NCBI GenBank assembly: GCA_016932095.1
Contig: JAFGDN010000067.1
Coordinates: 1 to 47,769 of the forward strand
Length of the DNA stretch: 47,769 nucleotides
Reading direction: 5' to 3'
Source of the DNA: Sedimentisphaerales bacterium
GTDB taxonomy: Bacteria; Planctomycetota; Phycisphaerae; Sedimentisphaerales; Anaerobacaceae
Of this stretch, positions 1 through 47,769 are shown piece by piece; the first letter of the stretch is position 1; each line of letters begins with the position of its first letter. Below the pieces are notes generated by a model that did not search any database, was not told where the DNA came from, and was given only the letters and a program-made list of their open reading frames with translations. The position numbers and the translations under genes were made by a program.

Positions 1-9
1 ATAATAGAA

Positions 10-207
10 ATGCTTGCTTCAACTGATTATGATTGCCAAAGAAAATTCGAGCTAACACGATCTCTGCATCAAATTAGAATGTCAATTTGGCGAGAGCATA
101 TGGCGGCATGTTCAATAGAAAGAAGCATAGATGACCTACGCCGTGCTATAGAGCTTATTGACGAGCAGAATCCTAATCCGCCCTGTCCGAATCAGAAAAA
201 GCGATGA
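10..207 (+). CDS. small hypothetical protein (possibly 5'-truncated by window edge)
   Basis: A 65-residue hydrophilic, probably helical reading frame, rich in Arg, Glu and Asp, with no signal peptide or membrane segment. The frame stays open to the first base of the window, so the ATG at 10 may be internal to a longer gene, and no ribosome binding site can be judged. It ends 7 bases from the convergent end of the CofE-like gene. I do not recognise a family and would not assign a function. It could be a chance frame. Confidence 0.3.
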   Translation: MLASTDYDCQRKFELTRSLHQIRMSIWREHMAACSIERSIDDLRRAIELIDEQNPNPPCPNQKKR

Positions 208-214
208 TACATAA

Positions 215-1125
215 TCAAACAAAACGTGCTACCGTTTTCAGCAGGAGGCGTTTGAGGAAGGGTTTGGTGTATGAGGTGGCGATGAGGGTTTGTTTGATGG
301 TGTTTTCGAAGCCGGGGCCGGCCAGCATTGTGTTTGAGACATTGGCGGTTTCGTTGATTTGGTAATCACAGCCGCGGATTATGGCAACGGGGATACCTGC
401 TCCGGTCTGGCCGAAAACGAGGGCCGAGGAGGCGCATAGTTCGTGGGCGACGAGGTCGATACCGCCGAATTTTGGTTTGCCATAGATGTCCTTTTGGCCG
501 AATTGCTTGGAGACGGGGTCGATGCCGGAGGAGCCGAGGGCAAAATCCATAGTGCCAAATGGGATTATTTCGGTATCGGCCAAAATGACAGCCAGTTCCT
601 TTCCTGTCAGTTTTTGCAGCTCCATACGAATGTCTTTAGCGGCCTGGTCGGGATTTTCGGGCAGCAAGCTAACGACGCCTTTTTCGTGGTTTGAGCCGTC
701 GATTCCAGCGTCGCAGGTGTGGGGCCTGCCGTCGGCGCCGAGGGTTACGCACAGGGCCTGTTCGTGCTCGACAAGCTCACCGGCAACAGCAGTATCTTCA
801 GAAGCACTTAGTATATGTTTTTCAACAACGCCCTTGAGGGGCACGATTGCGAGGATTTTGTCGCCCTGGTCAAAAATCATCTGCAGCCAGACGGGGTCTT
901 TGCCGGTTTTTCTGGATATGTAGAGCGCCTTTTGGCCCGGTACGACGTCAGCCATTCTGCGCAGGCGTCCCTGGGCTTTTGAGACGATTTTGCTTGTGAG
1001 GACGACGACATCGTTTTTGAGCAATCCGCCGATTTCCTGCTGTGCGGCTTTGGCAATGATTTCAGCGAGGTTATCACCCTGTTTGATTTTCGGGATTGTC
1101 TGCAGACCGAATGCTTCGACTTTTT

Positions 1126-1129
<4 letters not shown>
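215..1129 (-). CDS. CofE-like gamma-glutamyl ligase (coenzyme F420-0:L-glutamate ligase family)
   Basis: The 304-residue protein matches the CofE/FbiB-N family in layout: an N-terminal IPKIKQGDNL segment, a VVLTSKIVSKAQGRL strand, a TGKDP motif, DAGIDGSN, LLPENPDQAA, and a C-terminal ELCASSALVFGQTGAGIPVA block. Family members ligate L-glutamate to F420-0 using GTP. However, the FGRPWR-type motif after the DT pair is replaced by DTEIIPFGTMDFALG, so the substrate may not be F420. I chose the ATG at 1129 over the longer frame to 1222 because it overlaps the ribD stop as ATGA and is preceded by AGGGGGC. That overlap suggests translational coupling with ribD, a flavin gene, which fits the deazaflavin/flavin theme. 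No other F420 biosynthesis gene is in the window. Confidence 0.75.
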
Positions 1130-4277
<3,148 letters not shown>

Positions 4278-4430
4278 CTATTTAATGGTCTTGGCTGAAA
4301 TGCGAACGGTCTTGCCATTTTTCCAGACCACGAGGGGGCGGCCGGTCTTTTTATGCCGCTCGACAACTTTGCGTATTGCTCTTTTCATCGCGAGTTCCGC
4401 CTTATCCTGTAAAGATAACCTCTTTTTCAT
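4278..4430 (-). CDS. 50-residue partner of the Zeta-like kinase (putative antitoxin or accessory protein)
   Basis: This short basic protein begins MKKRLSLQDKAELAMKRAIR, continues through a conserved-looking RHKKTGRPLVVWKNGKTVRI core, and ends SAKTIK. The 'TGRPLvVWkdGkVVrip' pattern is, from my recollection, the usual small neighbour of Zeta-toxin-like ATPases in bacteria and cyanobacteria, but the biochemical role is not established. Its ATG lies three bases after the stop of the kinase gene. The last codons of that gene supply GAGGT as ribosome binding site, so translation is probably coupled. The order toxin-then-partner differs from many toxin-antitoxin operons. It is too short for ordinary ORF cut-offs and is easily missed. 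Confidence 0.72.
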   Translation of the reverse strand: MKKRLSLQDKAELAMKRAIRKVVERHKKTGRPLVVWKNGKTVRISAKTIK

Positions 4431-4433
4431 ATC

Positions 4434-5009
4434 TTACCTCACGCTTTGGCTGATTAACTCAAATAATTGCTTACGAATAATTTCTATATGCCCATTTTTG
4501 CCCTTTGCAATTAATACGGGCTTTGCGCCGGAGTTATCAAATAACATCCAAGAATCAAGCAACGGCAAATACAATTTAAAGAAGTTATATAGACCGCGAG
4601 CGAAACGTCGTTTAACATCTTCTGCCGGAACATCGTGGCCGCCTTCTGCAATCCTGTCTTTAATGCGACCTATGGCCAACTCCGGGCTGGGAATCCATAA
4701 AAAGAAAATATGTAAATCATATCCCCGCTCTTTCAACGTTTTGAATAAATTCGCATACAACTTTCCAGATAAAGTGGTTTCAAAAGCAAAATCAGCCCCC
4801 CGGTTCGCAAATTCATGAATTTCCTGCAAAACAAGCCGACCTGCCTTAATAGCCGCGCTGCGAGGTGAAAATGGAGCAAGCCCCTGGGCAATAAAGTCGG
4901 CATTCACAAAATTCGGACACTTAGCATAATCCGGTAAAAACTCCCTTGCAAATGTAGTTTTGCCGGAGCCATTTGGCCCGGCGATTATATAAACATTCTT
5001 ATTTTTCAT
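4434..5009 (-). CDS. Zeta toxin-like P-loop kinase
   Basis: The 191-residue protein has a Walker A loop GPNGSGKTT (11-19), the NFVNADFIAQGL segment, FAFETTLSGK, and the FFLWIPSPELAIGRIKDR block seen in Zeta-type small kinases. True Zeta toxins phosphorylate UDP-N-acetylglucosamine and so block wall synthesis. Whether this short, chromosomal subfamily does so is unknown. The start is the ATG at 5009, preceded by AAGGGG. A TTG five codons upstream is possible but overlaps that site. A likely promoter lies at 5060-5088, giving a short leader. The 50-codon gene follows immediately. Confidence 0.85.
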   Translation of the reverse strand: MKNKNVYIIAGPNGSGKTTFAREFLPDYAKCPNFVNADFIAQGLAPFSPRSAAIKAGRLVLQEIHEFANRGADFAFETTLSGKLYANLFKTLKERGYDLHIFFLWIPSPELAIGRIKDRIAEGGHDVPAEDVKRRFARGLYNFFKLYLPLLDSWMLFDNSGAKPVLIAKGKNGHIEIIRKQLFELISQSVR

Positions 5010-5059
5010 ATGCCCCTTAATCAAACCAGCTTGTCAAGATTATGGCCGGACTAGAATAG

Positions 5060-5088
5060 TTTATACGCTTATCAGCGATGTTTTGCAA
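5060..5088 (-). promoter_or_regulatory. sigma-70-type promoter for the Zeta-like unit
   Basis: Read on the minus strand, TTGCAA (5083-5088) is followed by a 17-base spacer and TATAAA (5060-5065). Transcription would start near 5053, about 45 bases before the kinase ATG. A perfect TTGACA closer to the gene was rejected because nothing suitable follows it. The assignment rests on sequence match only. Confidence 0.5.
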
Positions 5089-5107
5089 TATGACGCCCAC
5101 CGGTTTG

Positions 5108-6247
5108 TTAATAACCAACTTTGCGGATTTCCGGATTACTCATCCGCTTTTTTATATACGCGAAAACAGCGCCAAAGGTAAATCCGCCGACGTGGGCAAA
5201 CCAGGCAACGCCCGTGAAGTTCGGCTTATCCATACCGAAGGCAAAAGCATAAGCCAATTGCAAAACAAACCAGCTGATAAGATAGAGAACCGCAGGCACG
5301 CGAATAATCCTGTATAGGAAAAATGTCTTTATGACGGCAGAGGGATAAAACACAAGATAAGCCCCCATAATCCCTGATATGGCACCGCTTGCGCCAATCG
5401 TCGGTATGGTCGAGCCGATGTTAAAAACGGCGTGCAGCCCCACCGCAGCCAGCCCGCACGCAAAATAAAAACCGAGGTAGCCCGGCAATGTGAACCTTGA
5501 TTCAACGTTATCGCCGAAAATCCACAAGAAATACATATTGCCAAGCAGGTGCAAAATGTCACTATGAAGGAACAACGAAGTAACAAGCCCAATTCCCCAA
5601 AAATGAGTGGGAACCAGACCAAAGGTATGGAAAATGAATTGTGAAGACGACGTAAATAAAACTTGAGCAAGAAACACAAAGACACAAACGCCAATCAAAG
5701 ACAACGTCACAATAGGTGGCCTTTCAACGGGTGTTTCGTCTGACAAGGGCAAAACAATCGTGGGCAAATACATAAAATGATAACCTTTTGTTCTCAGAAC
5801 ACGGCAGGTATCGGTGATATCCTCCCAGGCAGTCAATTTCCTGTCTTTACTGACGACATCTTCCGCGAACGTAACAGCCGCAGGATTGGATTTCAAGTAA
5901 CGGGCGATTCTCCTGGCCTCCCCATAGTCGGTCCAGACACCTCTGCAATTCGGGCATCTATCTATGAAAATATTGGAGTCGGCGCAGTAATCGACCTTTT
6001 TCATTGTGCATTGACATCTGGGACAAATCCTCCGTTCTTCATCCAGCCGGCTCAAATCATTTACATCTCTGGGGCGGAAGAATGTCGGCTCTTCAGGGGA
6101 AAATGGGTGTTTATCAGAAAGGTCTTTTACGAAAGGCAAAAGCTCGTCGCGGTCAAACCATATACCGCCGCAATTGACGCAGGTATTGACAGCAGTAGAG
6201 CCACGGCAAATGACCCTTAAATTATTTGAGCAAACAGGGCATTTCAT
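5108..6247 (-). CDS. zinc-ribbon rhomboid family intramembrane serine protease
   Basis: The 379-residue protein has two N-terminal zinc ribbons of the TFIIB-like type (CPVC...CVNC...GGIWFDRDEL, then CPRC...CPNCRGVW), a linker, and a six-helix rhomboid domain from about 178. Rhomboids cleave membrane proteins inside the bilayer. The HLLGN motif (H233, N237), the serine in GASGA (S287) and the histidine in AHVGGF (H352) indicate an active catalytic dyad. The start is the ATG at 6247, because the family begins MKCPVC. The 12 codons upstream would need a TTG. Substrate is unknown. The zinc ribbons could bind substrate or nucleic acid, but this cannot be seen from sequence. Confidence 0.88.
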   Translation of the reverse strand: MKCPVCSNNLRVICRGSTAVNTCVNCGGIWFDRDELLPFVKDLSDKHPFSPEEPTFFRPRDVNDLSRLDEERRICPRCQCTMKKVDYCADSNIFIDRCPNCRGVWTDYGEARRIARYLKSNPAAVTFAEDVVSKDRKLTAWEDITDTCRVLRTKGYHFMYLPTIVLPLSDETPVERPPIVTLSLIGVCVFVFLAQVLFTSSSQFIFHTFGLVPTHFWGIGLVTSLFLHSDILHLLGNMYFLWIFGDNVESRFTLPGYLGFYFACGLAAVGLHAVFNIGSTIPTIGASGAISGIMGAYLVFYPSAVIKTFFLYRIIRVPAVLYLISWFVLQLAYAFAFGMDKPNFTGVAWFAHVGGFTFGAVFAYIKKRMSNPEIRKVGY

Positions 6248-6312
6248 AAAATAAATGATACCGGCATTGAAGTCACAGTGCAATCAATTCAGAGGGTAAG
6301 CATCTTCTTAAA

Positions 6313-7047
6313 TCACTGTTTTTTCGCGATAACAATTCCGAAGCATTTGTGGCGAGGGACTTTTTTGATGACGACCTTATGAAAGCCGGCTTTTTTGCAG
6401 AGAGCGGCCCACTGATTAAGCGAGACACAGTATTCGCCGTCGTTGAGGATGTGCTTTTTGCCGTTGTCGAATAATTTTACGAAGGCATCGACGGAGCCCT
6501 CTTTGAGGGCCGAGAGCCATTCCGCTTCCAATACCCTGATAATCCGCTTGAACCTGTTGATATCAGTCAGGTTGCCGGTGGTATCCATATCTATATCGCC
6601 GATTAAAAAAGTGCCGCCGGGCTTTAGAACCCTGAATATTTTCTTTAAGGGATTCAACTTTTCCTTCAAATGATGGAGGGTAACGGTAGAGGCAGCGATA
6701 TCAAATGTATTGTCCGGGAACTTTATCGAATCGGCGTCCATCAGCCGGAATGCGACCCGGTCTTTTATGCCCAGCTCTTTGATTTTGTCCTCGAACAGCG
6801 TCATCATTTCCTTCGAACTATCGACGCCCGTAATCGAGCAATCAGCTGCCTTGAGGAATTTCAAACTGAGAAGGCCTGTGCCACAGCCGATATCGAGCAC
6901 CTTATCACCGGCCTTTACTCCAGAATTTTTCACTACGAGGTCTAATAATTCACGATGAAATTCCAGCGCCCCCAAGGTTCTGTCATACTCATTTGACCAG
7001 CCGTCGAACCAGTCGCGGGTAATCTTTTTGCCCGCTTTTGCCTGCAT
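6313..7047 (-). CDS. class I SAM-dependent methyltransferase
   Basis: The 244-residue soluble protein has the glycine-rich SAM motif LDIGCGTG (51-58), an acidic residue at the end of strand 2 (TGVDSSKEM), and an LKPGGTFLIGDIDMD post-motif, typical of Methyltransf_11-type enzymes. The N-terminal FDGWSNEYDRTLG resembles small-molecule and quinone methyltransferases, but the substrate cannot be told. It starts just downstream of the tRNA-Asn terminator, and no strong promoter is obvious in the short gap. Confidence 0.85.
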   Translation of the reverse strand: MQAKAGKKITRDWFDGWSNEYDRTLGALEFHRELLDLVVKNSGVKAGDKVLDIGCGTGLLSLKFLKAADCSITGVDSSKEMMTLFEDKIKELGIKDRVAFRLMDADSIKFPDNTFDIAASTVTLHHLKEKLNPLKKIFRVLKPGGTFLIGDIDMDTTGNLTDINRFKRIIRVLEAEWLSALKEGSVDAFVKLFDNGKKHILNDGEYCVSLNQWAALCKKAGFHKVVIKKVPRHKCFGIVIAKKQ

Positions 7048-7068
7048 AGTTCAAACCCTTTTTTTCAT

Positions 7069-7114
7069 AAAAAAGCTTCGCTCGCTGAATCAATTTCTGC
7101 CAAGCGAGCGAAGC
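7069..7114 (-). terminator. intrinsic terminator after tRNA-Asn
   Basis: A perfect 12-base inverted repeat (GCTTCGCTCGCT at 7075-7086 with AGCGAGCGAAGC at 7103-7114) encloses a 16-base loop. On the minus strand it is followed by six T residues (7069-7074). It lies directly 3' of the tRNA and before the methyltransferase. Confidence 0.85.
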
Positions 7115-7120
7115 ACACAA

Positions 7121-7193
7121 CTCCCCGAGCTGGACTCGAACCAGCGACCTAGCGGTTAACAGCCGCTCGCTCTACCAATTGAGCTATCGGGGA
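7121..7193 (-). tRNA. tRNA-Asn (anticodon GTT)
   Basis: The 73-base cloverleaf has a seven-pair acceptor stem (TCCCCGA/TCGGGGA), D stem GCTC/GAGC, anticodon stem AGCGG/CCGCT with loop CTGTTAA giving anticodon GTT, and T stem GCTGG/CCAGC with TTCGAGT loop. The discriminator base is G. No CCA is encoded. It has its own promoter and terminator. Confidence 0.97.
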
Positions 7194-7209
7194 AAAACTC
7201 AAAAACAGC

Positions 7210-7238
7210 AGTATATATCAAATCGGGTCAGCCGGCAA
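7210..7238 (-). promoter_or_regulatory. promoter of tRNA-Asn
   Basis: On the minus strand, TTGCCG (7233-7238), a 17-base spacer and TATACT (7210-7215) lie so that transcription would start about 10 bases before the mature 5' end of the tRNA. Confidence 0.65.
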
Positions 7239-7431
7239 GCAATTAAGGCCGAAATTGCGAAAAATTGCGAAAAAAGCGATAAAAACCAACAATTTCTGGA
7301 CAAGCACTCGAGGATTTTGTATCTTATAATATTTTAGGGTTCAGCCGGTTGGAAGCAGGGGCGATATCCCAAATAAGGAAGCGGAAAACCGGCACAACAG
7401 GCCAGGCAAGGTTTACGGTGGTATTGTATAA

Positions 7432-8277
7432 ATGGCAAGCGATATACTTGACATAGGCGGATACACTATTAAAAGACGGGTCGGTGTCGGTGCGCGCAGC
7501 ACGATATACCTTGCAAATGACGAATCAGACGGCAAGGAAGTAGCATTAAAGAGGGTATTTTTTGAAAAGCCCGAAGACAGCCGGATACTCGAACAGGTCG
7601 AGAACGAATTTAAAATAGCCCAGAAAGTCAACCATCCATATATCCGTCAGTGCTACAAGCTCAGGAGAATCAGGAGTATGTTCAAAACGAGGGAGCTGCT
7701 GCTGGCTATGGAATACTTCGACGGACAATCGTTAGAGGATGGACCGGCCCTGAGCTTGCTGGATGTTTTACTGGTTTTCAGAATGGTGGCCACGGGGCTA
7801 AACGCGATGCATCAGGCGGGGCTTGTCCACTGCGATATTAAACCAAATAACATACTTTTGAATAAAGCCGGCACCATTAAAATTATAGATTTGGGACAAA
7901 GCTGCAGAATCGGAACGACCAAACGGCGAATACAGGGAACACCGGATTATATCGCGCCGGAGCAGGTAAGGCGTAAGCCGTTAGGCCCCAAGACCGACAT
8001 TTTCAACCTGGGCGCGACTATGTACTGGGCGCTCACGGGCAAGACCGTCCCGACGCTGATACCTAAAAAAGACCCGTTTGGTCTGCCGGTTCAGGAGACG
8101 GTCCGCGCCCCCCACGAGGTCAGGCCGCAGATACCGCCTGGCATTTCCAAATTAGTGATGGATTGCGTCGAAGACGACCCCGCGAAAAGGCCGGTTGATA
8201 TGACGGGCGTCATATCTCGCCTTGACCTGATGATTCACAGCATTCTCAGCACCAAATCGAAAACTCCTCCTCAATAA
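7432..8277 (+). CDS. Hanks-type serine/threonine protein kinase
   Basis: The 281-residue protein is a single soluble kinase domain with no membrane helix. It has the glycine loop VGVGARSTI (18-26), invariant lysine K40, catalytic loop HCDIKPNN (D135, N140), the metal motif DLG (153-155, variant of DFG), APEQ (175-178) and the helix-F aspartate D189. All catalytic residues are present, so it should be active. Lack of a receptor domain suggests a cytoplasmic role. A phosphatase gene follows on the same strand after 118 bases, and could act on the same proteins. A TATAAT lies at 7325-7330 but I see no good -35 at proper spacing. Confidence 0.92.
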   Translation: MASDILDIGGYTIKRRVGVGARSTIYLANDESDGKEVALKRVFFEKPEDSRILEQVENEFKIAQKVNHPYIRQCYKLRRIRSMFKTRELLLAMEYFDGQSLEDGPALSLLDVLLVFRMVATGLNAMHQAGLVHCDIKPNNILLNKAGTIKIIDLGQSCRIGTTKRRIQGTPDYIAPEQVRRKPLGPKTDIFNLGATMYWALTGKTVPTLIPKKDPFGLPVQETVRAPHEVRPQIPPGISKLVMDCVEDDPAKRPVDMTGVISRLDLMIHSILSTKSKTPPQ

Positions 8278-8318
8278 ATCGCAAAGATTTCCAAAAACAT
8301 CAACATAGCCGATGAACC

Positions 8319-8347
8319 TTGACAGGACAGGCCTGAAAAGGTATTCT
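8319..8347 (+). promoter_or_regulatory. sigma-70-type promoter of the phosphatase gene
   Basis: A perfect TTGACA (8319-8324) is followed by a 17-base spacer and TATTCT (8342-8347). Transcription would start about 40 bases before the phosphatase ATG, so this gene can be expressed apart from the kinase. Confidence 0.65.
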
Positions 8348-8395
8348 TCAGGGCGCTATTTGTATGGCATGTGTCAACCACTGGGGATATGAAAG

Positions 8396-9244
8396 ATGCC
8401 GGATAAAACCGTCGAATTACTTAGAAAAGGCATTGTTGCCAATAACGATGACAAATTCAGGCGGGGAAATCTCATTTGTTTGCCGTCAAACGGGTCGGCG
8501 GTCATAACGGGAGACATTCACGGGCACCGTCTTAATTTCGAACGGATAGTCGCCTTTGCAAATCTCGAAAAAAACCCCCACAGGCATGTAATACTTCAGG
8601 AAATAATACATGGGGGCCCCGAAGACGAAAAAGGCGGCTGCCTCTCATACAGATTACTGTTTGATGTTGTTGCCTACAAGCTGCGGTTTCCCCATTGCGT
8701 GCACATCATAATGGGTAACCACGACACGGCCTTCATAAACAACAGCGACGTTATGAAAAACGGCAAGGAAATGAACGCGGCGATGCGTGCGGCGATTGAC
8801 CGACAATACTTCGGCGCCAGCGAGAAGGTGAAGCTTGCGATTAAGCAGTTCCTTTTCTCACAGCCATTGGCAGTCAAATGCCCCAACCGGATATTCGTTT
8901 CACACTCGCTGCCGGCGGACAATCTTGCAGACAAATTCGACCAGCGCATCTTTCACAGGCAGCTCAGGATAAACGATATTGTAAAGCCGGGCTCGGCGTA
9001 TTTACTGACCTGGGGCAGGGCGCACAGCCAGCGATTGTTGGATAAAATGGCCAAGATGCTCGACGTTGATATTTTCATTGTCGGACATCAGCGGCAGGAA
9101 GGCGGTTACGGCCAGGCGGGCAAGAATCTTATAATCCTCGCCTCCGAACACGACCACGGCTGTATAATGCCTGTTGATCTCGCCAAAACCTACTCAATCG
9201 AAGGGCTGCTCAAACTTATTATCCCGCTGGCAGCCATCGCCTGA
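8396..9244 (+). CDS. calcineurin-like metallophosphoesterase (PPP-related)
   Basis: The 282-residue protein has the metal-binding motifs GDIHGH (39-44) and GNHD (107-110), and later histidines in FVSHS and IVGHQ, as in PPP-type Ser/Thr phosphatases and ApaH-like enzymes. The central GDxxDRG motif is not recognisable. The matching place reads HVILQEIIHGGPED, so one metal ligand may be supplied differently. No signal peptide or helix is seen. Proximity to the kinase suggests it may reverse that kinase's action, which is inference. It could also hydrolyse nucleotides. Confidence 0.83.
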   Translation: MPDKTVELLRKGIVANNDDKFRRGNLICLPSNGSAVITGDIHGHRLNFERIVAFANLEKNPHRHVILQEIIHGGPEDEKGGCLSYRLLFDVVAYKLRFPHCVHIIMGNHDTAFINNSDVMKNGKEMNAAMRAAIDRQYFGASEKVKLAIKQFLFSQPLAVKCPNRIFVSHSLPADNLADKFDQRIFHRQLRINDIVKPGSAYLLTWGRAHSQRLLDKMAKMLDVDIFIVGHQRQEGGYGQAGKNLIILASEHDHGCIMPVDLAKTYSIEGLLKLIIPLAAIA

Positions 9245-9277
9245 CAATAATTGGTCTTTGCATGTAAACGAAAAGAT

Positions 9278-9307
9278 TTGACAAAAAGGCCGATAATTTA
9301 GTATAAT
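9278..9307 (+). promoter_or_regulatory. consensus sigma-70 promoter of the export unit
   Basis: Perfect TTGACA (9278-9283) and perfect TATAAT (9302-9307) are separated by 18 bases. Transcription would start near 9314, giving a leader of about 70 bases before the Wza-like gene, whose ATG is preceded by AAAGGAG. Confidence 0.85.
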
Positions 9308-9387
9308 AGATGTTTCTAAAAGCTGTCCAAGAAGAGTAAATTTGAGGCGCATAAATCGTAAATCAGCGAGAGAAAGGAGCTAATTCA

Positions 9388-10164
9388 ATGAAGTGTGTTC
9401 GTCCTATAACGAAGCTAATTTTTGCAGCAATTGGTGCAGCTTGTGTAATTGGGCTTTCAGGTTGTTTTTCATCGCGTCCAAAGGACATAGAGGCGTTTTT
9501 GAAGCCGCACCAGGCAAATGTGGCCGCCGATAAATACGTTTTGCAGCCGCCGGATGAAATCGAGATACATTGCGCCCGCATACCTGAAATAAACGCTCAG
9601 CGTCAGCGAATACGCCCTGATGGCTATGTGACCTTCGAGAACGTAGGCGAGTTTATGGCGGCGGGCAAAACGCCACAGGAGCTTGCCGATGAAATGAAAG
9701 AAAAGGTTTCGACGCTATATATGCTGGTAGGCGAGGAGCCCATTGAAGTGCGGATTATGGTGTTCAGAAGTAAAGTGTTCTATGTTCTCGGCCAGGTTAA
9801 TATCCCAGGCCCGAAGGTATATTCGGGACGAGATACGTTGTTAACCGCGATTGCCGAGGCACAGTTAAATCCGATGGCCTGGGCGGAGCGAATCCAGGTG
9901 ATAAGGCCTTCGGCCGACGCCAGCGTCAGGCCGAGAATTTTTGAGGTTAATTTTGACCGGATGTCGGCGCACGGCGATATGACAAAGAACATCCTTTTGC
10001 AGGAAGGCGACGTGATATACGTTCCGCCGACGGTGCTGGCGTGGCTTGGTTTGAAGGTTGAAGAGATAATCCGGCCGATTGCGCGGGCCTTTTCAGGAGT
10101 CAGCACGGTTCAATACGCTACCGGTACCCAGCCAACTGTAAGCGGCGGGGCTGCATCTCCGTGA
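9388..10164 (+). CDS. polysaccharide export lipoprotein (Wza/poly-export family)
   Basis: The 258-residue protein carries a lipoprotein signal: basic n-region, hydrophobic core and lipobox LSGC with C26. The mature part has a poly-export domain (about 50-130, YVLQPPDEIEI...RIRPDGYVTF) and one SLBB-like segment (about 130-215, FYVLGQVNIPGPKVY). Wza-type proteins form the outer-membrane channel for exopolysaccharide. It is shorter than E. coli Wza and has a single clear SLBB-like domain, as in many exosortase-linked export proteins. It probably works with the BY-kinase/chain-length protein at 20.5-22.8 kb, although it sits on the opposite strand in its own unit. Confidence 0.9.
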   Translation: MKCVRPITKLIFAAIGAACVIGLSGCFSSRPKDIEAFLKPHQANVAADKYVLQPPDEIEIHCARIPEINAQRQRIRPDGYVTFENVGEFMAAGKTPQELADEMKEKVSTLYMLVGEEPIEVRIMVFRSKVFYVLGQVNIPGPKVYSGRDTLLTAIAEAQLNPMAWAERIQVIRPSADASVRPRIFEVNFDRMSAHGDMTKNILLQEGDVIYVPPTVLAWLGLKVEEIIRPIARAFSGVSTVQYATGTQPTVSGGAASP

Positions 10165-10224
10165 TAGCACAGCGAGCGTGCAATTACCTTCGAGTAAAAG
10201 CTATCCGGCAATTGTGATGAGCTT

Positions 10225-11037
10225 ATGAAATTAAGAAAAACCCTTAGTATGGTGCACCTGGCTGGCACTTGCTGGTTTATGCTGTGCACGGGCATCGTAT
10301 TTATTATGGCGATGTGGCAGGCGGGTTTTAACTGGCTGATAATTTTCTCGCTGTCGGGGTATCTCGCGTTAGCCATAACCCTGCTGGTCAGCTTATACCT
10401 GTTTTCCATCTTCAGAGGGGCCTCAGAAGGTTTAACGATGCAAACAGAACACCCTTTAACAAGCACAATGTATTATATGGCATTTTATGTATCTACGCCT
10501 TTTCTTGGCGCGATTGCAGGCGTGCTCGGAATGTTAGGCGAGAAGACAATCGGACCGCTGATGGGGGGAATCGCAACGGGAACCATCGGCGCCACTTTTC
10601 TGACCTGGATTGTGGTTGACACCATCGCCGGCTCGGTGGAACTCTTGACGCCACAGGCAAGAAGGCATCGCACGCAACGAATGGCGCGTGCCCGGCTGAT
10701 AAAACAATTTGAGCAAACGCAGCGGGAATTGCTGCTGGCCCGTCTGAAAAAACAAAAAAGCGAAAAGAATTTATTATGGGAGCAGTCGCTTGCCCTTGAG
10801 GCAGGCGAGCTTGCAGGACTTCTAACCTGCGATGATGCATCTTTTTCATCGGCCCGGCAGCAGGCAATCGGTTTAGGCGTGCTGGCCTGGCAAACGGGCG
10901 GGTTGAACTGTATGAAAAAACTGCGGGATATGGCTGCGGAAATTTTCCGGCGAGAATATAACACAAGACAATTCGCAGATTACATCTCAGTATGGTGGGA
11001 CGGCATCGGAAACTGGCGAAATCCGTCGCCGGCCTGA
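10225..11037 (+). CDS. multi-pass membrane protein of unknown function
   Basis: The 270-residue protein has about four hydrophobic segments (roughly 10-33, 37-63, 84-106, 114-138), then a highly charged coiled region (about 140-190, rich in Arg, Gln, Glu and Lys) and a soluble C-terminus. I do not recognise the family. It follows the Wza-like gene by 60 bases and precedes the beta-helix gene, so a role in export or assembly of the same envelope polymer is possible but unproven. Start: the ATG at 10225 has only a weak ribosome site. Codon 9 is also ATG. Confidence 0.75.
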   Translation: MKLRKTLSMVHLAGTCWFMLCTGIVFIMAMWQAGFNWLIIFSLSGYLALAITLLVSLYLFSIFRGASEGLTMQTEHPLTSTMYYMAFYVSTPFLGAIAGVLGMLGEKTIGPLMGGIATGTIGATFLTWIVVDTIAGSVELLTPQARRHRTQRMARARLIKQFEQTQRELLLARLKKQKSEKNLLWEQSLALEAGELAGLLTCDDASFSSARQQAIGLGVLAWQTGGLNCMKKLRDMAAEIFRREYNTRQFADYISVWWDGIGNWRNPSPA

Positions 11038-11066
11038 GAACATCACAATCGCGGAGGAAGGTCAGT

Positions 11067-12596
11067 TTGGATTTAAAAGGAACGAGGGTGATTAAAAAGC
11101 GACCGGCGATATTACTGCTGCTGATATTATCAGCCGCGTCATTGGCAACGGCGAATGTTATTTACGTGGACAGCAATAGCCCCGGCGACCCCGGGGCTGG
11201 AACTCTTGAAGACCCGTATCGGCGAATCCAGGCGGCCCTGGACGCCGCCGACGGAGCAGACACCGTTTTGATAAGGCCGGGTATCTATACGGGCGCCGGC
11301 AATTACAATCTGGATCCGCAGGGTAAGTCAATAATCATTTCCAGCATCGACCCCAATGACCCGGACGTTACCGCCCTCACAATCATTGACGCGGACGCAC
11401 AGGGCAGGGGTTTTTACATTCACCGCGGCGAGGACGCAAACTGCATCCTCTCGGGATTGACAATTAAAAACGCCTATACCGCCGAAATAGGCGCCGGCAT
11501 CTACTGCGAAACGGGTAATCCCACGATTATAAACTGCTCTCTCATAAATAATCACACCGGACCCGAGGGGTATGGCGGGGCTGTATTCTGCGTGGAAAGC
11601 AACTCCTTATTCATAAATTGCACCATCAGAGGAAACTCAGCACTCGACGGCGGCGGCGTATCAATCCGTGCCGGGTATCCTCAAATGATAAATTGCATCA
11701 TCAGCAACAACCACGCCGGCAGATATGGCGGCGGGGTCGATTGTTTATACGCGGGTAATCCAAATATTGTTAATTGCAGCTTGATAAGCAACACGGCCGG
11801 GCCTTCCGGCGCAGGCGGCGCCATCTCTTTGTGCGACAGCAACGTGAGCATCAAAAATAGTATCCTGTGGGCTAATGATGCGGAAAACGGAAAACAACTG
11901 TATTTGTATCCTGGCAGCAGTATTGTCGTTAGTTATTGTGATGTCCAGGGCGGCATACCGGACGTTTGTTTTGTGAACAGCGATTTAATCTGGGGCCCCG
12001 GCAACATAAATACCGACCCCTGTTTTGCGGTATTCGACCCCAACAACGACCCGAACGTATGGGATTTTCACCTGCTGAGCAGAGCGGGTCGTTGGGCTTG
12101 CGACCTTTACCCGGCCGTAGATATAACGCAGAACGGTTTTGTTGACTTGCGGGACTTTGCGGTATTGGCCGGCTTGTGGCTTCAGGAAGGCATCGGCCTT
12201 CCGGCAGACCTCGATAACAGCAATAAAGTTGACCTGCTCGACCTTAAGATAATGCTAAACGAGTATCTCGTTACTCAGCCGAAAGGTGTGTGGATTAAAG
12301 ATAACACAAGCAGCCCTTGTATCGACGCCGGTTCTCCTGATTCCGTATGGTCAAGCGAACCTTGGCCAAACGGCAAACGAATCAATATGGGCGCCTACGG
12401 CGGGACGCCTAAGGCGAGCAAAAACGGCCTTGAAACGGACTTCGACGCTGACGGCTTCGTTAATTTTGAAGATTTTTCGTATCTGGCGACAAACTGGGGC
12501 TTACAGCAGAGATGCATCGAGGACTTGGATGGCAATGCCGTTGTCAATTTAGTCGATTTTTTTGAATTTTGCACCTGGTGGCTTGAGCAATTTTAG
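11067..12596 (+). CDS. secreted right-handed beta-helix protein with dockerin-like repeats
   Basis: The 509-residue exported protein has a signal peptide (KKR then a hydrophobic stretch ending SLATA), a parallel beta-helix region with repeated NPTIINC/YPQMINC/NPNIVNC turns, and two pairs of EF-hand/dockerin-like repeats. One pair follows residue 360 and the other is at the end; examples are NGFVDLRDFAVLAGLWL and DADGFVNFEDFSYLATNW. Such repeats bind calcium and are abundant in planctomycete secreted proteins. The start is probably TTG at 11067, with GGAGGAAGG nine bases upstream. The GTG at 11088 is an alternative. The longer frame from 10992 lies inside the previous gene. No catalytic residues are identifiable. 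It may bind or trim polysaccharide. Confidence 0.82.
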   Translation: MDLKGTRVIKKRPAILLLLILSAASLATANVIYVDSNSPGDPGAGTLEDPYRRIQAALDAADGADTVLIRPGIYTGAGNYNLDPQGKSIIISSIDPNDPDVTALTIIDADAQGRGFYIHRGEDANCILSGLTIKNAYTAEIGAGIYCETGNPTIINCSLINNHTGPEGYGGAVFCVESNSLFINCTIRGNSALDGGGVSIRAGYPQMINCIISNNHAGRYGGGVDCLYAGNPNIVNCSLISNTAGPSGAGGAISLCDSNVSIKNSILWANDAENGKQLYLYPGSSIVVSYCDVQGGIPDVCFVNSDLIWGPGNINTDPCFAVFDPNNDPNVWDFHLLSRAGRWACDLYPAVDITQNGFVDLRDFAVLAGLWLQEGIGLPADLDNSNKVDLLDLKIMLNEYLVTQPKGVWIKDNTSSPCIDAGSPDSVWSSEPWPNGKRINMGAYGGTPKASKNGLETDFDADGFVNFEDFSYLATNWGLQQRCIEDLDGNAVVNLVDFFEFCTWWLEQF

Positions 12597-12684
12597 ACGC
12601 GGATTAACAAAGGATTATACCCTTCTTTGAGAACGTAGAATGTGGTATGCAACTCTTGACCAATAACTTTTCAAAACACTGGAA

Positions 12685-12726
12685 GGCAGTAAGAACGCAC
12701 CAGGTGTTCGTGGCGTTCTTACCGCC
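12685..12726. terminator. hairpin between convergent genes (possible bidirectional terminator)
   Basis: GTAAGAACGC (12689-12698) pairs with GCGTTCTTAC (12713-12722), with three further pairs outside one mismatch and a 14-base loop. It sits between the ends of the beta-helix gene and the PEP-CTERM-like gene. It lacks a long T-tract on either side, so terminator function is inferred from position. Confidence 0.5.
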
Positions 12727-12763
12727 TCCCCATCGAGCTTTTAAACGTGCAAACGAATATTTC

Positions 12764-13432
12764 CTACAGCGTCCTTCTCTTTTTCATCCATCCGACAAGA
12801 CAAACGCCGATGCCACCCAAAAGGACGGCGCCGGGGGCTGGAATGACAGGGCTGGTATGGCCTAAAAATCTTATGCCGCAATTCGGAGTCTCGTATCTCC
12901 ATCGAAACCAGCAGTCCGCGTCAAAACCTATAGCAAACACCAGCCGGCCATCGGGCTGAATGTAAGAGTTCAGCAAATCAAGCTCTTCAGCATTGAATGT
13001 ATAGGTCAAGTTGTCCACGGTCATTGGACCATCATAATCCACGAAATCTGACGACGAGCCATCAGGGTAAATCTCGTTTCCACCGTATTGCACGAGATCG
13101 TTCTGGTGCAATTGCTGATAATCATTGCCGATGAAGAGTCTATCCCCGCCAAAATACAGGCCCTGTATATCATCAGGTCCCAGTAACCGGACAAACAGCA
13201 CGTTCCTCTCCCACGCAACGCGGTTATAAATACCGGAAATTGACAGCCGCGCGTAATCTACCTCTTCGCCTGTGGGAATAGGGGTGGTTATCTTCCAGAT
13301 ATAGTATTGGTCGTGAGGAAGATCCCACAAATCGTTATCATAAGGCGTCCTGATGAAAGTGCTGTTTGCTCCGGCAAACATCGGGAACGACGCCATCAAC
13401 AATACTACAGCAAGCAAAATCGACTTTTTCAT
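12764..13432 (-). CDS. PEP-CTERM-like exported protein (candidate exosortase substrate)
   Basis: The 222-residue protein has a signal peptide (MKKSILLAVVLLMASFPMFA) and a mature beta-rich domain containing an IRTPYDNDLWDLPHDQYY opening. Its C-terminal sorting tail is a VIPAPGAVLL motif, a short hydrophobic helix with glycines, and the basic end WMKKRRTL. This is the tripartite PEP-CTERM form, with PAPG in place of PEP. Exosortase would cleave near the motif and release or anchor the protein at the surface. The start ATG at 13432 has AAAGGAG five bases upstream. A longer in-frame start about 36 codons upstream is less likely, because it would bury the signal peptide. It lies beside the exosortase locus, so pairing with that exosortase is likely. 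Confidence 0.88.
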   Translation of the reverse strand: MKKSILLAVVLLMASFPMFAGANSTFIRTPYDNDLWDLPHDQYYIWKITTPIPTGEEVDYARLSISGIYNRVAWERNVLFVRLLGPDDIQGLYFGGDRLFIGNDYQQLHQNDLVQYGGNEIYPDGSSSDFVDYDGPMTVDNLTYTFNAEELDLLNSYIQPDGRLVFAIGFDADCWFRWRYETPNCGIRFLGHTSPVIPAPGAVLLGGIGVCLVGWMKKRRTL

Positions 13433-13580
13433 AACCGCTCCTTTCAGTATCATCCGGCCGCAAATTATATGCGGGCGCTTGCTCGGCTTTCCTATTGCAC
13501 TAGCCAAAAATATTCCTTTCAAGTTAATCATGTCATCCATTTCTCCTTTCTCTCGCATAATGTTAGTAACGTACGGTTCC

Positions 13581-13835
13581 TTATATAACTTTTTGTATAA
13601 CCCTGAGCGTCTCACAGACATATTCAGGGAACTTACGATGTAACGGCAGAATCCGGGGCGCCTTGTGAGTGACATAAAAATAAAACAGAAAAAGCACGAA
13701 GAAATTGGCGGATGAAACAGTGATGGCTACGCATTTGGCGCCAAACGAAAGCCGGCTTGACCACAAAGGCCGAAGACCTTCGGTCAAGACCACGCAAACC
13801 AGACACAGCAAATTTAGAATAATACCAACAACCAC
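13581..13835 (-). CDS. possible small two-helix membrane protein
   Basis: The 84-codon frame starts with GTG at 13835, preceded by GCGGAG six bases away. It encodes two hydrophobic segments (about 1-18 and 34-56) and a basic C-terminus. It lies 150 bases downstream of a good promoter and 148 bases upstream of the PEP-CTERM-like gene on the same strand. No family is recognised. The ribosome site and helices favour a real gene, but a leader region cannot be excluded. A perfect CCGAAG/CTTCGG hairpin lies inside it. Confidence 0.42.
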   Translation of the reverse strand: MVVGIILNLLCLVCVVLTEGLRPLWSSRLSFGAKCVAITVSSANFFVLFLFYFYVTHKAPRILPLHRKFPEYVCETLRVIQKVI

Positions 13836-14225
13836 GTTTTTCTCCGCCTCCGACGTCCGTTCATAATAATTAAACTGTGGCGTCGTTCGTTAATTAAAAA
13901 GAAAGCTTTCCTACCTTCCGATCAACAGATCCGTCTCTAATCGCAGCAACGGTGGGTTCCCTCCCGTCGCTTCAACAAACAAACTTAGTAATATGATATT
14001 ATTCCTGCCAAAAATAGTCAAGGGGAAAATATAAAATTTTTACGTCCTATAATAAACATAAAAACCCAAAAAAGCTTCGTTTTTTTAAATAAATTACCCT
14101 TTATAGATTACTCTTATAGTGGTATATCAATAAATAAGAAAACAGACCTTTCGCCTCGTTGGATAACGAGCTGATTAGAGATTTTTAAGAAATGAATTTT
14201 TACGTGGTGGGAATAATTACGGGTG
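13836..14225 (-). other. AT-rich intergenic region with structured leader
   Basis: This 390-base gap holds the promoter described separately. In the expected 5' leader there is a stem of GCGACGG (13964-13970) with CCGTTGC (13946-13952), one pair being a wobble, capped by an inner GGG/CCC pairing. A smaller GATC/GATC hairpin lies at about 13919-13932. I could not match it to the c-di-GMP-I, TPP or cobalamin consensus. The part right of 14022 is A/T-rich. It contains the inverted repeat CTCGTT/AACGAG (14155-14170), a weak terminator candidate for the large cluster. Confidence 0.5.
13993..14021 (-). promoter_or_regulatory. sigma-70-type promoter upstream of the PEP-CTERM-like gene
   Basis: On the minus strand, TTGACT (14016-14021), a 17-base spacer and TATCAT (13993-13998). 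Transcription would start near 13986 and run through the hairpin leader, the small membrane frame and the PEP-CTERM-like gene. Confidence 0.7.
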
Positions 14226-14615
14226 CTAATCGCCGGTAAAACCATCATTACCGTTAACCTCACGCTGAGAGCCGTACGAGCGAGGTTCTTTCACAGGAAC
14301 GGATGTACCCTGCCTGGATGAAGCGAAATGTCTCGAGCTTTGGTCGAGGAACTTCAAAAGCATATCCAGCTTTCTTTGCACGTGAATACGGCGATAAACA
14401 TTACGCAGGTGGGTCTTGACGGTTGCACTTCTAATCTTTAATTTCGCTGCGATTTCTTCGTTGCTAAAACCACTGCAGACATATCTTGCTACTTCAAGCT
14501 CTCGCGGGCTTATCCGAAAATACTTGCGGATAAAGAGCCACTGCGCGTCATCTAAGATGCGAACCTGCGGTCTATCGTATGAGATATCGCCGGGATTTTC
14601 TCTTGGCCTGGGCAT
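14226..14615 (-). CDS. LuxR-type DNA-binding regulator without receiver domain
   Basis: The 129-residue protein has a C-terminal-type LuxR helix-turn-helix at about 35-95 (ISPRELEVARYVCSGFSNEE followed by IAAKLKIRSATVKTHLRNVY). The N-terminus is short and lacks the phosphoacceptor receiver domain of response regulators. It is the last gene of the large cluster. Its ATG lies one base after the stop of the TPR gene, with AAGGGGAG upstream, so it is co-expressed with the structural genes. I chose ATG 14615 over the upstream frame inside the TPR gene. It could control the cluster or the PEP-CTERM-like gene next to it. The signal it responds to is unknown. Confidence 0.86.
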   Translation of the reverse strand: MPRPRENPGDISYDRPQVRILDDAQWLFIRKYFRISPRELEVARYVCSGFSNEEIAAKLKIRSATVKTHLRNVYRRIHVQRKLDMLLKFLDQSSRHFASSRQGTSVPVKEPRSYGSQREVNGNDGFTGD

Positions 14616-14616
14616 A

Positions 14617-17600
14617 TCAGCTCCCCTTGGATAATTTATCGAGGAGCTTTTTCGCTTCGGCCAGGTCATCGGCGGTCAGCCCCTCTTTCTCATTGTTCAA
14701 GTCCAATGCTTTTTTAAGTGTTTCTGTTGCCCGGTCTGTTTGACCAAGTTTTTCCTGAATCCTTGCCAGGTGAAAATTCGTTGCCGCCAGCGACCTGGAA
14801 TCGGGCGGGTAAAGCAGAATACATCGGCTCAAATCGTCAGCCGCACGCTGATACAGACCCAGCCGGTACAGCGTTACTCCCCTCGTATCGAGCAGGTCAA
14901 CGTAGTTTGGCTCGATTTCGAGACCCTTATCGGCAAGGTCCAGCGCCTGCCGGTACTGTTTCTGGTCCTCACAAAGAATCCAGGCGAGATTATTCAACGC
15001 CACGACGTTTTTCGGGTCGTTTTTGAGAACCTGTCTGTAAAGACCGACGGCCTCGTTTGTTCGGCCGACGGTCTGCAACAATAAAGCAAGCGAATAACCG
15101 GCCGAGGCGGAATTCGGCTTCGATTCAATAACTCTGCGAAGTAAATCCTCTGCTATTTTGACTGGTTCATTTTCCTTGTCTGAGGCAAGCTGGCGGGCCA
15201 GAGCCACGGCAACGTTTACGTCATCCGGATGCGACTGCAGCCAGTTTTTAATTTTCCCGTCAACTTCAGGCCACAATTTGTCTTCGGACAGCAGCCGAAC
15301 CTGCACTAACAAAGGCACGGGGTCGTCGGGCGACGACTTTTCGAGTGAGTCGAAAATCTCCGACGCCTCCTTATGTTTTGACGATTTATAAAGAGCCGTT
15401 CCGAGCGAAATTTGCAGCATTCGCCGGTCGACGGCCTTTTCTTGAACGTTCAATTGCGAGTTGAGCAAATCCATCGCATGTTCATACTGGCCGGCGGCGA
15501 CAAGCGTATCGGCAAGATACGTGGTTACCTGGACGTCGTTTGGGTCCAACTCGTGCAGGGCAGTTAAAGTTGGGACTGCCAGATGTGGGGAATGCTGGCC
15601 TTCGATTTGGGCCTTTAAAAGCAGTAACTCCTTGTCCTTAGGCAGCCGGACAAGACCCTCGAGAACAATATTAAGTGCATCAGCGGGCTTTCCCCGTCGA
15701 AGAGCTGTTTCAGCCAGAAGCTTCCATACCTCACTTGTCGCCGGATGCTCTTTTTTTATGTCTTCGAGGATTGAACTCGCCTGCTCCAGCGAAACGGATG
15801 TTTGCAGCGCTACAAGCATTTGCGCCTTGTAAATGCGAAGCTCCAGGTCATCAGGATTCGACTGCAGGGCGTCGTCGAGCAAAACCAGCCCCTGTCGGAT
15901 TTGTTCGGGGTCGGCGGCCAGGTAAAGTAAAATTGCACGTTTCTGGATACGGACGTTATCAGGTTCAAGAAGCATCGCGCGTTTTATATCCGAAGCGGCC
16001 TCAGCGTCGTGTCCGACTGAGCGATAAAAATCGCTTCTCGCCAGCAGCGGCTCAATGCTGTTTGGCTCAATCGATACGGCCCTGTCGAAATCGGCGGCGG
16101 CCGTGTCGTTTTGGCCCAGCATCGCAGCGGTTTTACCCCGTAGAACCAGTGCGCTGCTGTTATTTAACCTCTCGACGAGTTTATCGCATATACGAATGGC
16201 TTCTTCTGAAGCGCCATTTCGAATTTTCATCTCCACTTTTGCTGCCACGGCGGGCAGGAAATCGGGGTCGTCGGCAATCAAATCGTTAAGCAGTTTTTCA
16301 GCGTCGTCCAACTGCCCCTGCTGAATTTTCAAAAGCGCCAAAGATAAACCTGCGGACTGATTTTTCCGGTCGGCGGCAAAGATATCCTCAAGCAAAACGG
16401 CTGCCGAATCGAAGTCGGCCGTCCTGATAAAGCTTTGAAGCTGAAGCTGTTTGAGCCGAGGATTCTTCTTTGTAATTTCGGCTGAATTTCGTATTAACTT
16501 GTCGGCACGGTCATATTCACCGGCTTGATACATAGCCGCGGCCGCCTGGACCACTATTTGAGCGTCGCCGGGTGAATGTCTAATCGCCTCATCATACGTT
16601 GCTATCGCCAGACGGATGTCTTTTGCCTTTTCATAGGCAGCGGCTAAAAGCATTCGACTTGGCTGGTCATCGGGGTCTTTCAGGAGATTTTCTTTCAAAA
16701 TCGCAACAATCTGCGGATAGTATGCGTTGAAATCTTTGGCGTTAAACCAGAATCTTGCCTGCTCGTATCGCCATTGCCCGCCGGCGTCGCCTTCGAGCGT
16801 CTTGATTGTATCGATAAGCTGCTGCGATTGGGCCGGGTTTTTCATAACTTCCGGGCAGGTCAGCATTGAACGAAGGACAGTTATATCTTTGGGGAACTCG
16901 ACACAGAGCCGAGAAAGCAGCTCGCACTGTTTCGCCGGCTGATTCAAGCCGGCGTACAGACCCGCCAGCAGAAAACCCATCTGTTTTTTGGCCGATGTAG
17001 TTTTTCCCTGCTCAAACGCCCGATTGACGATATCAACGCACCGCTGTTTTTCATTTTTAGCCCATAAATTGCTTATACAAGCCCGAACCAATGCGACCGA
17101 ATCGGGTGTTTTTTCGAGTGAATCAGTTAAAAGATTCATTGCCTGACCGGCTTTACCCTCGGCAAAAAGCAAATCCGCCTCGGCGATTACGACCCGCGTA
17201 TCAGAAGGATATAAATTCTTTATTTCATTAAGGATTCGACGGGCTTCGTTAAAGTCAGGTCGATTAACAGCCAACTGCAATCTCAGTAGTTTCACCTCTA
17301 TGGAGCCGCCAGTTGCGAGCTCGAGCTTCCGGGTATAATTTTCGAGGTCGATTTTTTCCTGCACATTTGCCCCTCCCTGCTCATCATACGCCAGGCGCGA
17401 CCTCGCAAGGGCGTATGCAAAGCCGGCATTTGCGTCATCAGGCGCGAGCTCAACGGCAATACGGGAGTGCTGCATCGATTCCGCCCATTTTCCGGCCTCG
17501 CCGAGCAATCGCGCCAATTCAATCCTGGCCGCAACAAACTTTGGCTCTTCGGAAACAAGAACACGCAACTGTTTAATGGCGGATTGGCGGTCGCCGAGTT

Positions 17601-18789
17601 TCAGGAAGGTTCTTGCGAGAGCAAACCGGAGGGTTTCCGGCTGCTTTCCAAGGTCAATCGCTCTTTGCCAGCATCTTACGGCTTCATACCACTGGCCGTT
17701 GGCGTCGGCGAGCAAGCCATTGAGAAACTCCGTTGTAACAGGGGTAATATCTTTCTGTCGCAGCTGGGATATGCAGTCAGCCGCCTCTTCCAATCGGCCG
17801 CTTCGAATATACAGCTCGGCAGCAATCGGCATAAAATCCCAGGGCTGCCGCTCAAGCTGTTTAGAGGCCCTCTGCGCGACTTCACTCATCAACTCACGTG
17901 AGCCGGACGCAATAGCCAGCGACGCCCAGACGCGCCATAACAACTGATTTGAGGGGTCAACGGCCTCAGCAATTTCGAGGTGTTGACGCGCCTGCTGCAA
18001 ACGTCCTGTGCCGACAAGCTGTTCGGCGAGCTGGATTCTGACGTTTGGGCCGTCGCAGTTTTTTGAAGCGGCCAGGTTGAAATCTGCAATTGCCTGAGCC
18101 GTTTGGTCTTGGCGGCGGTGAAACGCTCCCCTGCAAATCAGCGCCATTGCCGAATCGGGATTATTTTTAACTGCCTCCTCAAACCAGAATTGAGGCGTTA
18201 CACTGAAATCCTCCGGCCTTTGCTCGACCAGCCTGCCGAGTGAATCGTACGCATATATCTCATCGGGATTATTTTTTATGATTTTTTCAAGCTCCGCGGC
18301 GGCATCCTTAAATTTACGCTGACCGGCCAAAGCCAGCGCCATTAATCGTTGCAGCTCAGGGGTTTGGGAGGATTGAAGCGCCCTGCCTGCCACAAGCTCA
18401 GCATCTCCGGACATGCCAACCCCAAGGTATAACTCAGTTAACCTTGTCGCGGCCTCAACATGGCCGGGTGCGAGGCGTAATATGTTCCGATAAGCAGCAA
18501 TTGCCTGCTGAATATTTCCCTCCTTCAAGGGCCTGATGTTAAGCTGGCTATCGGCGTATTTGAGCAAAACAGGGATATCATCCTGGACGATGGCAAGGTA
18601 TCTTCCGAGCTGGTTTGCCGCCTCATTCCACTGACCTTGTTCGTATGCCTTACTACCGATTTTCAGCCCTGCGGAAGAGCGTCTTCCCCGCTGCCAGTGG
18701 CGCAGCCCCAATGCCGTAGCCGCTAAAACGGCCAATCCAAGCACTAAAACAACGAACAGTGTCCAGTTGAAGTAACGCCTCATCAGCAT
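14617..18789 (-). CDS. giant membrane-anchored TPR protein (PrsT-like)
   Basis: The 1390-residue protein has one N-terminal membrane helix (about 9-29) after a basic start, then tetratricopeptide repeats almost to the end. Repeat signatures such as AYEQGQWNEAANQLGRYL, PEDFSVTPQFWFEEAVKNNP and VALNNLAWILC recur every 34 residues or so. Exosortase loci of Proteobacteria carry a large TPR lipoprotein called PrsT. This one has a transmembrane anchor instead of a lipobox and is larger. TPR arrays make protein contacts, so it probably scaffolds the polysaccharide/sorting machinery in the periplasm. AGGAG precedes both ATG 18789 (spacing 3) and ATG 18783 (spacing 9). The second is equally possible. 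Confidence 0.88.
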   Translation of the reverse strand: MLMRRYFNWTLFVVLVLGLAVLAATALGLRHWQRGRRSSAGLKIGSKAYEQGQWNEAANQLGRYLAIVQDDIPVLLKYADSQLNIRPLKEGNIQQAIAAYRNILRLAPGHVEAATRLTELYLGVGMSGDAELVAGRALQSSQTPELQRLMALALAGQRKFKDAAAELEKIIKNNPDEIYAYDSLGRLVEQRPEDFSVTPQFWFEEAVKNNPDSAMALICRGAFHRRQDQTAQAIADFNLAASKNCDGPNVRIQLAEQLVGTGRLQQARQHLEIAEAVDPSNQLLWRVWASLAIASGSRELMSEVAQRASKQLERQPWDFMPIAAELYIRSGRLEEAADCISQLRQKDITPVTTEFLNGLLADANGQWYEAVRCWQRAIDLGKQPETLRFALARTFLKLGDRQSAIKQLRVLVSEEPKFVAARIELARLLGEAGKWAESMQHSRIAVELAPDDANAGFAYALARSRLAYDEQGGANVQEKIDLENYTRKLELATGGSIEVKLLRLQLAVNRPDFNEARRILNEIKNLYPSDTRVVIAEADLLFAEGKAGQAMNLLTDSLEKTPDSVALVRACISNLWAKNEKQRCVDIVNRAFEQGKTTSAKKQMGFLLAGLYAGLNQPAKQCELLSRLCVEFPKDITVLRSMLTCPEVMKNPAQSQQLIDTIKTLEGDAGGQWRYEQARFWFNAKDFNAYYPQIVAILKENLLKDPDDQPSRMLLAAAYEKAKDIRLAIATYDEAIRHSPGDAQIVVQAAAAMYQAGEYDRADKLIRNSAEITKKNPRLKQLQLQSFIRTADFDSAAVLLEDIFAADRKNQSAGLSLALLKIQQGQLDDAEKLLNDLIADDPDFLPAVAAKVEMKIRNGASEEAIRICDKLVERLNNSSALVLRGKTAAMLGQNDTAAADFDRAVSIEPNSIEPLLARSDFYRSVGHDAEAASDIKRAMLLEPDNVRIQKRAILLYLAADPEQIRQGLVLLDDALQSNPDDLELRIYKAQMLVALQTSVSLEQASSILEDIKKEHPATSEVWKLLAETALRRGKPADALNIVLEGLVRLPKDKELLLLKAQIEGQHSPHLAVPTLTALHELDPNDVQVTTYLADTLVAAGQYEHAMDLLNSQLNVQEKAVDRRMLQISLGTALYKSSKHKEASEIFDSLEKSSPDDPVPLLVQVRLLSEDKLWPEVDGKIKNWLQSHPDDVNVAVALARQLASDKENEPVKIAEDLLRRVIESKPNSASAGYSLALLLQTVGRTNEAVGLYRQVLKNDPKNVVALNNLAWILCEDQKQYRQALDLADKGLEIEPNYVDLLDTRGVTLYRLGLYQRAADDLSRCILLYPPDSRSLAATNFHLARIQEKLGQTDRATETLKKALDLNNEKEGLTADDLAEAKKLLDKLSKGS

Positions 18790-18810
18790 ATTCTCCTGAG
18801 CAAAGAGCCG

Positions 18811-20445
18811 TTATTGAAATTGACGGACAAAATTTTTCAACATTTTCAGGAATGTCTTCAAACATATCCAAAGGTCAAGGGCCGGCGATAAATTCCTTAC
18901 GTATTCAACGTCGTAATGAATCCACTCCTGGAAATCTCTCATCCGCTTCCTGGTTCTGCAGACCTGCCAAAGGCCTGTGACGCCGGGTTTGACTGACAAT
19001 CTCGCATCTCGCCAGAAGGGGCAACGAACGTTCTCTGATTCCGGCGAAGGGCGAGGGCCTACAACGCTCATTTGGCCGAGTAAAACGGCAAAAAACTGGG
19101 GTATTTCGTCTATATAGGTTTCTCGCAGAAACCGTCCGACCCTGCTCATACGCGGGTCGTCAGTGATAACAAACTGTGGGCCATCCGCTTCATTGTAATC
19201 CTGCAACTCGTCCTGCAGCCGGTGAGCGCCAACCTGCATCGTCCTGAACTTATAACAGGCAAATGGTCTGCCTTGAAGGCCCTGACGGATACCCTTGTAA
19301 AAGACGGGCCCCCGCGAGCTTAATTTTATTATGACGGCTATAACCGGCACAAAGGGCATAAAAATCACAAGGACAATCAACGCCACAATCACGTCAGCGA
19401 TTCTTTTTACGCACCGGGCATAAGACAATTTTGGCCAGGTGCGAAAAGAGCCGCTATAAAGCGTATCGGCCCGCAATTCAGAAAAACCGGCCGATGATGA
19501 CTCAATGGGTTGCTGAAGGATTTGAGTTGAATCTGTGATAACACGGTTGCGGACGACGGCGCCGGCGGGGATTGAAACATCCGGGCCTATTATAGACGAT
19601 TGTATTATCGCGCCATCGGCTGCCTTTACTGAATCGCATAAGACGCTCGGGCCTGTAATAATCGTGTTTTCATCGACATCGACGTTGCGGCCAAACAAAA
19701 CCTCGCCAAACAGACGCGCGGCAGCCGGCACAGAATCGCCGTTTGACCCGTTGCGACCCGGTTTTTTCGATGACCCGGACGGCAGCATTGAAAGCAATCC
19801 CTCTTCGGTATTCAAATCCAGCGATGTACCGCCCATACCGATACTTACTATCGTCGCAGAACAGGATTTGCACCTGTTTATAAATTCACCGAAGGCATCG
19901 GAAAATATTTTGTCTGAGAAAAGCAGGTTGGCAACCCGGGAGTTTATAAACAGATAGTGCGGCCAGTCGGATGGTATCGGGACCGGCTGTATAGTGTCGG
20001 CATATAAAAGACGGAATCCAAGCAGATTACATTTCGAATCAGTATGAACTTTTTCGCTTCCGGCCCGAAGATTCGGGTCAATATTCACGGCAACTACGTC
20101 ACAGCCAAGTCGTTCCACGGTCTTAGAGAGCAAACGCGTGTCTGCCGAGACAAGGAACCTGCCGTTTGAAACGACATACCAGGTTTTTTCACGGAAAGAA
20201 GACCATATCGAAGGAACTGCGGCCTTATCATTGTAGAACAAAATCCGGCGGTTATTGCCGTTATCAGCTCGTTTCCATTCACCCGGAACCGCGACAAGGA
20301 AATCATCCGGTCTCAGGGTATTCCATTCGGACAACCTTTTTACAACAACATCAGTCACCGGTCTGCAGGTAAACGCCAGTTTCAAAAGGGAATGAGCGTC
20401 CTGACTCGGCTGATTTGATAATTTATGAACGACAATCAGGTTCAT
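18811..20445 (-). CDS. initiating polyprenyl-phosphate sugar transferase fused to an NTase-like/hexapeptide module
   Basis: The 544-residue protein has three parts. Residues 1-230 resemble a degraded nucleotidyltransferase-like fold with no recognisable catalytic motif. Residues 245-305 are hexapeptide (left-handed beta-helix) turns, such as DENTIITGPSVLC and SSIIGPDVSIPAGAVVRNRV. Residues 340-540 are a bacterial sugar transferase with one membrane helix (about 350-373), KFRTM (399-403), DEIPQ (446-450), VGPRP (462-466) and KPGVTGLWQV (486-495). The C-terminal domain moves a sugar phosphate from a nucleotide to undecaprenyl phosphate, the first step of polymer synthesis. Classic relatives have extra helices at the N-terminus instead. 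The same unusual layout occurs in the exosortase gene of this cluster. Confidence 0.9.
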   Translation of the reverse strand: MNLIVVHKLSNQPSQDAHSLLKLAFTCRPVTDVVVKRLSEWNTLRPDDFLVAVPGEWKRADNGNNRRILFYNDKAAVPSIWSSFREKTWYVVSNGRFLVSADTRLLSKTVERLGCDVVAVNIDPNLRAGSEKVHTDSKCNLLGFRLLYADTIQPVPIPSDWPHYLFINSRVANLLFSDKIFSDAFGEFINRCKSCSATIVSIGMGGTSLDLNTEEGLLSMLPSGSSKKPGRNGSNGDSVPAAARLFGEVLFGRNVDVDENTIITGPSVLCDSVKAADGAIIQSSIIGPDVSIPAGAVVRNRVITDSTQILQQPIESSSAGFSELRADTLYSGSFRTWPKLSYARCVKRIADVIVALIVLVIFMPFVPVIAVIIKLSSRGPVFYKGIRQGLQGRPFACYKFRTMQVGAHRLQDELQDYNEADGPQFVITDDPRMSRVGRFLRETYIDEIPQFFAVLLGQMSVVGPRPSPESENVRCPFWRDARLSVKPGVTGLWQVCRTRKRMRDFQEWIHYDVEYVRNLSPALDLWICLKTFLKMLKNFVRQFQ

Positions 20446-20491
20446 AATGACAGTTTATGAGATAATTTTGCCCGGTTTAACGGCTGGTTTT

Positions 20492-22804
20492 TCAGGACTG
20501 AGGGTGTGAATCTTTGCCCTTTTTTTCTTTTTCATCGGGAGAAAATAACAGGGGATTGACGCCGGAGTGACGCCTGTCTCTTTTTGATCTTCCGCTCTGC
20601 GAGTAATAGTTGTATCCGTAACGATAATAAGCGTGACCGAGATGAACATTGTTCATAACGGTGCCAACAATTTTAACGTTAATCTGTGATAACCTGTCCC
20701 TTGCTTCCCTGAGGTCTGAGCCGTTTGTGTGGCCGGCAAAGCTTGTCAGGATAACTGAGCCGGCGATTTTCGCCCAGATAAGAGCGTCAGGAAAAGCAAG
20801 GACCGGCGGAGTATCGATAATCACGTAATCGAATCTGTCCGACAGCATATTTATCAGATTGGCCGTCTCAGGCCGAATCAGAAGTTCGTACGGGTCTTTC
20901 TCATTCTGCGAATCGGCGGCAAGCACGAATAAGCCGGGCGAAACCATTATGCAGAGCGAATCATCAAAAGACGAGCCGGAGAGCAGGTCCTGCAAATTTC
21001 TGGCGCCTCTCGAAACGTTCAATAACCGCCCTATGTCGGGCTTTCTCAGGTCGCCGTCAATCAGGATGACCTTGTGGCCCGATTTGCTCAAACTTGTCGC
21101 TATATTAATCGAAAAAGTTGTTTTGCCGTCGCGCATACCAGCGCTTGTAACAACAAGTTTTTTAGGAATACCTTCGCCGTCGATTAATTTGAGGTTGGCG
21201 CGAATCGTCTGATAATCCTCGGTCAACTGTCTGGGGAGCAGTTTTCTTTCAACTGAGCCCGGGCTGGTAGTGGTCCCGATGATTCTGACGCCGATGCATT
21301 TGACGACGTCATCCGGTGAATGTACGCTATGGTCGAGCTTGTCTCTGAGAAACGCCAGCCCGACTGAGCCGGCGGCCGCGGCCACAATAAGCGCCATGGT
21401 AAACTTCATTCGTTTATCCCTCACGGGCGTGACATCAGCGGTATATGCAATTGAAATCCTGGCGGGCTGTTTCCTTTCCATCTCCATTTCCTGGATTCGC
21501 CGGATTACGGTGTCGTACATCTGATTGTCGCGTTCGAACTGATTTTGCATTTCCTGAATGTTGAGATGTTTGCGGCCGACCTCTATGGCCTGAGCGTCCT
21601 CTTTGGCAAGTTTTTCCTTCAAGCGATTTTCATAAGTTGACACCTGGGCAAGCTGCCCTCGAAGATTGAGCAGCTCGTTTTTGGAAGCGAGGTTTACCTC
21701 TTCGACGACCATAATATCAAAATCTTTTCCCACTTCCTGACGTTTTTCATTTAGCCGTTTCTCGAAGGACGCAACAAATTCCTCTTTCTGTTTAAGAAGG
21801 GGATTTTCAGAGGTCATAAGCTGTCTCGACGCCATCATATCCTGTTCGAGACGCGCGAGGTTACGCACAAGCTCCTGAATAGCCGGGTCGGAATTAATAT
21901 AATCCTTACGCTTATTGAGCCATTCTTCGGGCATCGCCCGCGAACTGCCACTTTCAATGGCTTCGATGCGGGACTCGATGTTTATGCGCTGCGCCTCGAC
22001 TTGTGTCAGCTCAGACAACAACTGCGATACCTTTTCAAGCATCATTCTTTGCCGGTCATCGAGAGAAGCGGTTCCGAATTCCATTGCCAGCTTCTTGATT
22101 TCGTTTTGCTGGTTCTGCAGTTTTTCAAGCAACGTTCTCCGCTCGCTCTCAAGGACGTTTAATTTCTGGTCTTCATCCTGGGTGGACCTGAGCCCTTCGA
22201 CGGCCATATATGCACGTATAAAGGCGTCAACTATAACGCCTGCCTCCTGGGGCTTTGCGGTCCGCATGGTTATTGTTATCAATTCCGAATTGCGCTCAGG
22301 AGTAATAGTAATAACACCGTTGGCGATGGCCAGTTTCAAACGCGCCGCATAGTCAATTCTCCCGGCTGAGCCGTCTATGTGTTGCCTGGCTTTTTTAACA
22401 AGGCCGGACGACTCTGCATTGAAAAGCGAAAGGTTTTTATCCACGAGGTCGTCTGCTACTCTTTGAATAACCTGGGGGCTGGCAATCATTTTTGCCTGCG
22501 TGTTCATAAAGCTCTGATAGTTCGATATCTCGCCCCTGTCCTGCTCGCCGGTAAGTATATTTGAAAGAATCGGCGCGACTTTTATGGCCCCGGTCACCTC
22601 ATAAACAGGATTAAGCCCATGCCATATAAAGGGTATCCCAAGAATACAAGCCGCAGTAAAGACAATAACCACAATCGGCCATCGTCGAAGCAGCATCGCG
22701 ATAAACATTTCTCCCGTATTTGCAGACGCGGATTCCTGAACAGGAGCAAATGCTTCCATTGGCGGTCCTAACGTCCCGCCTTCATATTTCATCAATTCAT
22801 CCAT
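20492..22804 (-). CDS. chain-length protein/tyrosine autokinase (Wzc-like BY-kinase)
   Basis: The 770-residue protein has an N-terminal Wzz domain with one membrane helix (about 42-62), a long periplasmic coiled coil (about 200-450), a second helix (about 467-487), and a cytoplasmic kinase. The kinase shows Walker A SAGMRDGKTT (554-563), Walker A' ILIDGDLRK (580-588) and Walker B YVIIDTPP (660-667). A tyrosine cluster with six Tyr lies at 726-734 as the autophosphorylation site. It should control polymer length and export together with the Wza-like lipoprotein at 9.4 kb. The start ATG at 22804 has GGAAAG upstream. The basic tail beyond 740 is not conserved in the family. Confidence 0.94.
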   Translation of the reverse strand: MDELMKYEGGTLGPPMEAFAPVQESASANTGEMFIAMLLRRWPIVVIVFTAACILGIPFIWHGLNPVYEVTGAIKVAPILSNILTGEQDRGEISNYQSFMNTQAKMIASPQVIQRVADDLVDKNLSLFNAESSGLVKKARQHIDGSAGRIDYAARLKLAIANGVITITPERNSELITITMRTAKPQEAGVIVDAFIRAYMAVEGLRSTQDEDQKLNVLESERRTLLEKLQNQQNEIKKLAMEFGTASLDDRQRMMLEKVSQLLSELTQVEAQRINIESRIEAIESGSSRAMPEEWLNKRKDYINSDPAIQELVRNLARLEQDMMASRQLMTSENPLLKQKEEFVASFEKRLNEKRQEVGKDFDIMVVEEVNLASKNELLNLRGQLAQVSTYENRLKEKLAKEDAQAIEVGRKHLNIQEMQNQFERDNQMYDTVIRRIQEMEMERKQPARISIAYTADVTPVRDKRMKFTMALIVAAAAGSVGLAFLRDKLDHSVHSPDDVVKCIGVRIIGTTTSPGSVERKLLPRQLTEDYQTIRANLKLIDGEGIPKKLVVTSAGMRDGKTTFSINIATSLSKSGHKVILIDGDLRKPDIGRLLNVSRGARNLQDLLSGSSFDDSLCIMVSPGLFVLAADSQNEKDPYELLIRPETANLINMLSDRFDYVIIDTPPVLAFPDALIWAKIAGSVILTSFAGHTNGSDLREARDRLSQINVKIVGTVMNNVHLGHAYYRYGYNYYSQSGRSKRDRRHSGVNPLLFSPDEKEKKGKDSHPQS

Positions 22805-22844
22805 TTCAAGCTTTCCGAGAACGCACTATAACAATATCGGTTTT

Positions 22845-24779
22845 TCATTTGGCGGAGATTATAACCTCTTTGGCCTTTACCGGCTGCACTGTCAATCGGT
22901 CAATCAGCCATAACTCCAGGACCACAATCGCCAAAGCCAAAGGCATCATTGCATAGCCACCAAAGTCGTGGAATATCTTTTCCCAGTAATCCCCCTCAAG
23001 CCAGGTGAACGCTATGGCCGTCAACGCTAGTCGCGTCGTATTACACAGCAGGGCGACAGGCAAACTCGAAGCCAATATAGTCAGCTTCTCCCACCATTTA
23101 CGTCTCACCAACAACACTACCAGCCCGCTGATTACAAAAAAAGCGGTTATCATACGCAAGCCGTTACAGGCCTCAGCGACGGCAACCGTGAATTGTCCGA
23201 TGTGTATAATATTACCTTCCCGGAAGACGTCATAACCGAGCATTTCGAGACAAAATACCGCCGAGGATGTTGACCACTGTTGTAAAGGCAGGGCGACCGC
23301 CGCCTGAACGCTGTTGGGCCACGGCAGCATCAGGAACAGGAACAACATCACAAAAGCGGTCTTTTTGAAAAACTCCCAGCCCAGCACAATCAGCACCAGG
23401 GCAATGAGGCCGACAACAATCGCCAGCCGTTCGGCTGAACCATACATAAAAAACAACCCGAATAACCGCAGGCCCTCGGCAAAAAGAAGACCAATGAAAC
23501 CCCACAACGCCGGTCTTATTGAAATGGTCCTGAGTTTATCTCTCCTCGACCAAAGAATATAACCGGCAAGAAAAGGAACGAGTATCCCGCTGGAGTACTC
23601 GTCGCTTCGGCGCCAGATACTACACAGGTCAACGATTCCAGGCCAATAAGACCAGACAAACACAGCCGCTATTACTGCGCCGGCCAACCAGACAATCCAG
23701 GACGAAATCCCTGCTACTGATACTTTTTCCGTTGATGGCTTCGGTATCGGCAACGGATTCTTTAGACCCGACCCAACAAGCTTTATCGCCCGTGCCTTCG
23801 AATCTGACATAACAGAGGATTTTTCAAAAGGTATGATTTTATTTCGAACAACCGTATCACCCGCGATACGAACGTTGTAATCGAGCAGGCAGTTTTGGAC
23901 CTCGCAATCCGGCTCTATCACGGCATTGTCCCAAAGCACACTGCATGCGACAAAGCTGTTGCCGCCTAATCGACAGTTTTTTCCTATGACAGCAGGCCCG
24001 AAAACAACTGTGCCTTTCGCCACCTTTGCGCCCGCCATTACCGCCACAGGCCCCAGTAATTTCGCCGAGGGGTCAATATCAGCAGATTCATCCGCGTATA
24101 TGTTTTCCCCGCCTCTTCGCCGCAGCGTAGGAACCTCTTCATCGAGAGCCGGCTGGTTTTCAAGGAAATTTGTCATTGCTCGCAAATAACCGGGGCCGCC
24201 TCGGAAATTCTCAACGTCCCGGGACAATTCGACGGTCTTAAGAACTTTTCCCTGTTTAAGCATTTCGGGCACCAATCCCTCCTTGATGTCGCAGTAGCCA
24301 TATTGGGGAATGTGCTCCAAAACAGTGTTGCTGCAAATGTAAATGCCCGTGGAATCGGCGCGAGAAGATTTGGCCGGATTAAGAACGGCGGTCAAGTCGG
24401 CCTTTTGCTCGATGTGGGCGTTAATCAAACGATTGATGTCCGGCGTCCTGACAATCGATGCCGAGATGATGACGATAATTTCCCCTGAGTTATTGCTTAC
24501 GGCATCACGAAGACAGCCGGCCGTTCCCACGCGAAGAGGTTCTTCAACGAAATCTATCTTTACCCCTCCGACTCGGGACGTCAGCGATTTCAAAGACCCG
24601 ATATTACCTTCCGAACAAACACTGATTTCCCGAAATTCCTGAGCGGCTACGTGCCTGATAACCCGCTCAATGGCGGATTGCTGCAGCACAGGCCACAGCG
24701 ACGCAGGCAGCCGTGATGCAATCGGACACCGGCCAAAATCAGGACTGCCGGCCAGAACTATTACTCTGACATCGTGCAT
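22845..24779 (-). CDS. exosortase fused to a degenerate sugar-nucleotidyltransferase/hexapeptide module
   Basis: The 644-residue protein begins with a nucleotidyltransferase-like domain (1-208). It keeps the VGTAGCLRDA element but has GSPDFGRC where GGxGTRL is expected, PASLWPV instead of a PKPLLPV-type lysine motif, and SAS instead of the metal-binding NGD. Left-handed beta-helix turns follow (about 228-315). The C-terminal part (359-633) is a multi-helix exosortase with the catalytic residues C538 in AEACNGLR, R583 in NTTRLALT and H604 in FHDFGG. Exosortase cleaves PEP-CTERM tails at the membrane. A likely substrate is the gene at 12.8-13.4 kb. EpsI is not fused and is encoded 22 kb away. 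The gene overlaps the SGNH gene by 19 bases. Confidence 0.93.
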   Translation of the reverse strand: MHDVRVIVLAGSPDFGRCPIASRLPASLWPVLQQSAIERVIRHVAAQEFREISVCSEGNIGSLKSLTSRVGGVKIDFVEEPLRVGTAGCLRDAVSNNSGEIIVIISASIVRTPDINRLINAHIEQKADLTAVLNPAKSSRADSTGIYICSNTVLEHIPQYGYCDIKEGLVPEMLKQGKVLKTVELSRDVENFRGGPGYLRAMTNFLENQPALDEEVPTLRRRGGENIYADESADIDPSAKLLGPVAVMAGAKVAKGTVVFGPAVIGKNCRLGGNSFVACSVLWDNAVIEPDCEVQNCLLDYNVRIAGDTVVRNKIIPFEKSSVMSDSKARAIKLVGSGLKNPLPIPKPSTEKVSVAGISSWIVWLAGAVIAAVFVWSYWPGIVDLCSIWRRSDEYSSGILVPFLAGYILWSRRDKLRTISIRPALWGFIGLLFAEGLRLFGLFFMYGSAERLAIVVGLIALVLIVLGWEFFKKTAFVMLFLFLMLPWPNSVQAAVALPLQQWSTSSAVFCLEMLGYDVFREGNIIHIGQFTVAVAEACNGLRMITAFFVISGLVVLLVRRKWWEKLTILASSLPVALLCNTTRLALTAIAFTWLEGDYWEKIFHDFGGYAMMPLALAIVVLELWLIDRLTVQPVKAKEVIISAK

Positions 24780-25636
24780 TGAGAAAGAGTTATCAGCATT
24801 TGCTCGGCTGTAATCCTACGGCCTAACTCATTGAGATGCCCGCCGTCATCTGTATATTGCGGGGCCATAAACGGGATTCGCCGGCCGTTTCTTGAAACGT
24901 AACAGGAAAGGCCATCAGGCCCGACCGATTCAACCAGGGCAAGGTCAAACAGGCAGTCGGTTTTGCCGTATTCTTCGCGAATAAATTTGTTATACTGCTC
25001 GCGTCTGAGGTTATCATCTATTTCCGTCGGCCTTCTCAAAAGCCATTTGACAAAACCTTTAATTGTCTTTTTCGCCCCTTTTGGCGGCGACTTCAGCGGC
25101 GCCGTAAGATGCAAAAACTTGACTCGCGGGTAACTCCGCTCCATATCGCTAATCGCCGATTTGTATTCATCGAAGATTTCACGGGGATTGCTGTCATTTG
25201 TAACGTCTATGTAACAAAACTTCAAAATAGCGACGTCAACCTTCTCGCCGACGCCGCTATTCATGATTTCTGCGAATTGCTCTATCTTGCTTGTCGGCTG
25301 TCTGTTTTTCCCCACAGGCGAATGAGCAAAAACAGGCCCTGCAAAATCCCGCGGCGAGGATGTCTCAACAACATTCAGTTTCATCGGATTACCGTTGCGG
25401 ATAACGTCCTCAATACCGTTGACAATGTTATAGCCCACCGACTGGTGGCCGAAAAATATCTTCGCCTCGGCAAGCTTGCTCCAGCGTTCCGCGGGCATGT
25501 CATTTGCTTTCGGCAGGGGCGCCGTCGCCCGCTCAAACCTCAATGTCGTTTTCACGTGGAACAGCAACGACAGGCCGACAGCCACGAAAACCCCCAAACC
25601 CGCTGCGATATATATCGAGCTCATTTTAATCCTCAT
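24761..25636 (-). CDS. membrane-anchored SGNH/GDSL-like hydrolase-fold protein
   Basis: The 291-residue protein has one N-terminal signal anchor (about 7-24) and an extracytoplasmic domain. This contains FFGHQSVGYN near the start, an ILKFCYIDVT strand, and TDDGGHLNELG near the end. That arrangement resembles the SGNH fold, with Asp and His of the last block in place. The usual GDS serine is replaced by GHQSVG, which can still offer serine. Such proteins modify polysaccharides by adding or removing acyl groups. The start ATG at 25636 overlaps the stop of the NadE-like gene as ATGA. ATG 25624, with GAGG six bases upstream, is an alternative. The longer frame belongs to the previous gene. Confidence 0.75.
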   Translation of the reverse strand: MRIKMSSIYIAAGLGVFVAVGLSLLFHVKTTLRFERATAPLPKANDMPAERWSKLAEAKIFFGHQSVGYNIVNGIEDVIRNGNPMKLNVVETSSPRDFAGPVFAHSPVGKNRQPTSKIEQFAEIMNSGVGEKVDVAILKFCYIDVTNDSNPREIFDEYKSAISDMERSYPRVKFLHLTAPLKSPPKGAKKTIKGFVKWLLRRPTEIDDNLRREQYNKFIREEYGKTDCLFDLALVESVGPDGLSCYVSRNGRRIPFMAPQYTDDGGHLNELGRRITAEQMLITLSQCTMSE

Positions 25637-26628
25637 TTGGCTTTCTCTCTGACATCGTCGATTAAAACGGGAGGCGAGTGCAGGTACCGTGATACACTGC
25701 GTTTGGCCTCGATATCTTTGTAAATATTCTCGACCTGCTCTTCGGTCAAACCCGCCGTCGCCGCCACAGCCGACGGGGTAACCCCGTGATTTTTGCCGAA
25801 CAGGCAAAGGTCCATTTTGTCGTATGGCACTGAGAAGTAGAATTCTTCCTGGCTCTGGGGCAGTGAATACGTATCGGTTGTCGGCTGCTGCGAGCGGATT
25901 GTATCCGGCAGGCCGAGGTATTCAGCCATTTGATAAACCTGGGTTTTATAAAGGTGTCCTATCGGTTTTACGTCTGCTGCGCCGTCGCCGTTTTTGACGA
26001 AAAAGCCCTGGTCGTATTCCAGCAGGTTAGGCGTTCCGGCCACGGCGTAGTTGTGCTTGTCGGCATAGTAATACTCGAGCATTTTTCGCGTTCGCTGTTT
26101 GAAGTTTGTCGCCGCAACAATCCCCAGATAGGCGTCTCGCGTCAGACGAACCTTTTTTTGAACGCCCTCAGGTGATTCGACGACCACCGAAAAAAGCCGA
26201 TACTGCTGCTCATCGGTGAAGCCGGGCAGGACAATCTTGCTTTTGTAACCCGGCCCATATTCCGGAACAACACTGCGTATCGCCTCATCCCTTCTGCGAT
26301 AACAGCCAACCGAATCCAGGATTTGAGTTATGTCTTCCGTTTCGGCCTTTATCCCTAAATGCTCAACTATCAGCCGGCCCAGGCCGAGCGTCTTTTTTGA
26401 CGAATCCTTCTCGGGCATCAGAAGGCCCAGAACTCGCTCTTTGCCAAACGCGGCAACGCACAAAGCCCCGACCACGCTGCTGTCAATACCTCCCGATAAC
26501 GCGACAACAGCGCCGCGTTTCTTGAAATTAACCAGGACAACGTCTCGCAGGGCCGCCGTTATCCTTTCGGCCTCACGGGCACAGTCAATCCGCAGAACGT
26601 CTTTTGAAAAAGGTGTCTTCATAGCCAT
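25633..26628 (-). CDS. nadE: NAD synthase-like ATP-pyrophosphatase (NadE family)
   Basis: The 331-residue protein has the PP-loop SGGIDSS (45-51), AGTPNLLEYDQGFF and NGDGAADVKPIGHLYKTQVY. These match ammonia-dependent NAD synthase, which amidates deamido-NAD after adenylation. There is no glutaminase domain. The AGTPN block departs from the usual GT(G)NKSE, and the C-terminus is extended. NadE-like genes beside acyl ligase, ACP and AsnB in polysaccharide clusters may amidate another acid group. I cannot tell whether this is the housekeeping enzyme. GGAG stands five bases before ATG 26628, which follows the ligase stop by two bases. Confidence 0.82.
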   Translation of the reverse strand: MAMKTPFSKDVLRIDCAREAERITAALRDVVLVNFKKRGAVVALSGGIDSSVVGALCVAAFGKERVLGLLMPEKDSSKKTLGLGRLIVEHLGIKAETEDITQILDSVGCYRRRDEAIRSVVPEYGPGYKSKIVLPGFTDEQQYRLFSVVVESPEGVQKKVRLTRDAYLGIVAATNFKQRTRKMLEYYYADKHNYAVAGTPNLLEYDQGFFVKNGDGAADVKPIGHLYKTQVYQMAEYLGLPDTIRSQQPTTDTYSLPQSQEEFYFSVPYDKMDLCLFGKNHGVTPSAVAATAGLTEEQVENIYKDIEAKRSVSRYLHSPPVLIDDVREKAK

Positions 26629-26630
26629 AT

Positions 26631-28205
26631 CTACTCCAGCTCTCCCGCTTTCAATTTTTTCCTGTCAATTTTGCCGTTGGGGGTCTTGGGCAAACTGTCA
26701 ACAAACTGAATATGCTTGGGCAGCATATACGTTTCCATATTTGCGCTGCAGTATTTCAAAACGTCCTTCTCGCCCAGATTGGCGTCCTTTGCCCGAACTA
26801 TGAACGCCTTTATCGCCTGGCCGAGCACCTCGTCGGGCACACCCGTTACCGCCGCCTCCGCCACGCCCGCAATTGTGCATAAGATATTTTCAACCTCTCT
26901 GGCAATTACACGTTCACCCCGGCATTTTATCATATCGTCCTTCCTTCCGAGAAAATACAGGAATCCCTGGTCGTCGGTTCGGAAGAAATCGCCGGAATAA
27001 AGAATCCTTTGACCAGGGTATCTGCCGGGCCGATATGATTTTGCCGTAAGCTCCGGGTCATTCCAGTAACCCAGCATCACGTTAGAACCTCTGACAACCA
27101 GTTCGCCTTCCTGCCACGGCTGCACCTTGCAGCCGTTTTCGTCAACAACAAACACCTCTGAGTTCGGTATCGCCCCGCCCACCGAATCAGGCCTGTTGTC
27201 CAGCTCTTCCGGCAGCAGGTAAGTAGCCCGTTTGCATTCGGTAAGCCCATACATAGAAAATATCTTTATGTGAGGAAACAACTCCCTGATTTTTTTGGCG
27301 TGTGCCGCCGGCAGCGCCGCGCCGGCATTGGTTATATAACGCACGCTGCTGAAATCAAATTTTCCCAAATCCTCCAGCTTGAGCAGCATTGCCACGATTG
27401 TCGGTACCATTGGGAAACCCGTTATCTTCTCCCGGCGGATAAGCTCCAGCAGCGGATAAATATAGAAAAACGACTTCTCCAAAACCACCGTCCCGCCGAA
27501 CATAAAAGCCATAATCACCTGATACAAACCATATCCGAAAGACAACGGCAGGACATTCAAAATGACGTCGTTTTCCTCGTTTCCCAGGTATTCGATGACG
27601 CTCTTGGCCACTGAAATCATATTGTGATGCGTGGTCATAACGCCCTTCGGCTCGCCCGTCGAGCCGGAAGTGTAAATCAGCGCCGCCAGGTCCTCGTCTA
27701 TACATCGAGGTAATTCGTGATTGTAGCCGGCGTCATTGGCAAATATCGTGTCCCAGCTCAGCGACGAGCTTTTCAATGACGCCGGTACTTGCGTCTGGCG
27801 TCCGACCCATATAATCCTGCATTTGTTCGGATTATCCGTAAAAGCGCCGACAACGACTTTCGCCTTGTTTGTATGGGTGATGAAAACCTTGGCTTCGGTG
27901 TTACCGAGAACATACTTAAGCTTGAGCGACTTTACTGAGCCATCGAGTATTACAAAAGCGGCGCCCGCCTTGAGAATTCCGTATAGCGAGATAACGGATT
28001 CACAGGAATTATCCAGCAATACAACTATCCGGTCATGCCTTTCCACGCCGGCGTCAATTAACGCTTGAGCAAGCCGGTCGCTGCGATGGTCAATCGTCTT
28101 GTAAGTCAGACGTTCCTGGCCGCAGATAAGCGCCGTTTTGTTTGGAAACCGTTTCGCCGAGCGACGAAGCCATTCGTGAACTAAAACCGGGTCAAATTCA
28201 ATCAT
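26631..28205 (-). CDS. acyl-AMP ligase / acyl-CoA synthetase (exosortase-cluster type)
   Basis: The 524-residue ANL-superfamily enzyme has the phosphate loop YTSGSTGEPKG (178-188), the SMYGLTECKRATYL adenine motif, the GDFFRTDDQGFLYFLGRKDD hinge, and catalytic K512 in TPNGKID. It adenylates a carboxylic acid and may load it on the ACP encoded two genes upstream. The same trio (ligase, AsnB, ACP) accompanies exosortase/PEP-CTERM loci in Proteobacteria. The acid is unknown. The start ATG at 28205 lacks a clear ribosome site. Confidence 0.92.
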   Translation of the reverse strand: MIEFDPVLVHEWLRRSAKRFPNKTALICGQERLTYKTIDHRSDRLAQALIDAGVERHDRIVVLLDNSCESVISLYGILKAGAAFVILDGSVKSLKLKYVLGNTEAKVFITHTNKAKVVVGAFTDNPNKCRIIWVGRQTQVPASLKSSSLSWDTIFANDAGYNHELPRCIDEDLAALIYTSGSTGEPKGVMTTHHNMISVAKSVIEYLGNEENDVILNVLPLSFGYGLYQVIMAFMFGGTVVLEKSFFYIYPLLELIRREKITGFPMVPTIVAMLLKLEDLGKFDFSSVRYITNAGAALPAAHAKKIRELFPHIKIFSMYGLTECKRATYLLPEELDNRPDSVGGAIPNSEVFVVDENGCKVQPWQEGELVVRGSNVMLGYWNDPELTAKSYRPGRYPGQRILYSGDFFRTDDQGFLYFLGRKDDMIKCRGERVIAREVENILCTIAGVAEAAVTGVPDEVLGQAIKAFIVRAKDANLGEKDVLKYCSANMETYMLPKHIQFVDSLPKTPNGKIDRKKLKAGELE

Positions 28206-28252
28206 AACGCATTATTGCCAACATCTTAAATAGTGCAATATCCTGTACACGT

Positions 28253-30253
28253 TCAATTCGCCCTGGCTGCACTGTCAGTCCTTCGGTCAACAAGAAGATT
28301 TACACTGGGCAGACGGGCCAACCGTGTTGAAAACCCCTCGATAAACTGTTCGTAGATAATTTGGGATGAAAGAATGCCCGCAAGGGCCATATTGTCAACC
28401 TCGGAGCCCTCTTCGGCTTTTTCCAGTTTTCGCACCAGCAAGGCAACCTTCTTTGCATCGAACAGACCCGCCTTTTTTATGGCGTTCTCAGACAACATCT
28501 CGCGGGCAACAACGCCTGCCTGGCCAGCCAGCAAGCTGTTTTTAATTGGCGCCCGGTACGGGTGTTTCGTCCTTGAGGTAATATCGTCAGGAATAATTCC
28601 TTTGTATGCCTTTTTAAGAATGAACTTTTCGTTCATACCGAGAATCTTCCACCTAGCAGGCACCCGGCTCATATATTCAATAATTCGCTTGTCTAAATAA
28701 GGCGGTCGAATCTCCAGCGAATTGGCCATCGCCATCCTGTCGCCCTGCGACGAAAGCAGGTAATTGCTCAGAAAAATCACCGTTTCCAGATACTGCGCCC
28801 GTGAAACACAATCCCATTGCCCAAAATCAGCGGGCAGGGATTCCCTGGTCTCGGCAAAACCATCATAGCCGCCAATCGCCTGCTTCAACTCGTCTGAAAA
28901 GAAAACCTTGATTCTGCCGGTGTTCTCCCACCTGAGAAGATGAGAAAAGAGGGGGTCCGAAAGCGACTCAAGCCCTTTACCGAAAAACATAGGCAATGAT
29001 TGTTTTACCCGTGCTCTATCGCGAAATATGTGAGAGTATAACTGCCCTGTAAGTGCGGCGCGTTTCCGTGAACCAGGAAATCTGGCCAGGAATTTCCTGA
29101 CCTTGGTCTCGCGAAAGACATCGTATCCGCCAAAAAACTCGTCAGCCCCTTCCCCGGTCAAAACCACTTTCAAGTTATGCTCCCGGACAAATTTAGACAG
29201 CAAAAACATCGGCGCCGGCGCAGTTCTCAATAACGGCTTCTCGCAATGCCAGAGGCAATCCGCGAAGCACGCGCCTATTTGCTCGTTTGTCGCCTGGATT
29301 TCACTGTGGCGGGTCTTGAGAAACTCAGCCATTTGATTTTGATGGCAGCCCTCGTCGAAAGCGGATTCCTCAAACCTGATTCCGAACGTCGTAACATCTC
29401 TGTCAAAGTTCTGCACGATAACAGCGGTAATGCCTGATGAATCCAGCCCGCCGCTCAAATACGCCCCGACCGGGACGTCAGCCCGTAAAAAACGAATCCT
29501 TACGGCATCGAGCAGCAATCCGCGGATATTCTCGCATATCTCATCGGTTGGCGTATCCAGTTGCTCGCAACGCGGTACAAAGGGAACATCCCAGTATTTC
29601 CTGACTTCGAGTTTTCCGTTCGATACTTTCAGAAAATGACCGGGCGGCAGCTCATTTATGCCTTCGAAGGCGGTCCTGCCTTTCAACGTGGTCCAGAACG
29701 TGAATATCTGGTCCATCGCCAGCGGGTCAAGCCGGCGGGTAACGTTTTGATTGGCAAAAATCGCCTTTATCTCAGATGCGAAAATCAGGGTATCATCGAC
29801 AATGGTAAAATAGAACGGCAGAATCCCGACGTGGTCGCGGGCCGCGAACAACTCTCTTTTGGCCGAATCCCATATCGCAAACGCGAACTGTCCGTTCAAC
29901 TGCTCAAGGCAGTCCAGGCCATATTGTTCGTATAAATGCAGGAGCACCTCTGTGTCGGAGGTCGTATAGAACCTGTGGCCTTTGCTTTCAAGCCCCTGCC
30001 GCAGCTCGGGATAGTTAAATACCTCGCCGTTGTAGATAATCCACATGCTCTGGTCTTCGTTGTGTATCGGCTGGGTCCCGGATGAAAGGTCTATAATACT
30101 CAATCGCGTATGGGCAAGACCGATTCCGTCGCCCATATAAAACCCCGCCTCATCCGGTCCGCGATGGCGTAACAACCCCGCCATCGACTTCATACTGTCG
30201 AGTTCAACTCTGCCCTTATTTTTTAAACTATAAATTCCAGCTATCCCGCACAT
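28253..30253 (-). CDS. asnB: asparagine synthase-type amidotransferase (exosortase-associated)
   Basis: The 666-residue protein has an N-terminal class II glutaminase with catalytic Cys2 (MCGIAGIY), RHRGPDEAGF and YNGEVFNYPELR, followed by a synthetase domain with PP-loop SGGLDSSG. It should take ammonia from glutamine and amidate a carboxyl group via an acyl-adenylate. ATG 30253 is required, because Cys2 must become the N-terminus; the codon two before it is TTG. Position between ACP and acyl ligase, as in XrtA-type clusters, argues for modification of the polymer or of an acyl-ACP rather than free asparagine synthesis. Confidence 0.92.
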   Translation of the reverse strand: MCGIAGIYSLKNKGRVELDSMKSMAGLLRHRGPDEAGFYMGDGIGLAHTRLSIIDLSSGTQPIHNEDQSMWIIYNGEVFNYPELRQGLESKGHRFYTTSDTEVLLHLYEQYGLDCLEQLNGQFAFAIWDSAKRELFAARDHVGILPFYFTIVDDTLIFASEIKAIFANQNVTRRLDPLAMDQIFTFWTTLKGRTAFEGINELPPGHFLKVSNGKLEVRKYWDVPFVPRCEQLDTPTDEICENIRGLLLDAVRIRFLRADVPVGAYLSGGLDSSGITAVIVQNFDRDVTTFGIRFEESAFDEGCHQNQMAEFLKTRHSEIQATNEQIGACFADCLWHCEKPLLRTAPAPMFLLSKFVREHNLKVVLTGEGADEFFGGYDVFRETKVRKFLARFPGSRKRAALTGQLYSHIFRDRARVKQSLPMFFGKGLESLSDPLFSHLLRWENTGRIKVFFSDELKQAIGGYDGFAETRESLPADFGQWDCVSRAQYLETVIFLSNYLLSSQGDRMAMANSLEIRPPYLDKRIIEYMSRVPARWKILGMNEKFILKKAYKGIIPDDITSRTKHPYRAPIKNSLLAGQAGVVAREMLSENAIKKAGLFDAKKVALLVRKLEKAEEGSEVDNMALAGILSSQIIYEQFIEGFSTRLARLPSVNLLVDRRTDSAARAN

Positions 30254-30287
30254 ATTCAAATTATAGGCGTCAAGCGTTTTGAGAGGA

Positions 30288-30554
30288 CTACCCGGCTTTT
30301 TCGCCTCCCTTGTTCCCGAGCTTGGTTTCCACGAATTTTGTCAGACGTGATACACTATCAAAGTTCTCCGGTATAAGCTCTTCGTCCCTGACTTTGACCC
30401 CATAGGTCTCCTCAATAAAACCTATAAGCTCAAGCATACCGGTTGAATCCACGATGCCGCTCCCCATAAACGAGACATCATCGGTCAGCCCATCGCCGTC
30501 GCCAAACATAAAATTATCAACTACAAACTCACGTATCCTGGACTGATAATCCAT
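30288..30554 (-). CDS. acyl carrier protein
   Basis: The 88-residue acidic protein carries the phosphopantetheine site DSTGMLEL with Ser37, and a GFIEETYGVKVRDEEL helix III region typical of ACPs. It would hold the acyl or amino-acyl group activated by the neighbouring AMP ligase. The start ATG at 30554 has GGAGG six bases upstream. The earlier ATG at 30566 overlaps that site and is rejected. It ends 34 bases before the AsnB gene. Confidence 0.92.
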   Translation of the reverse strand: MDYQSRIREFVVDNFMFGDGDGLTDDVSFMGSGIVDSTGMLELIGFIEETYGVKVRDEELIPENFDSVSRLTKFVETKLGNKGGEKAG

Positions 30555-30614
30555 TTTTTCCTCCATTAGCCGTTATTTTATTGATTAGGAATTTCATCTG
30601 CGCCGTCATTGTTT

Positions 30615-31223
30615 TCACTGACCAAGCTTTTTATAAGGTGTGCTTTCGCCCACACCCCAGGCCTTGTGCACCATCGCCGACAAGTCCCTCGCCGGGTTTC
30701 CGCCCACAAACGCTCCAGGCGCAACGTCTTTTGTCACGACGGAGCCGGCGCTGATTATCGCGTTGTCGCCGATTTTAACGCCGAAAAGTATTATCGACCC
30801 CGCGCTTATCCAGACATGATTGCCTATAATCGTCTTTTCATTTTTCACATCTTCCTTGCCAAACACCGGATGTCTGGGTCCCAATATCATTACGTGCTGC
30901 CCGGTTGATACTTCGTCGCCAATTGCTACAGGTCCTATAATGATATTAAATAGTCCAAACCAGCATTTTTTCCCGATGACTATATCTCCGCCTCTGGCGT
31001 TCCAGACGTTAAAATCTTCTACAATGGTCCTTTCTCCCAGATATACCAGATAAGGCGCCTTTCGGTTCAATCGAAATCTGTAACCCAGCTCTGTAAGCCT
31101 GCCTTTTTTGACACACATACACCTGCAATACCAGTGGTTGAAAGTCCAGTACACTCTTTTCGCAACGGCTTTTACAACGCTGGGGGTTAGCGACTCGATG
31201 AATTCGTAAGCACTTTGTCTCAT
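30615..31223 (-). CDS. hexapeptide-repeat acetyltransferase
   Basis: The 202-residue soluble protein has left-handed beta-helix turns from about 70 to 185 ([38 protein letters not shown]) and the [10 protein letters not shown] closing motif of sugar O-/N-acetyltransferases. A GPRHPVFG loop carries the probable catalytic histidine. It would acetylate a sugar of the repeat unit. GAGAGG lies five bases before ATG 31223. It follows the Alg13-like gene by nine bases. Confidence 0.88.
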
Positions 31224-31232
31224 AAAATCCTC

Positions 31233-31724
31233 TCAACTCACCTTCAAGCTTACTTCGTCCAAAAATCTGCGTATGCGCTGCGCCACGGCATCCGCCTGCT
31301 CCCGACGACATTTCGGAACAAATGAATTCAACACTTGAATCTTTTCAGGCAGTTCCTCGACACTATAGGCTGCTAAAAGGTACCCTTCGCTCTCGAACCG
31401 CCTCGCAATCTGCGCCTGATGGTCGTTAACGACCTCACCGAACCGCTCCAGCCGGGGCATGACCAGCATAGGTTTTTTGTGCTCCAGCGCTGCGGCTATG
31501 GTCCCCATTCCTGAATGGCTGATAACGCCTGCGGCTCGTTGTAATATTTCATCATATTCCTGCTTATCGAGCAAACAAACCGTTTTGAAATTGCGCGGCC
31601 GATAGACGCTATTTCCTATCTGCGCAAATATCTCGTCCTTGAACAGACCTTGCCCGGCTACCTCATCGACGGCTTTGACAAGCCGGTCAAAAGGAAACTG
31701 CGTCCCAACCGTCAGAAAAATCAT
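31233..31724 (-). CDS. glycosyltransferase catalytic subunit, Alg13/PssE-like
   Basis: The 163-residue protein is the C-terminal half of a GT28-type glycosyltransferase: MIFLTVGTQFPFDRL at the start and SHSGMGTIAAALEHKKPMLV as the nucleotide-sugar binding site (about 89-107). Such proteins act only with an Alg14/PssD membrane partner, which is encoded immediately upstream with an ATGA overlap. The pair adds one sugar to the lipid-linked chain. Confidence 0.9.
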   Translation of the reverse strand: MIFLTVGTQFPFDRLVKAVDEVAGQGLFKDEIFAQIGNSVYRPRNFKTVCLLDKQEYDEILQRAAGVISHSGMGTIAAALEHKKPMLVMPRLERFGEVVNDHQAQIARRFESEGYLLAAYSVEELPEKIQVLNSFVPKCRREQADAVAQRIRRFLDEVSLKVS

Positions 31725-32194
31725 ATCACAGCGCCTACGTATTCAATACCCTTGTACTGTTGGAGCAAATGAGACCACTGGACCAGCATTAAATCGGCCA
31801 CCGGCCGCACAATTCTGCCGGAAAGAGACATTCGCTCCACGTTAGTGATGCTGTCTATCCATATAACTTTGGCGCCCGACATCTTTCCCAGCAGGCATAC
31901 AAGGCATCCCGCAGCCGCACCTGTGCTGATGACAATATCGGGTCTCTCACGAAATATAATGCCGCAACACCTCATTAATACCTTTAAAATCAGCAGCGGA
32001 TGCTTTCTGTTGCATTCCCCAACGACGTATGTCCTTCCGTGTTCTTTGAGCTTGTCAAGCACAACTTCTGTCGTTGTAACACAGAACGTGTCGTGCCCTT
32101 GCCAGCTTTTTGCCAACCTGAGCAACTGAGTTGAATGTCCCCCTGCAGACGCCGCCAGGCACACCTTAAGCTTGCTGTTCTCTTCAGGACCCAT
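31721..32194 (-). CDS. glycosyltransferase anchor subunit, Alg14/PssD-like
   Basis: The 157-residue protein has the ASAGGHSTQLLRL opening, a hydrophobic middle (PDIVISTGAAAGCLVCLLG) and IDSITNVERMSLSGR, as in PssD/EpsE/Alg14. It recruits the catalytic Alg13-like partner to the membrane. The two genes share a four-base overlap, so equal expression is likely. It starts six bases after the GT gene upstream. Confidence 0.9.
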   Translation of the reverse strand: MGPEENSKLKVCLAASAGGHSTQLLRLAKSWQGHDTFCVTTTEVVLDKLKEHGRTYVVGECNRKHPLLILKVLMRCCGIIFRERPDIVISTGAAAGCLVCLLGKMSGAKVIWIDSITNVERMSLSGRIVRPVADLMLVQWSHLLQQYKGIEYVGAVI

Positions 32195-32200
32195 TGTTCG

Positions 32201-33391
32201 TCAAATCGCTTCCGATGAAAAAAGTTCCCTGATTACCGCCTCGGTTTTACTCTCCCAGGAGGCGTCTTTGACTTTTTCTTTTCTGGCCGCCGCCAGCACG
32301 GCGTTGTCATCCGTCAGGGCTTTTCTAATACTCGAAGCAAATGTTTCGACGTCGTCTGCAAAGGATATGACGTCTTTGTATTCCAGCAACTGCGTGGAGG
32401 CAAACGTACAGACAACAGGCTTGCCTAACGCCAGATACTCCTTGAGTTTTATCGGATTTGCCGCCTGTGTCCAGGAATTTTTTCGCCACGGAATCATTGC
32501 TGCGTTAAAACGCTTGCCATAGTGGGGGATTTCCTCGTATGGCTTCCTGCCAAGTAATTTCACGTTTTTGCGTTTCGCCAGCTCGGAACAATCCATATTT
32601 CCTGCGCCTACGAACACAAACGAAACGTCCGGCAGCAAATCTGCCAGAGCAGCGATGAAACCGGCGTCTATTTTGTGCTCGTCTATGGCGCCAAAATAAC
32701 CGACTATGGGTCCGGATATTTCAGCTATATCGGGCGGCACAAAGGGGTCAGCCAGGGCCCGCGAGAATCGCTCAACGTCAACGCCGTGGTCGAGAAAAAT
32801 CGCTTTTCGGCATTGGCTTTTTTCCTGCTCGAATAAAGCCCTGTTGACGTAAATTGTAATGTCCGAGACGTCTCGCAGCTTTCGGTCAAACGTCTCAATC
32901 TCGTCCTTATCCACGTCCGGATAGTCCTCAAAGCGGTCGGTTCTCTGATAAATCAATCTTTTCTTAGGCATTTTCAACGCTACATTGCACGCCGTAGGAC
33001 ACACCACCCAGACAATCGGCTCGCTAATCCCAAGCCGCCGCCTGATATACGACAGTTGCGCTCCAATCATCGCCTCGTTGATGGGTCTCATCCAGTTAAG
33101 GTGCTGAACGGGCAGCGAAAAGGGGCTGTAAATCCAGAGGCCCTCTTCGGTCTTCTTAAGACCGGCGAAGATACTTGCGGCTTTTCGCACAACCTTGCCC
33201 ACGAATTTTCTTCCCGAAGACAGTTTCGGTCTGGTCATCACAATCGAATTGACGTATAGGACCTTGCCCCTGCTTGCCAGGCGTCTCATCATATGAACGT
33301 CCATATGCGCACGGTTATGATACCACCAGTCCCCGCCGCCAAAACATATCGTGTCAAAACTGCCAAAAACCCGGGCTGTAGTCATTATCAT
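32201..33391 (-). CDS. glycosyltransferase (GT-B fold, TuaH-like)
   Basis: The 396-residue protein has a GT-B layout: an N-terminal domain with DTICFGGGDWWYHNRAHM and LIYQRTDRFEDYP, and a C-terminal donor domain with VGYFGAIDEHKID, GAGNMDC, and a NPIKLKEYLALGKPVV block typical of GT4/GT1-like enzymes such as TuaH. Sugar donor and acceptor are unknown. Its ATG overlaps the GT2 stop as ATGA. Confidence 0.86.
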   Translation of the reverse strand: MIMTTARVFGSFDTICFGGGDWWYHNRAHMDVHMMRRLASRGKVLYVNSIVMTRPKLSSGRKFVGKVVRKAASIFAGLKKTEEGLWIYSPFSLPVQHLNWMRPINEAMIGAQLSYIRRRLGISEPIVWVVCPTACNVALKMPKKRLIYQRTDRFEDYPDVDKDEIETFDRKLRDVSDITIYVNRALFEQEKSQCRKAIFLDHGVDVERFSRALADPFVPPDIAEISGPIVGYFGAIDEHKIDAGFIAALADLLPDVSFVFVGAGNMDCSELAKRKNVKLLGRKPYEEIPHYGKRFNAAMIPWRKNSWTQAANPIKLKEYLALGKPVVCTFASTQLLEYKDVISFADDVETFASSIRKALTDDNAVLAAARKEKVKDASWESKTEAVIRELFSSEAI

Positions 33392-34341
33392 CGCCTCTTA
33401 ACCAGTAAACGTTCGCTGTTTGCAAGGGAATAAAATGCTCCTCTGATATACAGGCCGACCCGCCGCAGACAGTCGTCCCTTTTCGACCTGCATACAATTG
33501 CTTTGCCAAGCCAGTAAGGAACGCGTGCGAGAAAAAACAGCGCCGTCAGTATCCTCGCCGCAACGTATGCAGGAAAACCGCCGTGCTTGCGCATAAATAA
33601 CAACCGGCTGCCTCTCTGCTGCAAATACATAACTCCATCGGCCCTTTCCGTGCTTGCGCCGTGTATATGAATAATTTCGGCGTCCGGCGTATAAAATATC
33701 TGCCAGCCGGCCTTTTTGAGCCGGAAACACCACTCGGTCTCCTCGCAATACATAAAAAAACGCTGGTCCATTACGCCGGCTTGTTCAATAGCTTGTCGCC
33801 TGACAAGCATAAAACAACCTTTAATCACATCCACCGCCCGGACCGTATCGTAATCCCACCAGGTCATACTCTCTCGCCCGAAAAATCTGCTTCGCGGAAA
33901 TAGTTTATAAAGATACGTGCTAGAAAGAATCATATTCAGCAGCGTCGGGAACATAAAACAGCTTCGCTGCAATGACCCGTCCGGGTTCAATATCCTGCAC
34001 CCAACCGCGGCGGCATTGGGATGGGCATCGGCGAAGACGACCGCTTTGGAAACGGCGTTACTGAGAACAATCGTATCGCTGTTGAGCAAAAGAACATAGC
34101 GTCCCTTGGCAATTGCGATTGCCTGATTATTGCCCGCCGCAAAACCCCGATTATCGGAATTAGCTATTACTATCGCCTGTGGAAACTCGCTTTTGACCAT
34201 TTTGACCGAACCGTCGGTCGAGGCGTTATCCACCACGATTACTTCGTATTCCAACCCTGACGTTTGTTCAAACACCGACCTCAGGCAGTCCCGCAGGATA
34301 GGCCGCGTATTCCAGTTGACTATTATTATGGAAACATCCAT
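33388..34341 (-). CDS. family 2 glycosyltransferase (rhamnosyltransferase-like)
   Basis: The 317-residue protein has the GT-A start DVSIIIVNWNTRPIL, VVDNASTDGS (about 36-45), the NSDT metal site (about 88-91) and a conserved MYCEETEWCFRLKKAGW block typical of WbbL-like rhamnosyltransferases. A C-terminal amphipathic or hydrophobic stretch (about 262-285) may dock it to the membrane. It lies six bases from the deacetylase gene. Confidence 0.92.
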   Translation of the reverse strand: MDVSIIIVNWNTRPILRDCLRSVFEQTSGLEYEVIVVDNASTDGSVKMVKSEFPQAIVIANSDNRGFAAGNNQAIAIAKGRYVLLLNSDTIVLSNAVSKAVVFADAHPNAAAVGCRILNPDGSLQRSCFMFPTLLNMILSSTYLYKLFPRSRFFGRESMTWWDYDTVRAVDVIKGCFMLVRRQAIEQAGVMDQRFFMYCEETEWCFRLKKAGWQIFYTPDAEIIHIHGASTERADGVMYLQQRGSRLLFMRKHGGFPAYVAARILTALFFLARVPYWLGKAIVCRSKRDDCLRRVGLYIRGAFYSLANSERLLVKRR

Positions 34342-34347
34342 CCCAGC

Positions 34348-35088
34348 TCAATCCTTAACATTGAGTAACTGCGAAACGGTCAATATCCGCAGGTTATTCT
34401 TCTTCGCCAGGTCTAACGTGGCTTTAACGCATGCCAGAAGATACCCGTCAACAGCGGTCTCTGTTCTGTCAAAATCGTGGGCAAGAATCACGTCGCCGCT
34501 GGTTTCTATCGGCAAAATCGGCTCCGGCTCATTGCTTTTGCCGTCTTTATTGGCAGCAAGCCATGCGTCAAACCGCCGCGTGTCGCCAAAATCACGCGTC
34601 CAGTAAATCACCGGGATGCGTTTTGCCAGCAGATAAATCATCGACAATAAATTCAGGTTGCCGAATGGCGGACGGAACGCATACACGCCGTCCTTTCGAC
34701 CCAGAACGGCGTCCGTCGCCTTTTTTATTTGCACTATGTCGTTTATCGCACGCCACGGGGAAACTTTCCAGTGGTTCAAATGATGGTATCCGTGCAAACC
34801 AATTTCGTGCCCGCGGTCCGCCGCCTCTCGCAAAATATACTCACGACCCGCCAACTTTCGACCCGTCACAAAAAACGTTGCTTTTGCGTTGTGCTCCGCC
34901 AGTAAATCCAGAATCGGCCTGGTCAATCGGCTCCCGGGACCGTCGTCAAACGTCAGAACCAGCGCGCCCAGCTTTCTGACCCTGTGCGCAAGCAGGGCTC
35001 GACTAATCCTGCCGTAAAACCACGGCACAAAGAAGTAACATAAGCCGGCAAACCCGATAACAGCACTTATAGTTACTATTACAAACAC
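34348..35088 (-). CDS. polysaccharide deacetylase (NodB domain)
   Basis: The 246-residue protein has one N-terminal membrane segment (about 3-24) and a NodB domain with TFDDGP (46-51, metal-binding Asp), the HGYHHLNH histidine block (99-106) and RPPFGN (about 141-146). It removes N-acetyl (or O-acetyl) groups from the polymer outside or at the membrane. The start is GTG at 35088. No strong ribosome site is visible, so coupling with the preceding GNAT gene is likely. Confidence 0.92.
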   Translation of the reverse strand: MFVIVTISAVIGFAGLCYFFVPWFYGRISRALLAHRVRKLGALVLTFDDGPGSRLTRPILDLLAEHNAKATFFVTGRKLAGREYILREAADRGHEIGLHGYHHLNHWKVSPWRAINDIVQIKKATDAVLGRKDGVYAFRPPFGNLNLLSMIYLLAKRIPVIYWTRDFGDTRRFDAWLAANKDGKSNEPEPILPIETSGDVILAHDFDRTETAVDGYLLACVKATLDLAKKNNLRILTVSQLLNVKD

Positions 35089-35093
35089 GCTAA

Positions 35094-36296
35094 TCAGCTA
35101 TCTTCGCGGCTGTCCCGCAACACATCCCGCCACCGTCTTTTTACAAGCCGAAGCAGACCGGTTTTCCTGAGAATCACTTCGGCAGTGATTGAAATTGAAG
35201 CCATTAACGTCTGAACCGCGTTAACAAATACAGTCCGCAATCGCGGCGCGAAAATGTACAAGCTCGCTTCCTCCCAGCTATCGCTGCCAAAACGGCTCTT
35301 GTAATCAGCGTCGCCAAAACCGAAATCTATCAGCTCAACCGAGGAATCCGCGCACAACTGTTCCAAAACCTTAAGAAATAATACCACCCCCACGCTATAA
35401 TTCCTGAACTCAGGGTCAAAACCTATTTGGCTCATAAAATAAGTCCTGTTGTAAACAAGCCCAAGCTGGAACGAACAGGGTTTCTCGCCAACATACAACA
35501 CCGATAAACGCACCCATCCCTTGCCGGCGGCGGTGGCCGTCAAAACACGCGTTAACTCATTATCTTCAAATCCGGCGGCCAGCGCGTGCTGATAAGTCAT
35601 CCGCGAAATCTGTGCCGCGGCGGCTATCCCTTTTTCGAGGTCTTCGCCCCCTTTATAAGTGGCCACACGGATCTTGCCGGGATAGGCCGAGTCAATATCT
35701 CGCAAAATTCGTTTTAAATTACCTCTATGTTTTTTGGAACGGGCCGCATAGAAGCTATCCATACTATCCGGAACAATCATATTCCGGTGAATCTCTATCT
35801 TAGGAAAGTGCGTGCGACACAAGAAGCCCGGCTTTGACTTTGATAACCCGTACAAAACTGAATCGGTTCTCAAATGATTGAAAAAAAAGACATCGAATTC
35901 TTTTTCTTTAAGCTTCTTCTGCAATTCACTCAATAGGAAAGCGCTAAGCTCCTCTGTCATCTCTCCGAGTATGCCACCGTATTCAACCGCCAGAGCAGAC
36001 AGCGTCGGCTCAAATATGCTTTTGTAGCCGAACTTTATTTTAAGCCGGTGTTTCTCTATCCGCCCGACAAGAATGGCTCTGGGTTTGCCGCCGGCTCGAA
36101 TTATCAGCACATAGGGTTTAGCTTGATTGCCCAGCCCGCGAATGACGGAGATATACCTGTCTATATCGCCGTTTATGACGTGAAACGCCGAACTCTGATG
36201 CATTTGTTCCCATAACGGCCGTATTGATTCGACGCCTTTGATATCCCTGATGACCTCTACGCCGTCGCTAAATACCTGCGCACGCTCGTCGCTCAT
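35094..36296 (-). CDS. GNAT/CelD-like acyltransferase of the FemAB type
   Basis: The 400-residue soluble protein has a duplicated GNAT-like fold. The C-terminal ELIDFGFGDADYKSRFGS block (about 328-345) and a SKKHRGNLKRILRD helix are typical of the CelD/BcsL family in polysaccharide clusters. Members transfer acyl or aminoacyl groups, but the exact reaction here is unknown. The aminoacyl-type function would fit the ACP/ligase genes of the cluster. Confidence 0.86.
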   Translation of the reverse strand: MSDERAQVFSDGVEVIRDIKGVESIRPLWEQMHQSSAFHVINGDIDRYISVIRGLGNQAKPYVLIIRAGGKPRAILVGRIEKHRLKIKFGYKSIFEPTLSALAVEYGGILGEMTEELSAFLLSELQKKLKEKEFDVFFFNHLRTDSVLYGLSKSKPGFLCRTHFPKIEIHRNMIVPDSMDSFYAARSKKHRGNLKRILRDIDSAYPGKIRVATYKGGEDLEKGIAAAAQISRMTYQHALAAGFEDNELTRVLTATAAGKGWVRLSVLYVGEKPCSFQLGLVYNRTYFMSQIGFDPEFRNYSVGVVLFLKVLEQLCADSSVELIDFGFGDADYKSRFGSDSWEEASLYIFAPRLRTVFVNAVQTLMASISITAEVILRKTGLLRLVKRRWRDVLRDSREDS

Positions 36297-36310
36297 ATCA
36301 CAATTGTCCT

Positions 36311-37693
36311 TCAGGCCGTATTCTGCTTAAGCCGCAAATATTGAAGAACCCGATTCTGTTTGACCAATCTATAGCCGCGACGCAAATTCAAGAATGCTTT
36401 TGGAACACCCATAATTTTTGTCGAAACCGCGCAAAAGCTCAGCAGCATAAAGTAAGTTGTTGTCGGCTGTCCGAACAACGAAACGGTCATCATAGATGCG
36501 CCAAGCCCGAACAGGGCGCCGCCGACACACCAGACAAGCCATCTGTCAGAATCATCAACCGCCGCTCTAAACGCGCCGACCAGCCGCTCGACCGCTAATA
36601 CGTTCATAATTACGAAAGGTATGAATCCGATGAGGCCGAAACGAACTAACAGGCCGATGTAGTGATTCACCAGGTCTGTGTATTCCTGGCCCGCGATTCG
36701 AGGGCCCCAGCCCGGGTCAACATTATGTCCGAATCCTGCCAGCCAGTGCCCCGACATACCCCCTTCAAAAATTGCCACTTCTATCAGTCGGCTGCGATAC
36801 CAGCCGGCGCTTTCCGGCAGAGCAAAACCCCCGGCCACATCCCAAAAATGCCGATTGCTGGCGATTTCAACTGCTGCACATAAAACCACCAAACTGGCTA
36901 ACGCGATTTTCCATTGTTTGCGAAAATAGTAAAAGACAATGAAAACCACGGCCATGAAGGCCCCCAGCATCGGGCCGCTTGACATCGACGAAAAAACCCC
37001 AACAATCATCAGCGCAATACCTGCAAAATATGCCTTTCTGTGCGCAATTCGGCAACGAAGCAAGCCGACGCAGGCCGCGCCGAACATCGAAAAAAAAAGG
37101 CCAAACATAATCGACATTGGAAACGTTACATCCGCCCGGTAAAAACCGCTTCTGGCCCGGGGCACATATCCGAGCGTCACGCTTTCCTCGCTCCAGGCGT
37201 GGTATCTCCTGAGAAAGCCAAAGGGATTATCGCCGGTCAGACACTGATAAAATCCTATTATCGCCAGAGGTGCAGCCACCAGGACTATTCCCTTGAGAAC
37301 GCTCACATAGTCCGATTTTGTCCTTATCAATAATCGCACCCCAAAGTAAGGCAGCAGCATATCGAAAACGGCGCCGGCGCGGTTTTCAAGAAAACCCAGA
37401 AAATCGGGAGTAAATAAATTCGCCACTATCTGCGAAACGAAATATATTATCGTGAACTTATCCAGCCAAATCAGCTTGAATCCCCTGTAAAGGTCTGCAT
37501 TAAGAAAAATCTTGACGAATACCGCTAAAATAACAATCCTGCCGACGGAGAAATCAACCGTGCCGATTCTGGCGGTCAGGTAACTCGGATACCATGCCGT
37601 TGCCGCAACATAAATTACAATCGCGTAACGATAATTAAGGCATAACACCAGAATGCCGGTGCAAACCGCAATGAATAAAGTTACTTTTTCCAT
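36311..37693 (-). CDS. O-antigen ligase/polymerase-like membrane protein (Wzy/WaaL type)
   Basis: The 460-residue protein has 10-12 hydrophobic helices and one large extracytoplasmic loop (about 285-345), containing LAGFGHNVDPGW and VNHYIGLLVRFGLIG, as in Wzy polymerases and O-antigen ligases. It would join repeat units delivered by the flippase. No other polymerase is in the cluster. It is preceded by AAGG nine bases before the ATG. Confidence 0.88.
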   Translation of the reverse strand: MEKVTLFIAVCTGILVLCLNYRYAIVIYVAATAWYPSYLTARIGTVDFSVGRIVILAVFVKIFLNADLYRGFKLIWLDKFTIIYFVSQIVANLFTPDFLGFLENRAGAVFDMLLPYFGVRLLIRTKSDYVSVLKGIVLVAAPLAIIGFYQCLTGDNPFGFLRRYHAWSEESVTLGYVPRARSGFYRADVTFPMSIMFGLFFSMFGAACVGLLRCRIAHRKAYFAGIALMIVGVFSSMSSGPMLGAFMAVVFIVFYYFRKQWKIALASLVVLCAAVEIASNRHFWDVAGGFALPESAGWYRSRLIEVAIFEGGMSGHWLAGFGHNVDPGWGPRIAGQEYTDLVNHYIGLLVRFGLIGFIPFVIMNVLAVERLVGAFRAAVDDSDRWLVWCVGGALFGLGASMMTVSLFGQPTTTYFMLLSFCAVSTKIMGVPKAFLNLRRGYRLVKQNRVLQYLRLKQNTA

Positions 37694-37703
37694 AGGATAC
37701 GCC

Positions 37704-39017
37704 TTATCCGGCCCGACCTGCAGAAGTACGCGGGTTAGCGGAGGAATCGGCTCTTACGTCGAACAACGATTGCGGCCGATACCACCCGCGTTGAATAATC
37801 CTGCGCGCCATCCCCAATACGGAGCGGCATCTGTTGATAATCGGCAGCTTGCGCCAGTTGGCAAACAGTGAAAATCCGGTGAAACAAGGAGCAGGCAGGC
37901 GCATTGTTCGCAGAGCAACAAGGCGTCCGAAAAGCTCCCGTCTCCTTCGTAAAAGCGCTTTTTGAGAATCCGGTAAAGCCCCCGGCTCAAGGCGTCTGGC
38001 CTCTACGTAATTTTCGGCAATGGCTCTGTGCAAAAACTCCCTGCCTTTAGGGGTTCTGACCACAATCAGCGAACTTCCGCTCTCGCCTTGTTCCGGGCTG
38101 CGATACCACGGGTCGCCGCAGCTAACGTCGGCCATTTCGCCCGTCGAATCAGGGCATAAACGGCATCTGAATTGTATGTGTTTACTCAGGATGCCGCCCC
38201 ACGATTCTTCGTAGCTGAGTTGTCGAATACCCTGGCCGGGGTCGTTTGTCATTACGGTTGTTGACCCGGGCCAGCCATAACCACGATACCGCAACTGCCG
38301 TACCTTATCATGGGAAACGCCAAGCCGGTCGAGAATACACAGCGTTCCCTTCGTGCTGGGAGTTCCCGCGCAGAATATGCTTATCACCAGGCCGACTCTT
38401 TCCTGAAGCCGGCGGTTGAAGACGCCATACTTTTGAAACGCTGCAATGTCGCAGGGCTTACCAACTAACAGGAACCGACCCGAAGCATCCCCAATCTGTC
38501 CGAGGCCGGCACAGAGGGCCGCAGGCGAATACCTTGAACCGGCGTTGCGCAGCAGGTCGGCCCTGCATTTGCTCACAACGGCGATATTCTCAAGGGGAAC
38601 ATCCGCATTAGAACCTGTATGTAAAACGGCACCGGCGACGTCTGCACTCAGAGCGAACAACGCAAGAGCAGTTACAACCCCTCCGGACGAACCGGCAAAA
38701 CGAACCTCAGGATCTGTTGAATGCCCCTCCCACAGTTCCAGCACCGGCCCCCAGGATAACCTCAATTCGGGTATCGTGCCATCCCAGACCCGCTCGTGTG
38801 TAATTTCTATTCCGGGACAGACCTTCACACAATCGCCGCATTTTGCGCACTTTGCGGCGTCCACCCGGGGCCTAATCCCGTCGGCAGTCACATTCACCAA
38901 TTCAATGGCCCCATTTCGACAGGCCTCTGTGCAAACGCCGCAGCCCAGGCAAAGCCGCCATCTGACCACGTCATCCACTCTTGAAAACCGTTTAACCAAC
39001 GGAAAATACCCTTTCAA
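37704..39017 (-). CDS. F420 hydrogenase/dehydrogenase beta-subunit-like iron-sulfur protein
   Basis: The 437-residue protein has two [4Fe-4S] motifs at the N-terminus (CLGCGVCTEAC and CAKCGDCVKVC), then the FrhB-like flavin/F420 domain with GSSGGVVTAL, LLVGKPCDIAAF and a CRLCPDSTGEMADVSCGDPW cluster site. Related proteins occur beside polysaccharide pyruvyl transferases and may reduce a sugar intermediate. The real cofactor here is unknown. The start is probably TTG 39017, overlapping the ATP-grasp stop as TTGA. The longer frame to 39245 lies inside that gene. The C-terminus is basic and low in conservation. Confidence 0.82.
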   Translation of the reverse strand: MKGYFPLVKRFSRVDDVVRWRLCLGCGVCTEACRNGAIELVNVTADGIRPRVDAAKCAKCGDCVKVCPGIEITHERVWDGTIPELRLSWGPVLELWEGHSTDPEVRFAGSSGGVVTALALFALSADVAGAVLHTGSNADVPLENIAVVSKCRADLLRNAGSRYSPAALCAGLGQIGDASGRFLLVGKPCDIAAFQKYGVFNRRLQERVGLVISIFCAGTPSTKGTLCILDRLGVSHDKVRQLRYRGYGWPGSTTVMTNDPGQGIRQLSYEESWGGILSKHIQFRCRLCPDSTGEMADVSCGDPWYRSPEQGESGSSLIVVRTPKGREFLHRAIAENYVEARRLEPGALPDSQKALLRRRRELFGRLVALRTMRLPAPCFTGFSLFANWRKLPIINRCRSVLGMARRIIQRGWYRPQSLFDVRADSSANPRTSAGRAG

Positions 39018-40165
39018 TAAGTCGGTTTGGGTAATCGCAACACTCGCTTCAGAACATCTATGACCTCCGGCAAGGGGTCGTTGAAAGTAAACCGCAAACC
39101 GCTTTGTCGCCAACCTAACGCAACGGGCGACTGCCTGCCAAGTAGTCGCTGGAGTTTCATTTTCACAAAGGCCGCGGGGTGCGCATAGGAAGTCGGCCTG
39201 TACGTGACCTTGGGAAGAGGTTTGCCTATGGCGTCCAGACACCAAAGTAACGGGAAATTAACGCCGGCCGCGAGCGAACCAAGTATTGCCTGGCCGAAAC
39301 GAGGATTCACCTCTATAAATTTGCAGCTTCGGTCGGTTCCATCAATCCTAAAGTCCACAAACGCAATTCCCTCATAGTTCAATGCAGACAGTAGCTTTTC
39401 GCCGAGCCCGAGTAACTGCCGGTCTTCAACAAACTGCATCACCCTTTGCGGGCCAAAATACGCTTCGGAACTCATCGCAGACCGCTGGATTGTGTACGCC
39501 AATATTTTCCCACGCCTGCAAAATACACCCAGGCAGCAGTCCTCGCCGTTTATAAATGACTGCAGAATATACCGTTCTCCGACCGCCAGACCATTCCCGG
39601 AGCGCCAGACCCTGTGAAAATCCGAACTGCTGTTGAGCTTAATTATGCCGCTGCCCCCGCTCAGGGACGTCGGCTTAAGCACGGCAGGATATATAAATTC
39701 ATCGGCTTCGTCTGGCGCTACTGCCTGCCGCGCCCACCTGCCAAGATATATCGACGCGGCAACCGGTAATCCGAGACGCTGTGCAAAGTCATTCGACGAC
39801 CATTTATCCAGCAATAATTCCAGCGTTTCAGCGTTCGGCAAAGCTACGACTGCAGTCATACCCTCAATTTCATCGCGGTTTCGAACAACAAACTCCACTC
39901 CCCTTTTTATTACAGGCAACACTACGTCAATCTTCTCTTTTTTTATAACACTGCCAACCGCGTCGAGCCACTGCTTGTCTGTTTTACCGTCATACAGGTG
40001 AAGCCGGGCACAATGGCGGCTGAACCTGCTGAGCGCTATGCGGCTGCGTGATAAAACACTTGCTCGAATCCCGGGCGCCTGACTCAGGCAGCGCAAAACC
40101 TTAACCGTCTCCCACGTCTCTCCATCAGGGATAAGCAGTGAGAATAAACCGGTTTTTTTTGACAA
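39014..40165 (-). CDS. ATP-grasp family ligase
   Basis: The 383-residue protein has an N-terminal Rossmann-like part (IPDGETWETVKVLRCL, VVLPVIKRGVEFV), the ATP-grasp core with VLKPTSLSGGSGI, and FVDFRIDG...FIEVNPRFG as the metal site. Enzymes of this type ligate carboxylates to amines, often amino acids. It could add an amino acid to a sugar. Start: TTG at 40165, with AGGGAG seven bases upstream. The preceding stop TAG forms part of that ribosome site. The longer TTG start at 40192 lies inside the beta-helix gene. Confidence 0.84.
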   Translation of the reverse strand: MSKKTGLFSLLIPDGETWETVKVLRCLSQAPGIRASVLSRSRIALSRFSRHCARLHLYDGKTDKQWLDAVGSVIKKEKIDVVLPVIKRGVEFVVRNRDEIEGMTAVVALPNAETLELLLDKWSSNDFAQRLGLPVAASIYLGRWARQAVAPDEADEFIYPAVLKPTSLSGGSGIIKLNSSSDFHRVWRSGNGLAVGERYILQSFINGEDCCLGVFCRRGKILAYTIQRSAMSSEAYFGPQRVMQFVEDRQLLGLGEKLLSALNYEGIAFVDFRIDGTDRSCKFIEVNPRFGQAILGSLAAGVNFPLLWCLDAIGKPLPKVTYRPTSYAHPAAFVKMKLQRLLGRQSPVALGWRQSGLRFTFNDPLPEVIDVLKRVLRLPKPTY

Positions 40166-40176
40166 GAAAATGCTCC

Positions 40177-42522
40177 CTAATTGACGGGCCAAGCCGCCAG
40201 CCAGTAACTTGCAAGCCCCGCCACGTCGTAAAAGTCGATGCGACCTGATTTGTCAATATCAGCCCACATACACCAATAATTTGTGCTGTCGCAACCGATG
40301 CCGTTCCACTGATTTGCCAGAAGCGCGAAGTCGCCGAAATCGACGTCAACGTCCCCGTCAACGTCGGGCCAGGATTCTTCAGTCGATACGAGCCAGTTCT
40401 CCGCGAGGATTTTCAAATCATCGCCGTCCACAACGCCGCTGTGGTCATAATCGCCGCCCCTGCACCAGTCCAGTTGTCTGCATTGCTGATTTTGCCAGTA
40501 GGCCGCCAGTATGCTATAGTCCTTCATGTTGATGAAACCATCGATATTGAGGTCAGCAACGTAAGAAACCCACTCCAGCCAGTGCTGGGCGAAAACGGTC
40601 CAGTCAGCTTCGTCCACCGAGCCGTTCCGGTCGAAATCAGACAAATCACACCAGCCCGATGACTCGCAAGGTGCATCGCCCCACCACGATGCGAAGACGG
40701 CGTAATCCCTGAAGTCGAATCTGCCGTTGCCTGACAGGTTCGGCGGTCGTATAAGCTCATAACAGCCGGCGTCGGGTTTTTCATCACGTTTATTTCCCAC
40801 AATATCCGCGTCCAAATCCGGGTGAGAACGGCCAAAATCGATTGCCGCCGATGGTGGAAAATCTTTCGGTCGATAATCACCCTCACGCACATTTCGCAGG
40901 ACACTCGCGATATTGACGCTTACCGCGTCGGTAAATGTGTTTGGCTCAAAACCGTATGTCCTGTCTGAAAGACACACGGGATTGTTCCCGTAGATGTTAT
41001 TTCCGTGCTCGTCCACGCGGGAAGCACGCTTTAGCGCGAAATCATCGGTCGAGGCCGGCACAAAAGTAAAAGGCGATTCAACTACAATTATTTTCAAGTC
41101 GCCATGGTAACCGATAATTCGTTTTGCCTCTGTAACGTCTCCTCGCGCAAGACAGATAATGTAACGTCCCGCATAGTAGCCGTCTGCATTAACACCTCCT
41201 TGAATTCTGAATTGCTGATTCGTGTTGCCGGGGTCATCGGCTATCGATGTCGGCAGGTCAAAAACGACAACCTCGTCGCCTGGCTCGGGCTGAAAACTCA
41301 ACGGTGAATCAATCACGATTATTCCCGAGTAGCCGCCGATATAATCTGTTACCTGCCTTTGCTCGACCGTGCCGCCCGAGACGTCCGTTACCTGAACCAT
41401 CAGGCCGTTATACGCGTCGTCCTGGAGACCTTTCCGGGGCATAATTCTGAACTGCACGTCGGAAATACCCTCCTCTACGATGGTCGTGAAATTCTCGCCA
41501 GGCGTATCCGCCTCCACCTGAAAATTGTCGAAAATGTTGTTGCACATCAGCTTGACCACGACGCTGTTGTTATTGGTCCTTACAACGACGCTGCCGCTGC
41601 CCTGGGTGTTGCCGGACACAACGGTATTATTAATTAGGATCAGGTCTTCGCCGCTTTTTATGCTGACGTAGGAGCTGGACGTGGCAATATCGTGGATAAG
41701 ATTGTTCTGAATCATCATGTTTGTAAAACGTGCCGTGCCGGATATCATTATCGCCTGCATCTCTCCGCCGAAAATTTCATTTCCAATCACGCGTATGTCG
41801 TCGTGGTCAACCACCTCTTCGTATATCTCAATGCCGTCGTTGTGCCAGTCAGTCGCCGCATAGTCGTTGTCGATATCGTAAATTCTGTTTCCTTCGATAA
41901 GCCAGCGGCTGTTGCCGCCGCTGATTCCGTCGTTGGCAATGTGATGAATACTGTTGTTTATAAACGCTATATCGAAATTGTAGTAGGCAACGAGGGCCGA
42001 GCTTGCATGATGAATGTCGTTATCACTGAAAAGAATATGCCCGCAGTAGTAAATCGCTGCCGCAACGTCCATAATGTCATCCATTTCAATTTCACATCGG
42101 CTCACCTCCACGTAACTAACCCTGTTCAGGGCCGCGGCGTATTCGCCTTGTGGCCCCGTCAGGTGCAGCCCCTCGAAACGAAGGTAAACTGCCTTCTCCG
42201 TGCTATTGGAGGCGTCGCCGATTTTAAGAAACAGGACAGGAGAGCATCCTTCGAGCGCCCTGTATGTCACCCAGTCGGCTTTCGCAGCGTTGTCCAGAAA
42301 CTGGCCGTAGTTTCCATCCTTAAGCAAAATAACGTCTCCTCCGGCGGCGACCGACTGCGCCCTGGACAAAGTTCTCCAGGGCGATTCAACGGTTCCAGGA
42401 TTGCTGTCAAGCCCGGCGACGGCGTCCACACAATATGTTGCCGCTTCAAGCTCAATGAACCGTATGAAAAACAGCGTAAAAACAAACGTCAACCGAACAG
42501 AACCGCTTTTTCTCCCGTCCAT
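40177..42522 (-). CDS. secreted beta-helix protein with six dockerin-like repeats
   Basis: The 781-residue protein has a signal peptide (basic start, FVFTLFFIRFIELEAA) and an N-terminal right-handed beta-helix (about 30-330) with INNSIHHIANDGISG-type turns. A middle beta domain (about 340-560) has no recognised family. At least six EF-hand/dockerin-like repeats follow to the end (for example DRNGSVDEADWTVFAQHW, NIDGFINMKDYSILAAYW, DHSGVVDGDDLKILAENW). The beta-helix class includes polysaccharide lyases and epimerases, but no catalytic motif can be assigned. Being inside the biosynthetic operon, it probably binds or edits the polymer. Confidence 0.86.
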   Translation of the reverse strand: MDGRKSGSVRLTFVFTLFFIRFIELEAATYCVDAVAGLDSNPGTVESPWRTLSRAQSVAAGGDVILLKDGNYGQFLDNAAKADWVTYRALEGCSPVLFLKIGDASNSTEKAVYLRFEGLHLTGPQGEYAAALNRVSYVEVSRCEIEMDDIMDVAAAIYYCGHILFSDNDIHHASSALVAYYNFDIAFINNSIHHIANDGISGGNSRWLIEGNRIYDIDNDYAATDWHNDGIEIYEEVVDHDDIRVIGNEIFGGEMQAIMISGTARFTNMMIQNNLIHDIATSSSYVSIKSGEDLILINNTVVSGNTQGSGSVVVRTNNNSVVVKLMCNNIFDNFQVEADTPGENFTTIVEEGISDVQFRIMPRKGLQDDAYNGLMVQVTDVSGGTVEQRQVTDYIGGYSGIIVIDSPLSFQPEPGDEVVVFDLPTSIADDPGNTNQQFRIQGGVNADGYYAGRYIICLARGDVTEAKRIIGYHGDLKIIVVESPFTFVPASTDDFALKRASRVDEHGNNIYGNNPVCLSDRTYGFEPNTFTDAVSVNIASVLRNVREGDYRPKDFPPSAAIDFGRSHPDLDADIVGNKRDEKPDAGCYELIRPPNLSGNGRFDFRDYAVFASWWGDAPCESSGWCDLSDFDRNGSVDEADWTVFAQHWLEWVSYVADLNIDGFINMKDYSILAAYWQNQQCRQLDWCRGGDYDHSGVVDGDDLKILAENWLVSTEESWPDVDGDVDVDFGDFALLANQWNGIGCDSTNYWCMWADIDKSGRIDFYDVAGLASYWLAAWPVN

Positions 42523-42557
42523 CGACCACTACCCTGCAAAATTGTTTTTATCTGACT

Positions 42558-43856
42558 CTAAGGATTATAATCCTCGAAGGTGTTCAGAACCATTTTTTGT
42601 ATTCCCGGCACGACTTTTGCCAGATGTTCGTGATAAACATTTCTCTTGTCGATAGCTCGCGTTATTTCTTCCATAATCTTGTCTTCGTCGTTGGTTCGCA
42701 TATCTATGACCAGTGTCTCCACCCCGGCCGATTCGAACACGCCCCTGAACTTCCTGCTGTAAGCCAGACCAACAGCCGGCACCGTCTGCGACATTGCGGC
42801 GATGCACGCGTGCATACGCGAACCTATCAACAGGTCACAGTCGCCAATCAGGTTCTTTGTTTCCTTGTGGTCGTATTGCCGTCCGTTTAGAAATATCCGT
42901 CCGGCGTATTTCTCGCTTATCCCTGCGTAAACCTGTCTGCATACCTCGTAATCGTTCTCCACGGACCCTTTCTTGCCGTAAACATGAGGAATCAGAACGA
43001 CAACGGTATTATCCCGTTTGAGGACGTCGTCTATTACTCTGTCAATCAGGCGGCGATAATCAATCGCCAGGCCAAACATATTGCCTTTAGAGTAGCCCCC
43101 GTTAAATAAAAGGCCGCTGATATTCAGCCCGACCACAAACAAATTTCTCTGCCGACGCTCTTTTTGAAAATCCACCTCAATCGTTCCCGGCTTCTTAGGG
43201 TCCAGGACAAAAGCGACGTCCGGCATTAAACGCACCCGTTCAGATACATCTTCCCGGCCCAACAGACGGCACACGTAGTCCCTGCTTTCTTTATCCCTTG
43301 CATAAATAATGTCCGCGTGCTTTAGAACATACTTTCCGATTAACCTTGGCACGGCGTGCTTAAAAGGCCCATACGTCTGAGGCAGCAGCACAAGCTTTTT
43401 GCCGAACTGCACCACAAGCAACTTGAGCAGAAAGCGCTTTAGGAACCTGCCAATCCCATATATGTCGCTAAAACTGTCGCCGCCGCTTATATCAACTACC
43501 AAATCCATACTCACAAGCTTTCTCGCACAGGCATTCCTGCTCAATAAATACTCTTTCAACCTTCTCGACGGAATCATCCTGAAAATCCACGCCAGCAACA
43601 ACAATACGAATATATGACAGGCGAGGAAAACATTCGGACAAATTCTGATGGCCATCGTCTCAACGCTATACGTTCGCCCGAGCAATTCAACGTTGTAACT
43701 ACCCTCTGTGCTGCCGGTCCCCAGTAAAGTCACTTCAGCATCAGGCCATCTGCTGACGACGCACTTCATAGCGGACTCGGCCAATGCCCTGACCCCCAGG
43801 TTGCCGCCACCAAGTGAAGCCCCGAGAAATCCTATCCTGACCCTTTCCTGCGCCAC
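42558..43856 (-). CDS. polysaccharide pyruvyl transferase family protein
   Basis: The 432-residue protein has the GFLGASLGGGNLGVRAL start, VVDISGGDSFSD, LLPQTYGPFK and a C-terminal LIGSRMHACIAAMSQTVPAVGLAYS block, all hallmarks of CsaB/WcaK-type pyruvyl transferases. These attach ketal pyruvate to sugars. An F420-beta-like gene, the usual neighbour in such clusters, lies about 3.5 kb downstream. The start is GTG at 43856 with no clear ribosome site. Confidence 0.9.
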   Translation of the reverse strand: MAQERVRIGFLGASLGGGNLGVRALAESAMKCVVSRWPDAEVTLLGTGSTEGSYNVELLGRTYSVETMAIRICPNVFLACHIFVLLLLAWIFRMIPSRRLKEYLLSRNACARKLVSMDLVVDISGGDSFSDIYGIGRFLKRFLLKLLVVQFGKKLVLLPQTYGPFKHAVPRLIGKYVLKHADIIYARDKESRDYVCRLLGREDVSERVRLMPDVAFVLDPKKPGTIEVDFQKERRQRNLFVVGLNISGLLFNGGYSKGNMFGLAIDYRRLIDRVIDDVLKRDNTVVVLIPHVYGKKGSVENDYEVCRQVYAGISEKYAGRIFLNGRQYDHKETKNLIGDCDLLIGSRMHACIAAMSQTVPAVGLAYSRKFRGVFESAGVETLVIDMRTNDEDKIMEEITRAIDKRNVYHEHLAKVVPGIQKMVLNTFEDYNP

Positions 43857-43881
43857 AATACATTCACCAATAAGAAAACGC

Positions 43882-44922
43882 TCAAGCGCCGGCTATCGCC
43901 GAGAGAGCCGCTTCAAGCTTGTCTATCGTATTTTGCCAGGTGAACCTGCACACAGTCGAGCCGGAATTGTCGACTATTCTTTCGCGAAGCCGGCTGTCTT
44001 GCAAAAGCATCGCAATCTTGTTGATAATGTCATTTGCATCGCCGACCTTCGTCAGAAAGCCGTTAACGCCGTCTTCTATTATGTCTGGCGCGCTGCCCCC
44101 GCAGTCCGTGCTGACTACCGCGCATCCACAGGCCATTGCCTCGAGAATCGGCAATCCGAACCCCTCGCTTCGGCTGGCGCAAAACCATACTATGCTTCGC
44201 GAATACAGGTCTCTGGCCTGCTCTAAAGAGGGCAGCCGATGATACTCCACAAAACCACGCATCTTCCCATCAGGTCGGCAGGCCCCAAAAGCCCGCTGAC
44301 GAATGCGCGGATATTTTGTTCGCAGGCCTTCAAAAACCGCTAATATCGTCGCAGGGTCCTTATGATAGGTATTTGCGTATATCGTGCCGACACCGTCCCT
44401 TTCATTAACGGCAACACTGGAAAAATACTCGCTTGTGCTGACGCCATTGGGAATAATCGCAAACAGCTTCTGCCCGCATACCTGCTGAACCTTTTCCTCA
44501 AGATACGAACTGACCGCAATTTTAGGGGCCTTTTCACGCCATGCCCGTTCCATCAGCTCCGGCTCCTGGGGGGATATGCCGTGAACATAATGCACCTTTC
44601 TGATTTTATTCGACGAAAGCCGGCTTATCTCCGCGCAACTCCACAGACCGGCGCCTATGACAATCTCGAAATCGCTGAAATCACACCGTCCTATATCGCT
44701 AAATGGTTTCTTTGGTCCGCGAAATTGCGACAACCAGCTGCTCGTCCGGGGATAACAAATCGCCGTAAGGGTTTTTCTCGCAATACTGCGAAGCCCCGTC
44801 TTGCCGCTATAAACCAGCAAACGAACCTGGTGCCCTCGCTCAATCAAGCCGTTGGCAACGATAACCGTGGCTCTTACACCGCCTGACGGCCCCGAACCAG
44901 GCAGCACAAACGTTATTCTCAT
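43882..44922 (-). CDS. family 4 glycosyltransferase
   Basis: The 346-residue GT-B enzyme begins MRITFVLPGSGPSGGVRATV, with the donor-site block EGFGLPILEAMACGCAVVST (about 254-273) holding the EX7E-type glutamates. Donor sugar is unknown. The ATG overlaps the flippase stop as ATGA. Confidence 0.93.
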   Translation of the reverse strand: MRITFVLPGSGPSGGVRATVIVANGLIERGHQVRLLVYSGKTGLRSIARKTLTAICYPRTSSWLSQFRGPKKPFSDIGRCDFSDFEIVIGAGLWSCAEISRLSSNKIRKVHYVHGISPQEPELMERAWREKAPKIAVSSYLEEKVQQVCGQKLFAIIPNGVSTSEYFSSVAVNERDGVGTIYANTYHKDPATILAVFEGLRTKYPRIRQRAFGACRPDGKMRGFVEYHRLPSLEQARDLYSRSIVWFCASRSEGFGLPILEAMACGCAVVSTDCGGSAPDIIEDGVNGFLTKVGDANDIINKIAMLLQDSRLRERIVDNSGSTVCRFTWQNTIDKLEAALSAIAGA

Positions 44923-46472
44923 CTTACGCCCGATTTTTCCGCCAGCAGACCGATAACGGCAATGATTGATTTGAACTTTTCATCTATGAATCTGCGCGTT
45001 TGCACGTCCAGGATGATGTATGATGCGACGCCATATACGACAAGAACTGCCGCTCCTTTAAGCAAGACCATTAAATAAGACCTTGCCGTAAAATCCAAAC
45101 CGCCGATGCGAAAAAGAGCCACGCACCCCAGCAGAATCCCAAACGGCTTAATAAGTATATGAAACATATACTCCCACCAACCTATTTTAAAAATCCTGTG
45201 GCAATACGCCGGCTGAATAAATAGTTTCACTATCAGCGCCGGAATCGCCGTTCCGAGAGCCACTCCCACCATTCCCATATACCTGACCAGCACTATCGAA
45301 AGTCCAAGGTTTACAAATCCCTCAAGAATGGCCTGGTATGCGTAATAGTGATGTTTTTTAAGCCCCTGCAGGGCATTCCAGGAAACGTTGCTCATAAGGT
45401 CAGGGACCAAGCTGACAACAAGAATTACAAAAATAATTGCTGAACTCCTGACGCCGGCGAAGTTTTCCGGAACCCAGAGACGAATGAAATCTTCGGCGAC
45501 CACCACTGCTGCCGCCCCGAGGGCGCCTGCCAGCAAGGATGATATTATGGAGTAGCGCATCACGGCCCCGGCAAATGAATCCTTGTCATACTGTGCGGCC
45601 ATTCCCGCCAGGCGGGGCATAGTTACGCCGCTGCAACCTATGTTAAACCGATAGAAATGACCAAACAAAGTTGACGCCAGGCCATAAACGCCGACGGCCT
45701 CAAGATTGAGAAATTTCCCAATAACAACCGAATCTATCCTTAGCCGCATCGTATCGCCCATCTTGCCGATAAAAGTATGCAGACCGAAACTGAACAGCGT
45801 AGGAACCAGCTTCGGCATGACAAACCTCGGTGAAAAATTAATGTATGCAAAGCTCTTCTTGACCACCACGAACTCGGCCAGAAAACCAAATATAGTAACC
45901 GCCAAAATCGACATAGCCATCGACGCCAATCCGCCGCCCAGAAAAAGAGCAAGAAAACTGAGGATACCTTTTAATCCGAGAGTTATCACACGAATGGCAT
46001 TGGAAACCACAAATCGCTCGTGTCCTATCAACACGGCAGACAGCACATTGCGAGGAAACGCCAGACCGGCTGAAATACTCAACAACCAAACCAGATACTT
46101 GAATACGATGAGCTCATCACCCTGGATGTTGAAGAACCGCGCTAACCAGCCCGCAAACAATACGCTAAGGACTATTACCAAAGCGCCGATGAAACAAAAT
46201 ATCGCTGAAGCGGTATTCACAACCTCATTCATTGATTGGAAGTCCTTCTGGACAAAATAACGTGAGACGTATCGGGCAACCGCCGACCTGATACCGATGT
46301 CCAGAAGGTCATAATATCCGACAAATCCCCCTATCAGCACCCACATCCCATAAGACCCGGTGCCCAACCGGGCGATTATATATGGCGTAAGTATGAAACC
46401 AACGATAATATTGACTAAAAGCACTGCCCAGTTGGAAAATACGCTTGTTACTAATGATATCCTTTTTTTCAA
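44919..46472 (-). CDS. oligosaccharide flippase (Wzx/PST type)
   Basis: The 517-residue protein has about 12-14 hydrophobic helices with the PST-family start (NWAVLLVNIIVGFILTPYII) and YYDLLDIGIRSAVARYVS. It moves lipid-linked repeat units across the inner membrane for polymerisation. Together with the O-antigen-ligase-like protein and the BY-kinase, it makes this a Wzx/Wzy-type pathway. The start is probably TTG 46472 with GAGGAG eight bases upstream. ATG 46490 has no ribosome site but would add only six residues. Confidence 0.93.
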   Translation of the reverse strand: MKKRISLVTSVFSNWAVLLVNIIVGFILTPYIIARLGTGSYGMWVLIGGFVGYYDLLDIGIRSAVARYVSRYFVQKDFQSMNEVVNTASAIFCFIGALVIVLSVLFAGWLARFFNIQGDELIVFKYLVWLLSISAGLAFPRNVLSAVLIGHERFVVSNAIRVITLGLKGILSFLALFLGGGLASMAMSILAVTIFGFLAEFVVVKKSFAYINFSPRFVMPKLVPTLFSFGLHTFIGKMGDTMRLRIDSVVIGKFLNLEAVGVYGLASTLFGHFYRFNIGCSGVTMPRLAGMAAQYDKDSFAGAVMRYSIISSLLAGALGAAAVVVAEDFIRLWVPENFAGVRSSAIIFVILVVSLVPDLMSNVSWNALQGLKKHHYYAYQAILEGFVNLGLSIVLVRYMGMVGVALGTAIPALIVKLFIQPAYCHRIFKIGWWEYMFHILIKPFGILLGCVALFRIGGLDFTARSYLMVLLKGAAVLVVYGVASYIILDVQTRRFIDEKFKSIIAVIGLLAEKSGVR

Positions 46473-46585
46473 TCGATTCACTCCTCGCATGCCGGCGATT
46501 ACTTGATATACTCCGTCCCCGTTGGTTGCGCACACATCGCTTAACCTAATTCTCTACACCCGGCCCTTCCGGCCCCGGACACGTT

Positions 46586-47302
46586 TTATCTTGTTTTTGC
46601 CTGGGCGTTTCTCTGGCCGTTTTCTGCAGGGAAAAATGGTATCAGAAGGTCCGCCATATGCCCCGCTGCTGCACGGGCGCCATTTTCGGAAGTTGACCCA
46701 ATCTGTATCTGGGCCACATAACGAGCGGGATTGCCTTTAATGTTAGGCGTCCGCCAGCCAATGCCGCTGAAGGTGCTTTCATCAGTGGTCAGCACGCCGT
46801 TGACCACGTAAAAATTCAATACTATCATCTCGCCGCTATTCGGAGCCGGTCTGTGGAAGCGATGCAGCAGGCACGGGATGGTGCGCTCGGAAAGCGAAAC
46901 TACAGACGTCTTCACTGTGCTGTCGTGAATCCATCCGCTTGCCGGATAACAGAGGGTCGGCCTGTGCCCTAACATTGTTCTCGGCCGGGTCGTATATGCA
47001 ACATAAAGGTTTATATGCTCGTTAGTAGAGTGATTTTGATATTCACGGTTTATGTAATCGTCGTTACGGGCAATCCGTTGCACCGGCTCAGACAATGGCG
47101 TGTCTTTACCCTTCCAATCGCCCACCTCGTATGGAAAGGCATTTAAACTAACGGGCAGCTCAACCGGCATACGAACAATGACTCCCAGGTATTCCGCCAC
47201 GCCCCGGTAGAGTGCACCTGTTGCCGCCAATAAGGCAACCACTAATAAAATAACGATGACAACCCATGTTTTGGCAATCGCTGATTGCCTCGTGCAGGCC
47301 AT
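46586..47302 (-). CDS. epsI: exosortase-associated protein EpsI
   Basis: The 238-residue protein has a single N-terminal membrane helix (about 13-32) and a periplasmic EpsI-type domain with the signature HRPTLCYPASGW (113-124). The domain is known as an accessory of exosortase systems, sometimes fused to the exosortase. Its exact function is not settled. It is the first gene of the large cluster and 22 kb from the exosortase itself. AGGAG stands seven bases before the ATG. Confidence 0.92.
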   Translation of the reverse strand: MACTRQSAIAKTWVVIVILLVVALLAATGALYRGVAEYLGVIVRMPVELPVSLNAFPYEVGDWKGKDTPLSEPVQRIARNDDYINREYQNHSTNEHINLYVAYTTRPRTMLGHRPTLCYPASGWIHDSTVKTSVVSLSERTIPCLLHRFHRPAPNSGEMIVLNFYVVNGVLTTDESTFSGIGWRTPNIKGNPARYVAQIQIGSTSENGARAAAGHMADLLIPFFPAENGQRNAQAKTR

Positions 47303-47672
47303 TTGTCATCTCCTATTTTAGGAATCCAGCCGCCCAATCGCCTTATCCAGATAATGTAACCCAAAAGTATGAGAAGCAAGAAAAACGACGTATCCTTGCA
47401 TCCTCACTTTAGAATAAATCACAAAGATTACATATCAGCAGAGTATGTTACACCCTGTGCAATCAACCGACAATCCCGGCTAACTCCAAGCTCGCTATTT
47501 TGCTCGATACACCACAAACACATAATGATAACTTTATGCCTGGGAGATTGTCAATACTATTGTCAAAATGTAATCGTCCCGAAGATTGCGGCGGAATTTT
47601 CGGGGGCCGGCCGCATCGCCCGCTTCCTCAGATTACTTTTCGCAAATCGCAGATGCCATCCCTGCCCAGCGG
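47303..47672 (-). other. upstream region of the exopolysaccharide cluster
   Basis: A 370-base gap before epsI. It holds the promoter at 47525-47554, giving a leader of about 215 bases. I looked for c-di-GMP and other known riboswitch cores in the leader and found none. A weak inverted repeat CCCGAA/TTCGGG (47578-47604) lies upstream of the promoter. It may end transcription of the gene to the right. Confidence 0.4.
47525..47554 (-). promoter_or_regulatory. sigma-70-type promoter of the exopolysaccharide cluster
   Basis: On the minus strand, perfect TTGACA (47549-47554), an 18-base spacer and TATCAT (47525-47530). The -10 hexamer is the same as that of the PEP-CTERM-like gene promoter. I saw no other gap over 100 bases in the 33 kb downstream, so this may drive the whole cluster. 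Confidence 0.65.
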
Positions 47673-47768
47673 CTATTCCGACAAATAGCAATGTTCCAAC
47701 GCCTTTGGCCAATTCTTAAAGCCGCGTATCATTCTGGCTATAATCTTATAATCCAGGCCGATGAAACG
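47673..47768 (-). CDS. possible C-terminal fragment of a gene cut by the window edge
   Basis: One minus-strand frame stays open for 31 codons from the window end to a TAG at 47673-47675, reading FIGLDYKIIARMIRGFKNWP and then KALEHCYLSE. The other two frames close sooner. The composition looks protein-like (alternating basic and hydrophobic residues), but the piece is too short to identify. Confidence 0.35.
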   Translation of the reverse strand, partial: RFIGLDYKIIARMIRGFKNWPKALEHCYLSE

Positions 47769-47769
47769 G

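Follow-up and report, generated by a model that had tools for sequence, protein, structure and literature searches.

In a 47,769-nucleotide stretch of DNA from a Sedimentisphaerales bacterium (the whole stretch is termed the window), an initiating sugar transferase (a monotopic PGT, here ST) and an exosortase (here EX) carry the same kind of N-terminal module. That this module consists of a nucleotidyltransferase (NTase) domain followed by a short left-handed beta-helix in both proteins is practically certain. Computation established the fold of both modules, the catalytic loss in the EX copy, the conserved fusions and operon order, the membership of both modules in one family, in the case of ST by way of sister PGTs, and the existence of stand-alone copies. 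By analogy to GMPPA or eIF2B-epsilon, it is quite possible that the module acts as a dead assembly and sensing subunit, which would link exopolysaccharide initiation to the exosortase.

The gene cluster

ST is encoded by one minus-strand open reading frame, and the plus strand of the same segment is full of stop codons. The genes and domains concerned are the following.

14617-18789, minus strand: PrsT-like TPR protein, next downstream of ST after a 21 bp gap (TIGR02917, 300.0 bits, cut-off 312.2)
18811-20445, minus strand: ST (544 aa), a monotopic PGT and initiating sugar transferase, its N-terminus formed by a pseudo-nucleotidyltransferase/beta-helix module (ORF, Pfam, AlphaFold2)
18835-19407, minus strand: ST residues 347-537, Bac_transf catalytic domain (PF02397; Asp446-Glu447 invariant, 18/18)
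19513-19716, minus strand: ST residues 244-311, left-handed beta-helix with hexapeptide turns (sub-threshold Pfam PF25084, AlphaFold2 strands)
19771-20445, minus strand: ST residues 1-225, eroded nucleotidyltransferase-like domain (AlphaFold2, Foldseek/VIA, hhalign against ordinary NTases)
20492-22804, minus strand: Wzc-like chain-length/tyrosine autokinase, the sole gene separating ST from EX (TIGR01007, 133.6 bits, cut-off 108.05)
22845-24779, minus strand: EX (644 aa), exosortase that likewise bears the module at its N-terminus (ORF, Pfam, AlphaFold2, Foldseek/VIA)
22905-23666, minus strand: EX residues 372-625, exosortase domain (PF09721, 202 bits; Cys538, Arg583 and His604 invariant, 18/18)
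23832-24107, minus strand: EX residues 225-316, left-handed beta-helix (PF25084, 53.3 bits, cut-off 54; PF24894, 25.8 bits, cut-off 23.3)
24126-24779, minus strand: EX residues 1-218, nucleotidyltransferase domain lacking the catalytic Lys and the metal Asp (PF00483, 28.9 bits, cut-off 21.2; residue counts)
24761-25807, minus strand: GDSL-like gene, overlapping the EX start by 19 bp (weak PF00657, 17.5 bits)

Thus, on the minus strand the order is GDSL-like gene, EX, Wzc-like kinase, ST and PrsT-like TPR protein, where the initial overlap is followed by gaps of 40, 46 and 21 bp. The cluster also contains an acyl-CoA ligase and an amidotransferase, for which XrtA-associated models are the best or second-best match, below their cut-offs. 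An EpsI-like gene is located far from EX, at the opposite end of the cluster (46586-47302, minus strand; TIGR02914, 48.7 bits over 42.8).

The sugar transferase and its N-terminal module

The preliminary description placed a polyprenyl-phosphate sugar transferase domain at residues 340-544 of ST, and Pfam agrees with it (Bac_transf at 347-537, 197.5 bits). Asp446 and Glu447 are invariant in all 18 rows of the alignment, and we take them to be the catalytic Asp-Glu pair of monotopic PGTs. Judged from such residues, the enzyme domains of both ST and EX look intact. ST scores below the cut-offs of TIGR03013 and of TIGR03025 (242.6 bits, cut-off 295.55).

The absence of the usual helices ahead of the catalytic domain had also been pointed out correctly. 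PF13727 gave no match at E<=1, and hydropathy shows a single hydrophobic segment at the start of the catalytic domain (342-378); therefore, the four-helix bundle usual in large PGTs is absent. Residues 1-245 gave no Pfam match at E<=1 either. For the hexapeptide turns, previously placed at about 245-305, a match to PF25084 was obtained at 251-307 (24.0 bits, below the cut-off of 54), next to weaker ones to PF24894 and Hexapep, and the AlphaFold2 model displays beta-helix strands at 244-299.

The NTase-like nature of the region in front of these turns was borne out by structure prediction. The model of residues 1-332, based on a 60-row alignment, has a pLDDT of 86.8 and a pTM of 0.84, and in it residues 1-317 are predicted to form an NTase domain and a left-handed beta-helix. 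Foldseek against the PDB gave 8x7s as the best match (2.7e-9), and the 50 matches listed are pyrophosphorylase, eIF2B and GlmU-type NTase/beta-helix proteins by annotation or entry title. By query, the matches have low TM-scores (0.31-0.47) and a high rmsd, which we take to be due to a different tilt between the two domains. VIA aligned 279 of residues 1-317 with a GDP-mannose pyrophosphorylase (Z 14.3, rmsd 7.2), and the closest solved folds among the matches listed are GDP-mannose and ADP-glucose pyrophosphorylases and eIF2B.

On the profile level, the NTase half of ST matches ordinary NTases at E 5.9e-4 over 146 columns (hhalign, wider profiles), with SNGR of ST facing NGD; the controls, namely the PGT, exosortase and both beta-helix profiles, gave E 0.38-0.59. 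In an alignment of the window copy with those of 59 of the 64 PGT-holding loci described below, filtered by length and completeness, the NGD-like site is NGR in most rows. The residues kept among these 60 modules are P162 and G206 (60/60), G143 (59), W161 (58), E131 (57) and R146 (56).

The module of the exosortase

The same layout was claimed for the exosortase two genes away, and it is found there in clearer form: Pfam identifies NTP_transferase (PF00483) at 19-145, the beta-helix at 225-316 and the exosortase domain at 372-625. EX scores 153.7 bits against TIGR02602 (cut-off 105.55). By equivalog score it is not an XrtA (TIGR03109, 148.6 bits, cut-off 208). Cys538, Arg583 and His604, unchanged in every row of the alignment, are presumably the conserved functional Cys, Arg and His of the exosortase family. 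All hydrophobic segments of EX follow residue 350. Since these segments lie behind the modules in both ST and EX, both modules are soluble parts preceding the membrane part, and we infer that they are cytosolic.

The AlphaFold2 model of EX residues 1-340 (pLDDT 90.5, pTM 0.87) again retrieved 8x7s by Foldseek (2.0e-16). In VIA, the best match is eIF2B-epsilon (Z 31.5, rmsd 3.3, 327 aligned residues), and GMPPA/GMPPB were found with Z 30.6 (rmsd 2.5, 310 aligned residues). The NTase half matches ordinary NTases at E 3.2e-32 (hhalign).

Despite this likeness, the active site is lost. In 72 EX modules (71 fetched ones and that of the window, filtered by length and completeness), aligned to an ordinary NTase from the same genome, the catalytic-Lys column holds Lys in 1 of 72 and the metal-Asp column holds Asp in none. 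We assume the compared columns to be the catalytic Lys of the PK motif and the metal-binding Asp of the GD motif. In contrast to these, G85 and G88 of the GTAG loop, W29, H122, D164 and Y198 are fixed (72/72), and K166 and E167 occur in 71 of 72. The EX module hence keeps the GTAG loop, R17, a near-invariant DxKE motif and Y198. By residue conservation, this pocket-like set is not kept in the ST module, which makes ligand binding by both modules unlikely. By sequence, the two modules are both pseudo-enzymes, with the EX copy less eroded than the ST copy.

Relationship of the two modules

Both models thus match pyrophosphorylase and eIF2B structures, that is, the same PDB families were found by both modules, and among the matches listed for either one no structure of a kind other than pyrophosphorylase, eIF2B, GlmU or hexapeptide protein attracted notice, an absence that carries no weight as proof. 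Furthermore, the whole modules match each other in hhalign with 99.3% (E 2.5e-20). The soluble module common to ST and EX, as put forward in the preliminary description, is therefore upheld by structure prediction and by profile comparison, and no confident unrelated fold appeared. Most of this profile match comes from the beta-helix, which by itself gives E 3e-25. The direct comparison of the NTase halves is not significant (E 0.18; 0.01 with wider profiles), and the claim that they form one family consequently rests on sister PGTs and on the folds.

Such sister PGTs are L184 and L185, whose less eroded modules score 180 and 116 bits against the EX profile. In a PGT tree of 35 rows, all 19 module-bearing PGTs including ST form one clade (97/85); for this tree 8 of the 18 PGTs of one alignment were taken, duplicates and short pieces were dropped, and L198 was included among the module-bearing PGTs because of a weak match to the beta-helix. 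In a module tree of 37 hand-picked rows, the EX, stand-alone and PGT-fused (L184, L185) modules group together against 15 ordinary NTases (99/95). The window-type ST modules were omitted from it as too diverged, so their link runs via the PGT domain, the fold and the beta-helix. Taken together, the two trees make the reuse of one scaffold the simplest history. The earlier suggestion that one scaffold was duplicated is in this way supported indirectly, and one shared origin of the ST and EX modules appears very probable.

Two further proteins were observed. In L144:1-1149, which a contig end truncates, a PGT is joined to another EX-like beta-helix, and this widens the PGT-fused kind. The other, L172:1375-2505 (minus strand), is an NTase/beta-helix protein of 377 aa from another planctomycete family, which stands alone and is very eroded.

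Conservation among planctomycetes

Related planctomycete loci were surveyed, as had been suggested at the outset. They were fetched by patterns from the exosortase and from the GYxDIKE motif of the module, and the best 80 of 151 were kept; since they were fetched partly by the module motif, this set leans toward fused copies. The exosortase is fused to the module in 73 of these 80 loci, split from it in 2 (L115 and L116, where the module is a separate ORF upstream of the exosortase) and cut by a contig end in 5. A PGT is present in 64 of the best 80 loci, and all 64 PGTs carry the module, with Wzc in between in 63 of 64. For the 59 loci from this set with an uncut exosortase as well as a PGT, the module resides on every PGT (59/59) and on 58 of the 59 exosortases, L115 with its separate ORF being the remaining one. 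The operon order exosortase, Wzc, PGT is kept.

Within this set, L067 has a fused exosortase and no PGT within the 10 kb flanks. L094 and L099, titled Candidatus Kuenenia and Pelotomaculum, contain the planctomycete cassette and are probably mislabelled or mis-binned MAGs.

Among 41 genomes of relatives, full-length ST relatives are present in 23 and EX-type modules in 22, all among those 23, and neither is found in 18. In the 22 genomes with an EX-type module, 20 have it with an exosortase (in G014 cut at the contig start) and 2 as a stand-alone gene.

A survey of 294 genomes, an even draw of the phylum without a lean toward fused copies, revealed an EX-type module at E <1e-30 in 12, of which 9 are frames of exosortase-fusion length, 1 is stand-alone and 2 are PGT-fused. 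The exosortase domain was confirmed in 8 of the 9 frames, G296 being assigned by frame length only. An ST module at E <1e-30 occurs in 8 of the 294 genomes, all among the 9 exosortase-fusion genomes; in the ninth, G132, a beta-helix PGT is cut by the contig end (L187). Three of the nine (G071, G114 and G132) lie outside the class of the window.

Natural separations and other fusions

In several loci the parts occur separately. In four loci from other Phycisphaerae (L219, L221, L222 and L223), a stand-alone module gene of 320-391 aa lies beside a plain exosortase, followed by Wzc and then a PGT, whose own module is reduced and weakly matching. L220 contains the module, Wzc and PGT, with no exosortase match in the stretch, and L224 (G139, by kinship from another class of the phylum) contains the module and an exosortase, with no PGT in the stretch.

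L225 (G016) and L226 (G022) come from the window's own family. A tblastn search of them with 18 exosortase-domain queries found no exosortase domain in 12 kb. The module is kept as a free gene of 367 aa in L225 (L225:3752-4852) and of 343 aa in L226 (L226:3151-4179). Wzc follows it after 35 and 69 bp, respectively, and a module-bearing PGT lies behind Wzc. Together they are a natural deletion, in which the exosortase half was lost and the module was kept, and which separates the two functions. The persistence of the module here indicates that it has a role without an attached exosortase.

In L050:2-4153, the exosortase fusion is in frame with Wzc as one open frame of 1384 aa; it comes from one MAG contig and an assembly error is possible. 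A Wzc-PGT fusion considered in L124 (872-aa frame) was rejected, its first 300 residues being an upstream frame unlike Wzc.

Correlation of distances

Distance correlations were calculated for 56 of the 80 loci, and for 44 of them with the TPR protein as a control. Over the 56 loci, the distances of the ST module correlate with those of the EX module with r 0.90, in comparison to 0.79 and 0.77 for the modules with the N-terminal part of Wzc and to 0.85 and 0.74 for the modules with the enzyme domains to which they are fused. A different distance formula yields a module-module partial correlation of 0.42. In the control (44 loci), the modules correlate with the TPR protein at 0.88 and 0.89 versus 0.86 between the modules, and the partial correlations are 0.27 and 0.36 versus 0.33. 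Since the TPR protein correlates equally strongly, the module-module signal is not specific, and co-evolution as a sign of contact was dropped as support.

Relation to known systems

Taken singly, the parts belong to known kinds; the literature searched does not describe one dead module shared by two membrane enzymes as unlike as these. A close likeness is found in GMPPA/GMPPB and VTC1, which share the NTase plus left-handed beta-helix fold and include a dead paralogue (Z 13.7-14.3 for the ST module, about 30 for the EX module). GMPPA is described as a dead subunit, which binds GDP-mannose and inhibits or controls GMPPB (PMC11228364), and GMPPA/GMPPB and VTC1 are reported to assemble as dimers mainly via the beta-helix (PMC9168903). 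In contrast, these are free soluble enzymes, whereas here the module is fused to two unlike membrane enzymes, and among the operon genes searched no catalytic partner was seen. The eIF2B epsilon/gamma subunits likewise are an NTase/beta-helix pair without nucleotidyl transfer, and epsilon is the best VIA match of the EX module, but eIF2B is a eukaryotic translation factor without an attached membrane enzyme.

The large monotopic PGTs WbaP, EpsZ and WcaJ have the same catalytic domain with a soluble N-terminal region ahead of it. For WbaP, this usual N-terminal domain is described to make most of the dimer contacts and is implicated in the binding of uridine nucleotides or UDP-sugars (PMC10942596), and EpsZ is reported to be activated by a protein thought to promote the EpsZ dimer (PMC12802240). 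ST differs from them by the pseudo-NTase/beta-helix in place of the PF13727 domain and the four-helix bundle.

The cluster as a whole resembles XrtA-type exosortase/PEP-CTERM clusters, with exosortase, Wzc-like kinase, PGT, PrsT-like TPR protein, EpsI-like protein and XrtA-associated acyl-CoA ligase and amidotransferase. In contrast to those, the exosortase here scores under the XrtA equivalog cut-off and bears an N-terminal fusion, and the PGT is below the TIGR03013 cut-off. From their first description onward, exosortases have been associated with exopolysaccharide loci (PMC1569441). The literature searched held nothing on exosortase-NTase or PGT-NTase fusions, and the exosortase papers in it mention Phycisphaer- only inside reference lists. 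PGT-NTase fusions may already stand in O'Toole 2021 (PNAS), reportedly the main survey of PGT fusions.

Possible roles of the module

In the mechanism we propose, the ST and EX modules would pair in the cytosol via their beta-helices, similar to GMPPA with GMPPB and eIF2B gamma with epsilon. The paired modules would hold the PGT, starting the exopolysaccharide, and the exosortase, releasing or anchoring surface proteins, in one membrane assembly, of which Wzc would probably be a part. The EX module with its GTAG loop and DxKE motif may bind a nucleotide sugar, and both jobs would then run only with precursor available; the ST module occupies the place of the N-terminal domain in WbaP-type enzymes. 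An assembly between the two modules is possible and is put forward tentatively; operon co-occurrence alone does not imply contact between ST and EX, and L067, with its fused exosortase and no PGT in the flanks, also counts against the proposal. Ligand sensing by the module, as read from the retained residues, is somewhat doubtful. That exopolysaccharide initiation and exosortase sorting are coupled both physically and allosterically, by two diverged dead pyrophosphorylases which pair via their beta-helices and sense the nucleotide-sugar supply, is rather unlikely to hold in full. The mixed trimers through the beta-helix that the preliminary description considered are unsupported, and mixed dimers would have the better precedent.

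A similarly guarded judgement, fairly unlikely, applies to the reading in which each module only homodimerises or stabilises its own enzyme in the manner of the WbaP N-terminal domain (PMC10942596), so that the scaffold was fused twice and the enzymes never meet. The beta-helix homodimers reported for GMPPB and VTC1 (PMC9168903), the unspecific co-evolution signal and the strong divergence of the ST and EX modules are in line with it. However, the module is also kept as a gene of its own, either with no exosortase or beside one, and therefore does more than dimerise the protein to which it is attached; nor does this reading sit well with the 59 loci from the best 80 of 151, in which the PGT (59) and the uncut exosortase (58) bear the module together. 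A nucleotide-sugar sensor, which would feed the precursor level back to its own enzyme with no inter-enzyme assembly needed, would explain why the GTAG loop, R17, DxKE and Y198 persist in the EX module despite lost catalysis, and it has precedents in GMPPA (PMC11228364) and in the UDP-sugar binding implicated for WbaP (PMC10942596). But none of those residues is kept in the ST module and the reason for regulating an exosortase is left unexplained, which renders this sensor unlikely.

Two enzymatic roles are highly improbable. An active sugar-1-phosphate nucleotidyltransferase making the donor for the attached PGT would fit the match of the EX copy to the NTP_transferase family above the curated cut-off; it was dropped on the catalytic residues (Lys 1/72, Asp 0/72), and erosion has gone further in the PGT copy, the very place where such an activity would be of use. 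Equally improbable is a beta-helix acting as an acyltransferase that modifies a sugar, like the C-terminal half of GlmU. A weak match to the GlmU C-terminal hexapeptide profile points in this direction, but the helix is short and the whole-module matches are pyrophosphorylases and eIF2B, in which the beta-helix is an assembly part.

A dead module common to an exosortase and to the enzyme that starts the polymer is a concrete, testable link between sorting and exopolysaccharide, and L225 and L226 show which part can do without which. For initiating PGTs, it represents a second kind of N-terminal module, replacing the domain found there as a rule, which forms the dimer and has been implicated in binding nucleotides. 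If the proposed coupling were true, bacteria would possess a counterpart to the arrangement seen in GMPPA/GMPPB and eIF2B, and there would be a direct molecular reason for exosortases travelling with exopolysaccharide loci.

Sorting signals and a second exosortase

The source genome contains 29 PEP-CTERM matches, in comparison to none in 14 control genomes. In the window, the protein encoded at 12764-13675 (minus strand) has a PEP-CTERM-like tail (PAPGAVLLGG...KKRRTL); the curated model matches it only at E 0.29, and therefore a variant sorting signal is possible. A second, plain exosortase is present in the same genome (G000:C44:109809-110687, 352-aa frame), and plain copies occur in most relatives.

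Follow-up and report, generated by a model that had tools for sequence, protein, structure and literature searches.

The window, the whole stretch of 47,769 nucleotides analyzed here from a Sedimentisphaerales bacterium, carries an uninterrupted ATG-to-stop frame of 644 codons at positions 22845 to 24779, and the ATG overlaps the 3' end of the upstream gene by 19 bases. This gene and all other window features described below lie on the minus strand. The encoded protein of 644 amino acids joins a pseudo-nucleotidyltransferase and a left-handed beta-helix to an exosortase, a membrane enzyme with a presumed role in cleaving and sorting proteins of the cell surface. The assignment draws on the intact frame, Pfam and NCBIfam matches, and full-length fusion homologs.

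By profile and triad, the C-terminal part (residues 360 to 629; 22893 to 23702) is an exosortase, with PEP-CTERM cleavage or transpeptidation as its candidate function. It matches PF09721 in Pfam over residues 372 to 625 (E value of 1.4e-59; 202 bits against a curated cutoff of 25.7) and TIGR02602 in NCBIfam (153.7 bits against a cutoff of 105.55), is over the cutoff for 8TM_EpsH, and is predicted as a helical bundle. The initial annotation had read the triad as C538, the proposed nucleophile (23166 to 23168), R583 (23031 to 23033), and H604 (22968 to 22970). All three residues are invariant among nine diverged fusions, which also keep both halves of the protein, and together with the PF09721 match they bear out that reading.

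The N-terminal half consists of a nucleotidyltransferase-like domain of the GT-A type that has lost its catalytic residues (about residues 1 to 220; 24120 to 24779), a left-handed beta-helix (about residues 219 to 320; 23820 to 24125), and a basic linker (residues 325 to 359; 23703 to 23807) with six lysines or arginines against two aspartates or glutamates. Searched alone, this half matches PF00483 (NTP_transferase; residues 19 to 145, E value of 3.5e-7, above the curated cutoff) and PF25084 (LbH_EIF2B; residues 225 to 316, E value of 1.1e-14). Profile matches, among them PDB profiles for the nucleotidyltransferase-like domain, extend across the whole module to UTP-glucose-1-phosphate uridylyltransferase, GMPP, and eIF2B. 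The structure prediction of the fusion (mean pLDDT of 87.8; 41 sequences) places a well-defined module at residues 1 to 320, a low-confidence linker at 336 to 357 (pLDDT below 50), and a helical exosortase at 360 to 629. Residues 1 to 329 of the model align with eIF2B-epsilon over 325 residues (Z score of 31.8, root mean square deviation of 2.7 Å) and with GMPPB over 313 residues (Z score of 30.8). The predicted fold is thus that of a sugar-1-phosphate nucleotidyltransferase of the GMPP/RmlA/GlmU type, and the two Pfam matches and the fold match (Z score of about 31) uphold the earlier description of a sugar-nucleotidyltransferase-like fold followed by a beta-helix. Basic segments (the linker and residues 412 to 425 and 557 to 566) fall on one side of the membrane and the triad on the opposite side. 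Under the positive-inside rule, these loop charges argue for a cytoplasmic module and a periplasmic triad, in keeping with the cytoplasmic pseudo-enzyme that had been proposed.

Neighbors of the fusion gene in the cassette

The next gene of the cassette (20492 to 22804) encodes a Wzc-type chain-length protein/tyrosine autokinase, which matches TIGR01007 over the cutoff and holds the same position in other loci, including unselected ones. Two genes downstream of the fusion lies a polyprenyl-phosphate sugar transferase (PGT) of 544 amino acids (18811 to 20445), followed by a giant TPR protein of 1390 amino acids (14617 to 18789), the fourth and closing gene. This order of fusion, Wzc-type kinase, PGT, and TPR protein recurs in most of the fusion loci retrieved, contig ends permitting. 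TPR proteins also flank module-free exosortase paralogs (L110 to L112, L115, and L119).

The gene at 18811 to 20445 is a monotopic PGT by its Bac_transf catalytic domain (PF02397, E value of 2e-58), and the predicted structure of residues 333 to 538 matches WbaP (Z score of 20.4) and PglC (Z score of 19.8). Its N terminus (19492 to 20445) aligns with the fusion module in hhalign (99.5%, E value of 6e-23), so that two membrane enzymes of one cassette bear related modules. The PGT module (residues 1 to 319) is diverged: its predicted fold matches VTC1 and GMPPB only modestly, with Z scores of about 14 (14.5 for VTC1), deviations of about 7 Å (7.3 Å for VTC1), and an altered arrangement of domains. 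The window's PGT shares with the large and bifunctional monotopic PGTs (WbaP and Bi-PGT) the WbaP/PglC catalytic domain behind an N-terminal accessory domain, but here that accessory domain is a nucleotidyltransferase and beta-helix, whereas large PGTs usually have a four-helix bundle and DUF. The initial annotation, which did not mention the PGT module, had placed the exosortase in a polysaccharide context with a possible polymer-enzyme partner; the cassette supplies that context, and its PGT is a candidate for the partner.

The fusion shares with the exosortase/EpsH of the PEP-CTERM system (PF09721 and TIGR02602) the same domain, the Cys-Arg-His triad, an exopolysaccharide locus, and many PEP-CTERM proteins, but it adds a 320-residue, putatively cytoplasmic pseudo-nucleotidyltransferase. 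The window's genome has more than 20 places above the PF07589 cutoff and so contains PEP-CTERM substrates by that profile. Exosortases had been described earlier as standing alone or fused to EpsI-type domains. EpsI fusions (C-terminal) are indeed among those named by Haft et al. in 2006, together with fusions to CAAX-protease-like domains (PMC1569441); here, the EpsI-type (DUF3485) gene is separate, at 46586 to 47302, about 22 kb away and at the other end of the cluster that contains the fusion. No exosortase-nucleotidyltransferase fusion was found described in the literature searched, which omits most subscription journals. Judged by its sequence, the window's protein appears to combine an exosortase and a cytoplasmic partner of a new kind, in a family for which EpsI and CAAX-protease-like fusions are already known.

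Catalytic and replacement motifs of the module

We aligned 59 modules to an intact nucleotidyltransferase: 45 from fusions, 12 encoded separately, and 2 fused to a PGT. Four catalytic elements of the enzyme are gone in essentially all 45 fusions: the arginine of GTR is kept in at most one, the lysine of PKP in none, the aspartate of NGD in one, and the second metal aspartate (DxG) in none. By these residues (GxGTR, PKP lysine, NGD aspartate, and DxG aspartate), the module is not a catalytic sugar-1-phosphate nucleotidyltransferase. Other positions are held firmly. The GTAG base loop keeps its glycines in all 59 modules; D164 and K166 of the D-x-K-E signature (24279 to 24290), whose E167 is present in 58 of the 59, are likewise invariant. 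The replacement motifs in the fusions are DFGRCP..ALWP and D-x-K-E, and the phosphate-loop residues D14, F15, G16, R17, C18, and W29 are each present in 37 to 44 of the 45 fusions. The module thus appears to lack catalysis yet to be under strong constraint. The loss of motifs across the fusions agrees with the pseudo-enzyme proposed initially; the description "degraded" is right about the lost motifs but understates the case, as the losses are family-wide and a conserved motif stands in their place.

In sequence and predicted structure, the module is a nucleotidyltransferase and beta-helix with lost catalytic residues and a full-length fold match, which is the architecture of GMPPA and KONJAC. 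The beta-helix is the part predicted with the highest confidence (pLDDT of about 98 for residues 241 to 300). No column of the helix has a histidine in more than 15 of the 45 fusions, and an acyltransferase role for the helix, which would call for the conserved catalytic histidine of hexapeptide acyltransferases, was ruled out. Four cysteines, C18 (24726 to 24728), C55 (24615 to 24617), C89 (24513 to 24515), and C149 (24333 to 24335), are conserved in 31 to 42 of the 45 fusions, and C292 and C297 are also strongly conserved within the fusion group. The six are mostly missing from the two-gene relatives and form a possible metal or redox site of the fusions.

Distribution of fused, separate, and absent modules

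The full-length fusion is present in at least about 70 of the 161 genomes of the window's order, among the matches listed, at 32 to 58% identity; a few of the order-wide matches listed contain in-frame stops. A fusion so widespread at this identity is not an assembly error. With the frame intact and at least about 70 full-length homologs, a sequencing error, a hidden stop or start, or an artificial fusion is ruled out as the source of the gene. In a phylum sample of 294 genomes, nine encode the full-length fusion, three of them (G031, G075, and G093, at loci L010, L006, and L007) belonging to one family outside the window's class. In the phylogenetic tree, these three branch as the sister group of all the order's fusions, which fits either an old fusion or a transfer. 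A protein search of a collection of genome contigs returned an exosortase relative as its sole match, and the plasmids searched yielded ordinary nucleotidyltransferases only.

The module also occurs outside the fusion, in forms that the initial annotation did not mention. In 17 loci of other families (L042 to L044, L047, L160 to L165, L168 to L170, L175, and L177 to L179), it has its own gene just upstream of an exosortase gene, often with an overlap; in L042, the module stop and the exosortase start share ATGA. The fear that the two halves might always be separate genes was therefore unfounded, as fusions exist alongside these two-gene forms, both within the order and in one family beyond the class. 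Two other genomes (L046 and L048) encode a PGT to which a module with the D-x-K-E motif is fused. Four genomes of the order have the module alone before Wzc-PGT, in a cassette that lacks an exosortase (L102, 8432 to 9532; L103, 7905 to 9050; L105, 8152 to 9183; and L106, 8753 to 9856). Three of the four (G402, G329, and G337) have only plain exosortases, on other contigs, and the fourth (G396, L103) has an exosortase fusion elsewhere in its genome. Conversely, an exosortase precedes Wzc in L108 and L118 with no module found, suggesting that the module is dispensable in those cassettes.

The fusions and six separate modules form one supported group (99/98) in which the separate ones are nested, so that within this group they are more simply explained by loss or splitting of an existing fusion. 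The tree is unrooted, and a single branch sets off each of three groups: the fusion group, the adjacent-gene group, and the true nucleotidyltransferases. An origin in which separate genes came first was set aside, since the tree fits later loss or splitting inside the fusion group, although, unrooted as it is, it does not order the earliest events.

We also surveyed the order through 31 nearly complete genomes that had not been picked for the fusion. Thirty contain an exosortase; a plain one is present in all 30 and a fused one (frame longer than 600 amino acids) as well in 17. Among 33 exosortase loci examined with flanks of up to 1.5 kb, Wzc adjoins 8 of the 9 exosortases with the module versus none of the 24 without it (chance of about 6e-7, computed by hand and uncorrected for kinship), which argues that the module marks a cassette-bound exosortase. 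The window's genome likewise has a second, plain exosortase, and the module would tell the cassette-bound from the plain enzyme inside one genome.

Possible roles of the module

In our judgment, the module very probably has a noncatalytic regulatory or scaffold role of some kind. The reading that we favor is that the N-terminal half would be a noncatalytic nucleotidyltransferase/left-handed-helix subunit, permanently attached at the cytoplasmic terminus of an exosortase that serves a single exopolysaccharide cassette. As with GMPPA, KONJAC, or the subunits of eIF2B, this dead nucleotidyltransferase may dock on a related module, and its remnant pocket may sense a nucleotide or nucleotide sugar. 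The likeliest docking partner would be the related module of the PGT two genes downstream. Such pairing would keep the exosortase where the polysaccharide starts (PGT) and where its length is set (Wzc), with the outcome that proteins would be sorted only where and when polymer is made. Pairing with the PGT, nucleotide-sugar sensing, and the coupling of sorting to polymer synthesis are steps that we infer. The full statement, that a docking and sensing subunit connects an exosortase devoted to the polysaccharide with the step that initiates it, is one on which we hold belief and doubt in even balance.

Known systems favor a docking or sensing subunit: GMPPA binds GDP-mannose and inhibits GMPPB (PMC11228364), KONJAC proteins, inactive themselves, raise VTC1 activity (PMC11066809), and the PGT WbaP has a noncatalytic accessory domain that acts as a regulator by sensing nucleotides (PMC10942596). 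Also counted for docking are the spread of the fusion, the loss of four catalytic elements from a module that keeps the GTAG loop, D164, K166, and E167, the predicted eIF2B-epsilon/GMPPB fold, the loop charges, the conserved cassette order, the PGT module, module swapping, and the Wzc association. GMPPA (with GMPPB), KONJAC (with VTC1), and eIF2B gamma/epsilon likewise combine a nucleotidyltransferase and left-handed beta-helix without pyrophosphorylase catalysis. However, they are soluble and have nucleotidyltransferases or GEF subunits as their partners, whereas the window's module is tethered to a candidate membrane transpeptidase/protease and its candidate partner module, on the PGT, is degenerate too. 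The PGT module is so highly diverged (Z score of 14.5, 7 Å) that a conserved interface with the fusion module is not obvious, and the cassettes of L108 and L118, with no module found, also speak against the docking reading. In a distance-correlation test, the two modules gave a partial r of 0.37 (P = 0.0005; three controls), which became 0.21 (P = 0.03) once the TPR protein and quadratic terms were added and is not specific to the pair. The TPR protein (14617 to 18789), a fast-evolving neighbor, correlated more strongly with several partners, most closely with the exosortase domain (partial r of 0.64).

Exosortases have been known in exopolysaccharide loci since 2006, when the acceptor of the sorted protein was unknown (PMC1569441), and the acceptor and a physical link to the polymer machinery were still an open question in 2025 (PMC12188702). 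The related dead modules on both enzymes suggest that protein sorting and polysaccharide synthesis are physically connected. Now that the exosortase and the enzyme that initiates the polymer are seen to bear related modules of a regulatory type, within one conserved cassette, this connection can be tested. An extension of the docking reading, in which paired dead modules hold the exosortase and PGT in one complex and the cleaved protein is passed to the PGT-started lipid-linked sugar or growing chain, seems to us quite improbable; if true, the fusion would mark the long-sought acceptor of exosortase transfer.

The module might instead bind a nucleotide or nucleotide sugar and gate the attached exosortase allosterically without the PGT, as the invariant base-binding GTAG glycines and the nucleotide sensing of WbaP (PMC10942596) would allow. 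We consider this somewhat unlikely, given that cassettes lacking an exosortase still keep the module ahead of Wzc-PGT, that in other genomes it is fused to a PGT, and that binding may be weak with the phosphate- and metal-holding arginine, lysine, and aspartates gone. It is also unlikely that the helix and nucleotidyltransferase shell, its pocket empty, only cluster exosortases or fix them in a Wzc/PGT complex: the lost catalytic pocket and the confidently predicted helix without a conserved histidine for acyl transfer fit such a scaffold, but the pocket loops DFGRCP, PxGTAGC, and DxKE are strongly conserved rather than drifting. Altered chemistry or metal use, for example through C18, C55, C89, and C149, would account for the conservation of these cysteines, yet both metal aspartates, the GTR arginine, and the PKP lysine are missing, and the two-gene relatives lack most of the four cysteines, making a surviving enzyme highly improbable. 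A functionless passenger of a chance fusion, for which the lost catalytic residues might speak, is hardly credible because the motifs hold across dozens of genera at 32 to 58% identity, and other families encode the same partner in a gene of its own next to the exosortase gene.

Two further features of the neighborhood concern exosortase systems more broadly. Upstream of the fusion, a run of SGNH/GDSL-like, NAD synthase-like, AMP-ligase, and asparagine-synthase-like genes (24761 to 30259) resembles the exosortase-system genes of TIGR03098 and TIGR03108; L092 has the same run, and L099 and L108 have part of it. At 12764 to 13675, a protein ending in IPAPGAVLLGG...WMKKRRTL matches PEP-CTERM weakly (15.8 bits, below the cutoff) and is a possible dedicated substrate adjoining the cassette.
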